Below, piece after piece: positions 1 through 64,000 of a stretch of 64,000 bases of DNA. Position numbers and translations under genes: made by a program. The notes under the pieces were generated by a model. The model was given only the letters and a program-made list of their open reading frames with translations, was not told the origin of the DNA and searched no databases. The stretch covers positions 310,001-374,000 of the forward strand of contig JASFAU010000017.1 of the NCBI GenBank assembly GCA_039704465.1, written 5' to 3'. This stretch comes from Plasmodiophora brassicae. Lineage: Eukaryota > Endomyxa > Phytomyxea > Plasmodiophorida > Plasmodiophoridae. Position 1 is the first letter of the stretch. Each line of letters opens with the position of its first letter.

Positions 1-470
1 CACTACACCAGAGAGGCAGTCGAGGCCGGTCTGATTGTGGTCCACAAGTGCCCGTCCGCCGCAGCAGCTTTGTCGACTTGACCGACTTGGGCTATTCTCC
101 AAGTCGACTTGAGCGACTTGATGTTTCTACCAAGTCGACTTGAGTCGACTGGAGTCGTCAGTTTACCGTACCAGCATCCTCTGGGTGATATCAACCATTT
201 TGCAGGCCTTCTATGGCCCTTGACATGGCCACAGGGGCGGAGCTGCCGCGCCGGGGCGCTCTGACAGCCTGCGGATCACTGCGGGCGGAGTACGGACTGG
301 GACGTGAAACTGTAGAAGTCTCTGCCGCCTGTGCCCCCTGCGATCGCGTGTGGCTTGGCTCTCCGACCAGCGTTCAGCGGCCGTTTTCACTTGTCAGTTG
401 TGATTTACTGATACAGAGCAACCGCTACCATCTGTCAAAATGGCGTCTCCTGCAGAGAGCAATACAGCTG

Positions 471-1673
471 ATGTTCGTGGTTGTGGAAGAACGTGGCAAC
501 GATGACGATCATCCGGAGTCTGAAGTTGAGGTTCGTGCGCTCAAGTCGGACGTTTGGGCACATATCGAGGAGACTGAGGAGAGCGGCATCGTTACGTGGA
601 GGTGCAGACATTGCAAAGCTGCTAAAATCGCGAAGGTAACGCAATCCGTCTACGTTCCAGTAAATGTACAGCCTAACCACTATTTCAGACGTGGAGAACA
701 AAGAATACTTACACTTTCCGTGAACACCTCAAGAAGAAGCATCCTGGTGTATACCAGTCTGATGTTCGACAAACCAAACTAACGGATGGTTTCGTCAAGA
801 CGAAGCGGAAGAAACCTGATGGCGTTAAACTTGATTAGCGCTCGGCAGGACCGAATCAATGTCAACCTACTCAATTTCATCATCAATTCTTCGCAAGCGT
901 TCAGTATCGTCGAATAAGATGATTTCGTCGAGTTTTACGCCTCACTGGAGCCGGCTTAATTACGAGCTTCCGTCCCGCCAGTCAATCCGCGACTGGGTAC
1001 TCAAGCGATGGCAGCAGACACGGGATCGCGTTCGCGCTCTTGTGAACTCTGGTACTGAAGATCGAAAGTGCAGTATTACTACCGACATGTGGACTTCTGC
1101 TGCTAAACGAGGTATTCAAGCTTGGGTGTATTCTTTTCTCACATGTCGTTTGACGAAGCCACTACAGGATATATGGCAATTACTCTTCACTACCTGGACA
1201 ACGAATGGTACATGGTATCCATTCTGATCGGGTTTGTTCGTGTGCTGTATCCACACACAGCGGGTCGTCTCGCCGCTGCCCTCTTCCGATCCATTTTCGA
1301 ATTCTCTCCAGACCTACTCAAGTCGATTTGGACCATAACAACTGACAATGCTTCCACAAATCCTGCAATGGCAATTGAGTACAACAATATGCTCTCCGAC
1401 TATCTGGCGATGCGCAGTGATGAAACGAATCCCGAATCAGCTGACGACGAATACTGTGAAGGACTTCTGGACGATTCCTACGACCCTGACATTGAACCCC
1501 GCGTGTCGCTGGTGTGGTGCTTCGCCCATGTTCTCCAAGTTGCCATCAAGGACGGGCTTCAGAAGGTTGTTCCTGTGGACACCGCAATCGGCCGTATTCG
1601 TGACACCGTTAAAAAGTGACAGATTCCCGCAAGCTGTTTGAGACTTTTCAGGTATGTCCTTCGGATTCCCACA
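471..1673 (+). pseudogene. hAT-family transposase with BED zinc finger, decayed
   Basis: A cut-and-paste transposase of the hAT superfamily, broken. An N-terminal BED-type zinc finger reads WRCRHCK, then a 53-nt intron (636-688), then FREHLKKKH, giving the C-x2-C and H-x4-H ligands; that frame stops at 838. The body resumes with hAT landmarks: LPSRQSIRDWV, SITTDMWTS, TTDNASTNP and WCFAHVLQVAIKDGL. A second intron of 56 nt (1112-1167) joins SITTDMWTSAAKRG to YMAITLHYLDN. Between 845 and 960 the expected frame holds a TAA and a frameshift. Near 1613 one A is missing from an A-run, producing a premature TGA that the inverted copy downstream lacks. The C-terminal dimerisation region is not present. 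The start at ATG 471 is a guess; the 471-838 part may be a separate exon block of the same gene. The hAT assignment is secure from motifs; loss of function is inferred from the lesions. Confidence 0.8.
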
Positions 1674-1757
1674 TCGAGCACGATGTCCACCCGTCCGGCA
1701 TTGAGTTCAGTGCACAAATCCTATGTAAAATGTTTTAGAATTGGACTTGGGCAAATA

Positions 1758-1976
1758 TATGGGAATCCGAAGGACATACCTGAAAAGTCTCAAACAGCTT
1801 GCGGGAATCTGTCACTTTTTTAACGGTGTCACGAATACGGCCGATTGCGGTGTCCACAGGAACAACCTTCTGAAGCCCGTCCTTGATGGCAACTTCGAGG
1901 ACATGCGCGAAGCACCGCACCAGCGACACGCGGGCTTCAATGTCAGGGTCGTAGGAATCGTCCAGAAGTCCTTCAC
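1758..1976 (-). mobile_element. Inverted partial copy of the hAT transposase
   Basis: This stretch is the reverse complement of 1456-1673, with scattered substitutions, and is separated from it by about 85 bp. Read on the minus strand it encodes the same piece (CFAHVLEVAIKDGLQKVV to VTDSRKLFETFQ). Unlike the plus copy it keeps the full A-run and so stays in frame past the position where the plus copy stops. The two arms could form a long hairpin. No TIR or target duplication was identified. Confidence 0.85.
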
Positions 1977-2014
1977 TGACGTCGAAGGGGATCTGAGATC
2001 CCCTTCGACGTCAG
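1976..2014. repeat. Perfect 39-bp palindrome
   Basis: Arms 1976-1994 and 1996-2014 are exact reverse complements of 19 nt around a single G at 1995. It abuts the outer edge of the inverted hAT copy, so it probably marks a second fold-back junction of the same rearrangement. Confidence 0.9.
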
Positions 2015-2529
2015 TAGGCCAGCAGATCTCCTTTGCTCCTACAACGCCATTTTAGCGCAGCTGGCAATAGAGATGACGTCGTCGCATAAGGGTAAGTTCG
2101 ACCTGTTCCCCTGCGACGAGTCGTCCGTAGTCGAGGACGGGGGATAAGAGGACGCAGCGAGCTAGAAGCTCTGGCAAGCGGCTGCCTGGACCAAGTGTTT
2201 CCCCGTCGAACAGACGACCGTTTTCGATTGCAGCGCACACACGAAAACGTACAGAACTGGTCCATACTTGAACTCAATGCCATTGACGTGTCGCGATCGA
2301 AAACAACGTTGGAGAGCGTCGCGGGAGACTGTTCAAGTTCGAGAGCGCCTTGCTCCGGACCCACGTTTGGCACCACGGCCTAAGGGTACTCTAGCCGAAG
2401 CGGCAGTGTCACGTGCCTGCGATATACCTAGACCATAATATGTCTGCAGGCGATAAATGTGGTACCGGGTTCTAAAGACGTGATCAGATTGCAAAAAAAA
2501 GGACGGTGGACGGTACCGAGTGGTCGACG
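2015..2529. other. Stretch with no assignable gene
   Basis: Open frames here are short and mutually overlapping, and none shows a recognisable domain. The last about 100 bp probably contain the upstream region of the bleomycin hydrolase gene, including an A-run near 2493-2500. Confidence 0.5.
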
Positions 2530-4636
2530 ATGGCGGTGGTGACGGCGGGCTCGCCAGGCGCAGTCGACGATGCGACGATCGAGCAGTGGCATGCCGCGTA
2601 CGCCAGCAACGATAAGAACCTGCTGGCGACGAACGCAGTCTGCGTGTCGGATGTGGCCGATGTGGGTGCGCATCGTATGGGCGGGGGGCGTCACGCCCGG
2701 TCGACTCAGTGACGCTGGCGTAGGTGCTGCTGAACCGAGATTCGGTTGTCGACAATACCGACGTCGAGTTCGACCACCGCATGCAATACGATGAGGCCAA
2801 GGCGACGGATCAGAAGAGCACGGTCGGCTGCTCCGCTTCATACTCCCGGTCTGCAGGGCAACCCGTCTGACGTGTACTACTAATGGCGCAGGGTCGTTGC
2901 TGGATATTTGCGGCAACGAACGTGATTCGTCTGCACTTCATCAAGAAATTCGGGTTGAGTGACAGGTCGGCACCGGTGGCCTTTCTGAATTCGTGTCCGA
3001 TGTCGTCGTGCTCAAACCCTTCGTTGCCAGTTTCGAATTCTCCCAGCCGTACCTGTTCTTCTGGGACAAGCTCGAGAAGGCAAAGTAGGAGCAACAGCGT
3101 TTGGACCTGAACGCTCCGGTGTACTTAGTATTCCCGCAATAGTTATTTCCTCGAGAGCATCATCAAGACCCGCTCGGAACCGTTGGATTCCCGCCTGGTG
3201 CATCACCTTCTGTCGACGCCCAGTTAGTTTGTCGGTGCGATCTGCGACGCGCCATCGGTCTGATCCACGGCGCTCTCCAGTCAATGATGGCGGCCAGTAC
3301 GATATGATTATTAACCTCATATCGAAACATGGTACGGTACCTGGTGCGCGTTCAGCGAAGGTCGTATCGGTGAGATCATCTCCTGTGCAGGCCTTGTTCC
3401 CAAATCCGCGTTTCCGGAATCCAAGCACAGCTGCAATTCGCGCCGCATGAACCAGATCATTATCACAAAGCTGCGGGAGTTCGCCCAAGTGCTCCGGGAC
3501 GCCAGCAAGGCCTCGGATGAGAGCGCCTTGCGTGCCATCAAGTCGAAGCAGATGTCGGAAATTTATTCAATTATGTGCATCTTCTTTGGGATCCCTCCGA
3601 AACAGTTTACGTGGTATGTGTTGTTCTCGACCTCTGCCGTGCCGCTGTCGCTCAGCACTTCCAGGTCGTTTCGCAACAAGGAAAAGAAATACGTCGAGCA
3701 CCCGAAGCTGACTCCGCTTACATTTGTGGGCCAGCTGATTGACTTTGATGTCACCGATATGGTCTCGCTGATTAGGTTGGTTTTCGTCCATGTTTGGGTC
3801 GCGTGCCGTCGCTGACTGTCGCTCCAAAGTGACCCGAGGAATCCATACTACAAGCTGTACACTGTTGACTATCTCGGCAACGTTGTTGGAGGTCGCGATG
3901 TACGATACAGTATGATGTCGTTGTGTGCCACCCCGCTGCGTATCGTCGATTTATCTTCGTCGTTAGTTAATGTCCCCATTGAGGTCCTGAACGAACTGGC
4001 GGCGAGGTCCATCGAGGGCGGAGAGCCCGTGTGGTTTGGATGCGATGTCGGCAAGCACTTCCACCGCGAAATGCATGTCATGGATCTGGGTATGGGACGG
4101 TGACGTTTCTCATGGGATTGCGCACCTGACGCCCGCCCTCTGTCCAGGCATCTTCAATTACAATCTCGTCTTCAACACCAAGTTTAATCAGAACCGAGAG
4201 CAACGGCTCCGCTATGGGCAGGTTCGAACTTGTCGGAGACACGCCTTTCCGCAGGTCGTTGACGCCTGAATCATTGCAGTCACTGATGACGCATGCCATG
4301 GTTTTCAATGCGTTCCATGGTGAAGTCGGCAACGTGTCGAGGTGGCGTGTGGAGAACAGCTGGAGTGACAAGAACAACAAGGTGTGCCACCTGTTTACGC
4401 TCTGCTAACGTCACTCACTGGATCTGTTCGGCAGGGGTTTGCGACGATGACCAACGATTGGTTCAACGAATATGGTCTGCTCCGTCGTCCAGTGACAGGA
4501 CGTTCACTGACCCTGTCGTCCAGTCTACCAAATTGTTGTCAACAAGTCGTTACTGTCACCTGAAATCCTCGCGGTGTACGATCAGGTTCCCACCGTGTTG
4601 CCTCCATGGGATCCTATGGGCAGTTTAGCCAACTGA
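2530..4636 (+). CDS. BLMH/BLH1: Bleomycin hydrolase (C1B cysteine peptidase)
   Basis: A cytosolic papain-fold aminopeptidase that in other species forms a hexameric barrel and hydrolyses homocysteine thiolactone and bleomycin. Fourteen exons were placed by frame and homology: 2530-2661, 2724-2822, 2892-2965, 3031-3084, 3143-3222, 3281-3331, 3391-3613, 3665-3775, 3830-3909, 3967-4089, 4148-4221, 4280-4381, 4435-4474, 4524-4636. They join to 1,356 nt, or 451 residues, the usual family length. The catalytic triad is visible: Cys in GRCWIFAATN, His in SLMTHAM, Asn in WRVENSW. Other landmarks are PYLFFWDKLEKAN, NDGGQYDM, EPVWFGCDVGKHF and MTNDWFNEY. The protein ends DPMGSLAN, close to the family C-terminus, which trims itself. 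The 2823-2891 intron carries a TACTAAT branch site. Start chosen at the first ATG of the open frame. The gene is convergent with NAT9, with 99 bp between stops. Confidence 0.93.
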
Positions 4637-4735
4637 CATTCCTGTACAAAAGCACAAGCGCTACTGCCCGAGGACAGAGGGCCATGCGTATACGACCAAT
4701 AGACGGGGGACACCAAATGACCATGCACAGAATTA

Positions 4736-5311
4736 CTATACTGTATCAAATGCAAACGTGACTTCATCGAAGCAGTTAACAGGTTCAGTCACCCTGAAGC
4801 CTATGCGAGTGAAAAGGTTCTGCGAAGGCACATTCCTTGACTTGATTTTGGCGATAAACCGTGTGACCTTGAGGTGCCTGTGCGCGTAGTGCATCATTAA
4901 TCGTACGGCCTCGCTAGCCAGGCCTTTTCGCCTGCTGGAAGGCACCGCAATCATAACGTCAATCTCTGCTTCGCCCGCGTCGTGGAACTCGGTGAACACG
5001 TTGACGTCCCCGACAGGAACAAGAGCACCCGGTTCCCCCGTTTTGTCCATGACAATAAACGTGCACTTGGTCTCGTCGTTACGCCATTCCTCCTGCATCG
5101 CATATTCCTCCTCGAGCGTCAGCGGCTCCGACGCCGTCAGTTCGCGAATCTCCGGATCCTACCGCAACGCGGGTCAGCGCACTCATTCAGGTACGACGGT
5201 GTCAACCGCGCTAACCTGCATCCATGCATGGTATACGGCGACATGCTCCACCCTGTACGGCACGAGGACCACCTTCTGGCCTTCAAGCACCGTGTTCTCG
5301 TTCAGGCGCAT
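4736..5311 (-). CDS. NAT9: N-acetyltransferase 9-like GNAT protein
   Basis: A GNAT-fold acetyltransferase of the NAT9 family; animal NAT9 has been linked to microtubule stability. Two exons (5311-5216 and 5158-4736) are separated by a 57-nt intron (GTTAG...GGTAG) and join in phase 0 to a 172-residue protein. The N-terminus MRLNENTVLEGQ matches the family start, followed by VVLVPYRVEHVAVYHAWM and the hallmark IRELTASEPLTLEEEYAM. The acetyl-CoA loop region is PSSRRKGLASEAVRLMM, then IAKIKSRNVPSQNLFTRIGF and FDEVTF near the C-terminus. It is slightly shorter than the human protein. It is divergent from the SNAPC1-like gene. The assignment is strong because both exons align to family motifs over the full length. 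Confidence 0.92.
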
Positions 5312-5683
5312 GACGTTGCGCAGTCCGTGGAGCTGCGGGACAGACAGTCACGACGGGGCCTACCTAACGCGTTCCTAAGAACGGGGGAACCACGGCAACC
5401 ATCGATATCGCCTTGCGTACAACGTATAGTGCCTGGCACGTTTATACGTACAGATGACAATTGCATCATCACCGACCGGGTGTCGTGCTGCAGCCGTGGC
5501 GGCCACAGGTTCCACGTGTACCGTGATGGAGGCGAAACGCGCTCTGTGGTGGCAGCTCCTGGTGTGCAGCAGCAGCAGCAGCAGCGCCCGTCGTGTCGGT
5601 CATTCGGGGACCGCAGCGGGCGAGCGTGGCGTCGGCCCCGCCCAACCACTGGTGATGGTGGCGCGGGGTGCGCGACTCCGCCG
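5312..5683. promoter_or_regulatory. Divergent intergenic region (NAT9 / SNAPC1-like)
   Basis: The 372 bp between two divergent start codons must carry both promoters if both gene models are right. A short CAG-repeat run lies at about 5566-5583. No TATA-like motif stands out. The open frames crossing it have no domain. Confidence 0.5.
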
Positions 5684-7211
5684 ATGGACGAGGTGCTCGG
5701 CGCGCTCCTCGACGCGCTCGTCGCCGAGGCGTCCAGGGCGGACGCGCGCCCGACCTTCGCGTCGTTTCGATCGGGGTGGATGCGCACCGACTTCCAGTAC
5801 GTCCTCCTGCTCCGACTCGACGCCGAACCCACCGTCGACTACGTGGAGGCTGTCTTTCGCCTGCTCACTGGTCTGCGTGCCGCGTGCGTCGCCTGACCGT
5901 CTTGCAACAACATGACGTTTGTGGCACGTAGATCGTCTGTTCGCGCTGCACCCGTACGAAGAGCACGCGACCCTGACCGCCTGGCTCGTGTTCGCATTGT
6001 TCTGCGTCCAGCGTAGCCAGGCGGAGCACCCTCCCTGTCGTATCCGGCTGCCGTTAGCGGACTGGTCGCCGTTCCTCAGCCTGCTCGAGCACCTCGCCAG
6101 GTCGCAGCACGGTGAGGCCCACGCGATGCTCTGCGACCTGTTCCGCCACTCCATGCGGTTCTGTCTGACGCATCGGTGCCCTCCGTGTGCACCGCTGTTC
6201 GCGCCTGCGTCCAGCAACGCCCCTGTGGATGCACGCGCCCTGCTGCCTCGGCTAGTCGACGTGCGCTCGATCGAACGGCATACGGCCCGCTATGAGGCGG
6301 CGGCGGAAGCCTGCCCGGGACATCCTGTGTCCACTGGGCGCATTCGGAATGCCCTATCGTCGCTTCAGAACGCGGTCGCGAGCGATATGCGACCCGGGAC
6401 GCCCCCCGCCGTCGACGTCACCGAAGCGGATACAATGCGGAACCTGGCGGACGTGTTCGGCACAGCTGATCGCGTCGAGGAGGGCGGCAACCTGTTCCTG
6501 TCGTACCAGCGGTCCGACGAGAGCTCGACGGATTTCGACGACGAGGAATACCATGCGGCCGGCCTGCTTCCTTTCGACGATGAGGAGGAACCCGGCCGTC
6601 CTCATGAAGCTGTACGAATCGACGTCGCGACTGAGGCTGCCCCAGTTGCCGATGTGCACCCCGAGCACGATGTTGCCCCTCCAGAGCCTGCCCCAGCGTT
6701 GCAGACCGCCGAAGCGCAACGACTCACGTCTGATCAGCCTGTTAAACGGAAAGGCAGGGGCAGGGCGAGACAGGCGGGCGTACGTCGATCGGGCGCCCCT
6801 GGCGTTCTCGCTGCAATTTCCGCTGCACGGGCACAGTTCGAGAGTGACGCTGACGATGTCGTCGACCTGCCCGCTGCTCCACCTGCCAAGCAGCGACAGG
6901 AGCCCCGACATCCGAAGCAGAAGGTCCCGTCGAAGAAGGCGACGTCTATTGCCGCCCTGGCTGCCGCGAGAGCCGCTTTCGACAGCGAGTCCGATCTGGA
7001 GGTGTCTAAGGGGGCACCTCCACCACCGAAACGGAAACGCGGGCGTCCCCGCAAGGCACGTGACGAGACGCCGCCCCCGAATCCGCTGCCTAGCACTGAC
7101 AGGCGACCGGTCGTCGAGGTGTTGACGGCTCAGGAAACCCTGATGCGGATCGAGGCGGCCCGTGCTGCGTTCGAAAGCGATGAAGTCGGCAGTACCGACG
7201 ACGTCCCTTGA
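5684..7211 (+). CDS. SNAPC1: SNAPC1 (SNAP43)-like subunit with C-terminal AT-hook region
   Basis: Likely subunit 1 of the snRNA-activating protein complex, which binds proximal sequence elements of snRNA genes. Exons 5684-5870 and 5932-7211 are joined across a 61-nt intron in phase 1 and give about 488 residues. The first about 150 residues match the family layout: RPTFASFRSGWM, FRLLTDRLFALHPYEEHATL, LTAWLVFALFCVQRSQ, then IRLPLADWSPFL and GEAHAMLCDLFRHSMRFC. From about residue 190 the chain is acidic, then basic and low-complexity. It contains KRKRGRPRKARDE, a textbook AT-hook, a second basic GRGRARQ stretch, and three copies of an ARAxFxSD motif spaced through the tail. The AT-hook tail is not typical of animal SNAPC1. 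The family call rests on pattern recognition of a divergent domain, so moderate confidence. Confidence 0.62.
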
Positions 7212-7722
7212 GCCTTGCGCTGTATATCTATATAACCTGGCATCTCTCTACACCAAGACCACGTCATAACCTAAAGCCCAATTGAAAACCTAACAGTGGG
7301 CTCAGCGGGACACGAGCCTGCGCGGGTTCGTAAACGCCGTCGCGATCGCCAAGCTGTCCTCTGATCTTGGCGTCGACTTCCCGTGCTTGGCGTCGTCTAC
7401 CCTACTCTGTCAGGTCAAAACGGATCACTCGCCGACACGGGGGCATTCCTGTGCCGGCTCAAATCTACGAGAAGCCCTGCTGCAATCCGGCTATATAGGA
7501 GGAACTCAGGTCCTGGAGGACGAGAGTATATACGACGGGCGCCCTAAGGATGTCGGCAGGCGCAGGCCACGGAGTCCGTACGGCCCTTCGGACCGACGCT
7601 GCACGAACGTTCGGGACATTGTATCGCACGTCATTTGCAATCCAGTGTGTCTGTCGTTCGAACGTCAACAGGGCGTGTGAGTAGCATCGGGAGACGTCGC
7701 GGAGCATCCTCTATTGGTTACC
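7212..7722. other. Intergenic stretch
   Basis: No coding signal is visible in these 511 bp. TA-rich runs at about 7222-7232 and 7490-7530 could belong to 3' and 5' flanks of the neighbouring genes. Nothing else was recognised. Confidence 0.4.
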
Positions 7723-8934
7723 ATGTCGATCGGCAATCGCACTCGAAACGCGAGCACCACAACGTGGCCGCTGCGCGTACTCACGGTCGCTCTTCTCATC
7801 GCCATCGGTGTCGGTGAACGCCAGCTGGTCAAGCTGCGCTCCAGCGATGACGTTGACATCGACGCCGACGCAGCAGCAATTTCCATGCACTCGGGTGTGT
7901 TGAAGGACCTGCTTGAACAGAGTTCCGCGAGCAACGACCATACCTGTCGCATCGTAGTGAAGATGGTTGCCAGTCCCGTGTTGCAGGTCATCGTCGAGTT
8001 CTGTCACGAGTTTGCTGTCGACGAGGTCTGCCATCCGCAATCAGGGAGTCACCCCGAAGCTTGGTATCACAGTCGGGCACAGGACGCTGCTGCGGCCGAA
8101 TGGCTCCGTAATACGCTGTGGTCAATGGACGCGCAGGGTTATGTCGTCCTATTAGAGGCCGCCCATGTTCTCCGTATGCCTACTCTAGGAAGGGTACTCC
8201 TGGCGACGCGACAAGAGTGGGATGCGATCCGGGCACTGGCCTATAACCTGTTCGATATGGACCCGCCGTTCTCTGTTTTCATTGTGATGAACTGCCCCAT
8301 CATCGCCAAGCTTCGCCAGCGGGTTAGGACCAGTGAGCAGATGTTGATCGTCGACCGGATTCCATACGCCGTCGTTAATGGAGACCAGGGCCAGAGCGAT
8401 GTTGACTTCATCAACTCGGCGGAATGGGATCCAACCGTCGGCAACGTTCTGCAATGGGCGACCGCCAGGGGAAACGCGCGCCTTGTCGAACTCCTGGCAA
8501 GTATTCCCGGGATCAATGCGAACACCAACACTCGGGGTATGGTGCCTTTGCACTGGGCGGCGCTGAACGGCGATGCGCGAATCGTCGCGGCGCTCTTCAC
8601 GATTCGAGGGGTCGACGCCAACGTCGGTATAGGTCCTTCGGGTTTGACCCCGTTGCACCTGGCCGCTTTCTGGGGATACGCCGAGGTCGTTGCTCTGCTG
8701 CTGGATTCCCCAGGGGTTGACGTCAACGCACGCGACGGCGATGGCATGACTCCCCTGATGCTGGCTGCAATGAAAGGACATCTACAAGTCGTCACGTTGC
8801 TGCTCATGGAGGTCGGCACGATGGACAAGCTCGGCATGACTGCGTTGCAAAGAGCCATGGAGGCGGGCGAAGAGGAAATTGAACAGCTGCTCAAGGGGCT
8901 TTGCCTGGGAGCGTCAAAGCGATTCCGCTGCTAA
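7723..8934 (+). CDS. SKP1/BTB-like protein with C-terminal ankyrin repeats
   Basis: About 403 residues from ATG 7723. After a serine/threonine-rich start comes a SKP1-type POZ segment (LVKLRSSDDVDID, MHSGVLKDLL, VLQVIVEFCHEF) and the paired helices YVVLLEAAHVLRMPTLGRVL, like the SKP1 dimerisation region. From about residue 245 ankyrin repeats follow: MVPLHWAALNGDARIVAALF, LTPLHLAAFWGYAEVVALLL, MTPLMLAAMKGHLQVVTLLL. Such fusions usually act as protein-binding adaptors, possibly with cullin ligases; that role is inferred. The segment PLRVLTVALLIAIGVG (about residues 17-33) could be a signal peptide, or an unspliced 48-nt intron, since it begins GTACTC and ends GCCAG and is a multiple of three. 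A degenerate relative lies at 46364-46800. Confidence 0.75.
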   Translation: MSIGNRTRNASTTTWPLRVLTVALLIAIGVGERQLVKLRSSDDVDIDADAAAISMHSGVLKDLLEQSSASNDHTCRIVVKMVASPVLQVIVEFCHEFAVDEVCHPQSGSHPEAWYHSRAQDAAAAEWLRNTLWSMDAQGYVVLLEAAHVLRMPTLGRVLLATRQEWDAIRALAYNLFDMDPPFSVFIVMNCPIIAKLRQRVRTSEQMLIVDRIPYAVVNGDQGQSDVDFINSAEWDPTVGNVLQWATARGNARLVELLASIPGINANTNTRGMVPLHWAALNGDARIVAALFTIRGVDANVGIGPSGLTPLHLAAFWGYAEVVALLLDSPGVDVNARDGDGMTPLMLAAMKGHLQVVTLLLMEVGTMDKLGMTALQRAMEAGEEEIEQLLKGLCLGASKRFRC

Positions 8935-10190
8935 TTCAGCTGCTGTGGTGCACACGTACTGGGACGCCATCGTGCAAAGGCAGCGGCACGGTTCGAAACA
9001 ACGAAGTCGGGATCGAAATGGTTCATTTCTCAGCTGTGGAGAATGGGATATTGCGCATATTCGACCATCTGGTCTGGTTGGTGAGGGTAACCGTAGGCCG
9101 CCCGGAATAGTGTGTGCTCCAGAAGCTCAGTCGGGCGGAGCGAATAAAAGTCGGAGGCACAGGGGCGGGCGCGGTCAGGGGGATCAGCGGATGATTGCAT
9201 CTGGACGACAACATCGCGCTGCACATGTCCTGGGATCGGCATTATATATTGAGTTCTCGTCAAACGACATGCACGATGTTTCCGGTGGGTGCCTAGCGTG
9301 ACGGCAGCATCGTGCTGTCATTCATATCTTGACGCGATGTCGCACGTGACGTGGTACCTACCACTGGGAAGTACAATGAGCTTTGTGGAGACTTTTTCGA
9401 CGGTGGGGGGCGACATGGGAGCTCTTCTTCCCAAGCAGCCAGTTCCGGCGACTGTCACACGGGTCATTGGTCGTGCTGATCTGGACGCCTGGACGTATGC
9501 GCAACCTCTGGGTCAAAAGGAGGCTGTGCATTTTCTCCGTGCTCCGCAGTGTCAATGAGCGGTAGTCGTCGTTCTACAGTAGGTAGTGTTGAACCCGAAG
9601 GACCCCCTGTCCGCGTCGCACATATGAGTTCAGAACGGCCTGATCGTTTGTCCAATGCTGAATTACCATCACCGTTCCCGCGGAACTGCGTTTCGGATCG
9701 GTTCGATGATCGGGCCTTGGCAATGCGCCTGGAAATCGTATCAATTTGGATCCGAGCTGCTTCGCGGATTGCTGTCGGGCACAGCGTCCTTGCAGGCCGA
9801 TGATTAAGGTGTACGATGGCGCCGCCGTTGTGACTATTCGCTCTATCGATTTGCGCCCAGCCCTTCTGGAGAGCGATGCCCGCAACTCCATGGGATGTTG
9901 GCCGGAGGCCAACGCGTCGAAGTACCGTAATGAGCTTCGCTTGTATGATTTACTGGAGACGTAAGTCTGCAGGCGATTCACGGCCTTGATCAGGCCACTC
10001 TAAATGTATTCGATGAGTGCGCTCGAACGAGGACGACGTATCGATCGGGGTCTCAATACTGGTAATTTGCTTGAAATCCTGTCGCGTCGCCACACCGAAT
10101 TTCGCGGGCGACAAAACAAAGCGGTAACTGCACTTTAGTTACATCATATTAAGTGTATGACGATGGAGCGCATAAGACAGATCATTGACT
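8935..10190. other. Mostly non-coding stretch with a possible ankyrin remnant
   Basis: Around 9002-9110 the plus strand reads VHFSAVENGILRIFDHLVW, which resembles a decayed ankyrin helix pair continuing from the gene upstream. No other domain was recognised up to the inverted repeat at 10191; overlapping open frames on both strands look like shadows of GC-rich DNA. Confidence 0.35.
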
Positions 10191-10836
10191 TGGGCTTGTC
10201 TCATGGTGTCGCTGTTGACTATCTCCTGGAAGAGTTGGGCACCGACTCGTCGACCGCGATTCCGTCGGTCCGTCAGCTTCGGAAGTACCTTCTGGACCTT
10301 GGTGTCACCTTCCCATTTATTCGATATCTAGTCTGCGATCACGGGGGTATGTGGGCACATGGTACAAACCCACCAGCGAACCTGTGCTGCTCGGGGTCCG
10401 AGCCTTTTGTATACTTCTCCCGCATCCTGATGATCCAATGCCTGTTCCGCCGTTCTTCGTTCTGTCAATTGTTGCACGTCGAGCTCGATCGCCATCAGGA
10501 GATCTTGCCACGACACTCCAAATCCTGTTACTGTTCGAGACTGGACGGATGGGGAATTCTTCTCTGGTGAGTATGCACCGTTCTGACGGGAATGCATTGC
10601 CAGCAGAGAGTTTCCTCTTCCCTTGTCACCGATGACGGATGGAGTGCGCTACAGGTTCCCTGGTGGGTTTGTACCATGTGCCCACATATGCCCTTGATCG
10701 CAGACTTGTATCGAGTAAATGGGAAGGTGACACCAAGGTCCAGAAGGTACTTCCGAAGCTGACGGACCGACAGGCGACCAGTCGGTGCCCAACTCTTCCA
10801 GGAGGTCGTCAACAGCGACACCATGAGACAAGCCCA
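10191..10836. repeat. Inverted repeat, arms about 190 bp
   Basis: The segment 10191-10385 recurs as reverse complement at 10651-10836, with several substitutions and small gaps; the loop is about 265 bp. The plus arm encodes GLSHGVAVDYLLEELGTD and RQLRKYLLDLGVTFPF, and the minus arm encodes nearly the same, so the ancestral sequence was probably coding. No family was recognised. Confidence 0.85.
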
Positions 10837-10990
10837 GACGTCGGCGAAGATGACCTGTCTCGTGCGGACCCTGAAGCCGCACATGGCAGACTGCGACGAC
10901 CGCGAAGTCGCAGCAGGCCTGCGCCTTTCTCCTACGCTGCCATGACGTGTCCTCAACGCACCGCAGGACCACCGCTGTATTCGCTCGGCG

Positions 10991-11995
10991 TCAGGGTACC
11001 AGACCACGTACCGTCCTCCGCAAGCTCTGGAAGTTCGTGGTGAACTTCCGGCGCTTCGCGCCCGAATCGCCCGGCTTTGGGGTTTGGCGCCGGATCCATC
11101 GGATCGCGACACCTTCCGCCCGTTGAAAGTACATATTCACCTGCCGGGTCCATTCGGGCAGAGTCGAAGCGCCGGCGAGCATCGGCGGTAACGTCGGCGG
11201 CGACAGCCTGCCGTCCGGCGCAAACCGCTGCGTTAACAGCAGGTCCCGCCAGAAACAGGCATCCGCGACACGCCGGCGACGGGTCTCCTCGCAGCCGGTC
11301 AGGTCGCCCTTGTCCAGGTCGTTCACGAAGGCGTAAGCCGCCGCTTTCCAGGCCGGCCACGATGGGTGCAATACCCTATCGGTGACCTTGTCGCTCCCGC
11401 CACGGGTGCCTGACGAAGACGCCGTCGCTGCTGCTGCTCTTTCTGCTGCTGCCTCGACCGTATCAGACGGCGACGACGTCCAGCAACTCCTGGCGCGATC
11501 GGCGCCGACGATATCGGGCGCAAGAGCGGCAGCGCGCTGCCCAGGTAGGCTGCCGGTACCGGCGACCACCTGGAGGGTGGACGCGACGCGCTCCATCTTC
11601 TCGTTCAGCGCAGCGACCTTGGTCAGCAGTGATTCCATGAACGCAGTCACCGCCGGCAACGACGCCTGAACAGGTTCTGTCGGGCCCGATGACGATGACG
11701 GTGCCGGAGCGGACTCGGTTGATTGTGGGAAGACGGGCTTCGAAAGCGCCGGCGCCCTTGCAAAGAGCAGGTCGCCGAACCGGACCAGCTGGGCCGATCG
11801 CGATGGGCGGCGCTGTTGCTGATGCCGAGGCGCACGAGGCACCGGCAATGGCAACGTCAGCGGAGAGGGCGCACCTGGCAACGATGCCGATGAGGGCAAC
11901 GGCGAGAACGGGACCGCCGGTGACGACGACGCCGGCGAGCGTTCTTGCGCTGACGATGGCAACGAATGAGCCTGTAACGGGGCGGCATGACACAA
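10991..11995 (-). CDS. Possible coding region, unrecognised
   Basis: A 334-codon open frame without a clear ATG start: Pro/Ser/Ala-rich first, then a short helical segment (AFMESLLTKVAALNEKMERV), then a more complex region (HPSWPAWKAAAYAFVNDLDK, FWRDLLLTQRFAPDG) ending in WIRRQTPKPGDSGAKRRKF. The last 50 codons recur in altered form at about 15450-15565 on the same strand. It may be an exon of a mobile-element protein or a chance frame in GC-rich DNA. The opposite strand is also largely open, so confidence is low. Confidence 0.3.
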   Translation of the reverse strand: MCHAAPLQAHSLPSSAQERSPASSSPAVPFSPLPSSASLPGAPSPLTLPLPVPRAPRHQQQRRPSRSAQLVRFGDLLFARAPALSKPVFPQSTESAPAPSSSSGPTEPVQASLPAVTAFMESLLTKVAALNEKMERVASTLQVVAGTGSLPGQRAAALAPDIVGADRARSCWTSSPSDTVEAAAERAAAATASSSGTRGGSDKVTDRVLHPSWPAWKAAAYAFVNDLDKGDLTGCEETRRRRVADACFWRDLLLTQRFAPDGRLSPPTLPPMLAGASTLPEWTRQVNMYFQRAEGVAIRWIRRQTPKPGDSGAKRRKFTTNFQSLRRTVRGLVP

Positions 11996-12156
11996 TTAGT
12001 CAGCACACGCGAACCGACAAGTACGACAGCACACGAGCAGCACCGATATCGCGGGCAACGACGGCGATAACGCCAACTGGACCGCCGCCGCCGCGGGCGG
12101 TACGACAGCAGCAGCGCCAGCACGATCTGCACCAGGGGATGGGTATGGAGGGCCGC

Positions 12157-12392
12157 GAATGAACGCGGGGCGACGACGACGACGACGACTGCCGCCAGCC
12201 AGAGCAGGCACAGGCGGCAGCATCGGTGTGGCCGACGACGATGACGACGACGACGACGAGGACAACGGGGACCCCGGACCGGCCATGGCGGATAGCGAAC
12301 TGCAGCTCCTGACAGTGGTGCAGCTCCTGACAGTGGTGCAGCTCCTGACAGTGGTGCAGCTCCTGACAGTGGTGCAGCTCCTGACAGTGGTG
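12157..12392. repeat. GAC microsatellites and an 18-bp x5 tandem repeat
   Basis: Runs of GAC/CGA triplets lie at about 12168-12190 and 12232-12262. From 12301 to 12392 the 18-bp unit containing CAGCTCCTGACAGTGG is repeated five times without change. Translated, it would give QLLTVV repeats, but no supporting gene context was found. Confidence 0.85.
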
Positions 12393-12883
12393 TGGACACC
12401 CGCCTGGTCAGAAGTGCCGAACCACCTTTACGTACGCACTGAACTGCAAGTGCGCCTGTCGGGCAGGGCAACCACCCCCCTAGCCGTGATCGGCGGAGCG
12501 AACAGCACGTTCGAGCACGTTTCCGGCAATCATGGTCCATGGAAGAAATACCATTTCCGGTCCGTTTCGATCTGGAGGTTGCTGACGATCCGCATCGGAA
12601 CGGCTGTCAACGACCACAGCCGTTCCTGAGTACTGGATCGGGTATGATCGTTGACAGCGATCCAGATGCAGACCGCACATGGCCTTCTTGAATACCCGCT
12701 GAACGGTACTGGTCCTGCGGGCCCCCAACAGTTTCAAGGGGTCCCACCTTCGTTCAACTCGCGCCGGCTATTCGGATGCATCTCCGGGATCCCACCTTCC
12801 TCACTGTGGCTCGCGTGCCTGCCTGTGTAGTAGGAGTCTAACGTGACATACTGTGGTCCGTCGGCCACACTGTCCAGTGCCAA
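12393..12883. other. Stretch upstream of the formin
   Basis: No confident exon was found. GTCTAACG near 12836 followed by CTGTCCAG at about 12876 looks like an intron branch site and 3' splice site, so a 5' exon of the formin may lie here. Confidence 0.35.
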
Positions 12884-15321
12884 GTGAGTACAGCCAGATT
12901 GGCCGAGATATTCGTTATTCTTCAAAGTTGTCTGGGAACCGATGGGCAACCAGTTGTGCGCGCCCTGGTCAAGCTTGCTGCGGCGGCGGCCGTCTCGTGC
13001 GGCGCCGTCCCGTCGACAGCTTCATTCTCAGCAGCATACGGGCGAGGTCAGCCAGCAGCCGAGCACCGGCCCTGTCGATGCGGCGCGCCTAACGCAAGAG
13101 GTACGCCCGGCACGTGTCACCGTTCTGACCCGGCTGACCGCAGCGGCAACCAGAACGCCGAGTTGCGCCGACGAATTCAGGATCTCGAAGCCGGCGTCGC
13201 CTGGTCACCTGCGTCCTCGACTGCCGGCAGTCTGCCTCCTCGTCCGCCCCCACCGTTCGTTGCCGAGTTCTCATGCACTTGTGGGGCCGTCACTGATGGC
13301 GGTGCTGCTGACAGGACCGCTCCTGCTGCGCCTACCCCGGCACCGGTCACCAGTGCTGGAGCAGGAGTGCCGCCTGCGCCCCTCTGCCCTCCTGTGCCGG
13401 CTGCACCTGCAGCGCCGCCTGCGCCCCTCTGCCCTCCTGTGCCGCCTGCGCCCCTCTGCCCTCCTGTGCTGGCAGCGCCCCCGGCCCCGCCAGCGCCGCC
13501 AGCACCCCCGGCCCCGCCAGCCCCGCCAGCGCCCCCCACTGTGTCGGCGTCTGCAGCCGTACCCGGAGTGCCTCCTCCTCCTCCCCCTCCTCCTCCACCA
13601 CCACCGCCTGCAGGACCGCCATGCGCCCCAGGTTCGTCAGCGGACTGCTCGCTGCGCCAATGCATGACACAGGCTGCGAGTAGGGTGCCCGCCGCCACCG
13701 CCACCACCAGCTCCCGCATGCGGTGCGCTTCGGCGCCCGCTTCCTCCTGGACTGAAGGCGAAGCCCGAGCTGCCAAAGCGCCAGTTGAGGAACCTTCACT
13801 GGTAAGCGATGTGCGCGCTAGTACCATCGCGCGTCACCACGTGACCGGCACGCGTGTCAGGACAACGATTCCCGTCCACGAGATCGCGGACACGATCTGG
13901 ATGAAGCTGAACAATTCGGATCCTGAGCTGGACACGGCTCTGTTCCAGCAAGCGTTCGCCACGGTCGCCCAGAAATCATCGTCGCCCGCTTCGGATCAGA
14001 AGCCCAAGGTCGGTGCGCATGTCGATGCGTTTCGGATCTGGTCGACTCAGGTATCGGGACAGTCGGCTCCGGTACGAGCTGAACGCGTCAAGCTCATCGA
14101 TTCGAAACGGTCGCATAACGTGGAACTGTCTCTCGGTATGTACCCGGGTGCGCACCGGTCGTCGCTGACAAACCAGCTGACGGCACGTTCCGTATAGCAC
14201 GGTTCAAGATGAGCCCCGGCGAGATTCGCGACGCCGTCCTGCACCTGGACCAGGCACGTCTGAGCGCCCACCAGGTCGACACGCTCTGGAAATGCTGCCC
14301 TACGCAGCCAGAGGTTGCAATGGTGGGTGGCCATTCAGCATATGATCTGGCCGTTGTCCGGTCAGCAGCCAGACGACGTCGTCGCTGACCTATCGCCTTC
14401 CAGGTCCGCTCGTACGAAGGCGACACCCACATGCTGGGAGCGACCGAGCAGCTGTTCCTCGCCCTTTCAGACGTGCCGAACGTGGCCGACCGCGTCGGTG
14501 CCTGGGCGTTCCAGCAGAGCTACGACGACCTGTACCAGGAGGTGTGTGCCGTGTCGTCGCGTTGCCCCCGAATATTGCTGGACGGTTGCTAACGCGTCGG
14601 TGTCAGGCCCATCGCAAGGTCGACGTGGTGCAATCCGCATTGCACGACGTGGAACACGCGGACCGGTTCCATCAGCTGCTGCGCCTGATCCTGGCGGTCG
14701 GCAACGTGCTGAACGGCGGCACGCCGAAAGGGCAAGCCTATGGTTTCCGGCTGGCCGCCCTCCGGCAGCTGGTGTCGGTGAAGGCAACGGACAACTCGGG
14801 CAGCAGTCTCCTGCACCTGATCGTTCGGCACGTGCAGCAGCACTCGCCCGGCGTGGGCACCTTCCCGCAGCAGTTGGCCAGTTTGGCGCGCGTAATCGCC
14901 TGCCCGCCTGCGCGCAGGCCTGTCGCTGATTCGCTGACTGTGGCCGTGTTCGAAACAGGCGTCACGGGTCGACAGCGACGCGTGCGTCGCCGAGTGCCGG
15001 GACCTGGTCCGTCAAATGAAGAGCGTCGAGGCGCAGGTCGCCGAGTTCGACGACGCCCGATCCGGCACGGACAGGTTCAAGGACGTCATGTCGGCGTTCC
15101 TGACGGCTAAGGCGCGCCAAGCCACAGCGTTGATGGAGCAGGTGGACGCAGTGCTGGCTGACGTCGGCCGTGTGTCGGCCTGGTACGGCGGGACGCCAGG
15201 AAAGGCCACGTGGGACGCCCTCTTCCGGACACTGCACGACTTTGCGGAATCGTACGTGCAGGCGGAGAGGGCGTCTCATGTGGCCAAACCGACGTCCGGC
15301 GGCGGGAAACGGGCACCCTGA
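12884..15321 (+). CDS. Formin (FH1-FH2 actin nucleator)
   Basis: A formin, which nucleates and processively elongates unbranched actin filaments. Exons: up to 14135, 14198-14313, 14404-14541, 14607-14891, 14959-15321; introns are 62, 90, 65 and 67 nt, the third with a GCTAACG branch site. The FH1 region, about 13220-13620, has long proline runs interrupted by APLCPP and PAPPAP blocks. The FH2 domain begins about 13870 (HEIADTIWMKLNNSDPEL), with KVGAHVDAFRIW, the lasso/knob region SHNVELSLARFKMSPGEI, DTLWKCCPTQPE, HMLGATEQLFLALSDVP, and the post-core LAVGNVLNGGTPKGQAYGF followed by LRQLVSVKATD. It ends GGGKRAP and stops at TGA 15319. The 5' end is unresolved: 12884 is a GTG, an upstream exon is likely, and no GTPase-binding/FH3 or DAD element was recognised. 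Rearranged partial copies follow downstream. Confidence 0.85.
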
Positions 15322-15344
15322 CGTACGCAGATCGAATACAGCGG

Positions 15345-15565
15345 TGGGCGTGCGATGCGTTGAGGCCACATTATGGCAACGTAGGAGAAAGGCGCAGGCC
15401 TGCAGCGACTTGGCGGTCGCCCCAGTCTGCCTGTGCGGCTTCAGGTTAATTACCAGACCACGTAGTGTCCTCCGCAAGCTCTCGTAGTTCGTTGGGAACT
15501 TCCGGCGCTTCGCGCTCGAATCGCCCGGCATTGGGATTTGGTGCCGGATCCACTGGATCACGACA
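15345..15565. repeat. Mosaic copy of 10872-11115 (inverted then direct)
   Basis: The part 15345-15433 is the reverse complement of about 10872-10966. The part 15450-15565 is a direct copy of about 10975-11115. Both are diverged by substitutions and small gaps. Two adjacent source blocks were therefore copied in opposite orientations and rejoined. Confidence 0.75.
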
Positions 15566-15649
15566 CGCGATCAGTCGGTGCCACGCGAGGAACGAAACCA
15601 AGTTGATGCGGAGTCGGTGGCAGGTGAGGAACGAAACGTTGATGCTGTG

Positions 15650-16262
15650 CACGTCTGAGCGCCCTCCAGGTCGACACGCTTAGGAAATGCTGCCCCACGC
15701 AGCAAGAGATTGCACTGGTGGGCGGTCATTCAGCATGACGCGCAGTCCAGGTGCAGGACAGCGTCGCGAATCTCGCCGGGGCTCATCTTGAACCGTGCTA
15801 TACGGAACGTGCCGTCAGCTGGTTCGTCAGCGACGACCGGTGCGCACCCGAGTACATACCGAGAGACCGTTCCACGTTATGCGACCGTTTCGAATCGAGG
15901 AGCTTGACGCGTTCAGCTCGTACCGGAGCCGACTGTCCCGATACCTGAGTCGACCAGATCCGAAACGCATCGACATGCGCACCGACCTTGGGCTTCTGAT
16001 CCGAAGCGAGCGAAGATGGTTTCTGGGCGACCGTGGCGAACGCTTGCTGGAACAGCTCCGTGTCCAGTTCAGGGTCCGAATCGTTCAGCTTCATGTCCCA
16101 TGTGGCCTGTCGGCCTGGTATGGCGGACCGCCAGGAAAGGCCACGTGGGACACCCTCTTCCAGACACTGCACGACTTCTCGGAATCTTTCGTGCAGGCGG
16201 AGAGGACGTCTGTGGCCAAACCGACCGGCGGCGGGAAAGGGGCGCCCGGCCTGCCGCCCGCG
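15650..16262. pseudogene. Rearranged partial formin copy (direct-inverted-direct)
   Basis: Three blocks of the upstream formin are reassembled here. About 15650-15735 matches 14258-14335 directly. About 15740-16100 is the reverse complement of 13895-14250; on the minus strand it still reads KLNDSDPELDTELFQQAF and AFRIWSTQVSGQSAP. About 16105-16260 matches 15165-15310 directly (SAWYGGPPGKATWD, QTLHDFSESFVQAER). The copy cannot encode a formin. Confidence 0.85.
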
Positions 16263-17073
16263 CCATGCAAGGTGCAAGGTTGAGGTTTGAGTCGACGCCC
16301 TCGGCGCGCCTCGCCCATTCCTGCCAGAAGTAGTCTCCCATGGCCTCATGATCGGGCGACGACGTCTCCTCCAGATCGACGTCCCCACGACGACTCATAT
16401 CGGCACAAAATTCCGACTTTGAACTGACACCCGCGCACATTGCGGGGGTGCCTTGCAATCAGCCAGGGCCGGGATTGGATCCTGTATGTAACCGGTTGCT
16501 GTAACTGCATGCACATCCAGATTGACGGGAATTTGGCGTCGCCTGTCATGTTGACCAGAATTTGACAACGAATTTTTCCCAGTGCAAGATGTACTGGCAT
16601 AGCCATGCTGAATCGTTTGGCGGTAAAGGCATAGCATCCCGACAGTCGCCGGGCTGACTGGCGACAATTCTCGTAGCGCTTCATCAGAACAATTGCTCGC
16701 CTGTCGCTGAGAACGAACTCAATGAAGGCCAGCTATATCATACATGCGATGTGACGACACCGAAATCGCTGTCGACGAACTGGGTCTTCCAGTGCACTCA
16801 GCAAGAATTGCATCGGCCAGTTCCATTGATGCGCCGATTGAGCCCATGGAACGATACCGATCACGATGGTAACCGCGCGCCTTCGAGGGAGACCGTTCTC
16901 GCGAACAGTGGTATACGGCAGTTCATCGATAGCGATATCTGTGTAGAACTGGTATCTCGTCGGGACGATAGGCGCCCTTTCAGATGTCGATATATGAAGC
17001 CGCCGCCCTAACACCGCGGCATCCCACGGCCTTTCCCACGGTCTCCCACGGACTGAACTGAAACTAAACTGAA
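16263..17073. other. Intergenic repeat containing the gypsy empty-site paralogue
   Basis: On the minus strand, about 16760 to 16580 is homologous to the two flanks of the gypsy element joined together (left flank ending at 21923, right flank from 31942). It has only one copy of CCTT at the junction (16724-16727 region). The minus-strand frame here (YENCRQSARRLSGCYAFTAK) resembles the plus frame right of the gypsy element (SENGRQSVRRLTGCYAFAAK), so this is a dispersed repeat with a once-coding segment of unknown family. Confidence 0.75.
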
Positions 17074-17092
17074 TCACTTCTCCTATTTGGTC

Positions 17093-17860
17093 ATGGGCCC
17101 AAGCGACGCCGTGGGCGGCGATGAGAAGTCAAGCATGGCTGTGGTTCGCCCGTCCCTGTTCGAGCAGGTAGCTGCTCCCAAGCTACAAACGAGCGACCGA
17201 CCAGCGATCATCCTGTTCATGAATCAGCTCAAGACGTACAACTCCAAGATCAAGGAGAAGATCGATCTGGGCGAGAACATCGCCCCGATCGGCATCAAGA
17301 ACATGCTCGAGGAGGGCATGCTAAACACTATCTGCAAGATTGAGCTCGAAACGTGCCCCGAGGAGGTCACGAATGAAGCCCTCGAGCAGTGGCTCAACCA
17401 GCGGCGGCTGCTGGCTCTGTCAGACCAAGAACCCATCAAGCTCACGCAGATGTTTGCCGACTTACGCATGGTGTCCGACACCATGGACACCGACGCCAGC
17501 GTCCTGCGCCTGTTTCAGGACGCGGACAAGATTGTCGCCGACAACGGCCTCACCAAGATTATCAAGGAAGGCAAGAACCTGAAGCAGGTCAACAAGATCA
17601 TCGTCGCGAAGCTGTCGCCCCCCGTCCTGCGTGAGAGTGTTGAGGACATAATCCGCACCTACGAGCCTGCGACGATGGCCGACCAGGTCGCCCTCTATAA
17701 GCTCATCAAGAGGGAGGCCAAGCTGGTCGCGAGGTATCATGTCCCAGCGCCGGCGAACAAGAAGGTTGCGGCGCTGGCGGCGGCTGACAAGCCGGCCGAC
17801 GTGTGCACGCGCTGCCCGCGTGTCAAGAAGCCACACCTGAACGCGGAGTGCTTCAAGTAA
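17093..17860 (+). CDS. Copia Gag
   Basis: A 255-codon frame from ATG 17093 to TAA 17858-17860. It is helix-rich, with segments typical of copia Gag (IKNMLEEGMLNTICKIELE, EQWLNQRRLLALSDQEPIKL, VAKLSPPVLRESVEDIIR). It ends in a zinc-knuckle-like CTRCPRVKKPHLNAEC. The frame continues without a shift beyond the TAA directly into pol. The stop is therefore either a mutation of a Lys codon or a read-through site. Confidence 0.8.
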   Translation: MGPSDAVGGDEKSSMAVVRPSLFEQVAAPKLQTSDRPAIILFMNQLKTYNSKIKEKIDLGENIAPIGIKNMLEEGMLNTICKIELETCPEEVTNEALEQWLNQRRLLALSDQEPIKLTQMFADLRMVSDTMDTDASVLRLFQDADKIVADNGLTKIIKEGKNLKQVNKIIVAKLSPPVLRESVEDIIRTYEPATMADQVALYKLIKREAKLVARYHVPAPANKKVAALAAADKPADVCTRCPRVKKPHLNAECFK

Positions 17861-20800
17861 CACCCGGACAAGGCGCCAGCGTGGTGGCGCGAACAGCAAG
17901 CGACACGCGCCGCCGCGAAGGCCAAAGCCGCGCAAACCACGACTCTGTCGGGGAAGCTCGCCGAGCTGACCGCCACCCAGCTTGACGAATTGTTGGCCGC
18001 CGTAGCTACTGCTACTAAAACACCTTCTCAGTACCCATCGGCGTGCACCGCCCGACGCTGGATTGCCGACTCGGGCACCACCGATCACATTGACGACTCG
18101 CACATGTCGAACAAGACCCCCACCAACGTCATCATCAACACGGCTAAAGAGGGTAGTGTTATCCACGGGCGCAGCCGCGGCGACATCGTCGTGCAGCACA
18201 ACAACGCAGAAGGCCAACCGCGACAAGAGATCATCAAGGCCATTCACGTACCAGACATCGGCGCTGACGACCTGTTCTCGATCTTCCACGCCGTTCAGGG
18301 CGGCCGCAACTTCAACTTCAACGAACACGGCTGCCGTCTCACCGACCGGGACAACAACACAATCGCGGTCGGGCACGTGATAGACAACCAGTTCTTCATG
18401 GACATGGACGTACTCCCACCAGCACAAAGCTCGCGGCCGGTGGCCGACTGCTCAGAGCGCGGGGTTGAGACTGCGCTGCAGGCAGGCGTTCCCGTCCCGC
18501 GTGGCGACATCAACGAGCTGCACCAGGTCCTTGCCCATCGCAACATCCCCGACATCAAGATCCTCGCCAAGACCCAGAACGGCATCAAGCTGAATCCGGC
18601 GATCAAGCCGGTGTTTTGCGAATCGTGTGCCATCGGCAAGGCGCGCCGCAAGCCGATCCCAAAGCACAGCAAGGTGCGCCTCCGCCCGCTCGAGCTTGCC
18701 GCCAAGGTTTGGCTCGACGGCAGCGGCCCACAGAAAAACATCTCGCTCGACGGCGAGGAATGCTTCTTCACGCTCACCGAGGGTAAGTCACGCCACAAGA
18801 CGACGTACCTGCAACACAGCAAGGACGAGTCGGCAGGGCAGGTCATCAAGTACGTCGCCTGGCTCGAGCGCAAGACCGGCAAGACGGTAAAGATCCTGCA
18901 TTGTGACAATGCGCCTGAGTTGACACAGGGCGTCCTGCGAGAATGGGCTGTCCAGCACGGCATCGAGATCCAGACGAATGCCCCCTACTCGAGTGAGCAG
19001 AATACGGCCGAATTTGGCCACCGCATCTTGATGAACCAGGCGCGTGCGATGGTCCACTTCGCCCGCCTGCCCAAACCCTTCCTCGGGCTCGCTATTCGCT
19101 ACGCCACCAAGATCGTCAATGTCTGCCCGCACCCCGTCGACAAGTCAACCACGCCTTTCGAGATGCTGAACGAGTCTGCCACGCAACCCCACTACGACCA
19201 CTTTGTCAAGTTCGGGTGCGATGCGTTCGCCGTCGACGAGGACACGACCGTGACCAAGTCCGACCCGCGTGCCAAGAAGTACGTCTTTGTCGGCCTCTCC
19301 GACTCGGCTAAGGCCTACAAACTACTCGACCCGCAGACCCATAAGATCGTCGAGCGCTGCAACGTCGACTTTAACCAGCAGGGGTTCGGCGATAGGCAAC
19401 TCGAAGACGCGTTCACGGTTGACGAGGCGATCGACGCTGACAACCAACACCGCGATGTCGACTACGTGCCCAGCGTCGACGGAGACGACTACGACTCCGA
19501 CGGCCACGACCTACCCGGTGACGATGGAGATGACGGCGGTGAAGATGAGCCCGACCATCATCATGACGGTGACGACGCCCGATTCCTGGCAGATGAGCAG
19601 CATGCTCCCGCAGACAACGACGGCCCGCCTGTGCCGGTCGGACCCAGACGATCAAGCAGGCAACTTCAGCCTGTCGACCGCCTGGGCGACATGGTTCACC
19701 ACAACTGGGGCCGACTCGCTTACACCAGGACCACATCCGCAACGAGCACCACCAGCGCAATTCTCGACATGCCTGACACACTCAAGGAGGCCATGACAGG
19801 CCCCGACAAGCAGCAGTGGCAGTCGGCGATGAACGAGTTCCTCGATCGCCTAGAGAACGCCCACGAATGGGTCCAGAGCCGGCCAACCGAACATCTTTCC
19901 GAGGTGCCCGCCCCGACCGGCACCCACCACCGCGCATCGCTCGCACAGGTACAACCGGAGCCTCTGCACACCTACACAAACCTTCTGCGCGCGTACTTTA
20001 CCCGGGCCGCCAAGGCGGAACCGATTGCGCCGCTGGACTACGACGCAGCCGTTAACGGCATCGACCAGACCGAGTGGCGTGAATCCATCCGCAGCGAGCT
20101 CAAGTCGCTCGACGACAACGGCACGTACGTCGATCAGAATCCCGATCAGCTTCCGAAGGGCGCCAAGGTCATCGGATGCAAATGGGTCTTCAAGCTCAAG
20201 AAGATCGGACCTGATGAGACACTGCCCGAAGGGCACAAACGGACTCTGCGCACGCTTCCGGACGGGTCGCGCATTCGCTTCAAGGCTCGGCTCGTGATTA
20301 AGGGATTCCTACAAAAGCACGGCCGCGACTATACCGAGACGTTTGCCGAGGTCGTGCGCCCCGAGATCATTCGCCTGGTGATGGCGATCTCTGTCGAAGA
20401 CCCCAACATCGCTGTCGAGCAACTCGACATCACGACGGCGTTCCTGCACGGGCTGCTGACCGAGGATGTTTATATGACGACGCCACAGGGTGCCGACCGC
20501 CGGTCCAAGGTCGTCAAGTTGCTCAAAGCCCTGTATGGACTGAAGCAAGCGCCGCGCGAATGGTTCAAGTCCATCAACGCGTTCCTCGTCAACGAACTCG
20601 GCTTCACCAAGCTCAAGTCGGCCACATGCACGTACGTTAAACGTCGTGCCGATGGTAAGTACCTGATCGTCGCGCTGTACGTGGACGACCTGACCCTGGC
20701 CGGGCATCAACAATTGATTGATGCAACCAAGGCCGCGCTCAAAAGAAGGTTTGAACTCAGCGACCTGGGGCCGATCAAGAAGGTGATTGGCATCAGCGTC

Positions 20801-21581
20801 TCGCATGCCCCCGACCGCGAGACCGTGTTCCTGGACCAGGCGCACTACATCCGCGACATCATCAAGCTGTACGGAATGGAGCACTGCCATCCTGTGTCAA
20901 CCCCCGCGACCAGCACGAAGCTGACGAAGGATATGTGCCCCCGGTCCGACGCGGATCTGGTAGGCGTCCTCGACGAGAGGATTGACTACAGGCCGGCGGT
21001 GAGCGCCCTGCAGTATGCCTGCAACACGCGCCCTGACATTAAGTACGCCGTTGGTCAAGTCGGCCGGTTCGTACAAAACCCGGGCGTCATGCACTACAAG
21101 GCGCTCAAGCGGATCTTCCGCTACCTAAAGGGCACACTCGACTACGGGCTCCAGTACACTCGCACAACATCTACCGCCGGCGGCAAGCCCACTTACCTAC
21201 TCGCCGCCATGTCTGACTCGGACTGGGCCGGCAACCAAGATGACAGGAAATCGACGTCCGGGTACCTGATCACCGTTAACGGCAACACCATTTCCTTTAA
21301 GGCCAAGGCGCAGCAGTGCACGGCACTGTCGAGTTCCGAAGCCGAGACCATCGCCCTGACGCTGACCGCGCAGGAGGTACTCTGGCTTCGCGACGTGCTC
21401 GCCGTGCTTGGTTTTCCCCAGATCGAACCGACGACCATCTTCTGTGACAACGTCGGTGCCAACGCGTTCGCCAAGGATGTTGGCAACCACACCGCCATGA
21501 AACATAACAACCTGCGCGAGTTCTTTGTCAAGGAGGCCGTCGCCAACAAAAACATCACTACCAGCTACATCCGATCTGTCG
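17861..21581 (+). CDS. Copia Pol polyprotein (protease, integrase, RT, RNase H)
   Basis: Same frame as Gag, separated by one TAA. Protease active-site motif RRWIADSGTTDHI; GAG-pre-integrase zinc region (ELHQVLAHRN ... CESCAIGKARRK); integrase catalytic residues in VWLDGSGP, LHCDNAPEL and YSSEQNTAEF; a very acidic linker at about 19430-19600; RT with FKARLVIKGF, AFLHGLLTEDVY, LYGLKQAPREWF and the catalytic YVDD in VALYVDDLTLAG; RNase H with SDSDWAGNQDDRKSTSGYL, LSSSEAETIAL and FCDNVGANAFA. No internal stop was seen in about 1,240 codons, so the insertion is young or the body is recently mobile. The normal C-terminus after SYIRSVENTADR is replaced by inverted sequence. Confidence 0.92.
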
Positions 21582-21841
21582 AGAATACGGCCGACAGATC
21601 GGATGTAGCTGGTAGTGATGTTTTTGTTGGCGACGGCCTCCTCGACAAAGAACTCGCGCAGGTTGATATGTTTCATGGCGGTGCGGTTGCCAACATCCTT
21701 GGCGAACGCGTTGGCACCGACGTCGTGATGTCGAGTTGCTCGACAGCGATGTTGGGGTCTTCGACAGAGATCGCCATCACCAGGCGAATGATCTCGGGGC
21801 GCACGACCTCGGCAAACGTCTCGGTATAGTCGCGGCCGTGC
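21582..21841 (-). repeat. Fold-back tail of the copia element
   Basis: Spacer 21582-21591, inverted copy of RNase H coding 21592-21722, then inverted copy of RT coding 21723-21840. On the minus strand it reads KNITTSYIRSV and YTETFAEVVRPEIIRLVMAI. The two source blocks lie about 1 kb apart in the parent, so two template jumps are needed. Confidence 0.9.
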
Positions 21842-21923
21842 TCACTTCTCCTATTTCTTTCCTGACGTGCACCCTCATGGCGATGGTTTCGTCATGTCAC
21901 ATGTACGGTATATAGCTGGCCTT

Positions 21924-22115
21924 TGTAGAGCGGGGCTCTATATTTAGCGTCTCGTGGCGCCCGACCTCAAGATGCTGCTGTCCTGAGGAGGGGGTCCTGC
22001 TGTCCTGAGGAAAGGGGGCCTGCACGGATTTAGCTCCACTGTGATGGCAGGGGCGACGCCGTGGATGGGATGGATGATAAAGCTCATTGGGATATTGGCT
22101 CGAGACTGACTACAG
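21924..22115 (+). repeat. 5' LTR of the gypsy element
   Basis: 192 bp, TGTAG...CTACA. It differs from the 3' copy by a 3-nt indel (after CTCGTG) and a 1-nt A-run indel. Contains two copies of CTGCTGTCCTGAGGA. Confidence 0.92.
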
Positions 22116-22177
22116 TGCGCACTCTGTCTGATCCCACACGTCTGACTTCGTCCCGCACCACGTCGAGACGCTGCGCC

Positions 22178-25100
22178 ATGGCATCGGAGACGACGTCCAG
22201 CACGGACGAGCATATTGGTGTCAAGGACGCGGATGTCAGCATCCTGCCACGGGTCGCGAAGTTGGACTCCACATCCATCTTGAAGTTGAAAGAGCAGTAC
22301 GATCGATATTGTGCAGTGGTGATCGACCGTGAGGGCAACCGTCCGGAAGCCGCGAGGATCAAGCCTCAAGCGATACGATTCTGCTTTACCACGCCGCAGC
22401 TGACCTGCATCGCGTTGAATCACCTGTTCCTGACCAATGTCGACCTGCTGACAGATGACGACCTGGAAGGATGGATCGAAGCGCAGATCAAAAAGCTTCC
22501 AGCGAGTCATGGCCTGACGACCCAAGACATTGAGGCCAAAATCGCGAGTGAGCTGTCGATGGACACCAGCCTCCCGACTCTGAGGGATCAAGTTCAGTCG
22601 ATCCTGGACCGCATGACTGAAATCCAGTGGAGACGAGGCTGGCAGCACATGCGCGAAACAGTCGGTGGGCGTAGAGCCCTTGGCCGTTTGCTGGTTGATA
22701 CGCTTCAACCATGGAGGCTACGTGACTGCACCGAGATGGATACGCTCTCAGGATGTGCCGCAGTCGATGTCGATTGTATCGAGACCGTGAGGCGAATTGC
22801 CGCGAGAATGGCAACGTTGCGAGGAGATCACTACCCAGTACCAGAGTCGGACTCTATGGAACCGTCGTCAAGTGAAGTTGACTTGGGACCGATCAATGCT
22901 CACGAGATCGAAGCTTCTTGTAACCGGATGGTACACCAAGCACGTCTCAATGGCATGTCTCGTCAAGGAGTTGCTAAGCTACGATTGATCTTGCGACGAC
23001 ATCTGAACGAATTCCGCATGCGCCTGGGTCAAGACAAGCCTGTCGATGTCGAACCGATGGTAACACAACTCAAGCAGGACGCTACTCCGTACCGGTGCAA
23101 GCCTCGGTTCTACAATCCTAAGCAGAAGGAGTTCCTAGACGACATGATCAGTATGCTGAAGGAGAACGGTCTTGTCTACATGAACATGAACTCACGTTGG
23201 GCAAGTCCAGTCCTAGTCGTCAAGAAACCGAAAGGCGATGGCTATCGTCTATGTGTCGATCTTCGTCAAGTGAACGCACGATGTGTTCCCACAGCATGGC
23301 CGATGCCGAATGTTGAGGCTGTTTCGCGCAAGCTCTCCGGCATGACTTGTTTCTTCACGATTGATGCTTTCTAGGGCTTCTGGTTGATGCCTTTGGCTAA
23401 GGAGTGTCAGGAAATCTTCAGCTTCATGACGGACGACGCTGTATTCACGCCTACGAGGAGCATTCAAGGGGGAATGAATTCGGCGGTTCAGTTCCACGCC
23501 CGAATGGCTGCTATCTTCGACGACATGAAGGAGAATTTGCTCATCTGGATTGACGACATACTCGGATTCGCGAGGTCGGAGGAAGACCTTCTTCATCAAC
23601 TGACACGAGTGTTGGAGCGGTGTCGCGAGCGCAACCTGAAGCTGAACCCGAACAAGTGCACGTTGTTCGCTCGCGAGTTGAAGTGGTGCGGCAGGATATA
23701 CTCGCGAGAAGGAGTTCGGCATGATCCAGAACGTATCGAGGCGCTGACCAGCATGCCACGCCCGAAGACCGCTAAGGACCTGCAGCAGTTTCTGTGGGCG
23801 GCTAACTGGATGCGTACCCACGTACCCGGCTACGCAAGTATAGTACGACCGCTGCAAGAGCTGCTTGACATTGCCAACGAGGAGCTGAAGCGCATTCGAT
23901 CATCATCGCCATCATGTGTCTCGCTGGACGCACTGGGCTGGTCCGATCAGCACAGCAAGTCATTCGAGGACGTGCGCTTCGCTTTGATTCAACACGTTCA
24001 GCTGGCGTTTCCGAAGGAGGATTATCAGACCTGCCTGTTCACGGACGCCAGTGATGCAGCATGGTCGGCGGTGGTCACGCAGATCCCGATGGAAGACGTC
24101 AACCTGCCTGTATGCGAACAACGACATGAACCTCTCGCATTCTACGGCAAGCGCTTCTCAGGTGCAGAGATCAGATGGCCCACGATCGAGAAGGAGGCAG
24201 CCGCGATCATCAACGCTACGCAGCGCGGTGATTTCCTACTGCAGACATCCCGGGAGTTCCTGCTCTACTGCGATCATCGCAATCTGACTTTCATCTTCCA
24301 CCGGAACTCGGAGATCAAGAAGCATACGGCGCAGAAGCTAGAGCGATGGGCATTGCATCTACAAGGCTTCAGCTACAAGATGAAGGAGATCGCTGGAACC
24401 GACAACGTATGGGCAGACCTTCTGACCCGATGGGGAGCTTGTCGCATCGTACTGTCATGTAGAGCAACGCGCATCATGCAGATGGACGATTTGCGAGTCA
24501 CTCCTCGGCAACATCCTGAATTCAGCTGGCCGACCGAAAAGGAGATCCGCGATTCGCAACGCTTTCTGTCACGAGAGGAGAAGATCGAGGACGGGGTGTA
24601 CTTCGATGAAGCTGATCGTCTGTGGAAGAACGAGAGCAAAGCCGTTCTTATTCCTTGTCATCAAGACTGCAAGAGTCTACGCCTTCGAATCCTGGTCATT
24701 GGCCATTGCGCAAGCGCTGGTCATCGTGCTGTGCCGGCTCCAAGCTATAAGACAAGAATAGCTGTGATCCGGCTAGGCGGCCTAGCCGGATCACAGCTAT
24801 TCTTGTCTTATAGCTTGGAGCCGGCACAGTGCGTCGGAAGTAACCAAGCAGATGATCACGGAGCGTTTCTTCTGGACCAAGATCAATCAGGACATTGAAG
24901 CGATGTGTCAGCAATGCCTGCATTGCATCACGACACGCGGTGGTAAGAAAGTTCCTCGACCGCTCGGTGAAGCATTACATGGTCATCAGCCGTTCGAAGT
25001 ACTCACCATGGACTATCTCTATGTGGAGCCTGTCAGGGGCGCGGACCACAAGTACAAGTATATCCTGCTCTTGAAGGACGACTTCAGTGGTTATGTTCGT

Positions 25101-26048
25101 CTGATTCCATCAGCTGAAGCGACAAGTCGTGTTGCTGCGGAAGCTCTGAATCAGTGGATTGCCGATTTCGCAACGCCCGAGTACCTGGTCACGGACGGTG
25201 GTTCACACTTCACTGCAGAAGTCATGGAGGAGCTTACCCGGCTACGAGATGTTCAGCATCACATCACAACGGCATATTGTCCGTGGGCTAACGGCACGGT
25301 GGAACGCGCGAACCGCACGGTGCTTAACGTCATGCGATCAGTCCTGAACGAGGCCCAGATTAGCACGCACAACTGGCCGTACTTATGTCCTGTTGTCCAG
25401 CATGTCATCAACCACACACCAAGTCGACGACTCAACGGCTACGCGCCATTCACGGTTATCACGGGACGTTCACCGGAAAGCCCGCTTGACCAGATCTGGG
25501 ACCCAGTAGAAAGACAGTGTCGACGAGTACCACCGGAGGGATTCGCCAAATACGTGCAGATGTTGCAAGAGACTCTCGACGAGATCCACAAGGCCGTCGA
25601 TGAAGCGAAGGCACAGCGACATGCTGCCAATGTTGAGCAACGACGACGACGACTCAAGAGTAGTCCCTACGAATCGTTCATCGTTGGCGACTACGTGCTC
25701 AATGCCAAGCCAGTACCAGGTCCTGCGCAGAAGCTGATAGCGCTGTGGCGGGGACCGTACCGAGTTGTCAAGCAAATCAACGAGCAAGTGTATGAGTTGG
25801 AGAACCCACTATCTGAACGACGCTTCAACGCACACACGCAACGAATTCGACGATATGCAGACGCTGACTTGAACATGACCGTCGATTTGAAGCGCCACCT
25901 CCAACACACTGACCAGCATTTGATTGTGGACGATCTATTGGATTGTCGTATCGATCGAGACACGCAAGAACTGCAGATCAAGGTATCGTGGTCTGGGTTT
26001 GATCTTGAGGAGGCGACGTGGGAACCTGCACATATCATCTATGAGGAC
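22178..26048 (+). pseudogene. Gypsy polyprotein, broken
   Basis: First ATG after the LTR is at 22178. The about 290 N-terminal codons are Gag-like but without a CCHC knuckle, and no DTG/DSG protease motif was found. RT motifs: ASPVLVVKKPKGDGYRLCVD, FFTIDAF, IQGGMNSAVQFH, the catalytic LIWIDDILGFA; RNase H FTDASDAAWSAVV and EKEAAAIINA; integrase zinc region with CQQCLHC, then DYLYVEP, VTDGGSHFTAE, and a chromodomain-like end VSWSGFDLEEATWEPAHI. Lesions: TAG at 23372-23374 replaces the usual Lys of the DAFKGF motif, and the 24729-24829 palindrome interrupts the integrase zinc finger and shifts frame. The reading frame resumes after the nested element at 30864-31007 (VPELVHQLIRRL ... TAG). Confidence 0.9.
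24729..24829. repeat. Perfect 101-bp palindrome inside gypsy integrase
   Basis: Arms 24729-24778 and 24780-24829 are exact 50-nt reverse complements around one G. The flanking frame indicates a net insertion of 3n+1 nt (for example 100 nt) into the integrase HHCC region. The arm sequence was not recognised elsewhere in the window. Confidence 0.93.
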
Positions 26049-26140
26049 TGTCACGATCAGGCAAGCTGATGCAACGAACGCTTTGACGGACTGGCGAAGT
26101 CCGTCGCGGGGTTCTCGGTTTATTCCGGACAGTCCTCACA
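26049..26140. repeat. Left 92-bp LTR of the nested element
   Basis: Begins TG and ends CA; identical to 30767-30858. Contains an 8-bp hairpin GACGGACT / AGTCCGTC. Confidence 0.9.
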
Positions 26141-26489
26141 TAATAGTCCCCTTCTAGCGATGGGCCTCTGACGGGTCCGGGATAGAAGGGCAGACGGATG
26201 GCCTCTGATGGGTCGCAGACGAACGGACAGGCGGATGAGCAGGCAGACGGGCGGGCAGACGGACGGACAGACGAACGGACAGGCGGATGAGACGGGCGGG
26301 CAGACGGACGGACAGACGAACGATGAGCAGGCAGACGGGCGGGCAGACGGACGGACAGACGGACGAACGGGCAGACGGACGGACAGACGGACGAACGGGC
26401 AGACGGACGGATTAGCAGACGGACGGAGAGACGGGCGGGCGGGCAGACGGACGAACAGGTTTGGTTAGTGACAGCACGTCGCAACCGAG

Positions 26490-29400
26490 GCCTTGACGTT
26501 GTGCAGGAGATGCCGAGGCGGGATCGACACTGGCGGACGGACGGACGGGTAGAGACAGCAAGCGGTCAGGGAAACACCGGCGGCCTGGGAGGCAAACAGC
26601 ACGGCGGGACACGCGCACTCTGGAACTTGGACCAGCTGCGACCGAGGCCTTGACGTTGTGCAGGAGATGCCGAGGCGGGATCGGCACGGACGGACGGGAA
26701 GAGACAGCAAGTGGTCAGGGGAACACACCGGTGGCCTGAGAGGCATACAGCACGGCGGGACACGTACTCTGGGACTTGGACCAGGTACGACCAAGGCCTT
26801 GACGTTCTGCGGGGATGCCGAGGCGAGATCGGCACGGACGGACGGACGGGCGGGAAGAGACAGCAAGCGGTCAGGGGAACACCGGTGGCCTGAGAGGCAT
26901 ACAGCACGGCGGGACACGCACTCTGGGACTTGGACCAGGTACGACCGAGGCCTTGACGTTCTGCGGGGATGCCGAGGCGAGATCGGCACGGACGGACGGA
27001 CGGGCGGGAAGAGACAGCAAGCGGTCAGGGGAACACCTGTGGCCTGAGAGGCATACAGCACGGCGGGACACGCACTCTGGGACTTGGACCAGGTACGACC
27101 GAGGCCTTGACGTTCTGCGGGGGATGCCGAGGCGAGATCGGCACGGACGGACGGGAAGAGACAGCAAGCGGTCAGGGGAACACCGGTGGCCTGAGAGGCA
27201 TACAGCACGGCGGGACACGCACTCTGGGACTTGGACCAGGTACGACCGAGGCCTTGACGTTCTGCGGGGGATGCCGAGGCGAGATCGGCACGGACGGACG
27301 GGAAGAGACAGCAAGCGGTCAGGGGAACACCGGTGGCCTGAGAGGCATACAGCACGGCGGGACACGCACTCTGGGACTTGGACCAGGTACGACCGAGGCC
27401 TTGACGTTCTGCGGGGGATGCCGAGGCGAGATCGGCACGGACGGACGGACGGGCGGGAAGAGACAGCAAGCGGTCAGGGGAACACCTGTGGCCTGAGAGG
27501 CATACAGCACGGCGGGACACGCACTCTGGGACTTGGACCAGGTACGACCGAGGCCTTGACGTTCTGCGGGGGATGCCGAGGCGAGATCGGCACGGACGGA
27601 CGGGAAGAGACAGCAAGCGGTCAGGGGAACACCGGTGGCCTGAGAGGCATACAGCACGGCGGGACACGCACTCTGGGACTTGGACCAGGTACGACCGAGG
27701 CCTTGACGTTCTGCGGGGGATGCCGAGGCGAGATCGGCACGGACGGACGGGAAGAGACAGCAAGCGGTCAGGGGAACACCGGTGGCCTGAGAGGCATACA
27801 GCACGGCGGGACACGCACTCTGGGACTTGGACCAGGTACGACCGAGGCCTTGACGTTCTGCGGGGGATGCCGAGGCGAGATCGGCACGGACGGACGGACG
27901 GGCGGGAAGAGACAGCAAGCGGTCAGGGGAACACCGGTGGCCTGAGAGGCATACAGCACGGCGGGACACGCACTCTGGGACTTGGACCAGGTACGACCGA
28001 GGCCTTGACGTTCTGCGGGGGATGCCGAGGCGAGATCGGCACGGACGGACGGACGGGCGGGAAGAGACAGCAAGCGGTCAGGGGAACACCTGTGGCCTGA
28101 GAGGCATACAGCACGGCGGGACACGCACTCTGGGACTTGGACCAGGTACGACCGAGGCCTTGACGTTCTGCGGGGGATGCCGAGGCGAGATCGGCACGGA
28201 CGGACGGGAAGAGACAGCAAGCGGTCAGGGGGCACCGGTGGCCTGAGAGGCATACAGCACGGCGGGACACGCACTCTGGGACTTGGACCAGGTACGACCG
28301 AGGCCTTGACGTTCTGCGGGGGATGCCGAGGCGAGATCGGCACGGACGGACGGGAAGAGACAGCAAGCGGTCAGGGGAACACCGGTGGCCTGAGAGGCAT
28401 ACAGCACGGCGGGACACGCACTCTGGGACTTGGACCAGGTACGACCGAGGCCTTGACGTTCTGCGGGGATGCCGAGGCGAGATCGGCACGGACGGACGGA
28501 CGGGCGGGAAGAGACAGCAAGCGGTCAGGGGAACACCTGTGGCCTGAGAGGCATACAGCACGGCGGGACACGCACTCTGGGACTTGGACCAGGTACGACC
28601 GAGGCCTTGACGTTCTGCGGGGGATGCCGAGGCGAGATCGGCACGGACGGACGGGAAGAGACAGCAAGCGGTCAGGGGAACACCGGTGGCCTGAGAGGCA
28701 TACAGCACGGCGGGACACGCACTCTGGGACTTGGACCAGGTACGACCGAGGCCTTGACGTTCTGCGGGGGATGCCGAGGCGAGATCGGCACGGACGGACG
28801 GGAAGAGACAGCAAGCGGTCAGGGGAACACCGGTGGCCTGAGAGGCATACAGCACGGCGGGACACGCACTCTGGGACTTGGACCAGGTACGACCGAGGCC
28901 TTGACGTTCTGCGGGGGATGCCGAGGCGAGATCGGCACGGACGGACGGGAAGAGACAGCAAGCGGTCAGGGGAACACCGGTGGCCTGAGAGGCATACAGC
29001 ACGGCGGGACACGCACTCTGGGACTTGGACCAGGTACGACCGAGGCCTTGACGTTCTGCGGGAGATGCCGAGGCGAGATCGGCACGGACGGACGGGAAGA
29101 GACAGCAAGCGGTCAGGGGAACACCGGTGGCCTGAGAGGCATACAGCACGGCGGGACACGTACTCTGGGACTTGGACCAGGTACGACCAAGGCCTTGACG
29201 TTCTGCGGGGGATGCCGAGGCGAGATCGGCACGGACGGACGGACGGGCGGGAAGAGACAGCAAGCGGTCAGGGGAACACCGGTGGCCTGAGAGGCATACA
29301 GCACGGCGGGACACGCACTCTGGGACTTGGACCAGGTACGACCGAGGCCTTGACGTTCTGCGGGGGATGCCGAGGCGAGATCGGCACGGACGGACGGACG

Positions 29401-30725
29401 GGCGGGAAGAGACAGCAAGCGGTCAGGGGAACACCGGTGGCCTGAGAGGCATACAGCACGGCGGGACACGCACTCTGGGACTTGGACCAGGTACGACCGA
29501 GGCCTTGACGTTCTGCGGGGGATGCCGAGGCGAGATCGGCACGGACGGACGGACGGGCGGGAAGAGACAGCAAGCGGTCAGGGGAACACCTGTGGCCTGA
29601 GAGGCATACAGCACGGCGGGACACGCACTCTGGGACTTGGACCAGGTACGACCGAGGCCTTGACGTTCTGCGGGGGATGCCGAGGCGAGATCGGCACGGA
29701 CGGACGGGAAGAGACAGCAAGCGGTCAGGGGAACACCGGTGGGCCTGAGAGGCATACAGCACGGCGGGACACGCACTCTGGGACTTGGACCAGGTACGAC
29801 CGAGGCCTTGACGTTCTGCGGGGGATGCCGAGGCGAGATCGGCACGGACGGACGGGAAGAGACAGCAAGCGGTCAGGGGAACACCGGTGGCCTGAGAGGC
29901 ATACAGCACGGCGGGACACGCACTCTGGGACTTGGACCAGGTACGACCGAGGCCTTGACGTTCTGCGGGGATGCCGAGGCGAGATCGGCACGGACGGACG
30001 GACGGGCGGGAAGAGACAGCAAGCGGTCAGGGGAACACCTGTGGCCTGAGAGGCATACAGCACGGCGGGACACGCACTCTGGGACTTGGACCAGGTACGA
30101 CCGAGGCCTTGACGTTCTGCGGGGGATGCCGAGGCGAGATCGGCACGGACGGACGGGAAGAGACAGCAAGCGGTCAGGGGAACACCGGTGGCCTGAGAGG
30201 CATACAGCACGGCGGGACACGCACTCTGGGACTTGGACCAGGACGACGACCGAGGCCTTGACGTTCTGCGGGGGATGCCGAGGCGAGATCGGCACGGACG
30301 GACGGGAAGAGACAGCAAGCGGTCAGGGGAACACCGGTGGCCTGAGAGGCATACAGCACGGCGGGACACGCACTCTGGGACTTGGACCAGGTACGACCGA
30401 GGCCTTGACGTTCTGCGGGGGATGCCGAGGCGAGATCGGCACGGACGGACGGGAAGAGACAGCAAGCGGTCAGGGGAACACCGGTGGCCTGAGAGGCATA
30501 CAGCACGGCGGGACACGCACTCTGGGACTTGGACCAGGTACGACCGAGGCCTTGACGTTCTGCGGGAGATGCCGAGGCGAGATCGGCACGGACGGACGGG
30601 AAGAGACAGCAAGCGGTCAGGGGAACACCGGTGGCCTGAGAGGCATACAGCACGGCGGGACACGTACTCTGGGACTTCGACCAGGTACCACCGAGGCCTT
30701 GACGTTCTGCAGGAGATGCCGAGGC
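26490..30725. repeat. Minisatellite array, about 29 units of 146-155 bp
   Basis: Units contain GAGGCCTTGACGTTCTGC, GATGCCGAGGCGAGATC and GCATACAGCACGGCGGGACA. Two length classes alternate: 146-147 bp, and about 155 bp with an extra GGACGGGC-type block. Internal units are nearly identical; the first two and the last are the most diverged. Because unit lengths are not multiples of three, the long open frames on both strands (up to 463 codons) are not evidence of a gene. Confidence 0.93.
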
Positions 30726-30766
30726 GGGATCGACAGGAGGGTGGTGGGATAGGTAGTCCGTCAAAA

Positions 30767-30858
30767 TGTCACGATCAGGCAAGCTGATGCAACGAACGCT
30801 TTGACGGACTGGCGAAGTCCGTCGCGGGGTTCTCGGTTTATTCCGGACAGTCCTCACA
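30767..30858. repeat. Right 92-bp LTR of the nested element
   Basis: Identical to 26049-26140, then AGGAC and resumption of the gypsy frame. Confidence 0.9.
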
Positions 30859-31007
30859 AGGACGTTCCCGAGTTAGTGCACCAGCTCATAAGACGTCTGG
30901 GAGACAATCATCCACAAGCGGAAGCTCTACGTCGTTTCGCCCCAGCACCAAAGCGAGCGAGTAACGCGCAACGCCAGACAAAGCGGAAGCAGCGACGACG
31001 GCATTAG

Positions 31008-31753
31008 GTATGAATGACAATGCCTGTGCAGTGTTTACGGTTTGTGGTTGTACAGGAGTCAACCGTCAAACACGCTTATTCAGTACCGTCGGGACCGGAA
31101 GGACGACGCAACCGTATCGGTTCTGCATTGGACGATGCGAGGATGATCATGATCATGGTCCTCAATCATTGTGGGCCCGGTTCTCAAATCATTGGGACCA
31201 TTGCAACTGGTTTGCATGCAAGTCATGGAATCAGTCAACCTGGTTGTTATGCGATCATGCAACCACGGTTTATGGCGCTCCTCTGAGAGGCCATCACGCT
31301 ATTCGATGGGTAGTCACACAGGTGGACTCATCAATATCGTTGTGTCACGGGACATTCGGCAGCATCCGTTAAGTCACTCGTCACCGCAGATTTGACTCTG
31401 GTCAGGGCGTTCTGACTATCGAGACTCTGTTGCGCTGGGGGTCCACGCATCTGTGTCGGCCGCTGAGCTAGGTGAATGATACTTTTCGGGTGTATATGGA
31501 CCGGGCTCCACCCATCTGGGTCGAGCGCCCCATCGCCGATGTTTTCGTCAGTTCATGTATCTCCATCTCGGCTGGCTATGGCAAGGGTGTCCGTAAATGG
31601 ATTTTCCACCGATTTTTCCCATGGGGTTACAAGGTGGTTTTTAGTGAGTATTGGGTGATTCCGAGTCTCACACTACCCTTCGCCGTCTTCCCTATCTTCG
31701 CCGGGCACGATGATGATGTTGCTGGTTCCGGGCACGAGTTCGGAGAAAGGCAG
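31008..31753. other. Gypsy 3' untranslated region
   Basis: Lies between the chromodomain stop (31005-31007) and the 3' LTR. No domain was recognised in any frame. GGAGAAAGG just before the LTR (about 31742-31750) is a plausible short polypurine tract. Confidence 0.6.
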
Positions 31754-31941
31754 TGTAGAGCGGGGCTCTATATTTAGCGTCTCGTGCCCGACCTCAAGAT
31801 GCTGCTGTCCTGAGGAGGGGGTCCTGCTGTCCTGAGGAAAGGGGGCCTGCACGGATTTAGCTCCACTGTGATGGCAGGGGCGACGCCGTGGATGGGATGG
31901 ATGATAAAGCTCATTGGGATATTGGCTCGAGACTGACTACA
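31754..31941 (+). repeat. 3' LTR of the gypsy element
   Basis: 188 bp, TGTAG...CTACA, followed by the CCTT target duplicate and the right half of the interrupted repeat. Confidence 0.92.
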
Positions 31942-32220
31942 CCTTCATTTGTTCTCAGCGACATGGCCGGATGAGCAATTTGATCCGTGCAGATTGAAGA
32001 AGCGCTCCGAGAATGGTCGCCAGTCAGTCCGGCGACTGACGGGGTGCTATGCCTTTGCTGCCAAACGATTCGGCATGGCTATATGCCAGTACATCTACCG
32101 GAAGTGGTCCAGCTCTTCGATGAGGCAATGCGCCACTGACGAGCTCGCTCTGACTCCGCGCACTGCGTGCGAGCCCAAAGGTTTTGCCTGTTGTTTGGAA
32201 CCACTTTGACGAGGCCGCGC

Positions 32221-32745
32221 GTTGGTGGACACAGATGTGATCGCTGTCTGTGTAGGGCCCGTGGTACGGGCGAGATTCGAGGTGCTGGTGGTAGGCCACC
32301 CAAGCTCAGTCCCGTGCAGCGCCTTCTTAGCTTCATCCTACATTTCAAGCATGACAACAATTTTGTTTACGACAGCGGGAAGTGGGGGCGATTTTCGTTG
32401 CTACCTGCACCAACGAAGCGATTCTGGATAAGGACGTAAGGAGATATACTGGCCTGGCGAACACGATCGGGAAATGCTGGGTTGCATTGGGAATATCGAT
32501 GGAACTCTGGTCAGGAATCCCAGACCTCGCAACAAGCTCGAACACGGACGATGGTTCAATGGCCAGAAGAAGATGTACGCCATGAACAATACCGTTGTCA
32601 TCGACCACTTCGGCCTAATTCGCTACGTTGACCCCGGCTACCCTGGATCATTCCACGATGTGAACTGTCTCCGGCAGTCAAACCTTGCCACGAACTGGAG
32701 GGAACACTTCACTCGTGACGATGATGAACAGTATTTCGATTGACT
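32221..32745 (+). pseudogene. PIF/Harbinger-type transposase, plus-strand copy
   Basis: Encodes the DDE_4-superfamily core GCIGNIDGTLV, LEHGRWFNGQKKMYAMNN, VVIDHFGLIRYVDPGYPGSF and HDVNCLRQSN, with a further DAGYPG just after it at about 32752. The upstream part (GRPPKLSP ... QRLLSFIL) is in another frame, so the copy is broken. It is the left arm of a large inverted repeat with 32901-33491. Confidence 0.8.
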
Positions 32746-33703
32746 TCTGGGGGACGCAGGATATCCTGGAATGAGATGTTTGTCATGAGTACGTGTCGAA
32801 TGGGGAATTGGAGATCGCCCGTACTACGGGCATACAGCCCCATTACTGGACACACAAACGAGCACAACTCCTCGAATCCGCTTGCGGTGAAGTTCGGGTA
32901 CTCGAAATACTGTCCATCACCGTCGGCGTCATGGGTGAAGTATTCCCTCCAGTTCGTGGCAAGGTTTGACTGCCGGAGACAGTTCACATCGTGGAATGAT
33001 CCAGGGTAGCCGGGGTCGACGTAGCGAATTAGGCCAAAGTGGTCGATGACAACGGTATTGTTCATGGCGTACATCTTCTTCTGGCCATTGAACCATCGTC
33101 CGTGTTCGAGCTTGTTGCGAGGTCTGGGAATCCTGACCAGGGTTCCATCGATATTCCCAATGCAACCCGGCATTTCCGGCAAACGTTCTTCCCAGCATCT
33201 TCCTCGTGTTCGCCAGGCCAGTATATATATCAGTCCCCTTACGTCCTTATCCAGAATCGCTTTCTTGTTGCAGGTAGCAACGAAATCGGATCGTCGCAAT
33301 GGGATGACTTCGCCCAATTCCACTTCCCGCTATCGTAAACAAAGTTGTTGTCATATTGCTTGAAAATCTGTAGGATGAAGCTAAGAAGACGCTGCTCGGG
33401 ACTGAGTTTGGGTGGCCTACCACCAGCACCTCGAATCTCGCCCGTACCACGTGCCCTATACAGACAGCGAGTCACATCTGTGTCCACCAACAGAATGGGT
33501 GAGCGGCCCTGATCGTAGAGAGGGAGCTCGGCCATATATGCACCCTCGTTGTCCCGGCACCAATCATTGAACGAGTCGGTGTTTTCACGAGCCGCCACGT
33601 CGTGGAGCGCAGGGCGAATGTCGAATGGCTTTGCTTGAGGTGCGTCATCAGGTCCTTCCAGTTCGAACTGTGGCGGGAGTTCAATACCATCACCGTCAAA
33701 CAC
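32709..33703 (-). pseudogene. PIF/Harbinger-type transposase, minus-strand copy
   Basis: Mirror copy of the neighbouring transposase. The minus strand reads RGAGGRPPKLSPEQRLLSFI, then in another frame KKAILDKDVRG, MPGCIGNIDGTLVRIPRPRN, YVDPGYPGSFHDVNCLRQSN and FEELCSFVCPVMGLYAR. It extends further upstream than the plus copy, to about 33703 (FELEGPDDAPQAKPFDIRPA). One frameshift or an unresolved intron lies near 33250-33320. PIF/Harbinger elements need a second MYB-like protein, which was not seen here. Confidence 0.8.
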
Positions 33704-35399
33704 ATCTTCATTCGTCGGAAAAGCTGACGCAGGAAATACTCAATTTCGTCGTAATCGTCCGGCGAATTCTATTCGCCATCATCGCTGGACTCCAACCATA
33801 TTCCTGAAGAAAGAAGCTGCCATCGACGTCGTCGGAACTCTAAGTCTGTCTGCACAACAATCACGCTATTCCCGGTGTTGCATAGAGTGCAACGACTCCT
33901 GCTAATAATTAAAGGGTACTTTTTCACAAGTTTCGGGTCAGTCAGGGGCGCAATACAGCCAGGCAACTGACATTGGGCGCCACCGATGATATCGTACGGG
34001 CAAGGTTTGTCGAGGTGCTGCCAAGATCGGGGTGCGAATGTCGTCACCAGCGTTCCACGGGATGCGGAAGATGATTCCTAAATACAGTTCGACACGCTTT
34101 CGATTGTGGCAGGCCCACGGCCTGTTTGCATTCTTCCTAAGCGTTGTGTCCACTTTGTGCCGTACCACATTGGTCTGTGATGGCAGGGTCGGATCGGGCG
34201 GTGCCCTTGTGGTGTCCTGGTCTGTGTCCGACGACATGTCCCGTGCCGGTACGTATACATACTGCACCCCGTCGTATCCAAACGGTGGACGATCTGCAAC
34301 CGGCAGCAGTCCGGCCACCTGTGCGTCAAGACATGCATCCAGTGCCACACGTTGCAATCCTGAACTGGACGGAATCTCTACCGTACCAGTCGTCCGTTCT
34401 ACTACTTACGACGGCCTTGCCAGGCCGTCGACGTCGTAAGCGTTCGAGACCCATGGCCGCCAGCGCCGGATGTGCTAATACATTGATCACGCTCGGGGTC
34501 GACACAGCCGGTTGTCACGCCTGGGCACGATGGTTAACGCCAGTAGGACAGGTCGTGTCGAACTCGTGTACGGAAAAGGGGTTCTTTCTGATTGCAGCGA
34601 CGATGATTGTACTGCCTATATATATGTAGCGTATCTGTACTGCTCCGCTGACTCGACCGTCACGCCTGGCCCTGGCGCCGCCCGGCGCGAGTCACCCGAC
34701 ATCAAACCACCCAGCATAATGGTTGCGCCGTCTTGAGTACTTGGCAATCGCTACCCTCAGACCCAAGTCTTGTGGTTCACTTCAGGTGTCTTCGCCCTCG
34801 CGGCCTCGAGGACGTCGCCTCCAGGACCCTCAGCAGGGCCCCAGTGCTCTGCGCCGAGTACAAAGGTCCTCCATTCCTGCGGCGGACAGTAATCCAAGGG
34901 CGACGCCGGTGACATCCACAGGCCGACATTGCTGTCTGAAGTGCCTCCCTGGAAGAACCGGCTGGAGCTGACAAAGGACCCGTGAGCAGCGCGTTGAAGA
35001 TCACGTCCTCCTTTACAACGGGGTTGATTGCGAGATCGAGCCACCGTCAGTTGAAAACAAAGGTACCGTTGGAAAGGGCAGTTAAAATCAGAGGCAGCTG
35101 GCTAGTTTGCATTGGCATATCTGCCACCGTTCGTATCGTATCGCGAAGAATGTAGCGCGAATTGTGATGGCGCGCGTGACGTGTACTCGTTTGGCGCTGA
35201 ACCATTGGATCATAATTGCAATCGGACCCTGCCCCTGCACCATGCATCGACGAGCGCGCAGCTGACCATCCAAGGGCGTCGACCAGGTCCCCGTACGTAT
35301 GCCTGCGAGCGGCACTCACCTTGTCCTGGAGGTCGTTCAGCAGGGCAACGGCGGCCAGCGCCAGTTGGCGCCGGTCGACATGCGCGCGTACGCCTGCCT
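33704..35399. other. Unassigned stretch
   Basis: On the minus strand 34047-33769 and 34357-33938 have open frames (QCQLPGCIAPLTD; MSSDTDQDTTRAPPDP) that may be the N-terminal part of the Harbinger gene set or chance. The rest to 35399 shows overlapping open frames without recognisable domains. Confidence 0.3.
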
Positions 35400-35466
35400 G
35401 CCGCCATCCCTGCGCCGCAGGGATGGCGGCTGCCCGCAGGGCCTGCGGGCATATATATATATGCCC
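35400..35466. repeat. Three consecutive perfect palindromes
   Basis: 35400-35430 (15-bp arms around C35415), 35432-35450 (9-bp arms around G35441) and 35447-35466 (GGGC, seven AT pairs with flanking, GCCC; 20 bp without spacer). The second and third overlap by four bases. The cluster could extrude cruciforms. Confidence 0.9.
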
Positions 35467-35720
35467 ACAACCCATATATCGACTTCGTCGACAAGGGCGG
35501 AATTGCACCACAGATTCGCGTCTGGCGCCCTCAGGGTGGCACCACAGGTTGCATCCACATTAGGGTGGCCGTAGATGATCAGACACACGGGCTAGTACAA
35601 TACAATACGGGCCTTGCTATGTAGCCGACGTACAAAGACCGTGGAACACGTGGGAGCTCGATGAACGTCTCCTGCAGGCTGGAAGCGTTGCGTGGCTTGA
35701 GGGTTCTACGGAGCTCATTA

Positions 35721-36382
35721 TTACCAGGGGGGATGTTGTAGGTGGCATGGCTGACGGCGCGTGGCGACGTCGACGCGCCGCCGCTGAACGCCACGCGCGA
35801 GCTGTACGTTACGACATTGCCCGGCGGCAGGCGGCCGCCCGAAAGGCGTCGTACAGGGATCGAGGAGCAGCGCGCGGCGCTTGACGTCGAGTTCCAGGAG
35901 TGCCGCGCGCTGCTCGACGCTGAGACGACGGAGCGCCGCGCAGCGCTTTCAGCCCAAGAAACCGATGTGATTCTTGAGGACACCGACGTGATCATCAATG
36001 GACTTCGTCAACAAATCTCCGCTGTGGACGTCCAGCTTAGGGGTTCGAACCCCATCGGTCAGCTGGACGTCCACAACGGGGAGTACTTCTTGACGAAGAG
36101 CGTTGGTGACCATGTCGGTGTCCTCGAGGGCCACATCGATTTCTTGGACTGAAAGCGCTGCGCGACGCTCCGTCATCTCAGCGTTGAGCAGCGCGCGGCG
36201 CTTCTGGAGCTCAACGTCAAGCGCCGCGCGCTGCTCCTCGATCTCTGTACAACGCCTTTCGGGCGGCCGTCTGCCGCCGGGCAATGTCGTAACGTACAGC
36301 TCGCGCGTAGCGTTCAGCGGGAGCGCATCGACGTCGCCACGCGCCGTCAGCCATGCCACCTACAACATCCCCCCGGTAACAA
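35721..36382. repeat. Inverted repeat with coding-like arms
   Basis: Arms of about 320 bp (35721-36040 and 36060-36382) are diverged reverse complements, with the fold at a perfect GGGGTTCGAACCCC (36040-36053). Each arm, read inward from ATG 35744 (plus) or ATG near 36357 (minus), encodes the same protein start: MAWLTARGDVDA, RELYVTTLPGGRRPPERR, then charged heptads (EEQRAALDVE, TERRAALS). This suggests a coiled coil. The downstream half differs between arms. No family was recognised. Confidence 0.85.
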
Positions 36383-36655
36383 TGGACTGCATGGAACCCT
36401 CGTCAACGGGCTCTTCCAGCCGGCCGGCCCGGTTGCCCCGCCTCTGGCGAATGGCGGAAATGTATGCGGCCACCATGTCGCCGACGTATAGAGTCAGGTT
36501 CTCATCCCATCGCTGATATATAGATAATTAAGAGTCGTACATCTTGTTCTTGGGCAGGCTGATTTGCAATGCACACGGCATATCAATGCGTTTGTCCAGA
36601 AATTGAATCATGAGCGATTCTCCTCTGATCATTTGACACCCAACAGCTCCATTCT

Positions 36656-37000
36656 TAGGCAGTTGCTTGATCTATAACTGAGCGACTTGGGCATGTCGCC
36701 GGCTCCTCGTCGTCAAATCGTATTGCGGATCGGAGGTCCAACGTAGATCTGGAGTATTGGATCGCGTTTCTGGAGAACGCGTTCGATGACAAAGCAACGA
36801 TTGTTTGCGAGGCGCACAAGAAGCTGCTGGTCAATAGGAATATCACCTGAACATATGAGTCCACCGGAAGCATCATTCAGGTTGCGATTTCTCTTGATCA
36901 ACAGCCCCTCGTGCGTCTTGTACACGATCTTTGCTTTGTCATCGAACCGACACGCGAACCCGGCGACATGGCCAAGTCGCTACGTTGGATCAAGCAGCAA
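36656..37000. repeat. Inverted repeat with internal deletion
   Basis: Two blocks of the left side recur inverted on the right: about 36660-36705 (GCTTGAT ... CATGTCGCCGG) at about 36955-36997, and about 36779-36828 (TTCGATGACAAAGC) at about 36903-36948. The plus frame through 36690-37080 is open (WIAFLENAFDDKATIVCEAH) but unidentified. Confidence 0.65.
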
Positions 37001-37368
37001 AGGGAGCTGGAGACTTTCAAACCAGATGCCAATCTGATCTGGGGAATGGCATTGATACGCCGGACCAATCGCAAATCAGCCTGACCAAGAACAAGTTGTA
37101 CGACTGATAATCTAACAGCCTTTCGGCAGTTCACTCACGACACACACAAATAGCAGAATGAGCTTATAAATTGCATGGAGCGCCTACATACGGTAGGTAG
37201 GTGGGTGCGCGCCTGGGACCTTCCAGGAACATTCCGAGCGTCACTGGAGTCATGGCATGAGAACCTGAGAATCCGCTCTAGAAGCCCAAGTCACGTCCAG
37301 TGGTGGACGACGCCTCGCAGGCTGGGGCAGGGACGTCGTCAGAAGTCGATGGCGTTGTCGAGGGGACG
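37001..37368. other. Intergenic stretch
   Basis: No gene seen. A direct repeat of about 28 bp (CAGAAGTCGATG...GTTGTCGAGG) at about 37339-37392 overlaps the stop of the RBR ligase, so the last codons of that gene are tandemly duplicated. Confidence 0.5.
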
Positions 37369-38679
37369 TCAGAAGTCGATGAAGTTGTCGAGGAAGATGT
37401 CCGGGTTGGTAAAGCACGTGTGCGTGTAGATGTCATCAGGATGGAACCTGTTCCCGCATCGATAGCAGAAGTGGACGTGACAGACCGGGCAGGCCATGTG
37501 GAAGCACCCGTCCGTCTTCTCGATGCCCGTCCCGCACCCGGGGCAGACCGACGCGTGGGTCAGGCACCAGTCGCGGGCGCTGTCGTCCGACTTCACCCAG
37601 GCGACGTACTCCCGAATCCACGGGCGCCTTCTCGCCAGCTCCTCGCGAACGCCGTCTGCCAGCGCGTCATACCACGAGATGAGCCGGCCAACCCGGCCCA
37701 TGTCGCATTGCTGATGCTCGTCGCGTATGCGGCCGAGGCAGGTCTCGCACCAGGTCGCGCCGCATTCATCACAGTAGACGATCGCCCGGGCGTTCCGCCC
37801 GAACCGGACCATGGTCCGACTCGAGCAGGACCGCTTCGGGCAGCCCGCGAGACGCGGTTCCATCGGTAATTCCGTCATGGCCATGGCCGCTCTCCATTCC
37901 AGCACGTCTTTGCGCTCCTGCTGGCCCAGGAGGCGGTCCAGGCACCCGATGTCTTGCATGGGCGCACGACACTCGAGGACGGCGCAGCAGAACGACAACG
38001 GCGACGCGCCGCGCCCGTTCCGCCGGATGTCGTCGAGTTGCGATCGCAGCCAGGACCTGGAGCAGTCCCTGCAGTACAGGTGCAGACAGGTGATCGACAC
38101 CATGTCGAGCACCCGGGTCGCATACAGGCAGATCGGGCAGGACGCGACCTGCACGCTGAGCGCGGCGTGCCTCGCGAAGTCCCCCATGGCGCACGTGTCG
38201 AGGTTGCCGATGGCGTGGAGGCGCTCGACGTCGCTGACGCCAGGGCGCTGCATGTCGGAGGCGTCCAGGATTCGGCTCGGGACAAGGGCGGCGAGACGCG
38301 AGGCGGTTCCGGTGATGATCGGGAGGAACTGGACGGCGTCGCAGACGATCGCCTGACAGACCAGGGCGGAATTCGGCTCGTCCTCCAAGACCGACTGCGC
38401 GTGCTTGTTGATCCAGGCCACCCACTCCTCATCAATGCTTTCACTGGACACGGATACGTGGTCGGGAACGCCGTCCCGGAAGGTGAACGCGGCCGTCACC
38501 GTGCCGATGGCGCCCTTGTCGGCCAGGATACGATACGAGCACGACGACCGCGTGTCGTCGGCGACGACGAACACGACGCCGGGCGTGCTCAGGTCGAGGT
38601 CGATCGCGGTGCCGCCGTCCGATCGCGGCTCGCAATCGAAGATCGACAACGTCGCCAGCCAGTCGTCCGTGTCGGCCAT
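37369..38679 (-). CDS. RBR-type E3 ubiquitin ligase (RING1-IBR-RING2)
   Basis: A single-exon gene of 436 residues from ATG 38679. RBR ligases take ubiquitin from an E2 on RING1 and pass it through a RING2 cysteine to the substrate. RING1 (about residues 180-240): CPICLYATRVLDMVSITCLH, then YCRDC and a FCCAVLEC end. IBR (about 285-345): CSSRTMVRF, YCDECGATWCETC, HQQC. RING2 (about 382-425): VCPGCGTGIEKTDGCFHMAC, with the expected catalytic Cys in TDGCFHM, then PVCHVHFCYRCG. The about 170 N-terminal residues have no known domain, with a WVAWINKHAQ segment repeated in spirit at EYVAWVKSDDSARDW before RING2. The family is certain; the subfamily (ARIH-like or other) is not. It follows the cyclic-nucleotide-binding gene on the same strand by 262 bp. 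Confidence 0.93.
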   Translation of the reverse strand: MADTDDWLATLSIFDCEPRSDGGTAIDLDLSTPGVVFVVADDTRSSCSYRILADKGAIGTVTAAFTFRDGVPDHVSVSSESIDEEWVAWINKHAQSVLEDEPNSALVCQAIVCDAVQFLPIITGTASRLAALVPSRILDASDMQRPGVSDVERLHAIGNLDTCAMGDFARHAALSVQVASCPICLYATRVLDMVSITCLHLYCRDCSRSWLRSQLDDIRRNGRGASPLSFCCAVLECRAPMQDIGCLDRLLGQQERKDVLEWRAAMAMTELPMEPRLAGCPKRSCSSRTMVRFGRNARAIVYCDECGATWCETCLGRIRDEHQQCDMGRVGRLISWYDALADGVREELARRRPWIREYVAWVKSDDSARDWCLTHASVCPGCGTGIEKTDGCFHMACPVCHVHFCYRCGNRFHPDDIYTHTCFTNPDIFLDNFIDF

Positions 38680-38941
38680 CGGTCCCACTGTGCGTCGTTG
38701 CTATTGATAGTGCGGTCACTGGATCGATTCCCTATTTTTATACAGGCACTATTTATAGATGCCCGGCCAGTCCGCGTCCGCCGTCGTTCCCTCTGTGTGA
38801 CGCTGCATTGCGGAAATGCCATTTTTGGGGCCTCTGCCCGAATCACCATTCCAGGGGTCGCGTTCGTCCCAGTCGTTGTAGGACCTGCCTGCCACCGTTC
38901 AATGTGGCCTGTTTCTCACCCAACCAAGACGCCGTATTGAA

Positions 38942-40360
38942 TTAAATGTGGGGACAGAACGGCGTTTCCCGATGGTTGGGCCCGTCGAGCTTGACGAGGC
39001 CATCCTTGGTCCATTTCAGCGGGACCAGGCGGCGGTTTCGTAACGGGCGGATACCGCTGGTGTTGTCCCGGCAGCGATGGCACGGCGAATTCGGCGGGAA
39101 CAGCAACCCCAAATTCGTTGCATCCATCGCGCGGATGGCCCTCTCCAGCGACTGCTTATCCATCGCGGCAATGCCCGAACGCCGCTTTGACTTTGCAGGC
39201 GTCACGGGTGTTGATACCGGTGATGCAGCAACGATCGATCTCGGTGCACTGCGTCACATTCTTAGCACCGGGAATGTCGATCGGCGCAGCCAGCGACGTC
39301 AACGACCTGGCGTTACGTCTGGCCGCACGGCGCTCTTCGATCATTCTGGTCAGTGTTTCTCTGGCCTTGGACCGGTCGAGGATGCGCATGGCCGAGCGCG
39401 GCAGTGTGAACTGCAGCGGAGAACTCGCGTCACGCACCACTTGTTCGTACCGTACACCTCATATACGTACGATGTCGGATGTCGTCTCCGCGATGGCCGT
39501 GTACTCGTGAACGCGCTCACCGTCATCATCAGCGACGAGCGCTTCCCCGCCGAGGATCTCGCCGACGCCCGTATAGCACACGAGAACCAGTGGGTGTCGT
39601 CGCCGATCCGCTGCACCACCACCATACGCTTGAGCCATATGCAGCGAATCCCGACCTACGTATTCACGTAACCTTCTTCGTTGCGAGTGTAAAGGCCGAT
39701 GGATCCGCTGACGATGAACGACGTTTCGTCGGCGACGTTGCCCTGCCGAAAGATGACGTCGCGCGCGCGCAGCGTCTGAGATTTCAGGAGACGCGATAGG
39801 TCCCGGATGAACTCCTCGCTGGCGCCGACCGCGAAGTACGGCAGCGACATGATCTGCTGCATGCGCTGCATGAGGTCGTTTTTCAGCTGTTTCTTAATGA
39901 TCGACCGACTCTGCTGGCCGTCGATCCTCATGAACCAGCTCGGCGCCGTTGCCAGGACGCTCGAGTTCCTGGCCATGTTCTCCATGACTCCCTGTTCGCC
40001 CACGATTTCCCCCGGCTTACTCAACGCCACAATGAACTTGCCAAATCCCGCCACGTTAATGTTTCGCCCTTCCTCTTGACGGTACACGGCGAACGCGCCC
40101 TTGATCAAAATCAAAAGGCTGTCGCTGGCGTCGCCCTGCTTGAAGATGAGCTGGTCGGCGTCGAATTTCGCCAAGCCCACGCCGCGGCATAACCGGTTCA
40201 GGTTTTCCTTCGTGATCTGCTTGAAGATGTTCGCCCGGCAATTGCTGAGTATGAAGTTCCGTATCGCGTCGACGTCCTCCTGCGTGCGCTGGCCCCGTCC
40301 CGTCTGCAGGCTCTGCACCACGGTCTTCCCCCCAGTCGACGACGCGGACGTCGCTGCCAT
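38942..40360 (-). CDS. Tandem cyclic-nucleotide-binding domain protein
   Basis: Four exons (40360-39673, 39610-39471, 39410-39307, 39248-38942) with introns of 62, 60 and 58 nt join to 412 residues. The third intron has a GTGCTAAG branch site. CNB-A spans about residues 45-160 (IFKQITKENLNRLCRGVGL, DADQLIFKQGDASDSLLILI, KPGEIVGEQGVMENMARNSS). CNB-B spans about 165-285 (LPYFAVGASEEFIRDLSRLL, ARDVIFRQGNVADETSFIVS, TGVGEILGGEALVAD, YTAIAETTSDI). There is no PKA-R docking/inhibitor region, channel or kinase, so it is not a standard PKA regulatory subunit. The basic C-terminal helix (ETLTRMIEERRAARR) and the Cys/His-bearing tail (PCHRCRDN) are unassigned. Both domains depart from the classical phosphate-binding cassette, so ligand binding is uncertain. 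The first acceptor is ambiguous (39610 or 18 nt earlier). Confidence 0.85.
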
Positions 40361-40527
40361 GAAGCGTACGATCGGGATCAGTCCCGCTGGCAGAAAAATC
40401 GGGGTCGGTTCGACTGTCGTTGGATTCGTCGGTTCATTACAATACTGTAACTACCCCGATTGTTTGGTGGACACAGGGCGGCTCATGTTGCATTCGGCGA
40501 TTGCACGTCAGCGGGGACCTTACTCAG

Positions 40528-43041
40528 CTAGGTGTGAGGGGTAGGCGTCGTCGTGGGCTTCCTGGTCGCAAAGTCGTTGGTGATGGCTTGTGTCTTGGTT
40601 AACTTCGCGTGCCGGCCGCTGATGACCGCCTGAATCTTCGGAACGAACAGGATAGCGATGTTGGCGAAGAGACCGGCAATGACGGCCATGGACGCCATGA
40701 TGAACTGTACGGTGACCTGCTCGGGGCTGAGGAACTCCAGCCCCGGAACGATGCTCAACGATATCAGTCCGGTCGTGTAGATCGCCAGACCAATTTGCTT
40801 CGAGTCGTTCAGTGCCGGGATGGTAACGTGCGACGTACGGGCAGATAGGAACGCGCCCCAGATAATGATTATCCCCTGCGCCAGCGTTCATGATCGGTAT
40901 CCATTGTCGCCCCCGGGTATCCATTCACTGTACCTTAACGCCATAGATCGTCCCGAGAAACGTGTCGTAATGAACGGAATTGCACCGTGAGATGTACGGT
41001 TGCACAATGGAGTTGTCCGGGTCGAGGTCGTCAGGGATTGAGGGCAGGTTGGTGACGAGGGTCGTGATGGGGTCGACAATGGCCCAGACGCAAATGATGA
41101 CGACGTCGATGGCGATCAGGGCGCCCATATATGCGAATAGGAGGCGGTTCTTGATCTTGACGACTTTAGCCTCAGCGCCAGTGTTGAAGATGGCCGCCAC
41201 CCGGTACGTCTTGATGAACAACCCACCGAAGCACATCGAGAACGCGAACGACAGGAGTGCAACACGTACCAGGCAGTTCGTGCCGTTCGATACGCCCAGC
41301 ACGATGATGTACACGAATCCGACAATGACACCGACGAGAATGACGTTGTTGAAGATGGGCGACGACATTTTGATAAAGGTCAGATCGCGATAGTGTACAT
41401 TGAAGGCCAGAACAATGGCCGTGACCAGGATGCCAAACGAAGCGAGGACAATGACGGTGGTCGACGCTGCGACGGACACCTGTCGAGGCACGCGTCGCAC
41501 CGTTGGTACATCGACGGGTGTCGACGTGCGACCCGATGTCCAGTGCACGGTGGACGTTAATTCCACACCGGTGGGCCATACGTTGCCGACCTGGACCCAG
41601 GCCCTCTTGCCGTCCGCTTGCGTCACGTAATTCATCAGGTTGTAGGCGGCGACGCGCTCGCCGTTGGCGTCCAGCTCTATCTCACTGGTCGCGCCGAGCA
41701 TTGTCGTCGAACGCAGGCTGGCCAGAACATTCGCCGACGTCAGCGACTGGTTCCGCTTGTGCAACTCGTTCAGGGCGCGGAACCCGAAGAGGACGTCGCA
41801 CACGAATGGCGACACCGGGATTGGCAGCGCGTTGTTCCACGTTCTGTGCAAACGAATGTCAAGGCCTGCTTGCAATTACCTACGCTAATGGTCAACGTGT
41901 TTGGCTGGGACGTGTACAGGTCCTGCCACTTGTTGTAGAAGCGTTTGTAGATGGGGTTGGACACGTTCGTATAGCCAAGGCAGCCGATGACGCCGTCGGG
42001 GACGACGGGGTCCATCGGGCTCTCCACCCAGATCTGGGACCCGATCCAGACCCAATCCGGGCCGACCATATCCATGGCACGTGCCGCCGTGAACACCTGC
42101 GTTGATGGTGGGCGTTCGCATGGTATGCCAGTACCACGACGAACGGGGCAGACAGACCTTGTTGACCGGGTCGGCGAGCATGGCGGCGATGATGATTCGA
42201 ACGCCACTGGACAGAATGCGTTGCAATTGCGGTTCGGGCGACGTGTTCGGGTCGAACTGCATGGCCTGCACGACGACGACGTTGCTGCTCTTCGCCTCCT
42301 TCAGCAGGGCGTCCATCAGCAGGGACGACGCCGGGTCGGACGCCGCCAGTATGCAGATCTGTTTCCACTTGAAGTGTGCGACGATCTGGATGATGGCCCG
42401 GCCCTGCAGGTTGTCGGGCGGGAACAGGCGGTTGAACAGCGGGTATGCCTTCCGATCCGACAGCGACGACGAACTTGCGGTACCTGATAGGATCGGCAAC
42501 GACATCACTGGGGAATCAGCGTCAGAACGTCGCAGACATCAGAGAACGCGCGCATGGATGGATACGGTTGGCCAACGTGGAGAAGGCCACGACCTCGAAC
42601 GAGTACCCGGAATGAAGGATCAGGGGCACTGTCGGCGGCGACAGCAGCGAAGCGGTGTCGGCTGTCGTTGTGCACAGAAACCTGCATGTGCATGTGTCGA
42701 TATATGATGGCGTCAGCGTCCGGGCGACTGGAAACGGTTGCTTACGCGGCGGTCGCGTGCGTCGCGTCACTGCGCGTACTCATCCAGCGAATGCGCTTCA
42801 GGTACCCGGGGAAGATACCAGGGTCGTCGTTGACGTCATCCATGGCGATCTTATACACCGCGGTCCAGCCGTTGGTGTTCTCGAACGGGAACACGGCGGC
42901 AACCTCGAGGACGGACAGGTTGTGTGGGTTCGCCGCCGGATACGTGTTTGCGCAATGGTACCCGCCGAAGGCGCAGGGGTCCTGATCGCATATCAGCCCG
43001 GTCGTCGCTCCCAGCAACAGGCAGAGCAGGAGCATCGTCAT
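40528..43041 (-). CDS. Class C GPCR, GABA-B receptor-like
   Basis: Six exons (43041-42780, 42727-42566, 42507-42158, 42096-41918, 41843-40934, 40875-40528) join to 736 residues; introns are 52, 58, 61, 74 and 58 nt. A signal peptide (MTMLLLCLLLGATTG) leads into a bilobed periplasmic-binding-type ectodomain: VLEVAAVFPFENTNGW, ANLMSLPILSGTASSSSLSD, FKWKQICILAASD, GVIGCLGYTNVSNPI, DVLFGFRALNEL. Seven membrane spans follow from about residue 444: VIVLASFGILVTAIVLAF, VILVGVIVGFVYIIVLG, LLSFAFSMCFGGLFIKTYRV, LLFAYMGALIAIDVVIICVW, IIIIWGAFLS, GLAIYTTGLISL, MAVIAGLFANIAILF. The class C signature FVPKI ends the last span. No cysteine-rich domain is present, as in GABA-B receptors. The ligand is unknown. 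The cytoplasmic tail is short and Thr-rich. It sits 167 bp upstream of the cyclic-nucleotide-binding gene on the same strand. Confidence 0.92.
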
Positions 43042-43087
43042 GTCGGTCGCTGCCTGTATGCCCGATATGGACGGTCGGTGATCCCAG

Positions 43088-44235
43088 CAGCTGTCCAGTA
43101 TGTCGCAGTCAACGAGGTTACCCGCTACGTCGTGTTCGCCAGCGAACGAACTATGAATGACGGGAAGCGCGCAGCAGTTGAACGGGGCGACCGACCGAAG
43201 GGAAGGGTCCGAGCACCTTTAAATTGGAGCATGTCACCCAGACTCTGGAACCGGGCACCTAGAATGTGGTCCGTCACACCCAGTCATTGGAACGCAGCAC
43301 CTAGACACTGGGACACAGCACCTAGAGTTTGGGACAGAGCACCTAGAGTTTGGAACATAACACCCGGAACTGAGCATTGCCACCTAGAATCTGGGACACA
43401 TCACCCAGACCTGGAACTTCGCACCCAAGTTTTTGGATACACCACCTAAGCTTTGGAATAAATCACCCAGATTTCGGTACGAGCACCGTATGTTTGGAAC
43501 TCCACACCAATGTCTTTGTACTTTAACATAAAAGGACCGATAGGTAGACCCCGCGGCGCCACCTACAAGGCCTCATTTTCGTCACTGTTGGTTTGGCACT
43601 TACGTTACACTTTGGGTCAGTGAGGGCGCGTAGAGAGGCCTCGTTGGAGCCATGACGTCCAGCGACCAAGGTCGACGGCTAGTAGAAAGTTCAGATGTGA
43701 AGGCGTCCAGGCCGTCTACCGATGATGAGAAGGACAATATGCATTCCGCGGAAGACGACGTCGACCACGATGAGAATGACGGCTACGAGGTGTATGACTC
43801 CAACATTACACACGTTCCAACAGAGATCTGCTTAAAAAGTTTACCGCGTCATTCGAAAAAGAAGTCGCACTTGACACCATATGCACGCTTGACCACAATG
43901 GTGAGCGGGAACGCGACGGTTGTCCATTGATCGATCCGCACCGTCGGCCTTCGCTGTGTTTGTCCACCCCCAAACAGGTCGCAGGGTGTCCAATTGGGAT
44001 TGTACCCCGGCCAGAAACAGGTGCACTCCACCCAAAACCTGGTGTACTCCACCAGAAACTGGTGCATTCCACCCGGAGACTGGTGTATTCCACCCGGAGA
44101 CTGGTGCATTCCACCCAGAGACTGGTATGAATTTCCCAGCTGCTGTCCAGTGTGTCGCAGTCAATGAGGTTACCCGCTACGTACGTCGTGTTCGCCAGCG
44201 AACGAACTATTCTGTATGACGGAAAGCGGCAGCAG
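43088..44235. repeat. Direct repeat pair around two short-unit satellites
   Basis: About 90 bp at 43088-43180 (CAGCTGTCCAGTATGTCGCA ... CGAACGAACTAT) recur at about 44140-44230 with a few changes. Between them lie two degenerate about 21-bp tandem repeats: 43215-43510 (CACCTAGAGTTTGGGACA type, about 13 units) and 44020-44130 (CTGGTGCATTCCACCCGGAG type, about 6 units). The first copy is directly upstream of the GPCR start, so it may include its promoter. Confidence 0.8.
43511..44019. other. Intergenic stretch
   Basis: A plus-strand frame from ATG 43652 (SSDQGRRLVESSDVKAS, acidic EDDVDHDENDGYEVYD) is open for about 90 codons; it could be a small exon but has no recognisable domain. Confidence 0.3.
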
Positions 44236-44455
44236 TGGGCCGGGGCCGACCGACAGCCGCGCGCGCGGGCTTTCGTCAATGTAATCGAGTTCGCGTATCC
44301 AGCCCCCGATACAGTCCTCACTGTCGGGCAGCGCCAGCGTGACCCAACGGGGTCGCACAGACGTCTGAGCCAGCACCGATGCCACCGGCTCTTCGCATCA
44401 CAATTCATTTTGTGATGGGAGGTTGCCCAGTTAATTCAGCGACGTTGGTTTACGA

Positions 44456-45547
44456 TCACATGAATATTCGGGCAGGACGAGCGCCGCAAACGCAGAAGTA
44501 CGTCGACCGGTACTCGGGGTAGTAGTCAAAGATCGCCAGGACGTCATCGCTCCAGGATTCCTGATCGCGAGCCCAGTCCTCCAGAATCTTCGCTGCATGC
44601 GCTTGAGATACCCCACGGAAATTGATTTGCTTCCCGAACAGGAGAACGTCAACACATCGTCCACGCTCAGGACGATCGCGTCGCGCGACTTGATTGACAT
44701 GTCGTAGCCCGAATTCGGGGTCGTCGGGGGTTGAGATGTTGACATTGGCGGCACGCCAACGCGCCTCAACGTGTACCCGCTCGTGGTTGTACACTGCTAG
44801 ATGTTCCAGAAGCGTTTTGGGGTTGGGATTTGGAGGAAGGACAGGACGCACCATGACAACATGACGATACCCAGCCCAGCCTTTGATTCCCATATCGCCC
44901 AGGCCTTCCGACCTGACGAACACTGCTCCTAGTTTGTAACGATGCGTGAGTCCAGGCTAGATCGTTGTGATTAGCAGCACTGACGTACGGGGTAGGAAAT
45001 CGATGTCGTTCGCGTCACCGATGGCATCAACATAGGCATTCTTCGACTTTTTCGACAAAAGATAGGTACGTTCCAATTCAGACGGCGCGTCTAGGTGGAC
45101 ATCACCTGGGCGCATTGACATAAGCGCAGACAGAGCTTCTTCCAGAGTGCTATGGAGCTCCCTCGCGTCAGCGAAATTCGACTTCGGAAGGTGGACTAAC
45201 AGGCTGCAGGCAGCCTCAACAAGTTCCTCGCATTCATTACGACTGGATTGCAGGCGAACCCCGAAGTCAACCAGTTGTGATAGCAAACTCCTTAGCAGTG
45301 ATACGCGACCACAGGGATTCGTTCGAATACGTCCAGTCGCGAGATAGAGGTTGCCCAGACAAGCCCCGAGGGCCTGGCGGACATCGACGGGCTGTGCACG
45401 TGAATCAACCGTCAGTTTCCCTGCCGTCTGACAGCAAGCAACAAGGCCAGTGACGTCGACCAGGTCGTCCGCTGGGTCTGTTTGGCCCAGCAGGTCTCGC
45501 GTCAGCAGTAGCGGGTTGATATGCGCGCGTGCAGGCGGGCTCGTCAT
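44456..45547 (-). CDS. Two-exon protein of unknown function
   Basis: ATG 45547 starts a frame of about 190 codons that joins, across a 66-nt intron with donor GTACGT (about 44987 to 44922), a second frame ending at TGA 44456. Total is about 350 residues. Features: NPLLLTRDLLGQTDPADDLV, leucine-rich helices (SLLRSLLSQLVDFGVRL, CEELVEAACSLLVHL, LEEALSALMSM), then GYRHVVMVRPVLPPNPNP and an ending with FCVCGARPARIF. Amino-acid use and the clean splice suggest a real gene. I do not recognise the family. Confidence 0.55.
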
Positions 45548-45562
45548 GAATGGGTGGTACAC

Positions 45563-46363
45563 TCGATGCGTGGCGGGGGCAGAACGGCGGTGCCAGTCAG
45601 GTCCCGGTCAGACACAGTCAGCACACAAACGCACTTTCTGTCCGCCAAGTGCACACGGACACCAAGACTGCAGTGACATGTGGCGCAGTTCTGCTCCGGG
45701 CAGTGTGGCCGGTGGCCTGGGCCCAGGGCCGGGCGGACTGTGCGTCACAGCAGGGTCGCCCCCTTGCTTGCCGAACGTCTGCTTGCTTGGAGCCGTCCTG
45801 GTAACAGATGTGCCGACCTACATTAGCTCACCGAGGTTCCTGGTGATGCCTGGCGCGCAGTCCTCTGGCGGGCACCGGCCGGCAGGTCTCCCGTCTCAAT
45901 CTGACATTTGCCCTGAACCAGAGCAGCCGCAGTGTCCGGAACGAGGATCAGCGATTGCCAATGACTGTCGGCGGGCGTGAACCACATGTCGTGCTGACGT
46001 GCATTCTCCTGATCGTTGGTGTTGGTTACGGGATCCCCGTTGTGCTGTACCTGGGTGACAAAGACGGCAAGTCCGTTTGGCAGGTCAACACCGAGCGCGC
46101 CGCGCCATCGCCCACTCCGGTGTTCTGCGGAATACCGTCGAAGATGTTGGAGAGTAGAATTCCGTCTACAACCCCTTGCCCATGAAGGGCGTCGCTGAAA
46201 GAGCGCTGGCATTGTTGGCAGACTACATCGCGCGCGACAGTTGATGCCATGTTGATGTAAGTCGTTCCCTTCGATCATCGATGATCGATACAACACTGAT
46301 TACCGTACCAAGGTCACAGAGTGGCAGTGTGGGTCGCTGGGTTCGCGTTAACCTACTGATCGA
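45563..46363. other. Unresolved stretch
   Basis: Both strands carry open frames of 70-150 codons. On the plus strand ATG 45960 starts TVGGREPHVV with a hydrophobic LTCILLIVGVGYGIPVVLYL. On the minus strand ATG 46250 starts MASTVARDVVCQQCQRS. Neither has a supporting domain or clear splice partner. Confidence 0.3.
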
Positions 46364-46800
46364 ATGTGTATACTGGAAGCTGCACAGTACCTTGATATGC
46401 ATGCCCTCGTGCAGCACATCGCATCCATGGTGTACACGTGGGACGAGATTGGTCGGATGAACCGCGAGACTCAGGGACTGTCCGTGGCGACAGTAGAACA
46501 CATTGTGCAGGGAACTCCAGCCTACAAGGGGCGTGCTGTTGGCGCACTCACCGAGTCGCAGCAAGCCTACAGACAGCAGCAGAGAAAGGTTTTACACTTG
46601 TGGTCGAGCAGCTGCTACGGGTCCCCTGACGCAGGCGCTGGAATTTCAAGGGGCACATAGCTCTGCATCGCGCCATAGCCGAACGCCATCTGCAACCCCG
46701 TCGCGTCGACCGCATCGTGTCTTATGACCACATCCTGCAGTTGCTCATTGCACACGGTGCTGATGTCAACGCGCTTGCCAGTATGGGCATCGTCGCAGCG
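46364..46800 (+). pseudogene. SKP1-like / ankyrin fragment
   Basis: ATG 46364 begins CILEAAQYLDMHALVQHIAS, resembling the SKP1 dimerisation helices seen in the gene at 7723 (LLEAAHVLRMPTLGRVLLA). In other frames downstream come ankyrin-type segments: LQTAAEKGFTLVVEQLLRV (about 46565) and GHIALHRAIAER ... ILQLLIAHGADVNAL (about 46655-46775). The frame changes may be introns or decay; the POZ N-terminal part is absent. Confidence 0.5.
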
Positions 46801-47188
46801 CGTAGTACTTATGTACGGTTGTGTGTCTTATCGATCTGCAGCCTGTCTTGAATCGTGGCAAAAGTTTCTAAATCGCAAAGGTTAACCATTATGGGTCGTA
46901 ATTTCCACTGCTCCATGAATAGGTAGGCACCCTTGATCTGGTCTATGGTGACCTGTTGTCCGCGCCTGAGAGAATGTCGCGCTGGTAGCGATCACAGTCA
47001 CGCTGCCACAAAAAACTCCGCACGAATACTCGTCCGTCCTCCGGAAATAGCTGTAGCGCAGTTTCCCGACGAGGGCGTCGCGCGAAATGTGTCGTGACCC
47101 GGGCAAGTTATACTGGTAATCGACAACCATGGTCGGTGGCCGTGTGTCAGTGTACGGACGCACCTGGACTGACGCTTCGGACCGGTAG
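46801..47188. other. Intergenic stretch upstream of the arrestin gene
   Basis: A small first exon of the arrestin gene is expected here. ATG 47129 followed by a 39-nt intron to 47188 is possible, but shorter than every other intron placed in this window, so the true start is open. Confidence 0.35.
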
Positions 47189-48865
47189 ATTCATGCAATC
47201 GGGAGGGAAATCGCGAATGCCTTCGGGCGCACGGCGATCGCGTTCGGCACGCCAGCGTTCTTCGGGACGAACTCAATCTTCGTGCGCACCGATCGCCCCA
47301 GCTATGTCGGCGGGCAGAACGTCACCGGCACCGTCTACCTGAATGTAAAAACCCCAATTACGTATGCGGACGTGTCGTTACGTGAGATGTTGCATTTCCT
47401 AAACATCGGTTACAGGACGGATGGTGTGTACTTGCGGGTGCAAGGCGTGGAGGAAGTGTCGTTCAACGAAAACAAGACCCGCGATACCGGGCGCAAGGAC
47501 GACTACGGTCAACCGATCAAGGAGTCGTATGTCCACAAGGACAGGAACCAGTATATGTTCTTCCAGACGCGCGTCCCGGTCTATTTTGTCAGCGGCGCTC
47601 TGAATCCGGGCCAGTACTCTATCCCGTTCACGTTCACGTTGCCGTCTGACCTGCCCGGGTCGTTCTACGAGGAAACGCAGGACAAACGCAGTGATCAGGT
47701 ACGGTACAAGCAGGTGCCATGCTGCGGTTGTTCCTCATTGATGTTTCAGGATGGGTATTATCGTGCGGCGGTCTCGTACACGGTCGCAGCGGAATGTGTC
47801 TCGACGCAACTGTTCTCGTTCGGGTCGCACACGCTCGAGTCGCAATGCGAGATGGTCATCCACGCCAAGTTACTGTCCAGTATCGTGGGCGTGACGCGCC
47901 AAGCCAACGCCACGATTCGCTCCTGGTGCTGTATCAACCAGGGTGTCGTATCGATGCGGGCGTCCTTCGAGAAGGTACCTACCGTTAGGGGGCGTCTCGA
48001 TCTCAAATCTTACCCAACGTGACGTCCAGAACGCGTACATGAGCGGAGAGACGGCGCATGTTCTTCTGCAATTCGATAACCAGTCAACGGTGGACATCAA
48101 CAGTTTCCAGATCAAGCTGTTCCGGTCGTTCAAGATGACGGGACGTGATGGGCAATTCTCTCGCGTGCAATGCCTCCGCTCGGAGAAGTACCCAGGTACG
48201 TTCAAATGATACTCGCTGCTCTTCGTTTGCGTTCTGACTCCCCTGCAGGGATTGGAGCTGGGCAGAACACAGGCGATGCCGCCCGCGTGATCTCTCTGGA
48301 GCTAATGGGTGAGCGTGGAGCGCTGGCGCCCCAGACTCGCGGTCGCCTCGTCCAGTGCGAGTACTGGATCCAGGTGCACATCCCGGTTCCATGCGGCTCC
48401 GGTGACATTGACCAGGACTTGCCCATCACCGTCTACGCTCCGCAAGCAACCATTGAACAATGGACGATAACACCGCCACCGTCCTGGAACCCGACCGTCG
48501 TCCAGCAAGCACATGTCGACGTACACGCCCCGCCCCAGTACTCCCAGACCCCACAAGCACCGCCTTCGTATGAACAGCAACATGCTCCCCAGTACCAGCA
48601 GCAGCAGCAGCAGCAGGCACCTCAGCACCAGCAGCGGCAACAGTACCAGGAGCAGTACAGTCATCAGCAGTACCAACAACAGCAGCAGGCACCTCAGTAT
48701 CAACAGCAACAGGGCCATCAGTATCAACAGCCACAGGGACCTCAGTATCAACAGCAGCACGTCCCGCCTCACGGTTACCAGAGCACGCAGGGGCCCGCTT
48801 ACCAGCAGGCTGGTCAGTACGGGCAGATGCCTCCGTACGGCCAAGCGCAGCAGCACTACCGATGA
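47189..48865 (+). CDS. Arrestin-fold protein with Gln-rich C-terminus
   Basis: An arrestin-domain (alpha-arrestin/ARRDC-like) adaptor; family members usually link membrane proteins to ubiquitination and endocytosis. Exons 47189-47974, 48030-48195, 48249-48865, introns 55 and 53 nt; about 520 residues without the missing first exon. Arrestin_N: FGTNSIFVRTDRPSYVGGQN, VTGTVYLNVKTPI, FFQTRVPVYFVSGALNPGQY, IPFTFTLPSDLPGSF, YRAAVSYTVAAEC. Arrestin_C: VVSMRASFEK, SGETAHVLLQFDNQSTVDI, FQIKLFRSFKM, GRLVQCEYWIQVHIPVPC, LPITVY. The last about 120 residues are QYQQQQQQ-type repeats with PPSYEQQ, a PPxY-like site that could bind WW/HECT ligases. The frame start is after acceptor GGTAG at 47188. A class C GPCR lies 4 kb away; a functional link is only speculation. 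Confidence 0.87.
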
Positions 48866-48916
48866 TCCATCCGTCCCATCGCATTCATCATGGAATGAAT
48901 TCCGCTCAATTGTGTC

Positions 48917-50229
48917 TTAGTTGTCTATGGGAACGGCAGGGGCGGACCCGATGGAGTCCTGCCTGCTGGACCGTCTCCTGAGGGTTTCCTGTGCGCTCCC
49001 CTGCTGTAACGGGTTCTGAAGGTAGCCGGGCACCCTCGACGGCGCGTCCACCGCTTCGCCCTCATCCACGCCCCATTTGATCTCGTTGACGATGTTCTTC
49101 GCGACGCTTGCCAGCGTGTCGACCTGTTTGGCGTGCTGTGGCGATTCGGCGGAGGCCGACGAGTCTGTGGCTGCCCATGGCCGCTCCTTGAACACGTCCG
49201 GCCGCGTTTCAATGGGGATCCGCTGCGGAGCGGCTTCCAGATCGTATTCGCTGTACACGTTATGTGCTGGTCGTAGATCGCTGAACTCACTTCCGTCGCG
49301 CAGGTAGACCGTCGACCTGTCCCCATCGCCTTCCTCCTCGATCTCCGCTTCGTACGCGCTGACATCCGTGACCCGTTTCATCACCTGCTTCGTCGCGTGC
49401 CCATCGTCGCCCTCCTCCATCAGCTTCTTCCTCTCGGACTGGTATCGGAAGCACAACCCGGCGAGCACGGCGAACAGGACGGATGCGACCAGGCCGGCGG
49501 CGATCAGCGTCGTCGTCAGCCCCCAGCCGAATATCGACGTGAACGGCTTCTTGCAGCTGCCCGCGTCGAACTTGTCGCAGTCGATCGAGGCGCCGTTGTC
49601 GTAACTCTCGGACGCCGGATTGCAGACGCCATCGCCAAGCACGCCGAGGCACCCGGAGCCATCGGCCACAGCGCAATCGTATGCGCACGAAACGCAGCTC
49701 TCGCCGTCCTGGCACACTCTGCACCGGCCGGTCAGCGGGACAGGCATAGGCAGGCTCCGGCCGACGGGACGTACCCGTCGCCGCAGACCGCCTCGGTGGA
49801 CGCCGAGTCGAAGAAGAAGAGCTTCGTGGCGAGCATGTTGGCATCGAAGCAGGACAGGGACCCCCATAGGGGGCCGTTGAAGTTGACCTTGAAGGAGGTG
49901 CCGGCGTACGTGGCGTTGGCGGCGAGGCCGAACTTGGCGGACGGGGTGATCGACCAGACGCCGACCGACGAGCGGCCGGTGACGATGTCGGCGTTCGTCT
50001 CGTCGACGACCTGGATCGACTGCGGATACGGGCTGCGCAGGGCGAGCGACAGCACGTAGGCCCTGGCGACCCGGCCCTGGTCCTTGTTCCACAGGTACGG
50101 GACCACGCTCCACGTGTGGTCGTCGTGGTACTTCACCCGCATGTCGACCACTTGGCCCGGCCACGACTCGGCATCGGCGGTCGTCGCCCGGTACAGGACG
50201 GCAAGCGCAACGATCACGGACGATCCCAT
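48917..50229 (-). CDS. Type I membrane protein with CGDG-type Cys repeats
   Basis: Exons 50229-49775 and 49718-48917, 56-nt intron with donor GTACGT, joining in phase 2 to 418 residues. A signal peptide (SSVIVALAVLYRATTADA) leads an extracellular domain with VDMRVKYHDDHTWSVVPYLW, ITPSAKFGLAANATYAG and NGPLWGSLSCFDANML. The intron joins a CGDG-VCQDGESCVSCAYDC motif, followed by LGDGVCNPASES and a second Cys cluster. One membrane span (WGLTTTLIAAGLVASVLFAV) precedes a 150-residue acidic, Ser-rich cytoplasmic tail. The CGDGxCxxGE pattern occurs in many secreted or surface proteins of protists and bacteria, but the overall family is not recognised. Convergent with the arrestin gene; only 51 bp separate the stops. 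Confidence 0.75.
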
Positions 50230-50424
50230 GCGATCTGACCAGGCACGCGCCGCCACTCGGTATCTGACCGTGGAACAGTACGTACCGAATTAATACGAAA
50301 CACTGTGTGAAGGCTTACGTACCCGTTGCGCTGCCACTGCGGGCGCGGCTCGTCATGGCGTAGGTAGCCACGGAGTGCGTGAAGCGGAAACGGGCGTTGA
50401 TCGTTCGGTGCACGCGCGGCGCCG

Positions 50425-51255
50425 ATGACGACCGGCGGGTCGTGGCCGCCGCCCGGGCGCGCGGCGAAGTTTGTCGGCGGCAGGGCGGCGCCCGTGGGGC
50501 TTCGTGTTCGCGTCTCGAACATCGCGAGCGTCGTGACGCCACGCGAACTGATCCATTTCTTCCTGAAGGACTGCGGCCATTCGCTGGTCTGCACGCCGGA
50601 ACGCCAGATCAGCCAGACGGGGTATGCCGTCCCCGTGTCGCTGTTCAACGTGTCGGTTGACACACCTGGGTGTAGTGTTGCCATCCTGGAATTCGCGAAC
50701 GAAACCGCGACACACGCGGCCTTGCGCCTGACGGGCGCATCGCTTCATAACCAGGTGATCCATGTCGAGGTCGCTGGTGCCCCAGAACGTCGCATGCACC
50801 ATGAACCGCCACCGGCGTGGTCACGAGAGCCACCGCCCCGCTTTCAGCAGCATCCGAAATCTCGGCAGCCACAATATCACGACCGATCGCAGCCCCGTGG
50901 GAGGTCTGGCTCTCGAGGGGACCTGCGAAGACCGTCACCGCCTCGTCCGCCACCTCCACCGCGGTCGCATCGCGCGCCGGATCCATCGCCGGCCGACCTG
51001 ATGACGGACGAGAAAGATCCCGCCAGGCAAGATGTCGTCGATCCGGTTTTCGCCAGGCGCTGGGCGGCGATAGGACGCTGGGAGCAGATCGACGCTCTCC
51101 GGCAGCGGCTCAGGCGCATCGCCAGCGACGTCGACGCCGCCAGGCACAGCGTCATGCGCGCCGAATTGGCCACCCAAGGCAACGAGTTCCAGAGCGTGCT
51201 GGAAAGCATCCGGCTGCGGGACCTCGACAAGCAGCTGGAGGCACTAGCTAGGTAG
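50425..51255 (+). CDS. RRM protein with Arg/Ser/Pro-rich linker
   Basis: 276 residues from ATG 50425 as one open frame. An N-terminal RNA-recognition motif is suggested by LRVRVSNIASVVTPRELIHF and the later AILEFANETATHAALRLTGA and NQVIHVEVAGAP, the usual beta1-alpha1 and beta3-alpha2-beta4 pattern. A longer than usual insert (residues about 55-85) separates them and could hide an unplaced intron. The middle is SR/RP-rich (SRQPQYHDRSQPRGRSGSRG, PPRPPPPPRSH). The C-terminal about 75 residues look like a coiled coil (RWEQIDALRQRLRRIASDVD). The layout suits a splicing-associated factor. The gene is divergent from the membrane protein (195 bp). Confidence 0.7.
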   Translation: MTTGGSWPPPGRAAKFVGGRAAPVGLRVRVSNIASVVTPRELIHFFLKDCGHSLVCTPERQISQTGYAVPVSLFNVSVDTPGCSVAILEFANETATHAALRLTGASLHNQVIHVEVAGAPERRMHHEPPPAWSREPPPRFQQHPKSRQPQYHDRSQPRGRSGSRGDLRRPSPPRPPPPPRSHRAPDPSPADLMTDEKDPARQDVVDPVFARRWAAIGRWEQIDALRQRLRRIASDVDAARHSVMRAELATQGNEFQSVLESIRLRDLDKQLEALAR

Positions 51256-51395
51256 GCGCTGTCATAGTAGATAAACCAATAGAGTATAGCCATGAGGTGT
51301 ACCTGTTGAACAGGCGATGCCATCGGCAGCGTAAAACGAACAACGAATAGTCCGGACCGGTCGACGTTCGGGATCGGGGTCCTCCATCCGACCGC

Positions 51396-52088
51396 ATGAC
51401 ACGCGGCCCGCCTGTCGCTGTGCTGCTGCGGGACCCGAGCCCGGCGTACGAGGCGGCGCTGCAGGCGCTCGGCTTCCTGGTCGTGTTCCGCCCCGTGCTG
51501 GGCATTATCGGCAGGGCGGACGTGCAGGCTCCCAGGCGGGGCGTGTACGGGGCCGCGGTCGTGACGTCGGCGAACGCCGCGAAGAGGTTCCCCGGGGGCG
51601 TGTGGCTGGACGACCTCCGCCAGGTGTACGTCATCGGCAAGGCGACTGGCGACGTGCTCGCCCAGGCGCATCCGTCGCTGCGGGATCGCGTGGTGATTCA
51701 CAGCCAGGCGTCAACGGCCGCCGCCTTGGCAGCGGAGCTATCCGCCGTCGACGGCCCGGTTCTGTTCGTGTGTGGGGACCCGCATCGCTCCGAGATCAGC
51801 TCGCTCAGCAACGTCGACGACCTCGTCGTGTACGAATCGCGTCCTGCCGAGAGCCTCGACGATCTGCTGCGGTTTGAAACCGGCGACCACCGCCCGTGGT
51901 TGGTGATATTCAGCCCCGTGGGCGCATCGCTGGCGTCGGCCACTCTAAACATTGACCGCTGGAACCTGGCCACGATTGGCCCGACAACAGCCAGCGCGCT
52001 GCCGCCCGCCGCGACCGCTGTCGCTGTCGCCAGACAGCCCACCGCCGAAGCCCTTGCCGACGCCATCCGCGCGAACGGCATTAGATAA
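51396..52088 (+). CDS. HEM4: Uroporphyrinogen-III synthase
   Basis: Single exon, 230 residues, ATG 51396 to TAG. Catalyses ring closure with D-ring inversion of hydroxymethylbilane to uroporphyrinogen III in haem synthesis. This family conserves little sequence. The layout here fits: PVAVLLRDPSPAYEAALQAL at the N-terminus, VYGAAVVTSANAAKRF (TS-x-N motif), VYVIGKATGDVL and the mirrored WNLATIGPTTASAL near the end, VLFVCGDPHR and VIFSPVGASLAS in the second lobe. No transit peptide is obvious, consistent with a cytosolic enzyme. Lies 140 bp after the RRM gene on the same strand. Confidence 0.85.
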   Translation: MTRGPPVAVLLRDPSPAYEAALQALGFLVVFRPVLGIIGRADVQAPRRGVYGAAVVTSANAAKRFPGGVWLDDLRQVYVIGKATGDVLAQAHPSLRDRVVIHSQASTAAALAAELSAVDGPVLFVCGDPHRSEISSLSNVDDLVVYESRPAESLDDLLRFETGDHRPWLVIFSPVGASLASATLNIDRWNLATIGPTTASALPPAATAVAVARQPTAEALADAIRANGIR

Positions 52089-52216
52089 TTCGCAATACAC
52101 AGGCCGCTCGACGTGCGCCCTGACAGCGATGCTGGCCCGATGGCGGCGTTCGCCACGTGTAGGCAGTGGTTGCAGCGTACCCGGCTAGTAACGTCGGCGA
52201 TAACCGCGTCTCTGCA

Positions 52217-52483
52217 ATGTGTGCCGCGGTCAGAGACCTGCTGGAGAACAATGCCGAACGTTTGAACCAATCCAGAAGAGGTTCGGAGATGATCCGCGAA
52301 TTGACAGGAAAGGAGCTCGACGAACGCCGCCTCCTGCAGAACCAGAACATAGCGGAGCTGATGAGAGCCGCCTGGACGAGGTTTGGACAAGAACAGAAGG
52401 TCATAGTGGATGACCTTATTGGGCTTGTCAACATACACAGCCGTGCCAGGAAGCCGGGGGAGCATCGGATCTTTGTTGTGTAG
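52217..52483 (+). CDS. Small protein of unknown function
   Basis: 88 residues from ATG 52217 to TAG: CAAVRDLLENNAERLNQSRR, ELTGKELDERRLLQNQNIAE, RKPGEHRIFVV. Mostly charged and helical. A short upstream exon from ATG 52115 is possible. Not recognised. Confidence 0.4.
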   Translation: MCAAVRDLLENNAERLNQSRRGSEMIRELTGKELDERRLLQNQNIAELMRAAWTRFGQEQKVIVDDLIGLVNIHSRARKPGEHRIFVV

Positions 52484-54418
52484 GCAGTGCAGCGGGTCGG
52501 GCCGAGGTCGGTTCCGCCCCGCATAGCCGCGCAGGGTGACAGGTGTCCTGCAGGTGCTGATGCTGGACGGGAGACGGCGGGCTCGCCCTGTCTACTTCGC
52601 GTGCTATGCGTCTGTGCACTAGGCGACCAATCGTACCTCTCCTGGAGGTGCTAGGCGTCCTCCAAGACGAGCCGGACGCGATGGCAGGCATCCAGCAGGA
52701 CGTATTGTGGTCGTAGTGCGTCCGAGGACGCGACAGCAGGTTCCCAGCAGGATGTGTTGTGGTCAAAGCGGGTCCCTGGCGTGTGCCGCTGGTCGGTGGC
52801 AACGTTGTCCCGGGTGCAGGCAGGGCAGGGAGGCACTTCAGGGCGTCGACGACCTGCGCCGCGTGATTGCGAACACAACGGCATGTCGGGCGTTGGACGT
52901 TGTAGAGGGCAACGCTGGCGGCCGGCAGATGCCGTGGCCGATGCATCGCTCTGTGATGCTGCCAGGACACCCGCAAGTGATGAAACGCGCGGTCTAGCCT
53001 TGGTTGATCATCAGGTCGCAGGCCTGCTGGAGAACGTTGCGCCAGGTGACGCCAATATCCATGGTTTACCGGCAGCGCCAAACGAGTCCACTGGCGGCTG
53101 AAATGCGCAAACCTGGCCAAGTAGCGCGATGCCGCGACCTGCCGCCAGCCCGGCACGGCTACCCGAGCGATGATCAACCTGACCCAGGCCTTCAGCCTGC
53201 TGGATGAAATACGTTGCCGAGTGTCAGAGGCGCTGCCGGCAATTAAGAGTCACTGATCCGGTCACGTTGAACTGGCAGCGCACGTGATCGTGGATCGTCC
53301 TACCGCCGCTGACGTCACGGGGGCGCCCTGGTCATCGTCGTCGACATGCGCCCGTCGGACACGACCTTGCAGCAGATGGTGGTCAGCAGGACGAATTTCC
53401 GCCGACGACCTGCTCGAGATGGCGACGCGGCCAACAAAAGGACGACCTTGTTGTGCTGGATGGCTTGCACGGCCGTTCGCCCCTCCCCGACGCCTTAATA
53501 CGAGGGCAGACCACGACGGTTGCCAAGGGTTGCACCGCCGAACGACCGTGTGGGCTCGACGTGGAGAACCACTGTGCGGCGGCTCTGGAGACTAAACGCC
53601 TGATCGAGCCGGGGCAGATTATGCTGGTTCTGAAAGATCCAACGAATATCGTCGTCACATGGTCATCGTGGCGCGCCGCGCGCAAGACAACGTTGGTAAA
53701 AGGTGCAGGACGGGCAGCGGTATTGGATGGACTGGTTATGGGCCGATCCGACGTCGCCGATGGGTACACGCTGGCGTTCTGGTCCGCATCGAGACGTTCG
53801 GCGAAAACGCCGCTCTTCGAGCCTGCACTTCAAGCTGGCGTCGCGCGAGCACGCGTAGCCACGACTCGGTCGCTCGGCATCCGGGCGGCCGGACATTGCA
53901 CGTTAACGTTCGACAACAGCCGGACGTGTAGTGACCATCACATGCTCGATCTGGCACTATCTGATGCTGACGCACAGGAAGGTCGGAAGCTGTGGACGTG
54001 CTGGACGATTGGGGCTTCCCGATGATCGGCATCGTCGAGGACGAAACTTTTCGTTTTTTACTGGTAGAACGCAAGACGAAGGCCAAGTGCGAAATGTGCT
54101 GTGCATCATCTGCCTCGGCAACGTCGCTTCGTTTGAGACACAGCTTGGCATCGCACACTGTGCATGGCGACCGGGTCCGCTTGCTGTCTGCCGCGATCCA
54201 TGAAAATTTCGACGACGCAACCCATGCTACGATAACGTGCTGCGCCCACGCGAGTTATCACACGTCTTTCCCGATTCGGCTCGGTGACCCGTGGAAGCCC
54301 TGCGCGCAACTTGCATGCTGTGGTAGAACGGTTACACACCCGGCATCAGGTGTGGTTGTAGTTGACTTCCAGCATCGAGCGACTGTGACGGAGGCTTGTC
54401 ATGGGGTGAACAGTTGTG
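52484..54418. other. Long stretch without a convincing gene
   Basis: Open frames overlap on all strands and none has a recognisable domain. About 52700-52770 contains a short direct repeat (GTTCCCAGCAGGATGTGTTG against GCATCCAGCAGGACGTATTG). The segment 54081-54107 recurs inverted at the palindrome 55534-55573. Confidence 0.4.
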
Positions 54419-55529
54419 GCATCCGCATGTGGTTCAAACCGTGTCACATGGGAAGACTTTCTGGTCGCGAACTGGCGCTGCGGATCCAGGCACAGTACAG
54501 GCACGCCAGCGTTAACATTGAACAAGGCATAATTGTTGACAAAGCTGAGGATGACGATAGCGCCGTCCGATGCGACCTGCTGCTTGCCATGCAGGTGTGA
54601 TCCACCACGCATTACATAACGAGTGAGCGGCCACGGTACCTTCCTGCCAGTTCGCGTGTCCTCGAACCACGAGTGGCACGACGACATCTCGGTCTTGCCG
54701 CTAAGCACGAACAGACGTCCAGTCTCGGATGTTATCGCGCGGAACCGATCTGCCTCGCGCGGCTTCGTAGAGCGAAAACGCGCCGTCGAAAGGCATGTTA
54801 CTGGCGTCATGAAATCAGGTGCAAAGCCGCATGCGGCACATGGCGTAAGCTCCATCGTTGGCTCGACTGCGCCCTGAGGTTTCACTGCGATTACATGGTG
54901 CGACAACGAGTGACGCACAACAGGCGCGCCCACGATGCGACGGACAGCATTGTCCAGAATGCGGGCGCGTGGCGACAGCATGCCGATCGATAGCAGTCCG
55001 CCATGGCAGTAAGAAAGTATGCAGTCCGCGGCAGACAGGTCCGATTGCCAGTCGCACCATGTAATCGCAGTGAAACCTCAGGGCGCAGTCGAGCCAACGA
55101 TGGAGCTTACGCCATGTGCCGCATGCGGCTTTGCACCTGATTTCATGCACGCCAGTAACATGCCTTTCGACGGCGCGTTTTCGCTCAACGAAGCCCCGCG
55201 AGGGCGGCGAGGCAGATCGGTTCCGCGCGATAACATCCGAGACTGGACCTCTGTTCGTGCTTAGCGGCAAGACCGAGATGTCGTCGTGCCACTCGTGGTT
55301 CGAGGACACGCGAACTGGCAGGAAGGTACCGTGGCCGCTCACTCGTTATGTGATGCGTGGTGGACCACACCTGCATCGCGATGGCGCTGTCGTCATCCTC
55401 AGCTTTGTCAACAATTATGCCTTGTTCAATGTTAAGGCTGGCGTGCCAGTACTGTGCCTGGATCCGCAACGCCAGTTCGCGATCACAAAGTCTTCCCATG
55501 TGACACGGCTTGAACCGCATGCGGATGCT
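54419..55529. repeat. Large inverted repeat with coding-like arms
   Basis: Arms of about 480 bp (54419-54904 and 55053-55529) are near-identical reverse complements with small indels; the loop is about 148 bp. Reading outward from the loop, both arms encode the same protein piece: HHVIAVKPQGAVEPTMELTP, CAACGFAPDFM, DRFRAITSETG, SCHSWFEDTRTGRKVPWPLT, VILSFVNNYALFNVNAGVPV. The family is not recognised; the intact frame in both arms implies recent duplication. Confidence 0.88.
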
Positions 55530-55533
55530 ACGT

Positions 55534-55573
55534 ATGTGCTGTGCATCATCTGCGCAGATGATGCACAGCACAT
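55534..55573. repeat. Perfect 40-bp palindrome
   Basis: 20-nt arms with no spacer (ATGTGCTGTGCATCATCTGC and its complement), five bases outside the right arm of the large inverted repeat. The wider block around it is a two-way copy of 54081-54107. Confidence 0.92.
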
Positions 55574-55875
55574 TCCGCACTTGGTGCAATGCCCGCGTAC
55601 CACATGACAAGGATGCTGCCTTGGCGTTTGAGGGGGCCGCCGGAGAACAGCATGCATGCGCATGCTCTTCCGCAGCGTAGCGACGTCGTGCCAGCGACTG
55701 CGCCCGTATGCCTACAGAACGACATGCCGCGAGCGCCATGTCGACGGGGGCCACCTGAACCTGGAACATGGCGGATACATACCTACATAGGGGGTTGCCG
55801 CCCCGCCATCGGCCTCGAGCAGATCCACCGGCAGGTCGTCGGGGCCGATCCCCTTCATCCAGTCATGCTTGGCGA

Positions 55876-58800
55876 ATGACGGAGGCGGCGATGGATTCCG
55901 CGAACATCACGTCGGGGGTAGTTGCGGTGACCGGCTCCGTCGGCGGACGGGCGACTGCGGCGGCGGAGTTGGCAGTTGCCGTCGTGTGCGGGATGGAGGT
56001 CGACTGCACACTGCTGCGCTCCGTCGTCCAGGACGCCTGGAACGGGCAGTACACGATCGACCACCTGAACAAGACGCTGGTCCGGTTCCAGGATGCGCTG
56101 GCGAACCCGTTGCAGCAGGCGGTGCGTGCTTGCGCGCCCGACGGCGCGTCCATCGTCTCTCGGGGGGCGCGCGCTGACTTGTCACAGGCGCCGGACGCCG
56201 ATAGCCGGGCGAAGATCCAGTCCAGGAGCGTCCGTCTTGCCGGCGAAGTACAGGAGATCACGTTGCAGAGCGATGTCGTTGCATGGGTACTGTGGGTCGC
56301 ATGTGCTGTGTGAGACGCGGAACATTTACCCGTTTGCGTCAGATTCTGGAATTCAGTGACGCTGTCGAGTTGAACGAACTGGACGTTCTTCGCCTGCTCC
56401 TGCAAGCGTTCAGGATGGTTTGTCGTGTGCGATCCCCTCAGACGAGTGCGATCCTTCCAACACGTCGCCTGTGTGTAGGACCCTGATGATCGTCGGCGGT
56501 GTGACAGCGAGAAAGACACTGCAGTGTCGCTGTATTTCTCACAGCGCGAGGACCTTCTCGTTGCGCTGCTTGATATTGTGCAAATGGTTGGCGATGACGC
56601 CGACTCAAGCCCGAGTCTCGCCCGCGCGATGCAGTCGTTCTTTGACCGGCTGAAGGACGCCAACCTTGTCAGGAACTGTATCGACCGAATTCGCGTACGG
56701 CCCTCGTAGCCTGTTCGACGCCGACGATGGTTCTGACTGAGTGCCTCGTAGTTCTTGTCCCGCATGAAGCTGTCTGTGTATATGACCTATGTAGACAACG
56801 AAATTCGACTGCTTGCGCTTATCCTTTTTTACATCGAAATGCATTCTGGCCTGGACAACAGGACTTCGTCCCAAGGCCAGCATTCAAACGTTGTTGCATT
56901 GTGCACCGTTGCCGGTACGTTGACCGCGCCACGTTCGGTTCAGATGCGTCCTGACAGTACATTCTGCAGAGGAAATGTCGCTATCCATTCCTTCCGTTCG
57001 GACGCATTACCAACAGCAGAACAATGTTCTTGCCCACTGTCATTCCCTCACTACGGTACGATTATTCGTCACTGCTCGGCTATTGTCAGCCTTACCATTG
57101 GCCCGCAGTCAATTTACATTATTCTAACGACGATCATCAATGCTGTATCGCAAACGGCGGGCGGAATCGATCTGCCGAAATGGGCGCCACCTGGGACGCC
57201 TAGCCCTCTGTTTGCATCATACGACCTCATGCGCAAGATAATTGGCGCAGCGGTTCCAAGTGCTCTTGGCGACACTGATCTGGCTACCGTCGCGTTTGAT
57301 GGTCTTTCCGGTTTCGGCGCATTTGTCAACCAAATGCCCACATTGTCTCCGAAATCGCAAATCGACATTTGTGATTGCCTGGCGAAATTCGTCGTCTACT
57401 TCTTGGGTCGTCACTTCTCAACTGTCCGGTCGACCAAGAACCCGGGCGCTTTGCTGAGTCTGATTGGCTCGCTTATTGCCGCGATTGCCAACGTTTCTGA
57501 AGACCACGTTGCTGTGTTTTGTAAGGGCATTCGCAAGAAGACGGATAACATGTGTCTGATGTATTTGCTTTAGGGCGATGCAAGGCTGTGTCAGACTTGC
57601 TGCACGCGCTTGACCTCGATACACCTCCTGACAGTCCCCGGTTCTCATCCTTCTGCGACCTTATCGTCGCGTTGAGTCGTGGCGATGATGGGCCACGTGC
57701 TGTCCAATTCCTTGCTGGTGCGAAGGGCACGAACTGGCACCGGATTTTCGACTTGTTCCATCGCGCCATCCGAGACATGTCGTTGGCTCCATCCAAAGGT
57801 CCAACATCAGCGCCTGTCGCCCAGGTTACTTCCTTGCTCCCGCTTGACATCAGCATTTTGTGTGACCTCGTTCGTCTCGTTGAGGCGATGGCTCGTTGCA
57901 GATCGAGTGTCTTGTCGCCGTAAGTGTTGTTTGACGTATTTATGCTGCCACGACTAAAGGTCCTTTGTAGGTCTGTCCAACAACTTCAAGTTCTTGAAAC
58001 GCTGTTCCAAATGGTTGTTTGTGCTTTTCCCGTTAGGTTGAAAGCGCGCATCCTGTCTGCCATTGCCGCTTACGTCGTGGGGCATCCAAGCGAGGTTGGT
58101 CAGGTTTGGGATCGCCTAGAAGGCGTACAGATCCTTGATACGCAGCCTGCTCCGGGAACGAGCCCTCGACGAGGCCTCCAGCATGACTTGGAGGACGTCG
58201 AAGTTCCGGATGGGTCGTATCCTTTGACCACAGCGTTCCTGTCCCTGCTTCTCGTCTTGATGCCGTTGACGCCAACCTCTATGCGCGTCAAGCTTGGGGC
58301 TCCTTTGCGCGCTCCAGGTATTGCTCCGTACGTAATGTACGTTCGCACATCGATCCTGGCGCCTCTTTGCGGGCGCACGTACAATCTGCCCTCTGAAAAG
58401 TGGACTATCGCGTCCCTCTGCCTGCAATTCCTTTCGTCCGTCATAGACGACAGTGATGCCGTTGAAAGCCTGATGTCCAGTCAGTCGCGGGAGCTGCGTG
58501 CAATCGTTGAGCTGATAGAGTCCTGCGCTGCTTCTCAAGACGCCAACACTGGTGACGCCTTGCAAGCCGCGCTGGATCTGTTACGGGGCGCGCTAGAGCG
58601 GCAGGATGACGTTGTGAAGCAGATGACACGTGCCAGTCGTGAACACGTTACGCTGTCGTCCGCTTTGCTCCGTCAACCGAACACCATCGGCATCGTTTGC
58701 GGGCTGGTCGGCGCTCCTCCCGGTTCGTTCAAGGACCTCAGCGTTCAGGTCAACGCGGCCGATGTTGTGCAAGCGGTGGCGCTGCGGGATCCCACCCTGG

Positions 58801-61569
58801 TTGCTCGTCTTCTCTCTTCGCTTCGTCTCAGTGACAGCGTCCGCGCATCGTGGTCGACACAACTGCTCTGTGCCAGCTCGGATGCTGTGCTTCACGAACG
58901 CCTGAAGTCCACGATCATCAGAACGATGACAGACACTCTCGGAGGGCATTGGCCAAACATTGCCCATGTCCTTGTTGGGTTCGATACAACCAGCGCTGCG
59001 TGTGACGGCGCTCGCCTGGCTCATGCCAGCAACGGCTGTCTGACAGCCTTGATCGACCTGATATGCCGACCGGGCTGGCTGGCCGCCTGGCCACATTTAG
59101 GACAAATCTCGCTGCGTTTGATCTGCAATCTTCTGGAAGATCCCGTCACAAGAGCGCTGGTTCACCAGTTCATCTCCCTGCACTACGACTCGTTCTTCAC
59201 GACATGTCTGCGTTCGCTCCCGACTCTGGCGGATGCTGCGTCCTGCCCTCGTGAACGTCGTTCTGACTTCATGCTTCAGGAAGCGTGGCTTCTGAAGTCG
59301 ATCGCCCTGGACCTGCAACTTCGTCGCCAGCTGGACCAGACCATGATGTTTGAGTCCACGTCGTCAGCGCTTGATTTACTCGGGCTGAGTACGGCGTACC
59401 TGCACCAGCTCACGCATCATGCAACGGCAACGCCCTCTTCGCCGCTAATGTTGACGCTACTCGACAGTATATACCCTGCTGTGGACGGCGGTCTTCCTGA
59501 ATACGGCGGCCTCGAACGCGCCACATGCAATGTGATCGGGCGCGAGACGCTGTCCAATTGCATTGAGCAACGTGGCGAGCAGTTCGTTTGGAGGCTTGAC
59601 CGCCTGCAGCAGGCTTCGATGGCGTCCGGCCTGGATGCTGCAGCCATTGTCGAGTCTGCGAAGCGCTTCAACCGGAACGTGTTCGTGCTGGAGGCGTCGC
59701 GAACGGCAGCTCATTGCTGGTGCCAGCTGATCCAGGTTTGGATTCTGGAGCGCAATGACGCAGGCGATCGCCACATGCTACCGATTCTGCTTGAACTCCT
59801 GTCCTCACTTCTATCCAAGCTTTCCGATGCGAACTGGGCTCCTGCGAGCGCGTCGTTTGCCACGACTGCCCTTGCGCTTGCCGTTCAGATCCGTTTGATC
59901 GCTCGCGGGGGCGGCGTCACTGCTGATCATCGGGTCATGGAAGGCGTTCTCTCCGGGATCATGAGCGGCCAGTCGCTGCCCGCGAAGAACCACCTGTTCG
60001 CATTGTTCTACGTGTACATGGACCTGCTCGGTGCATCTGCATCCAGAACGCGCGGCCGCGAATGGGCTCTGTCGCAATCGTTAGCGGACCTGAACATTTC
60101 GTCCACGCACCTGATCCAGCGAATCGGCACGCACGCCATCAGTGGGCACGCGTCCACCCAGGCCCTCGCCGTCATGTTCCTAACAGCGTATCCTGTCGAT
60201 CTGCTCGTCCCGTTATTGGAACGCTCATCTCAGGTCGTCCTCTGTATGCCGTCATCGTTTATTTATGGGCACACTGACCCGCGTTGCAGATGGTTCGCTT
60301 TGTCCAAGTGCTGACTGCCGGCAGCCAGTCGTTGCCTACTGCGCTAACGTCGTCCCCTGCGAACTATCACCTGGTGCTGTCTCTGGAGTCGCACCTGCTG
60401 TTCCTCGTGCACGTGGCGCAGTCGCCATCGGGCGCGAAAGCGCTGTTCTCCGCCGACGTCCTCGGCCGCATCGGTGAGGCGAACTATCTGTCGGCGCGAC
60501 CGCCGCCCACCGTGCACACCGACTGCATGAACCCGTCCGCCATGCAGAAGTACCACCAGCTGCTTCTGCCGACCCTGCAGCTCGTGATCTCGCTGCTGAC
60601 GACGATGCCGAATCGTCACGACGTGCATGCGCGTGTGCTGGACTTCCTCCTCGTCACACACCTGAACGCGTTCACGGCCGTCGTCAGCGCACAACCGCCG
60701 GCGACGTCAGCGGACCACCTCAGTGCGTTCCAGTACGCCGTTGCCATTGTCCTGGCGTTGGCCAGCGGGCCGAGCCACGCCCGCCCGGAGCTTGCGGCCA
60801 TGGTCCAGCTCGTGCTGCAGCAGTTCCCTGTCCTGTCAACCCTGTTCCGCGACTCGATGAATTCGCAACCGCCGTCCCCATCCTACGCCGACCTGTACCG
60901 CGACCTGGTGTCGCTGTGCGCGTTCCTCGTCCAGCGCCGCCTCTACGTCTTTGACGCCAGCATCGACCCGAAGCTGGACACGACGGCCGCCGTTTCGACG
61001 TCCAAGGCGATGCCTCTCGGTGGGTTGACGAGGGTTATCGTATTGCGCTGACGGTCGCTGATCCGCTGCCTGACTCGCCAGGCCTTCTGATCTACTTCGC
61101 CATACCAAGCTCGCTGGGCGTCCTGCGAGACGCACGTCTGCGCAAGGCGCGTGCCGAAGAGATCCTAGGACGCCTGGAGCGTTCCGAGGTCGATGGCGAG
61201 GCCGTTGAGGACGGGGCAGCGCCGTCGACGGCGACATACCGCGACGAGATCGCATCGGCGATCGGTTCGGAGCGGACCGCGACCATGATCGCCCAGCAAG
61301 CCCTGCAGATCGTGTTCCTGTCGTTGCAGATGTACGGGACGGACGGCGACGCGGCCGACAGCGTTCGCCCGCATACAAGTCGCCTCCGACAAGCCGTCGA
61401 GCAATGTGAAGCGGCGCTCGGCGCCGATGACGAGCTCGTCGACAAGCAGGTCCGGCGTATCCGGAGCGAACTGGACGCCCTGGACGGCAAGACGGCGGCG
61501 GCGGCGGCGGCGGCGGTAGCCGTCCCCGATGCTGGCAGTACGCCCGTTCCCCAACTGATGTACTTCTAA
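55876..61569 (+). CDS. NUP205: Nup205/Nup192-family inner-ring nucleoporin
   Basis: Ten exons (55876-56286, 56343-56417, 56479-56694, 56752-56914, 56970-57055, 57109-57520, 57574-57919, 57971-60233, 60290-61019, 61082-61569) join to 5,190 nt, 1,729 residues, the normal size for this alpha-solenoid scaffold of the nuclear pore inner ring. Introns are 51-62 nt, several with GTAAG donors. Recognition points: ILEFSDAVELNELDVLRLLL then AVSLYFSQREDLLVALLDIV near the N-terminus, SLTTSIYIILTTIINAVSQT, and the family-typical block YPLTTAFLSLLLVL ... APYVMYVRTSIL ... NLPSEKWTIASLCLQFL at about 58217-58435. Introns 56915-56969 and 57056-57108 are inferred: unspliced, the frame stays open by chance because their lengths sum to 108. 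Nup188 is the alternative family, judged less likely. Confidence 0.85.
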
Positions 61570-61719
61570 ACACGTACCGATGTCGGTCGCGTAACAACCG
61601 GTCGTCCGGGTACGTGACCAGGTCGTACAGAGATATTCGGCGCAGGGTCGGTCGATCGGGCGCAGCACAGGGTGGTACTCTGCACGTTGACAGTACGCAG
61701 ACGACGACGTGGTGCTGGC

Positions 61720-62524
61720 GATGCAAGGTGTGTCGGGACTGGTCGCCTGGATCGCCGATCGCGGTAAGCGGCTCGGCCGTCGCTTAGTGCCCCCTGCGTC
61801 CGCCCCCCGCTTACTCCCGCTCTAGTTCGACATCGACGCCCGACGGTCCAGCAGACGTCGTGCGTCGAGCTGGCGCTTCTGGTCTCAGAGAGAAACGTTC
61901 AGGGTGTAGATGGCCGGCAGAGCCGATCGTCGGCTTCGTCGTGTGGGGCGCCGCGCGACGTCGTCAGCGTCGAGTCGCCTCCCCAACGGCGTCGGAAGAC
62001 CTGCCTCGTGAAACGGTCCGCTGGGACGGCAGCGTCCAAGGTTCTCCACGACTGTCCCGGTTCGTGTATCGCTCGCCCTGATTCCGTATTGGCAGAAGCA
62101 CGTCCGGATCGTGCTGCCCTGCAGCAGACATGCCGGTGCAAGCCGAACGGGTCCCAAGGTACAATCTGGCGCTCCGTCTCGCGGCCTTGGGACTGACCGC
62201 TGGGCGTAGAAGCAGGTCCGGTTCACACTTCCGCCCTCGTCTCCCCACGAGCCGATTGGCGATGCGGGCGCACCACCCTCTGCTGTTGACGTGACGTCGG
62301 CCATCAAAGACGCCAGCAAGGTCGATGGCATCGACCTGTCCGCTCAGTGTCGCCAGGCGCAGGTGGGGCAGCTCACGCCTGTTCGCGGCATGGGAGAAGC
62401 GATCCTCGACCTGCATGCCTCAGTCGACAGCGACACGCTGATCCAAAGCTTCTGCCGAAGCGCTGCCGACAATCTGGACCTCATAGCCGCCCTGATCGAC
62501 GACTTTGAACACTGCTCATGCTGA
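61720..62524 (+). CDS. Possible small multi-exon gene, unrecognised
   Basis: ATG 61720 opens MQGVSGLVAWIADR, followed by a GTAAGC donor and an acceptor CTCTAG about 60 nt on. The final exon (from about 62211, KQVRFTLPPSSPHEP) runs to TGA 62522 with DVTSAIKDASKVDGIDL, VRGMGEAILDLHASVDSDTL and LDLIAALIDDFEHCSC. The middle exons could not be joined with confidence. The family is not recognised. Confidence 0.4.
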
Positions 62525-62708
62525 TTGATCACGGGTGCCAGTACGTATATACACATTCGAGGAGCGCGTCCAAACGATTGCACCGATGCCAACGGTTGCA
62601 TCGGTAGTGTATTCGTTCTGGCGTCGTTGCCGTTTAGGGCCCCGGGTTCGATCGAGAATGCCGATGCGTCCCGGCTATACTACTAGGTGACGATGGCGCA
62701 GAGCCTAC

Positions 62709-62935
62709 TGCGAGCTGCATCTTGGACGCACTGCGAGCTGCATCGTGAAACCACTGCGAGCTGCATCTTGAACGCACTGCGAACTGCATCTTGAACGCGC
62801 TGCGAGCTGCATTTCGAACGCCACAGCGAGCTGCACGTTGGGCGTCCGTGTGAGCTGCATGTTGCGGCGTCAGTGTGAGCTGCATGTTGGGTCGTCAGTG
62901 TGAGCTGCATGCGGACCGACAGTGCGAGCTGCATC
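62709..62935. repeat. Minisatellite of about 23 bp, about 10 units
   Basis: Units share GCGAGCTGCATCTTG / GTGAGCTGCATGTTG with spacing 21-25 bp, degenerate between units. It ends about 50 bp before the mL46 start codon and so lies in or next to its promoter or 5' UTR. Confidence 0.88.
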
Positions 62936-62987
62936 GTGCATGACGGTATACGGGGTGCGTCGGGGTCACGGAGATTCAGACGCCATC

Positions 62988-63776
62988 ATGTTGGGGGTGT
63001 TCCGGCGCTGGGCGTCGTCGCCGTCGTCGTTATCCCGGTGCAGGGCGTCGCTGACGACGGTGGCGTCGGCGATCGTCGAGCGCCTGCCGCTGATCGTGCC
63101 GGACCTGGAGCCGTGGGAGAAGGACTGGGACGACGTCCAGGCCGACCTCGACGAGCGCTTCTCGAAGCCGATGCCGAAGTTCGTCGAGAAGGCGCTCGAC
63201 GAGCGCATGTCCCAGCCGGACATGGTCCGGTTCAGCCAGAATTTCGAACCCGCCCCGCGTGTCACTCAGGATGACATCAACGATGTCCGCACGTCGCTCG
63301 ACCGCAAACTCGATTGTCCGGCGTTCGCGTTTACCGCTCTGGCCGCGTTTTCTCATTTGAACCCGTAGGCGAATTGGTGCTGATCGTCAAGGATACGAAG
63401 ACCGGCAAATGGCAGTTCCCCAGCGCTGTCTGGACTGGGGATCCGGAGACGATCCGCCAGACGGCGGACCGTGCCATCTCCACGACCATTGGTGAAGAGC
63501 TCGACTTCCAGTTCACCGGCCAGGCGCCGATTGCGCACGTGTCGTATACGGAAGGGGGCGAAGAGACACGGGTACGGAGACGGCTATGGCGACCTCGCCT
63601 AGTCGATGCTCACGCTTTGTGTGCCGCAGGTGTTCTTCCTGCGGGCGTTTTACGTGTCGGGGCAGGTCCAGTCGCAGGAGTTCCTCTGGGTGACGAAGAA
63701 CGAGATCGGCGAGTACGTTGACGAGCGCCTGAATCCGACCATCCAAAAGCTGCTGCTCGTCGCCGGCAACGTATGA
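62988..63776 (+). CDS. MRPL46: Mitochondrial large-subunit ribosomal protein mL46
   Basis: Three exons (62988-63315, 63369-63571, 63630-63776), introns 53 and 58 nt, 225 residues. The N-terminus MLGVFRRWASSPSSLSRCRA is basic and Ser-rich, fitting a mitochondrial presequence. Then VERLPLIVPDLEPWEKDWDD and a Nudix-like fold: ELVLIVKDTKTGKWQFPSAV, ETIRQTADRAISTTIGEEL, PIAHVSY, VFFLRAFYVSGQV, EFLWVTKNEIGEYV. As usual in this family the Nudix catalytic box is degenerate, so it is structural. The second intron splits EETR from VFFLRA in phase 0. Confidence 0.88.
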
Positions 63777-63832
63777 TGTACGCTACGGGTCGCCAACCAC
63801 TGTATGGACAAACTATGTATTTACAGTGACGT

Positions 63833-63921
63833 TCACGACTTTGGCGCGAAGACCTTGAAATGCCCTTGCTTGTCCTCGACGTAGATGTACCAGCCCAGCA
63901 TCGCAATCCCGAAGATGTCTG
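63833..63921 (-). CDS. 3'-terminal exon of an unidentified gene
   Basis: After a CTCAG acceptor (about 63922-63926 on the minus strand), a frame reads IFGIAMLGWYIYVEDKQG then HFKVFAPKS and stops at 63833. The rest of the gene would extend beyond the window edge. A short hydrophobic segment is present; no family is assigned. Confidence 0.35.
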
Positions 63922-64000
63922 AGGCGCACGGCCAATCAATCAGTCAACGGTGGACACCTCGTATGGGACCACCACTGACCGGTGCAGAAGACGAAGAAGC

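Follow-up and report, generated by a model that had tools for sequence, protein, structure and literature searches.

The Ogre/Tat and Retand elements of plants are Ty3/gypsy LTR elements which contain internal tandem arrays of variable length and exist also as non-autonomous carriers, and abnormal strand transfer within the particle has been proposed as the source of their repeats (PMC7004042, PMC11963269), a proposal which PMC7004042 ascribes to Macas et al. 2009. The SVA and LAVA elements of primates are non-autonomous, exhibit a central VNTR with conserved array ends and a variable centre, and are thought to be mobilised by the proteins of another element; their arrays change at the DNA level, which points to slippage as the source of the array (PMC4432496). 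TRIMs are defined as elements shorter than 1000 bp with terminal repeats of 100–250 bp and a tRNA-type primer site (PMC6934838), and in Tf1/sushi elements 11 nt of the primer site can pair with the 5' part of the element's own RNA (PMC7175516, PMC4600332). Finally, the Helentrons of oysters constitute non-autonomous mobile DNA that disperses short satellite-like tandem arrays (PMC9659126, PMC7492417). How tandem arrays originate and spread inside retroelements is unsettled, with strand transfer and DNA-level slippage as the competing routes. The gene-less element described here consists almost entirely of a tandem repeat array, which thus travels as mobile DNA; it occurs at about a dozen sites, apparently moved by proteins that a related complete element supplies, and very probably extends the array-bearing LTR elements to a rhizarian protist.

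The window, i.e., the whole stretch of DNA that was analysed, comprises 64,000 nt (positions 310,001–374,000 of the forward strand of contig JASFAU010000017.1) of the Plasmodiophora brassicae assembly GCA_039704465.1, and genome-wide searches covered this 25.3-Mb assembly of 21 contigs, in which the P. brassicae protein PBRA_009646 has five matches at 96–100%. A protein search with the ORF at 57924–60314 of the window gave no match at an E value of 0.001. The element at 26049–30858 is 4810 bp long (Table 1). An earlier interpretation made from the letters alone (hereafter the sequence-only reading) had recognized its two identical LTRs of 92 bp, which start with TG and end with CA, the 5-bp target duplication on both sides and an interior consisting of an array plus simple repeat, and all of these are confirmed. 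The array accounts for 4249 of the 4810 bp (88%). Its stated size of about 29 units agrees with the tandem repeat analysis, but the stated unit lengths of 146–155 bp turned out to be too narrow, since single units range from 144 to 161 bp across the family. The orientation had to be reversed: the strand of the gag-pol genes in the partner family described below identifies the minus strand of the window as the sense strand.

Table 1. Features of the array-bearing element and of its insertion site (positions in the window)
Feature	Position	Strand	Basis
Host gypsy element, left part: RT, RNase H, integrase and first part of chromodomain, in separate ORFs	22061..26048	+	ORFs, domain matches
Target site duplication AGGAC, left	26044..26048		flank comparison
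LTR, 3' LTR in sense orientation	26049..26140	-	identical to 30767-30858; orientation via partner gag-pol
Polypurine-tract side, sense ...CTAGAAGGGGACTATTA, preceding the 3' LTR	26141..26193	-	77-79% to partner family over ~53 bp
GACGG-type simple repeat	26215..26458		TRF
Tandem array, period 147 bp, 28.3 copies; higher-order period 449	26484..30732	-	TRF
Primer-binding site, sense TTTTGACGGACT	30755..30766	-	11 nt complementary to LTR; fold
LTR, 5' LTR in sense orientation	30767..30858	-	identical to 26049-26140
Presumed RNA 5' end and self-primer, sense AGTCCGTCAAA	30800..30810	-	complementarity, fold; transcription start inferred
Target site duplication AGGAC, right	30859..30863		flank comparison

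The element interrupts the chromodomain frame of a gypsy element. Its left flank matches positions 2–40 of the 53 positions of Chromo and, as the sequence-only reading had stated, removal of the element rejoins the host frame: in the empty site rebuilt from 75 + 60 nt of flank, a single open frame runs across. No gag or pol was seen inside the element itself, likewise in accord with that reading, and its long interior ORFs stem from the array, which is open in more than one frame on either strand. One might suspect from the divisibility of 147 by 3, and from ORFs of up to 463 aa running through the array, that the array encodes a repetitive protein. However, the ORFs are open in several frames and on both strands, and coding frames are not kept across the array because 24 of the 37 distinct unit types have lengths that are not divisible by 3; we thus consider a coding array the least probable of all explanations entertained here. 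An Rfam scan of 25000–32500 for ribozymes and other RNAs yielded no match at E values up to 1, so that the hammerhead ribozyme by which a retrozyme would be recognized is not found in this region either. ARAGORN detected no tRNA in the window.

Other copies of the 92-bp repeat, the absence of which would have spoken against a mobile element, are abundant. Searching the genome with the LTR gave at least 41 matches (40 of 53 candidates scored), and its 30-bp core, with up to three mismatches allowed, occurs at 52 sites, compared with none for the reversed pattern. Among the loci examined, 11 sites carry array material. Nine of these possess two LTRs (the window element, L009, L012, L013, L014, L015, L016, L019 and one insertion, here named C18/C13 after its contigs, which is present in four copies), and the other two are truncated one-LTR fragments (L017, L018) that do not enter the count of target duplications. 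Perfect 5-bp target duplications flank eight of the nine two-LTR sites, one of the eight being the insertion present in four copies, and also the solo LTR L020; the exception is L012, which lacks a duplication and whose second LTR breaks off at 81 bp. Where both are present, the LTRs of an element are fully alike, except in L019, which has one LTR that is longer by a base and one that is interrupted. Identical or nearly identical LTRs with TG and CA ends and target duplications of fixed length are the hallmarks of an LTR retrotransposon, here a non-autonomous one. LTRs of 92 bp resolve the age of an insertion poorly. Seven two-LTR sites without nested insertion are 1160–4810 bp long, L014 reaches 7837 bp with its nested insertion included, and L019, at ~0.83 kb after subtraction of its insertion, is the sole two-LTR site below 1000 bp. 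Hence, the proposal of a non-autonomous LTR element that has an array as its body and occupies many sites, including paired and solo LTRs with 5-bp duplications, is substantiated.

Two rather different explanations can be weighed against this distribution. Tandem arrays are prone to errors in assembly, and small indels in the units could be residual errors, so that the array or its flanks might be artefacts. Yet the same anatomy recurs at nine two-LTR sites with different flanks, and the number of contigs agrees with that of the published SMRT assembly of e3, with 20 nuclear contigs and one mitochondrial (PMC6823432); misassembly is therefore highly improbable. Alternatively, the copies could have spread by duplication or gene conversion at the DNA level instead of by reverse transcription, a possibility raised by the one insertion of which four copies exist, on two contigs, within a 169-bp satellite that has itself been duplicated. 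However, (i) eight two-LTR sites differ both in their flanks and in their perfect 5-bp duplications, (ii) the partner family exhibits the same anatomy, and (iii) the nucleotides at tandem-LTR junctions, described below, fit the ends of cDNA. Spread of the family by this route is thus hardly to be expected.

The search for an autonomous element sharing the LTR, suggested along with the sequence-only reading, identified a Ty3/gypsy family with chromodomain, the elements of which are ~5.5 kb long and have 87-bp LTRs that are 96% identical to the LTR of the array element over 77 bp. The partner copy L023 contains, in separate ORFs, matches to a zinc knuckle, protease, RT, RNase H, H2C2, rve, SH3_Tf2-1 and Chromo; the order gag, protease, RT, RNase H, integrase combined with a chromodomain places it among the Ty3/gypsy chromoviruses, albeit as a copy whose coding region is broken up into several ORFs; stops occur in some of the other RT matches. 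A pattern search located nine two-LTR copies of the partner (on C1, C6, C8, C9, C11 (two), C13, C15 and C19), all nine of which are flanked by 5-bp duplications (four computed, five read by eye). Apart from the LTR, the two families share both internal ends, that is, the 13 nt following the 5' LTR, on the primer-site side, are identical, and ~53 bp adjoining the 3' LTR, on the polypurine side, are 77–79% identical. These shared ends suggest that the array element may be mobilised in trans by the proteins of its partner. Derivation of the unit from the partner was considered and rejected: a 26-bp match in opposite orientation (E values of 0.016 for the unit and 0.003 for the L019 interior) and shorter matches are attributed to chance.

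The two families also appear to have their mode of priming in common. The primer site TTTTGACGGACT is complementary to AGTCCGTCAAA of the LTR over 11 nt, a match length attained or exceeded by 3 of 20000 mononucleotide-shuffled LTRs, a figure that is generous because the match overlaps with one arm of a hairpin within the LTR itself. The two families agree fully over the 56 nt that lead from the presumed start of the RNA up to the primer site, and this stretch folds with the 11-nt stem; this R-U5-PBS fold has a z-score of -3.75 (0 of 200 shuffles), and its 82-nt version one of -3.36 (1 of 200 shuffles). Priming by a tRNA was rejected within a set of 40 tRNAs from which the initiator Met is absent, the best match being 5 nt; the set consists of the 46 matches outside contig C21 minus 6 neighbouring ones, given that 17 of the 63 scored tRNA matches lie on C21, presumably the mitochondrial contig. 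Consistently, the first 20 nt past the LTR contain no TGG. Since its primer site can pair with the element's own LTR over 11 nt, against at most 5 nt with any tRNA of the set, the element is likely to be self-primed in the manner of Tf1. The RNA of Tf1/sushi elements starts with the primer sequence, cleavage taking place behind base 11, and the R-U5-PBS fold found here is consistent with this. Furthermore, the integrase region of the partner matches SH3_Tf2-1 and Chromo. The likeness to Tf1/sushi derives from the primer site and these domains, whereas the element in the window is non-coding and array-bearing.

The 147-bp unit of the array has at least 76 matches in the genome, all of which are at loci bearing the element's LTR (15 of 15 candidates scored). 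In counts based on anchors, and as assembled, the window element holds 28 units, L009 25, each of the four C18/C13 copies 8, L013 7 and L012 4; L014 holds 11 plus an interrupted one, L016 10, and L015 10 intervals, two of which contain two units, whereas the fragment L017 retains 2 and L019 a single near-complete unit flanked on either side by a ~20-nt repeat. The comparison of unit numbers that had been called for thus yields a range from 1 to 28, with end units and unit order retained.

First units differ by 4.87 edits between insertions, compared with 21.57 edits to the other units of their own array (six arrays); the corresponding values are 0.8 and 11.51 for second units (five arrays) and 0.33 and 8.34 for last units (six arrays). 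Inner units are about equally distant between copies (5.21) and within arrays (4.7). Unit order was scored for six arrays (window, L009, L010b, L012, L013, L016), leaving aside the interrupted L014, L015 with its two double units, three of the four C18/C13 copies, and L017, L018 and L019. The window element and L016 have nine units in common, in order, as did none of 300 shuffles. Eight of the 15 array pairs share a prefix of 4–9 units, which was matched by 0, 0, 1, 0, 0, 2, 0 and 1 of 300 shuffles, respectively; part of this signal comes from the end units themselves, because shuffling moves the marked first unit out of its place as well. The other seven pairs, without a common prefix at a cut-off of 4 edits, all include L012 or L016, the first units of which are a hybrid or carry a small insertion. 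The first unit of L012 can be composed exactly from the first-unit type and the common type (83 and 93 of its 155 nt) and lies 9 edits from type J and 13 from type A; such a hybrid is what recombination in register would produce, and the evidence for hybrids is confined to this unit, because one-change variants elsewhere also score as hybrids.

The conserved end units and unit order indicate that the arrays form a single lineage, which was handed down through transposition while its interior changed. This bears on the proposal, made in the sequence-only reading, that a TRIM captured and amplified a satellite or that the element is a route by which satellites are seeded into new sites. Capture would readily account for an interior made of a tandem array, and it is one of two scenarios considered in the plant work (PMC7004042). 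However, neither capture of a pre-existing genomic satellite nor seeding of free satellites finds support here, because every one of the unit matches found lies at a locus carrying the element's LTR; moreover, the marked end units common to the arrays argue for a single lineage, and L019 holds about one unit. Capture is accordingly quite unlikely, if somewhat less so than misassembly or spread at the DNA level.

Based on the LTRs, the 5-bp duplications, the self-complementary primer site, the polypurine-like site and the ~5.5-kb gag-pol relative with nearly identical ends, we favour, with a probability of roughly 0.87, the view that the element is a non-autonomous LTR retrotransposon which belongs to a self-primed, chromodomain-bearing Ty3/gypsy family, resembles primate SVA in its build and has an internal VNTR that is inherited from copy to copy. 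Its RNA, array included, would be transcribed from the LTR on the minus strand of the window, packaged and reverse transcribed by the proteins of the relative with the RNA's own 5' end as primer, as in Tf1, and the resulting cDNA would be inserted by the relative's integrase. The array would thereby pass from copy to copy such that end units and order persist while the middle gains or loses units in register.

Such remodelling most likely proceeds via template switching during reverse transcription and/or DNA slippage or unequal exchange. Traces of cDNA may be preserved in two elements with tandem LTRs at the sense 5' end: in the C13 copy of the partner the junction GAAA corresponds to exactly 2 nt from each flank, and in L014 the junction AAA is one short of the expected TAAA, which is compatible with end-joined linear cDNA. 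The single unit of L019 fits growth of the array inside the element, or its contraction. The four C18/C13 copies of one insertion, with small differences, all have 8 units; they do not speak for rapid change at a given site but, being young, provide a weak test. It is tempting to speculate, albeit tentatively and with the odds against it, that the element is the equivalent of SVA among self-primed LTR elements. Its array would then have arisen within the element when reverse transcription jumped between short direct repeats, such as those beside the single unit of L019, would be rewritten whenever the element transposes, and would be retained because the array RNA helps to exploit the partner, e.g., in packaging or through its length. 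If so, transposition itself would generate minisatellites.

When compared with described systems under the favoured reading of a non-autonomous, self-primed LTR element, the locus represents a variation on an established theme because the plant Ogre/Retand elements carry comparable arrays. In those plants, however, the arrays are located downstream of pol and ahead of the 3' LTR, in coding elements or their deletion derivatives, whereas here the array makes up most of the element and starts near the primer site, which is of self-type; the host is presumably rhizarian, and no free satellite was found in the genome search. SVA/LAVA elements resemble it in being non-autonomous with an internal VNTR having conserved ends and a variable centre, but they are non-LTR elements, as opposed to the LTRs, 5-bp duplications and probable cDNA integration seen here. 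Helentrons are DNA transposons devoid of LTRs. With TRIMs, as described in PMC6934838, the element shares two short terminal direct repeats, a primer site, a polypurine side, the lack of coding capacity and the occurrence of solo and tandem terminal repeats. The earlier TRIM assignment thus holds as far as a non-autonomous LTR element is concerned; in the strict sense of TRIM it fails, given lengths of 0.8–4.8 kb without nested insertions (eight of the nine two-LTR sites exceed 1000 bp), repeats of 92 bp, and a self-type primer site for which no tRNA counterpart was found among the 40 tRNAs. In the open-licence literature, to which our survey was confined, we found no earlier description of the array element, neither for P. 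brassicae nor in work on array-bearing or TRIM-like LTR elements, and the word retrotransposon is absent from the main text of the P. brassicae assembly paper PMC6823432. Since a 25-Mb genome here combines nine two-LTR sites of one lineage, arrays whose end units are marked, a relative that holds about one unit and a partner that can be identified, strand transfer and the DNA routes should be separable by sequencing.

The sites at which the family resides are diverse. A scan of 10 flank ORFs and the flanking sequence revealed insertions in the gypsy chromodomain (window), in copia elements (L016, L017), in the 169-bp satellite (C18/C13) and in other sequence; the sites are too few for insertion targeting to be claimed. 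As for the unit itself, its predicted fold (-39.8) is less stable than those of mononucleotide shuffles (mean -45.7, SD 4.1).

Tandem LTRs occur in both families, separated by a 4-nt spacer in L054, a copy of the partner gypsy element, and by a 3-nt spacer at the array-element locus L014; both arrangements resemble 2-LTR junctions. The partner also carries a 14-bp minisatellite of its own, placed between primer site and gag, the longest run of which comprises 8 units (in copies L022, L023, L027 and L028).

The array of L014 is interrupted by a 5.3-kb element with TG...CA ends, a 5-bp duplication (CGTTC) and an internal RT match, and one LTR of the array-element locus L019 holds a 1.6-kb insertion resembling a DNA transposon, with inverted ends (TAGATCTGTTA) and a duplication of 10 bp (GTCCGGAATA). 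Another array-element insertion, flanked by a 169-bp tandem satellite, occurs four times: contigs C18 and C13 each carry two copies, in opposite orientation.

Within the window, a 22-bp tandem motif appears twice at a spacing of 9.8 kb, and the pair probably sits in the LTRs of the gypsy element hosting the array element. An open frame of 1279 aa is, by its appearance, presumably a copia polyprotein, and a further imperfect tandem repeat has a period of 23-25 bp.

Positions of the features, in window, locus or contig coordinates
Feature	Position
Tandem LTRs, array element	L014:8760-8946
Tandem LTRs, partner (L054)	
14-bp minisatellite	L023:7447-7565
5.3-kb element	L014:2022-7356
1.6-kb insertion	L019:588-2209
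169-bp satellite (L010/L011 flanks)	C18 ~20-29 kb; C13 ~1142-1151 kb
22-bp motif	window 21975-22023; 31802-31850
1279-aa frame	window 17990-21829
Imperfect repeat	window 62707-62935
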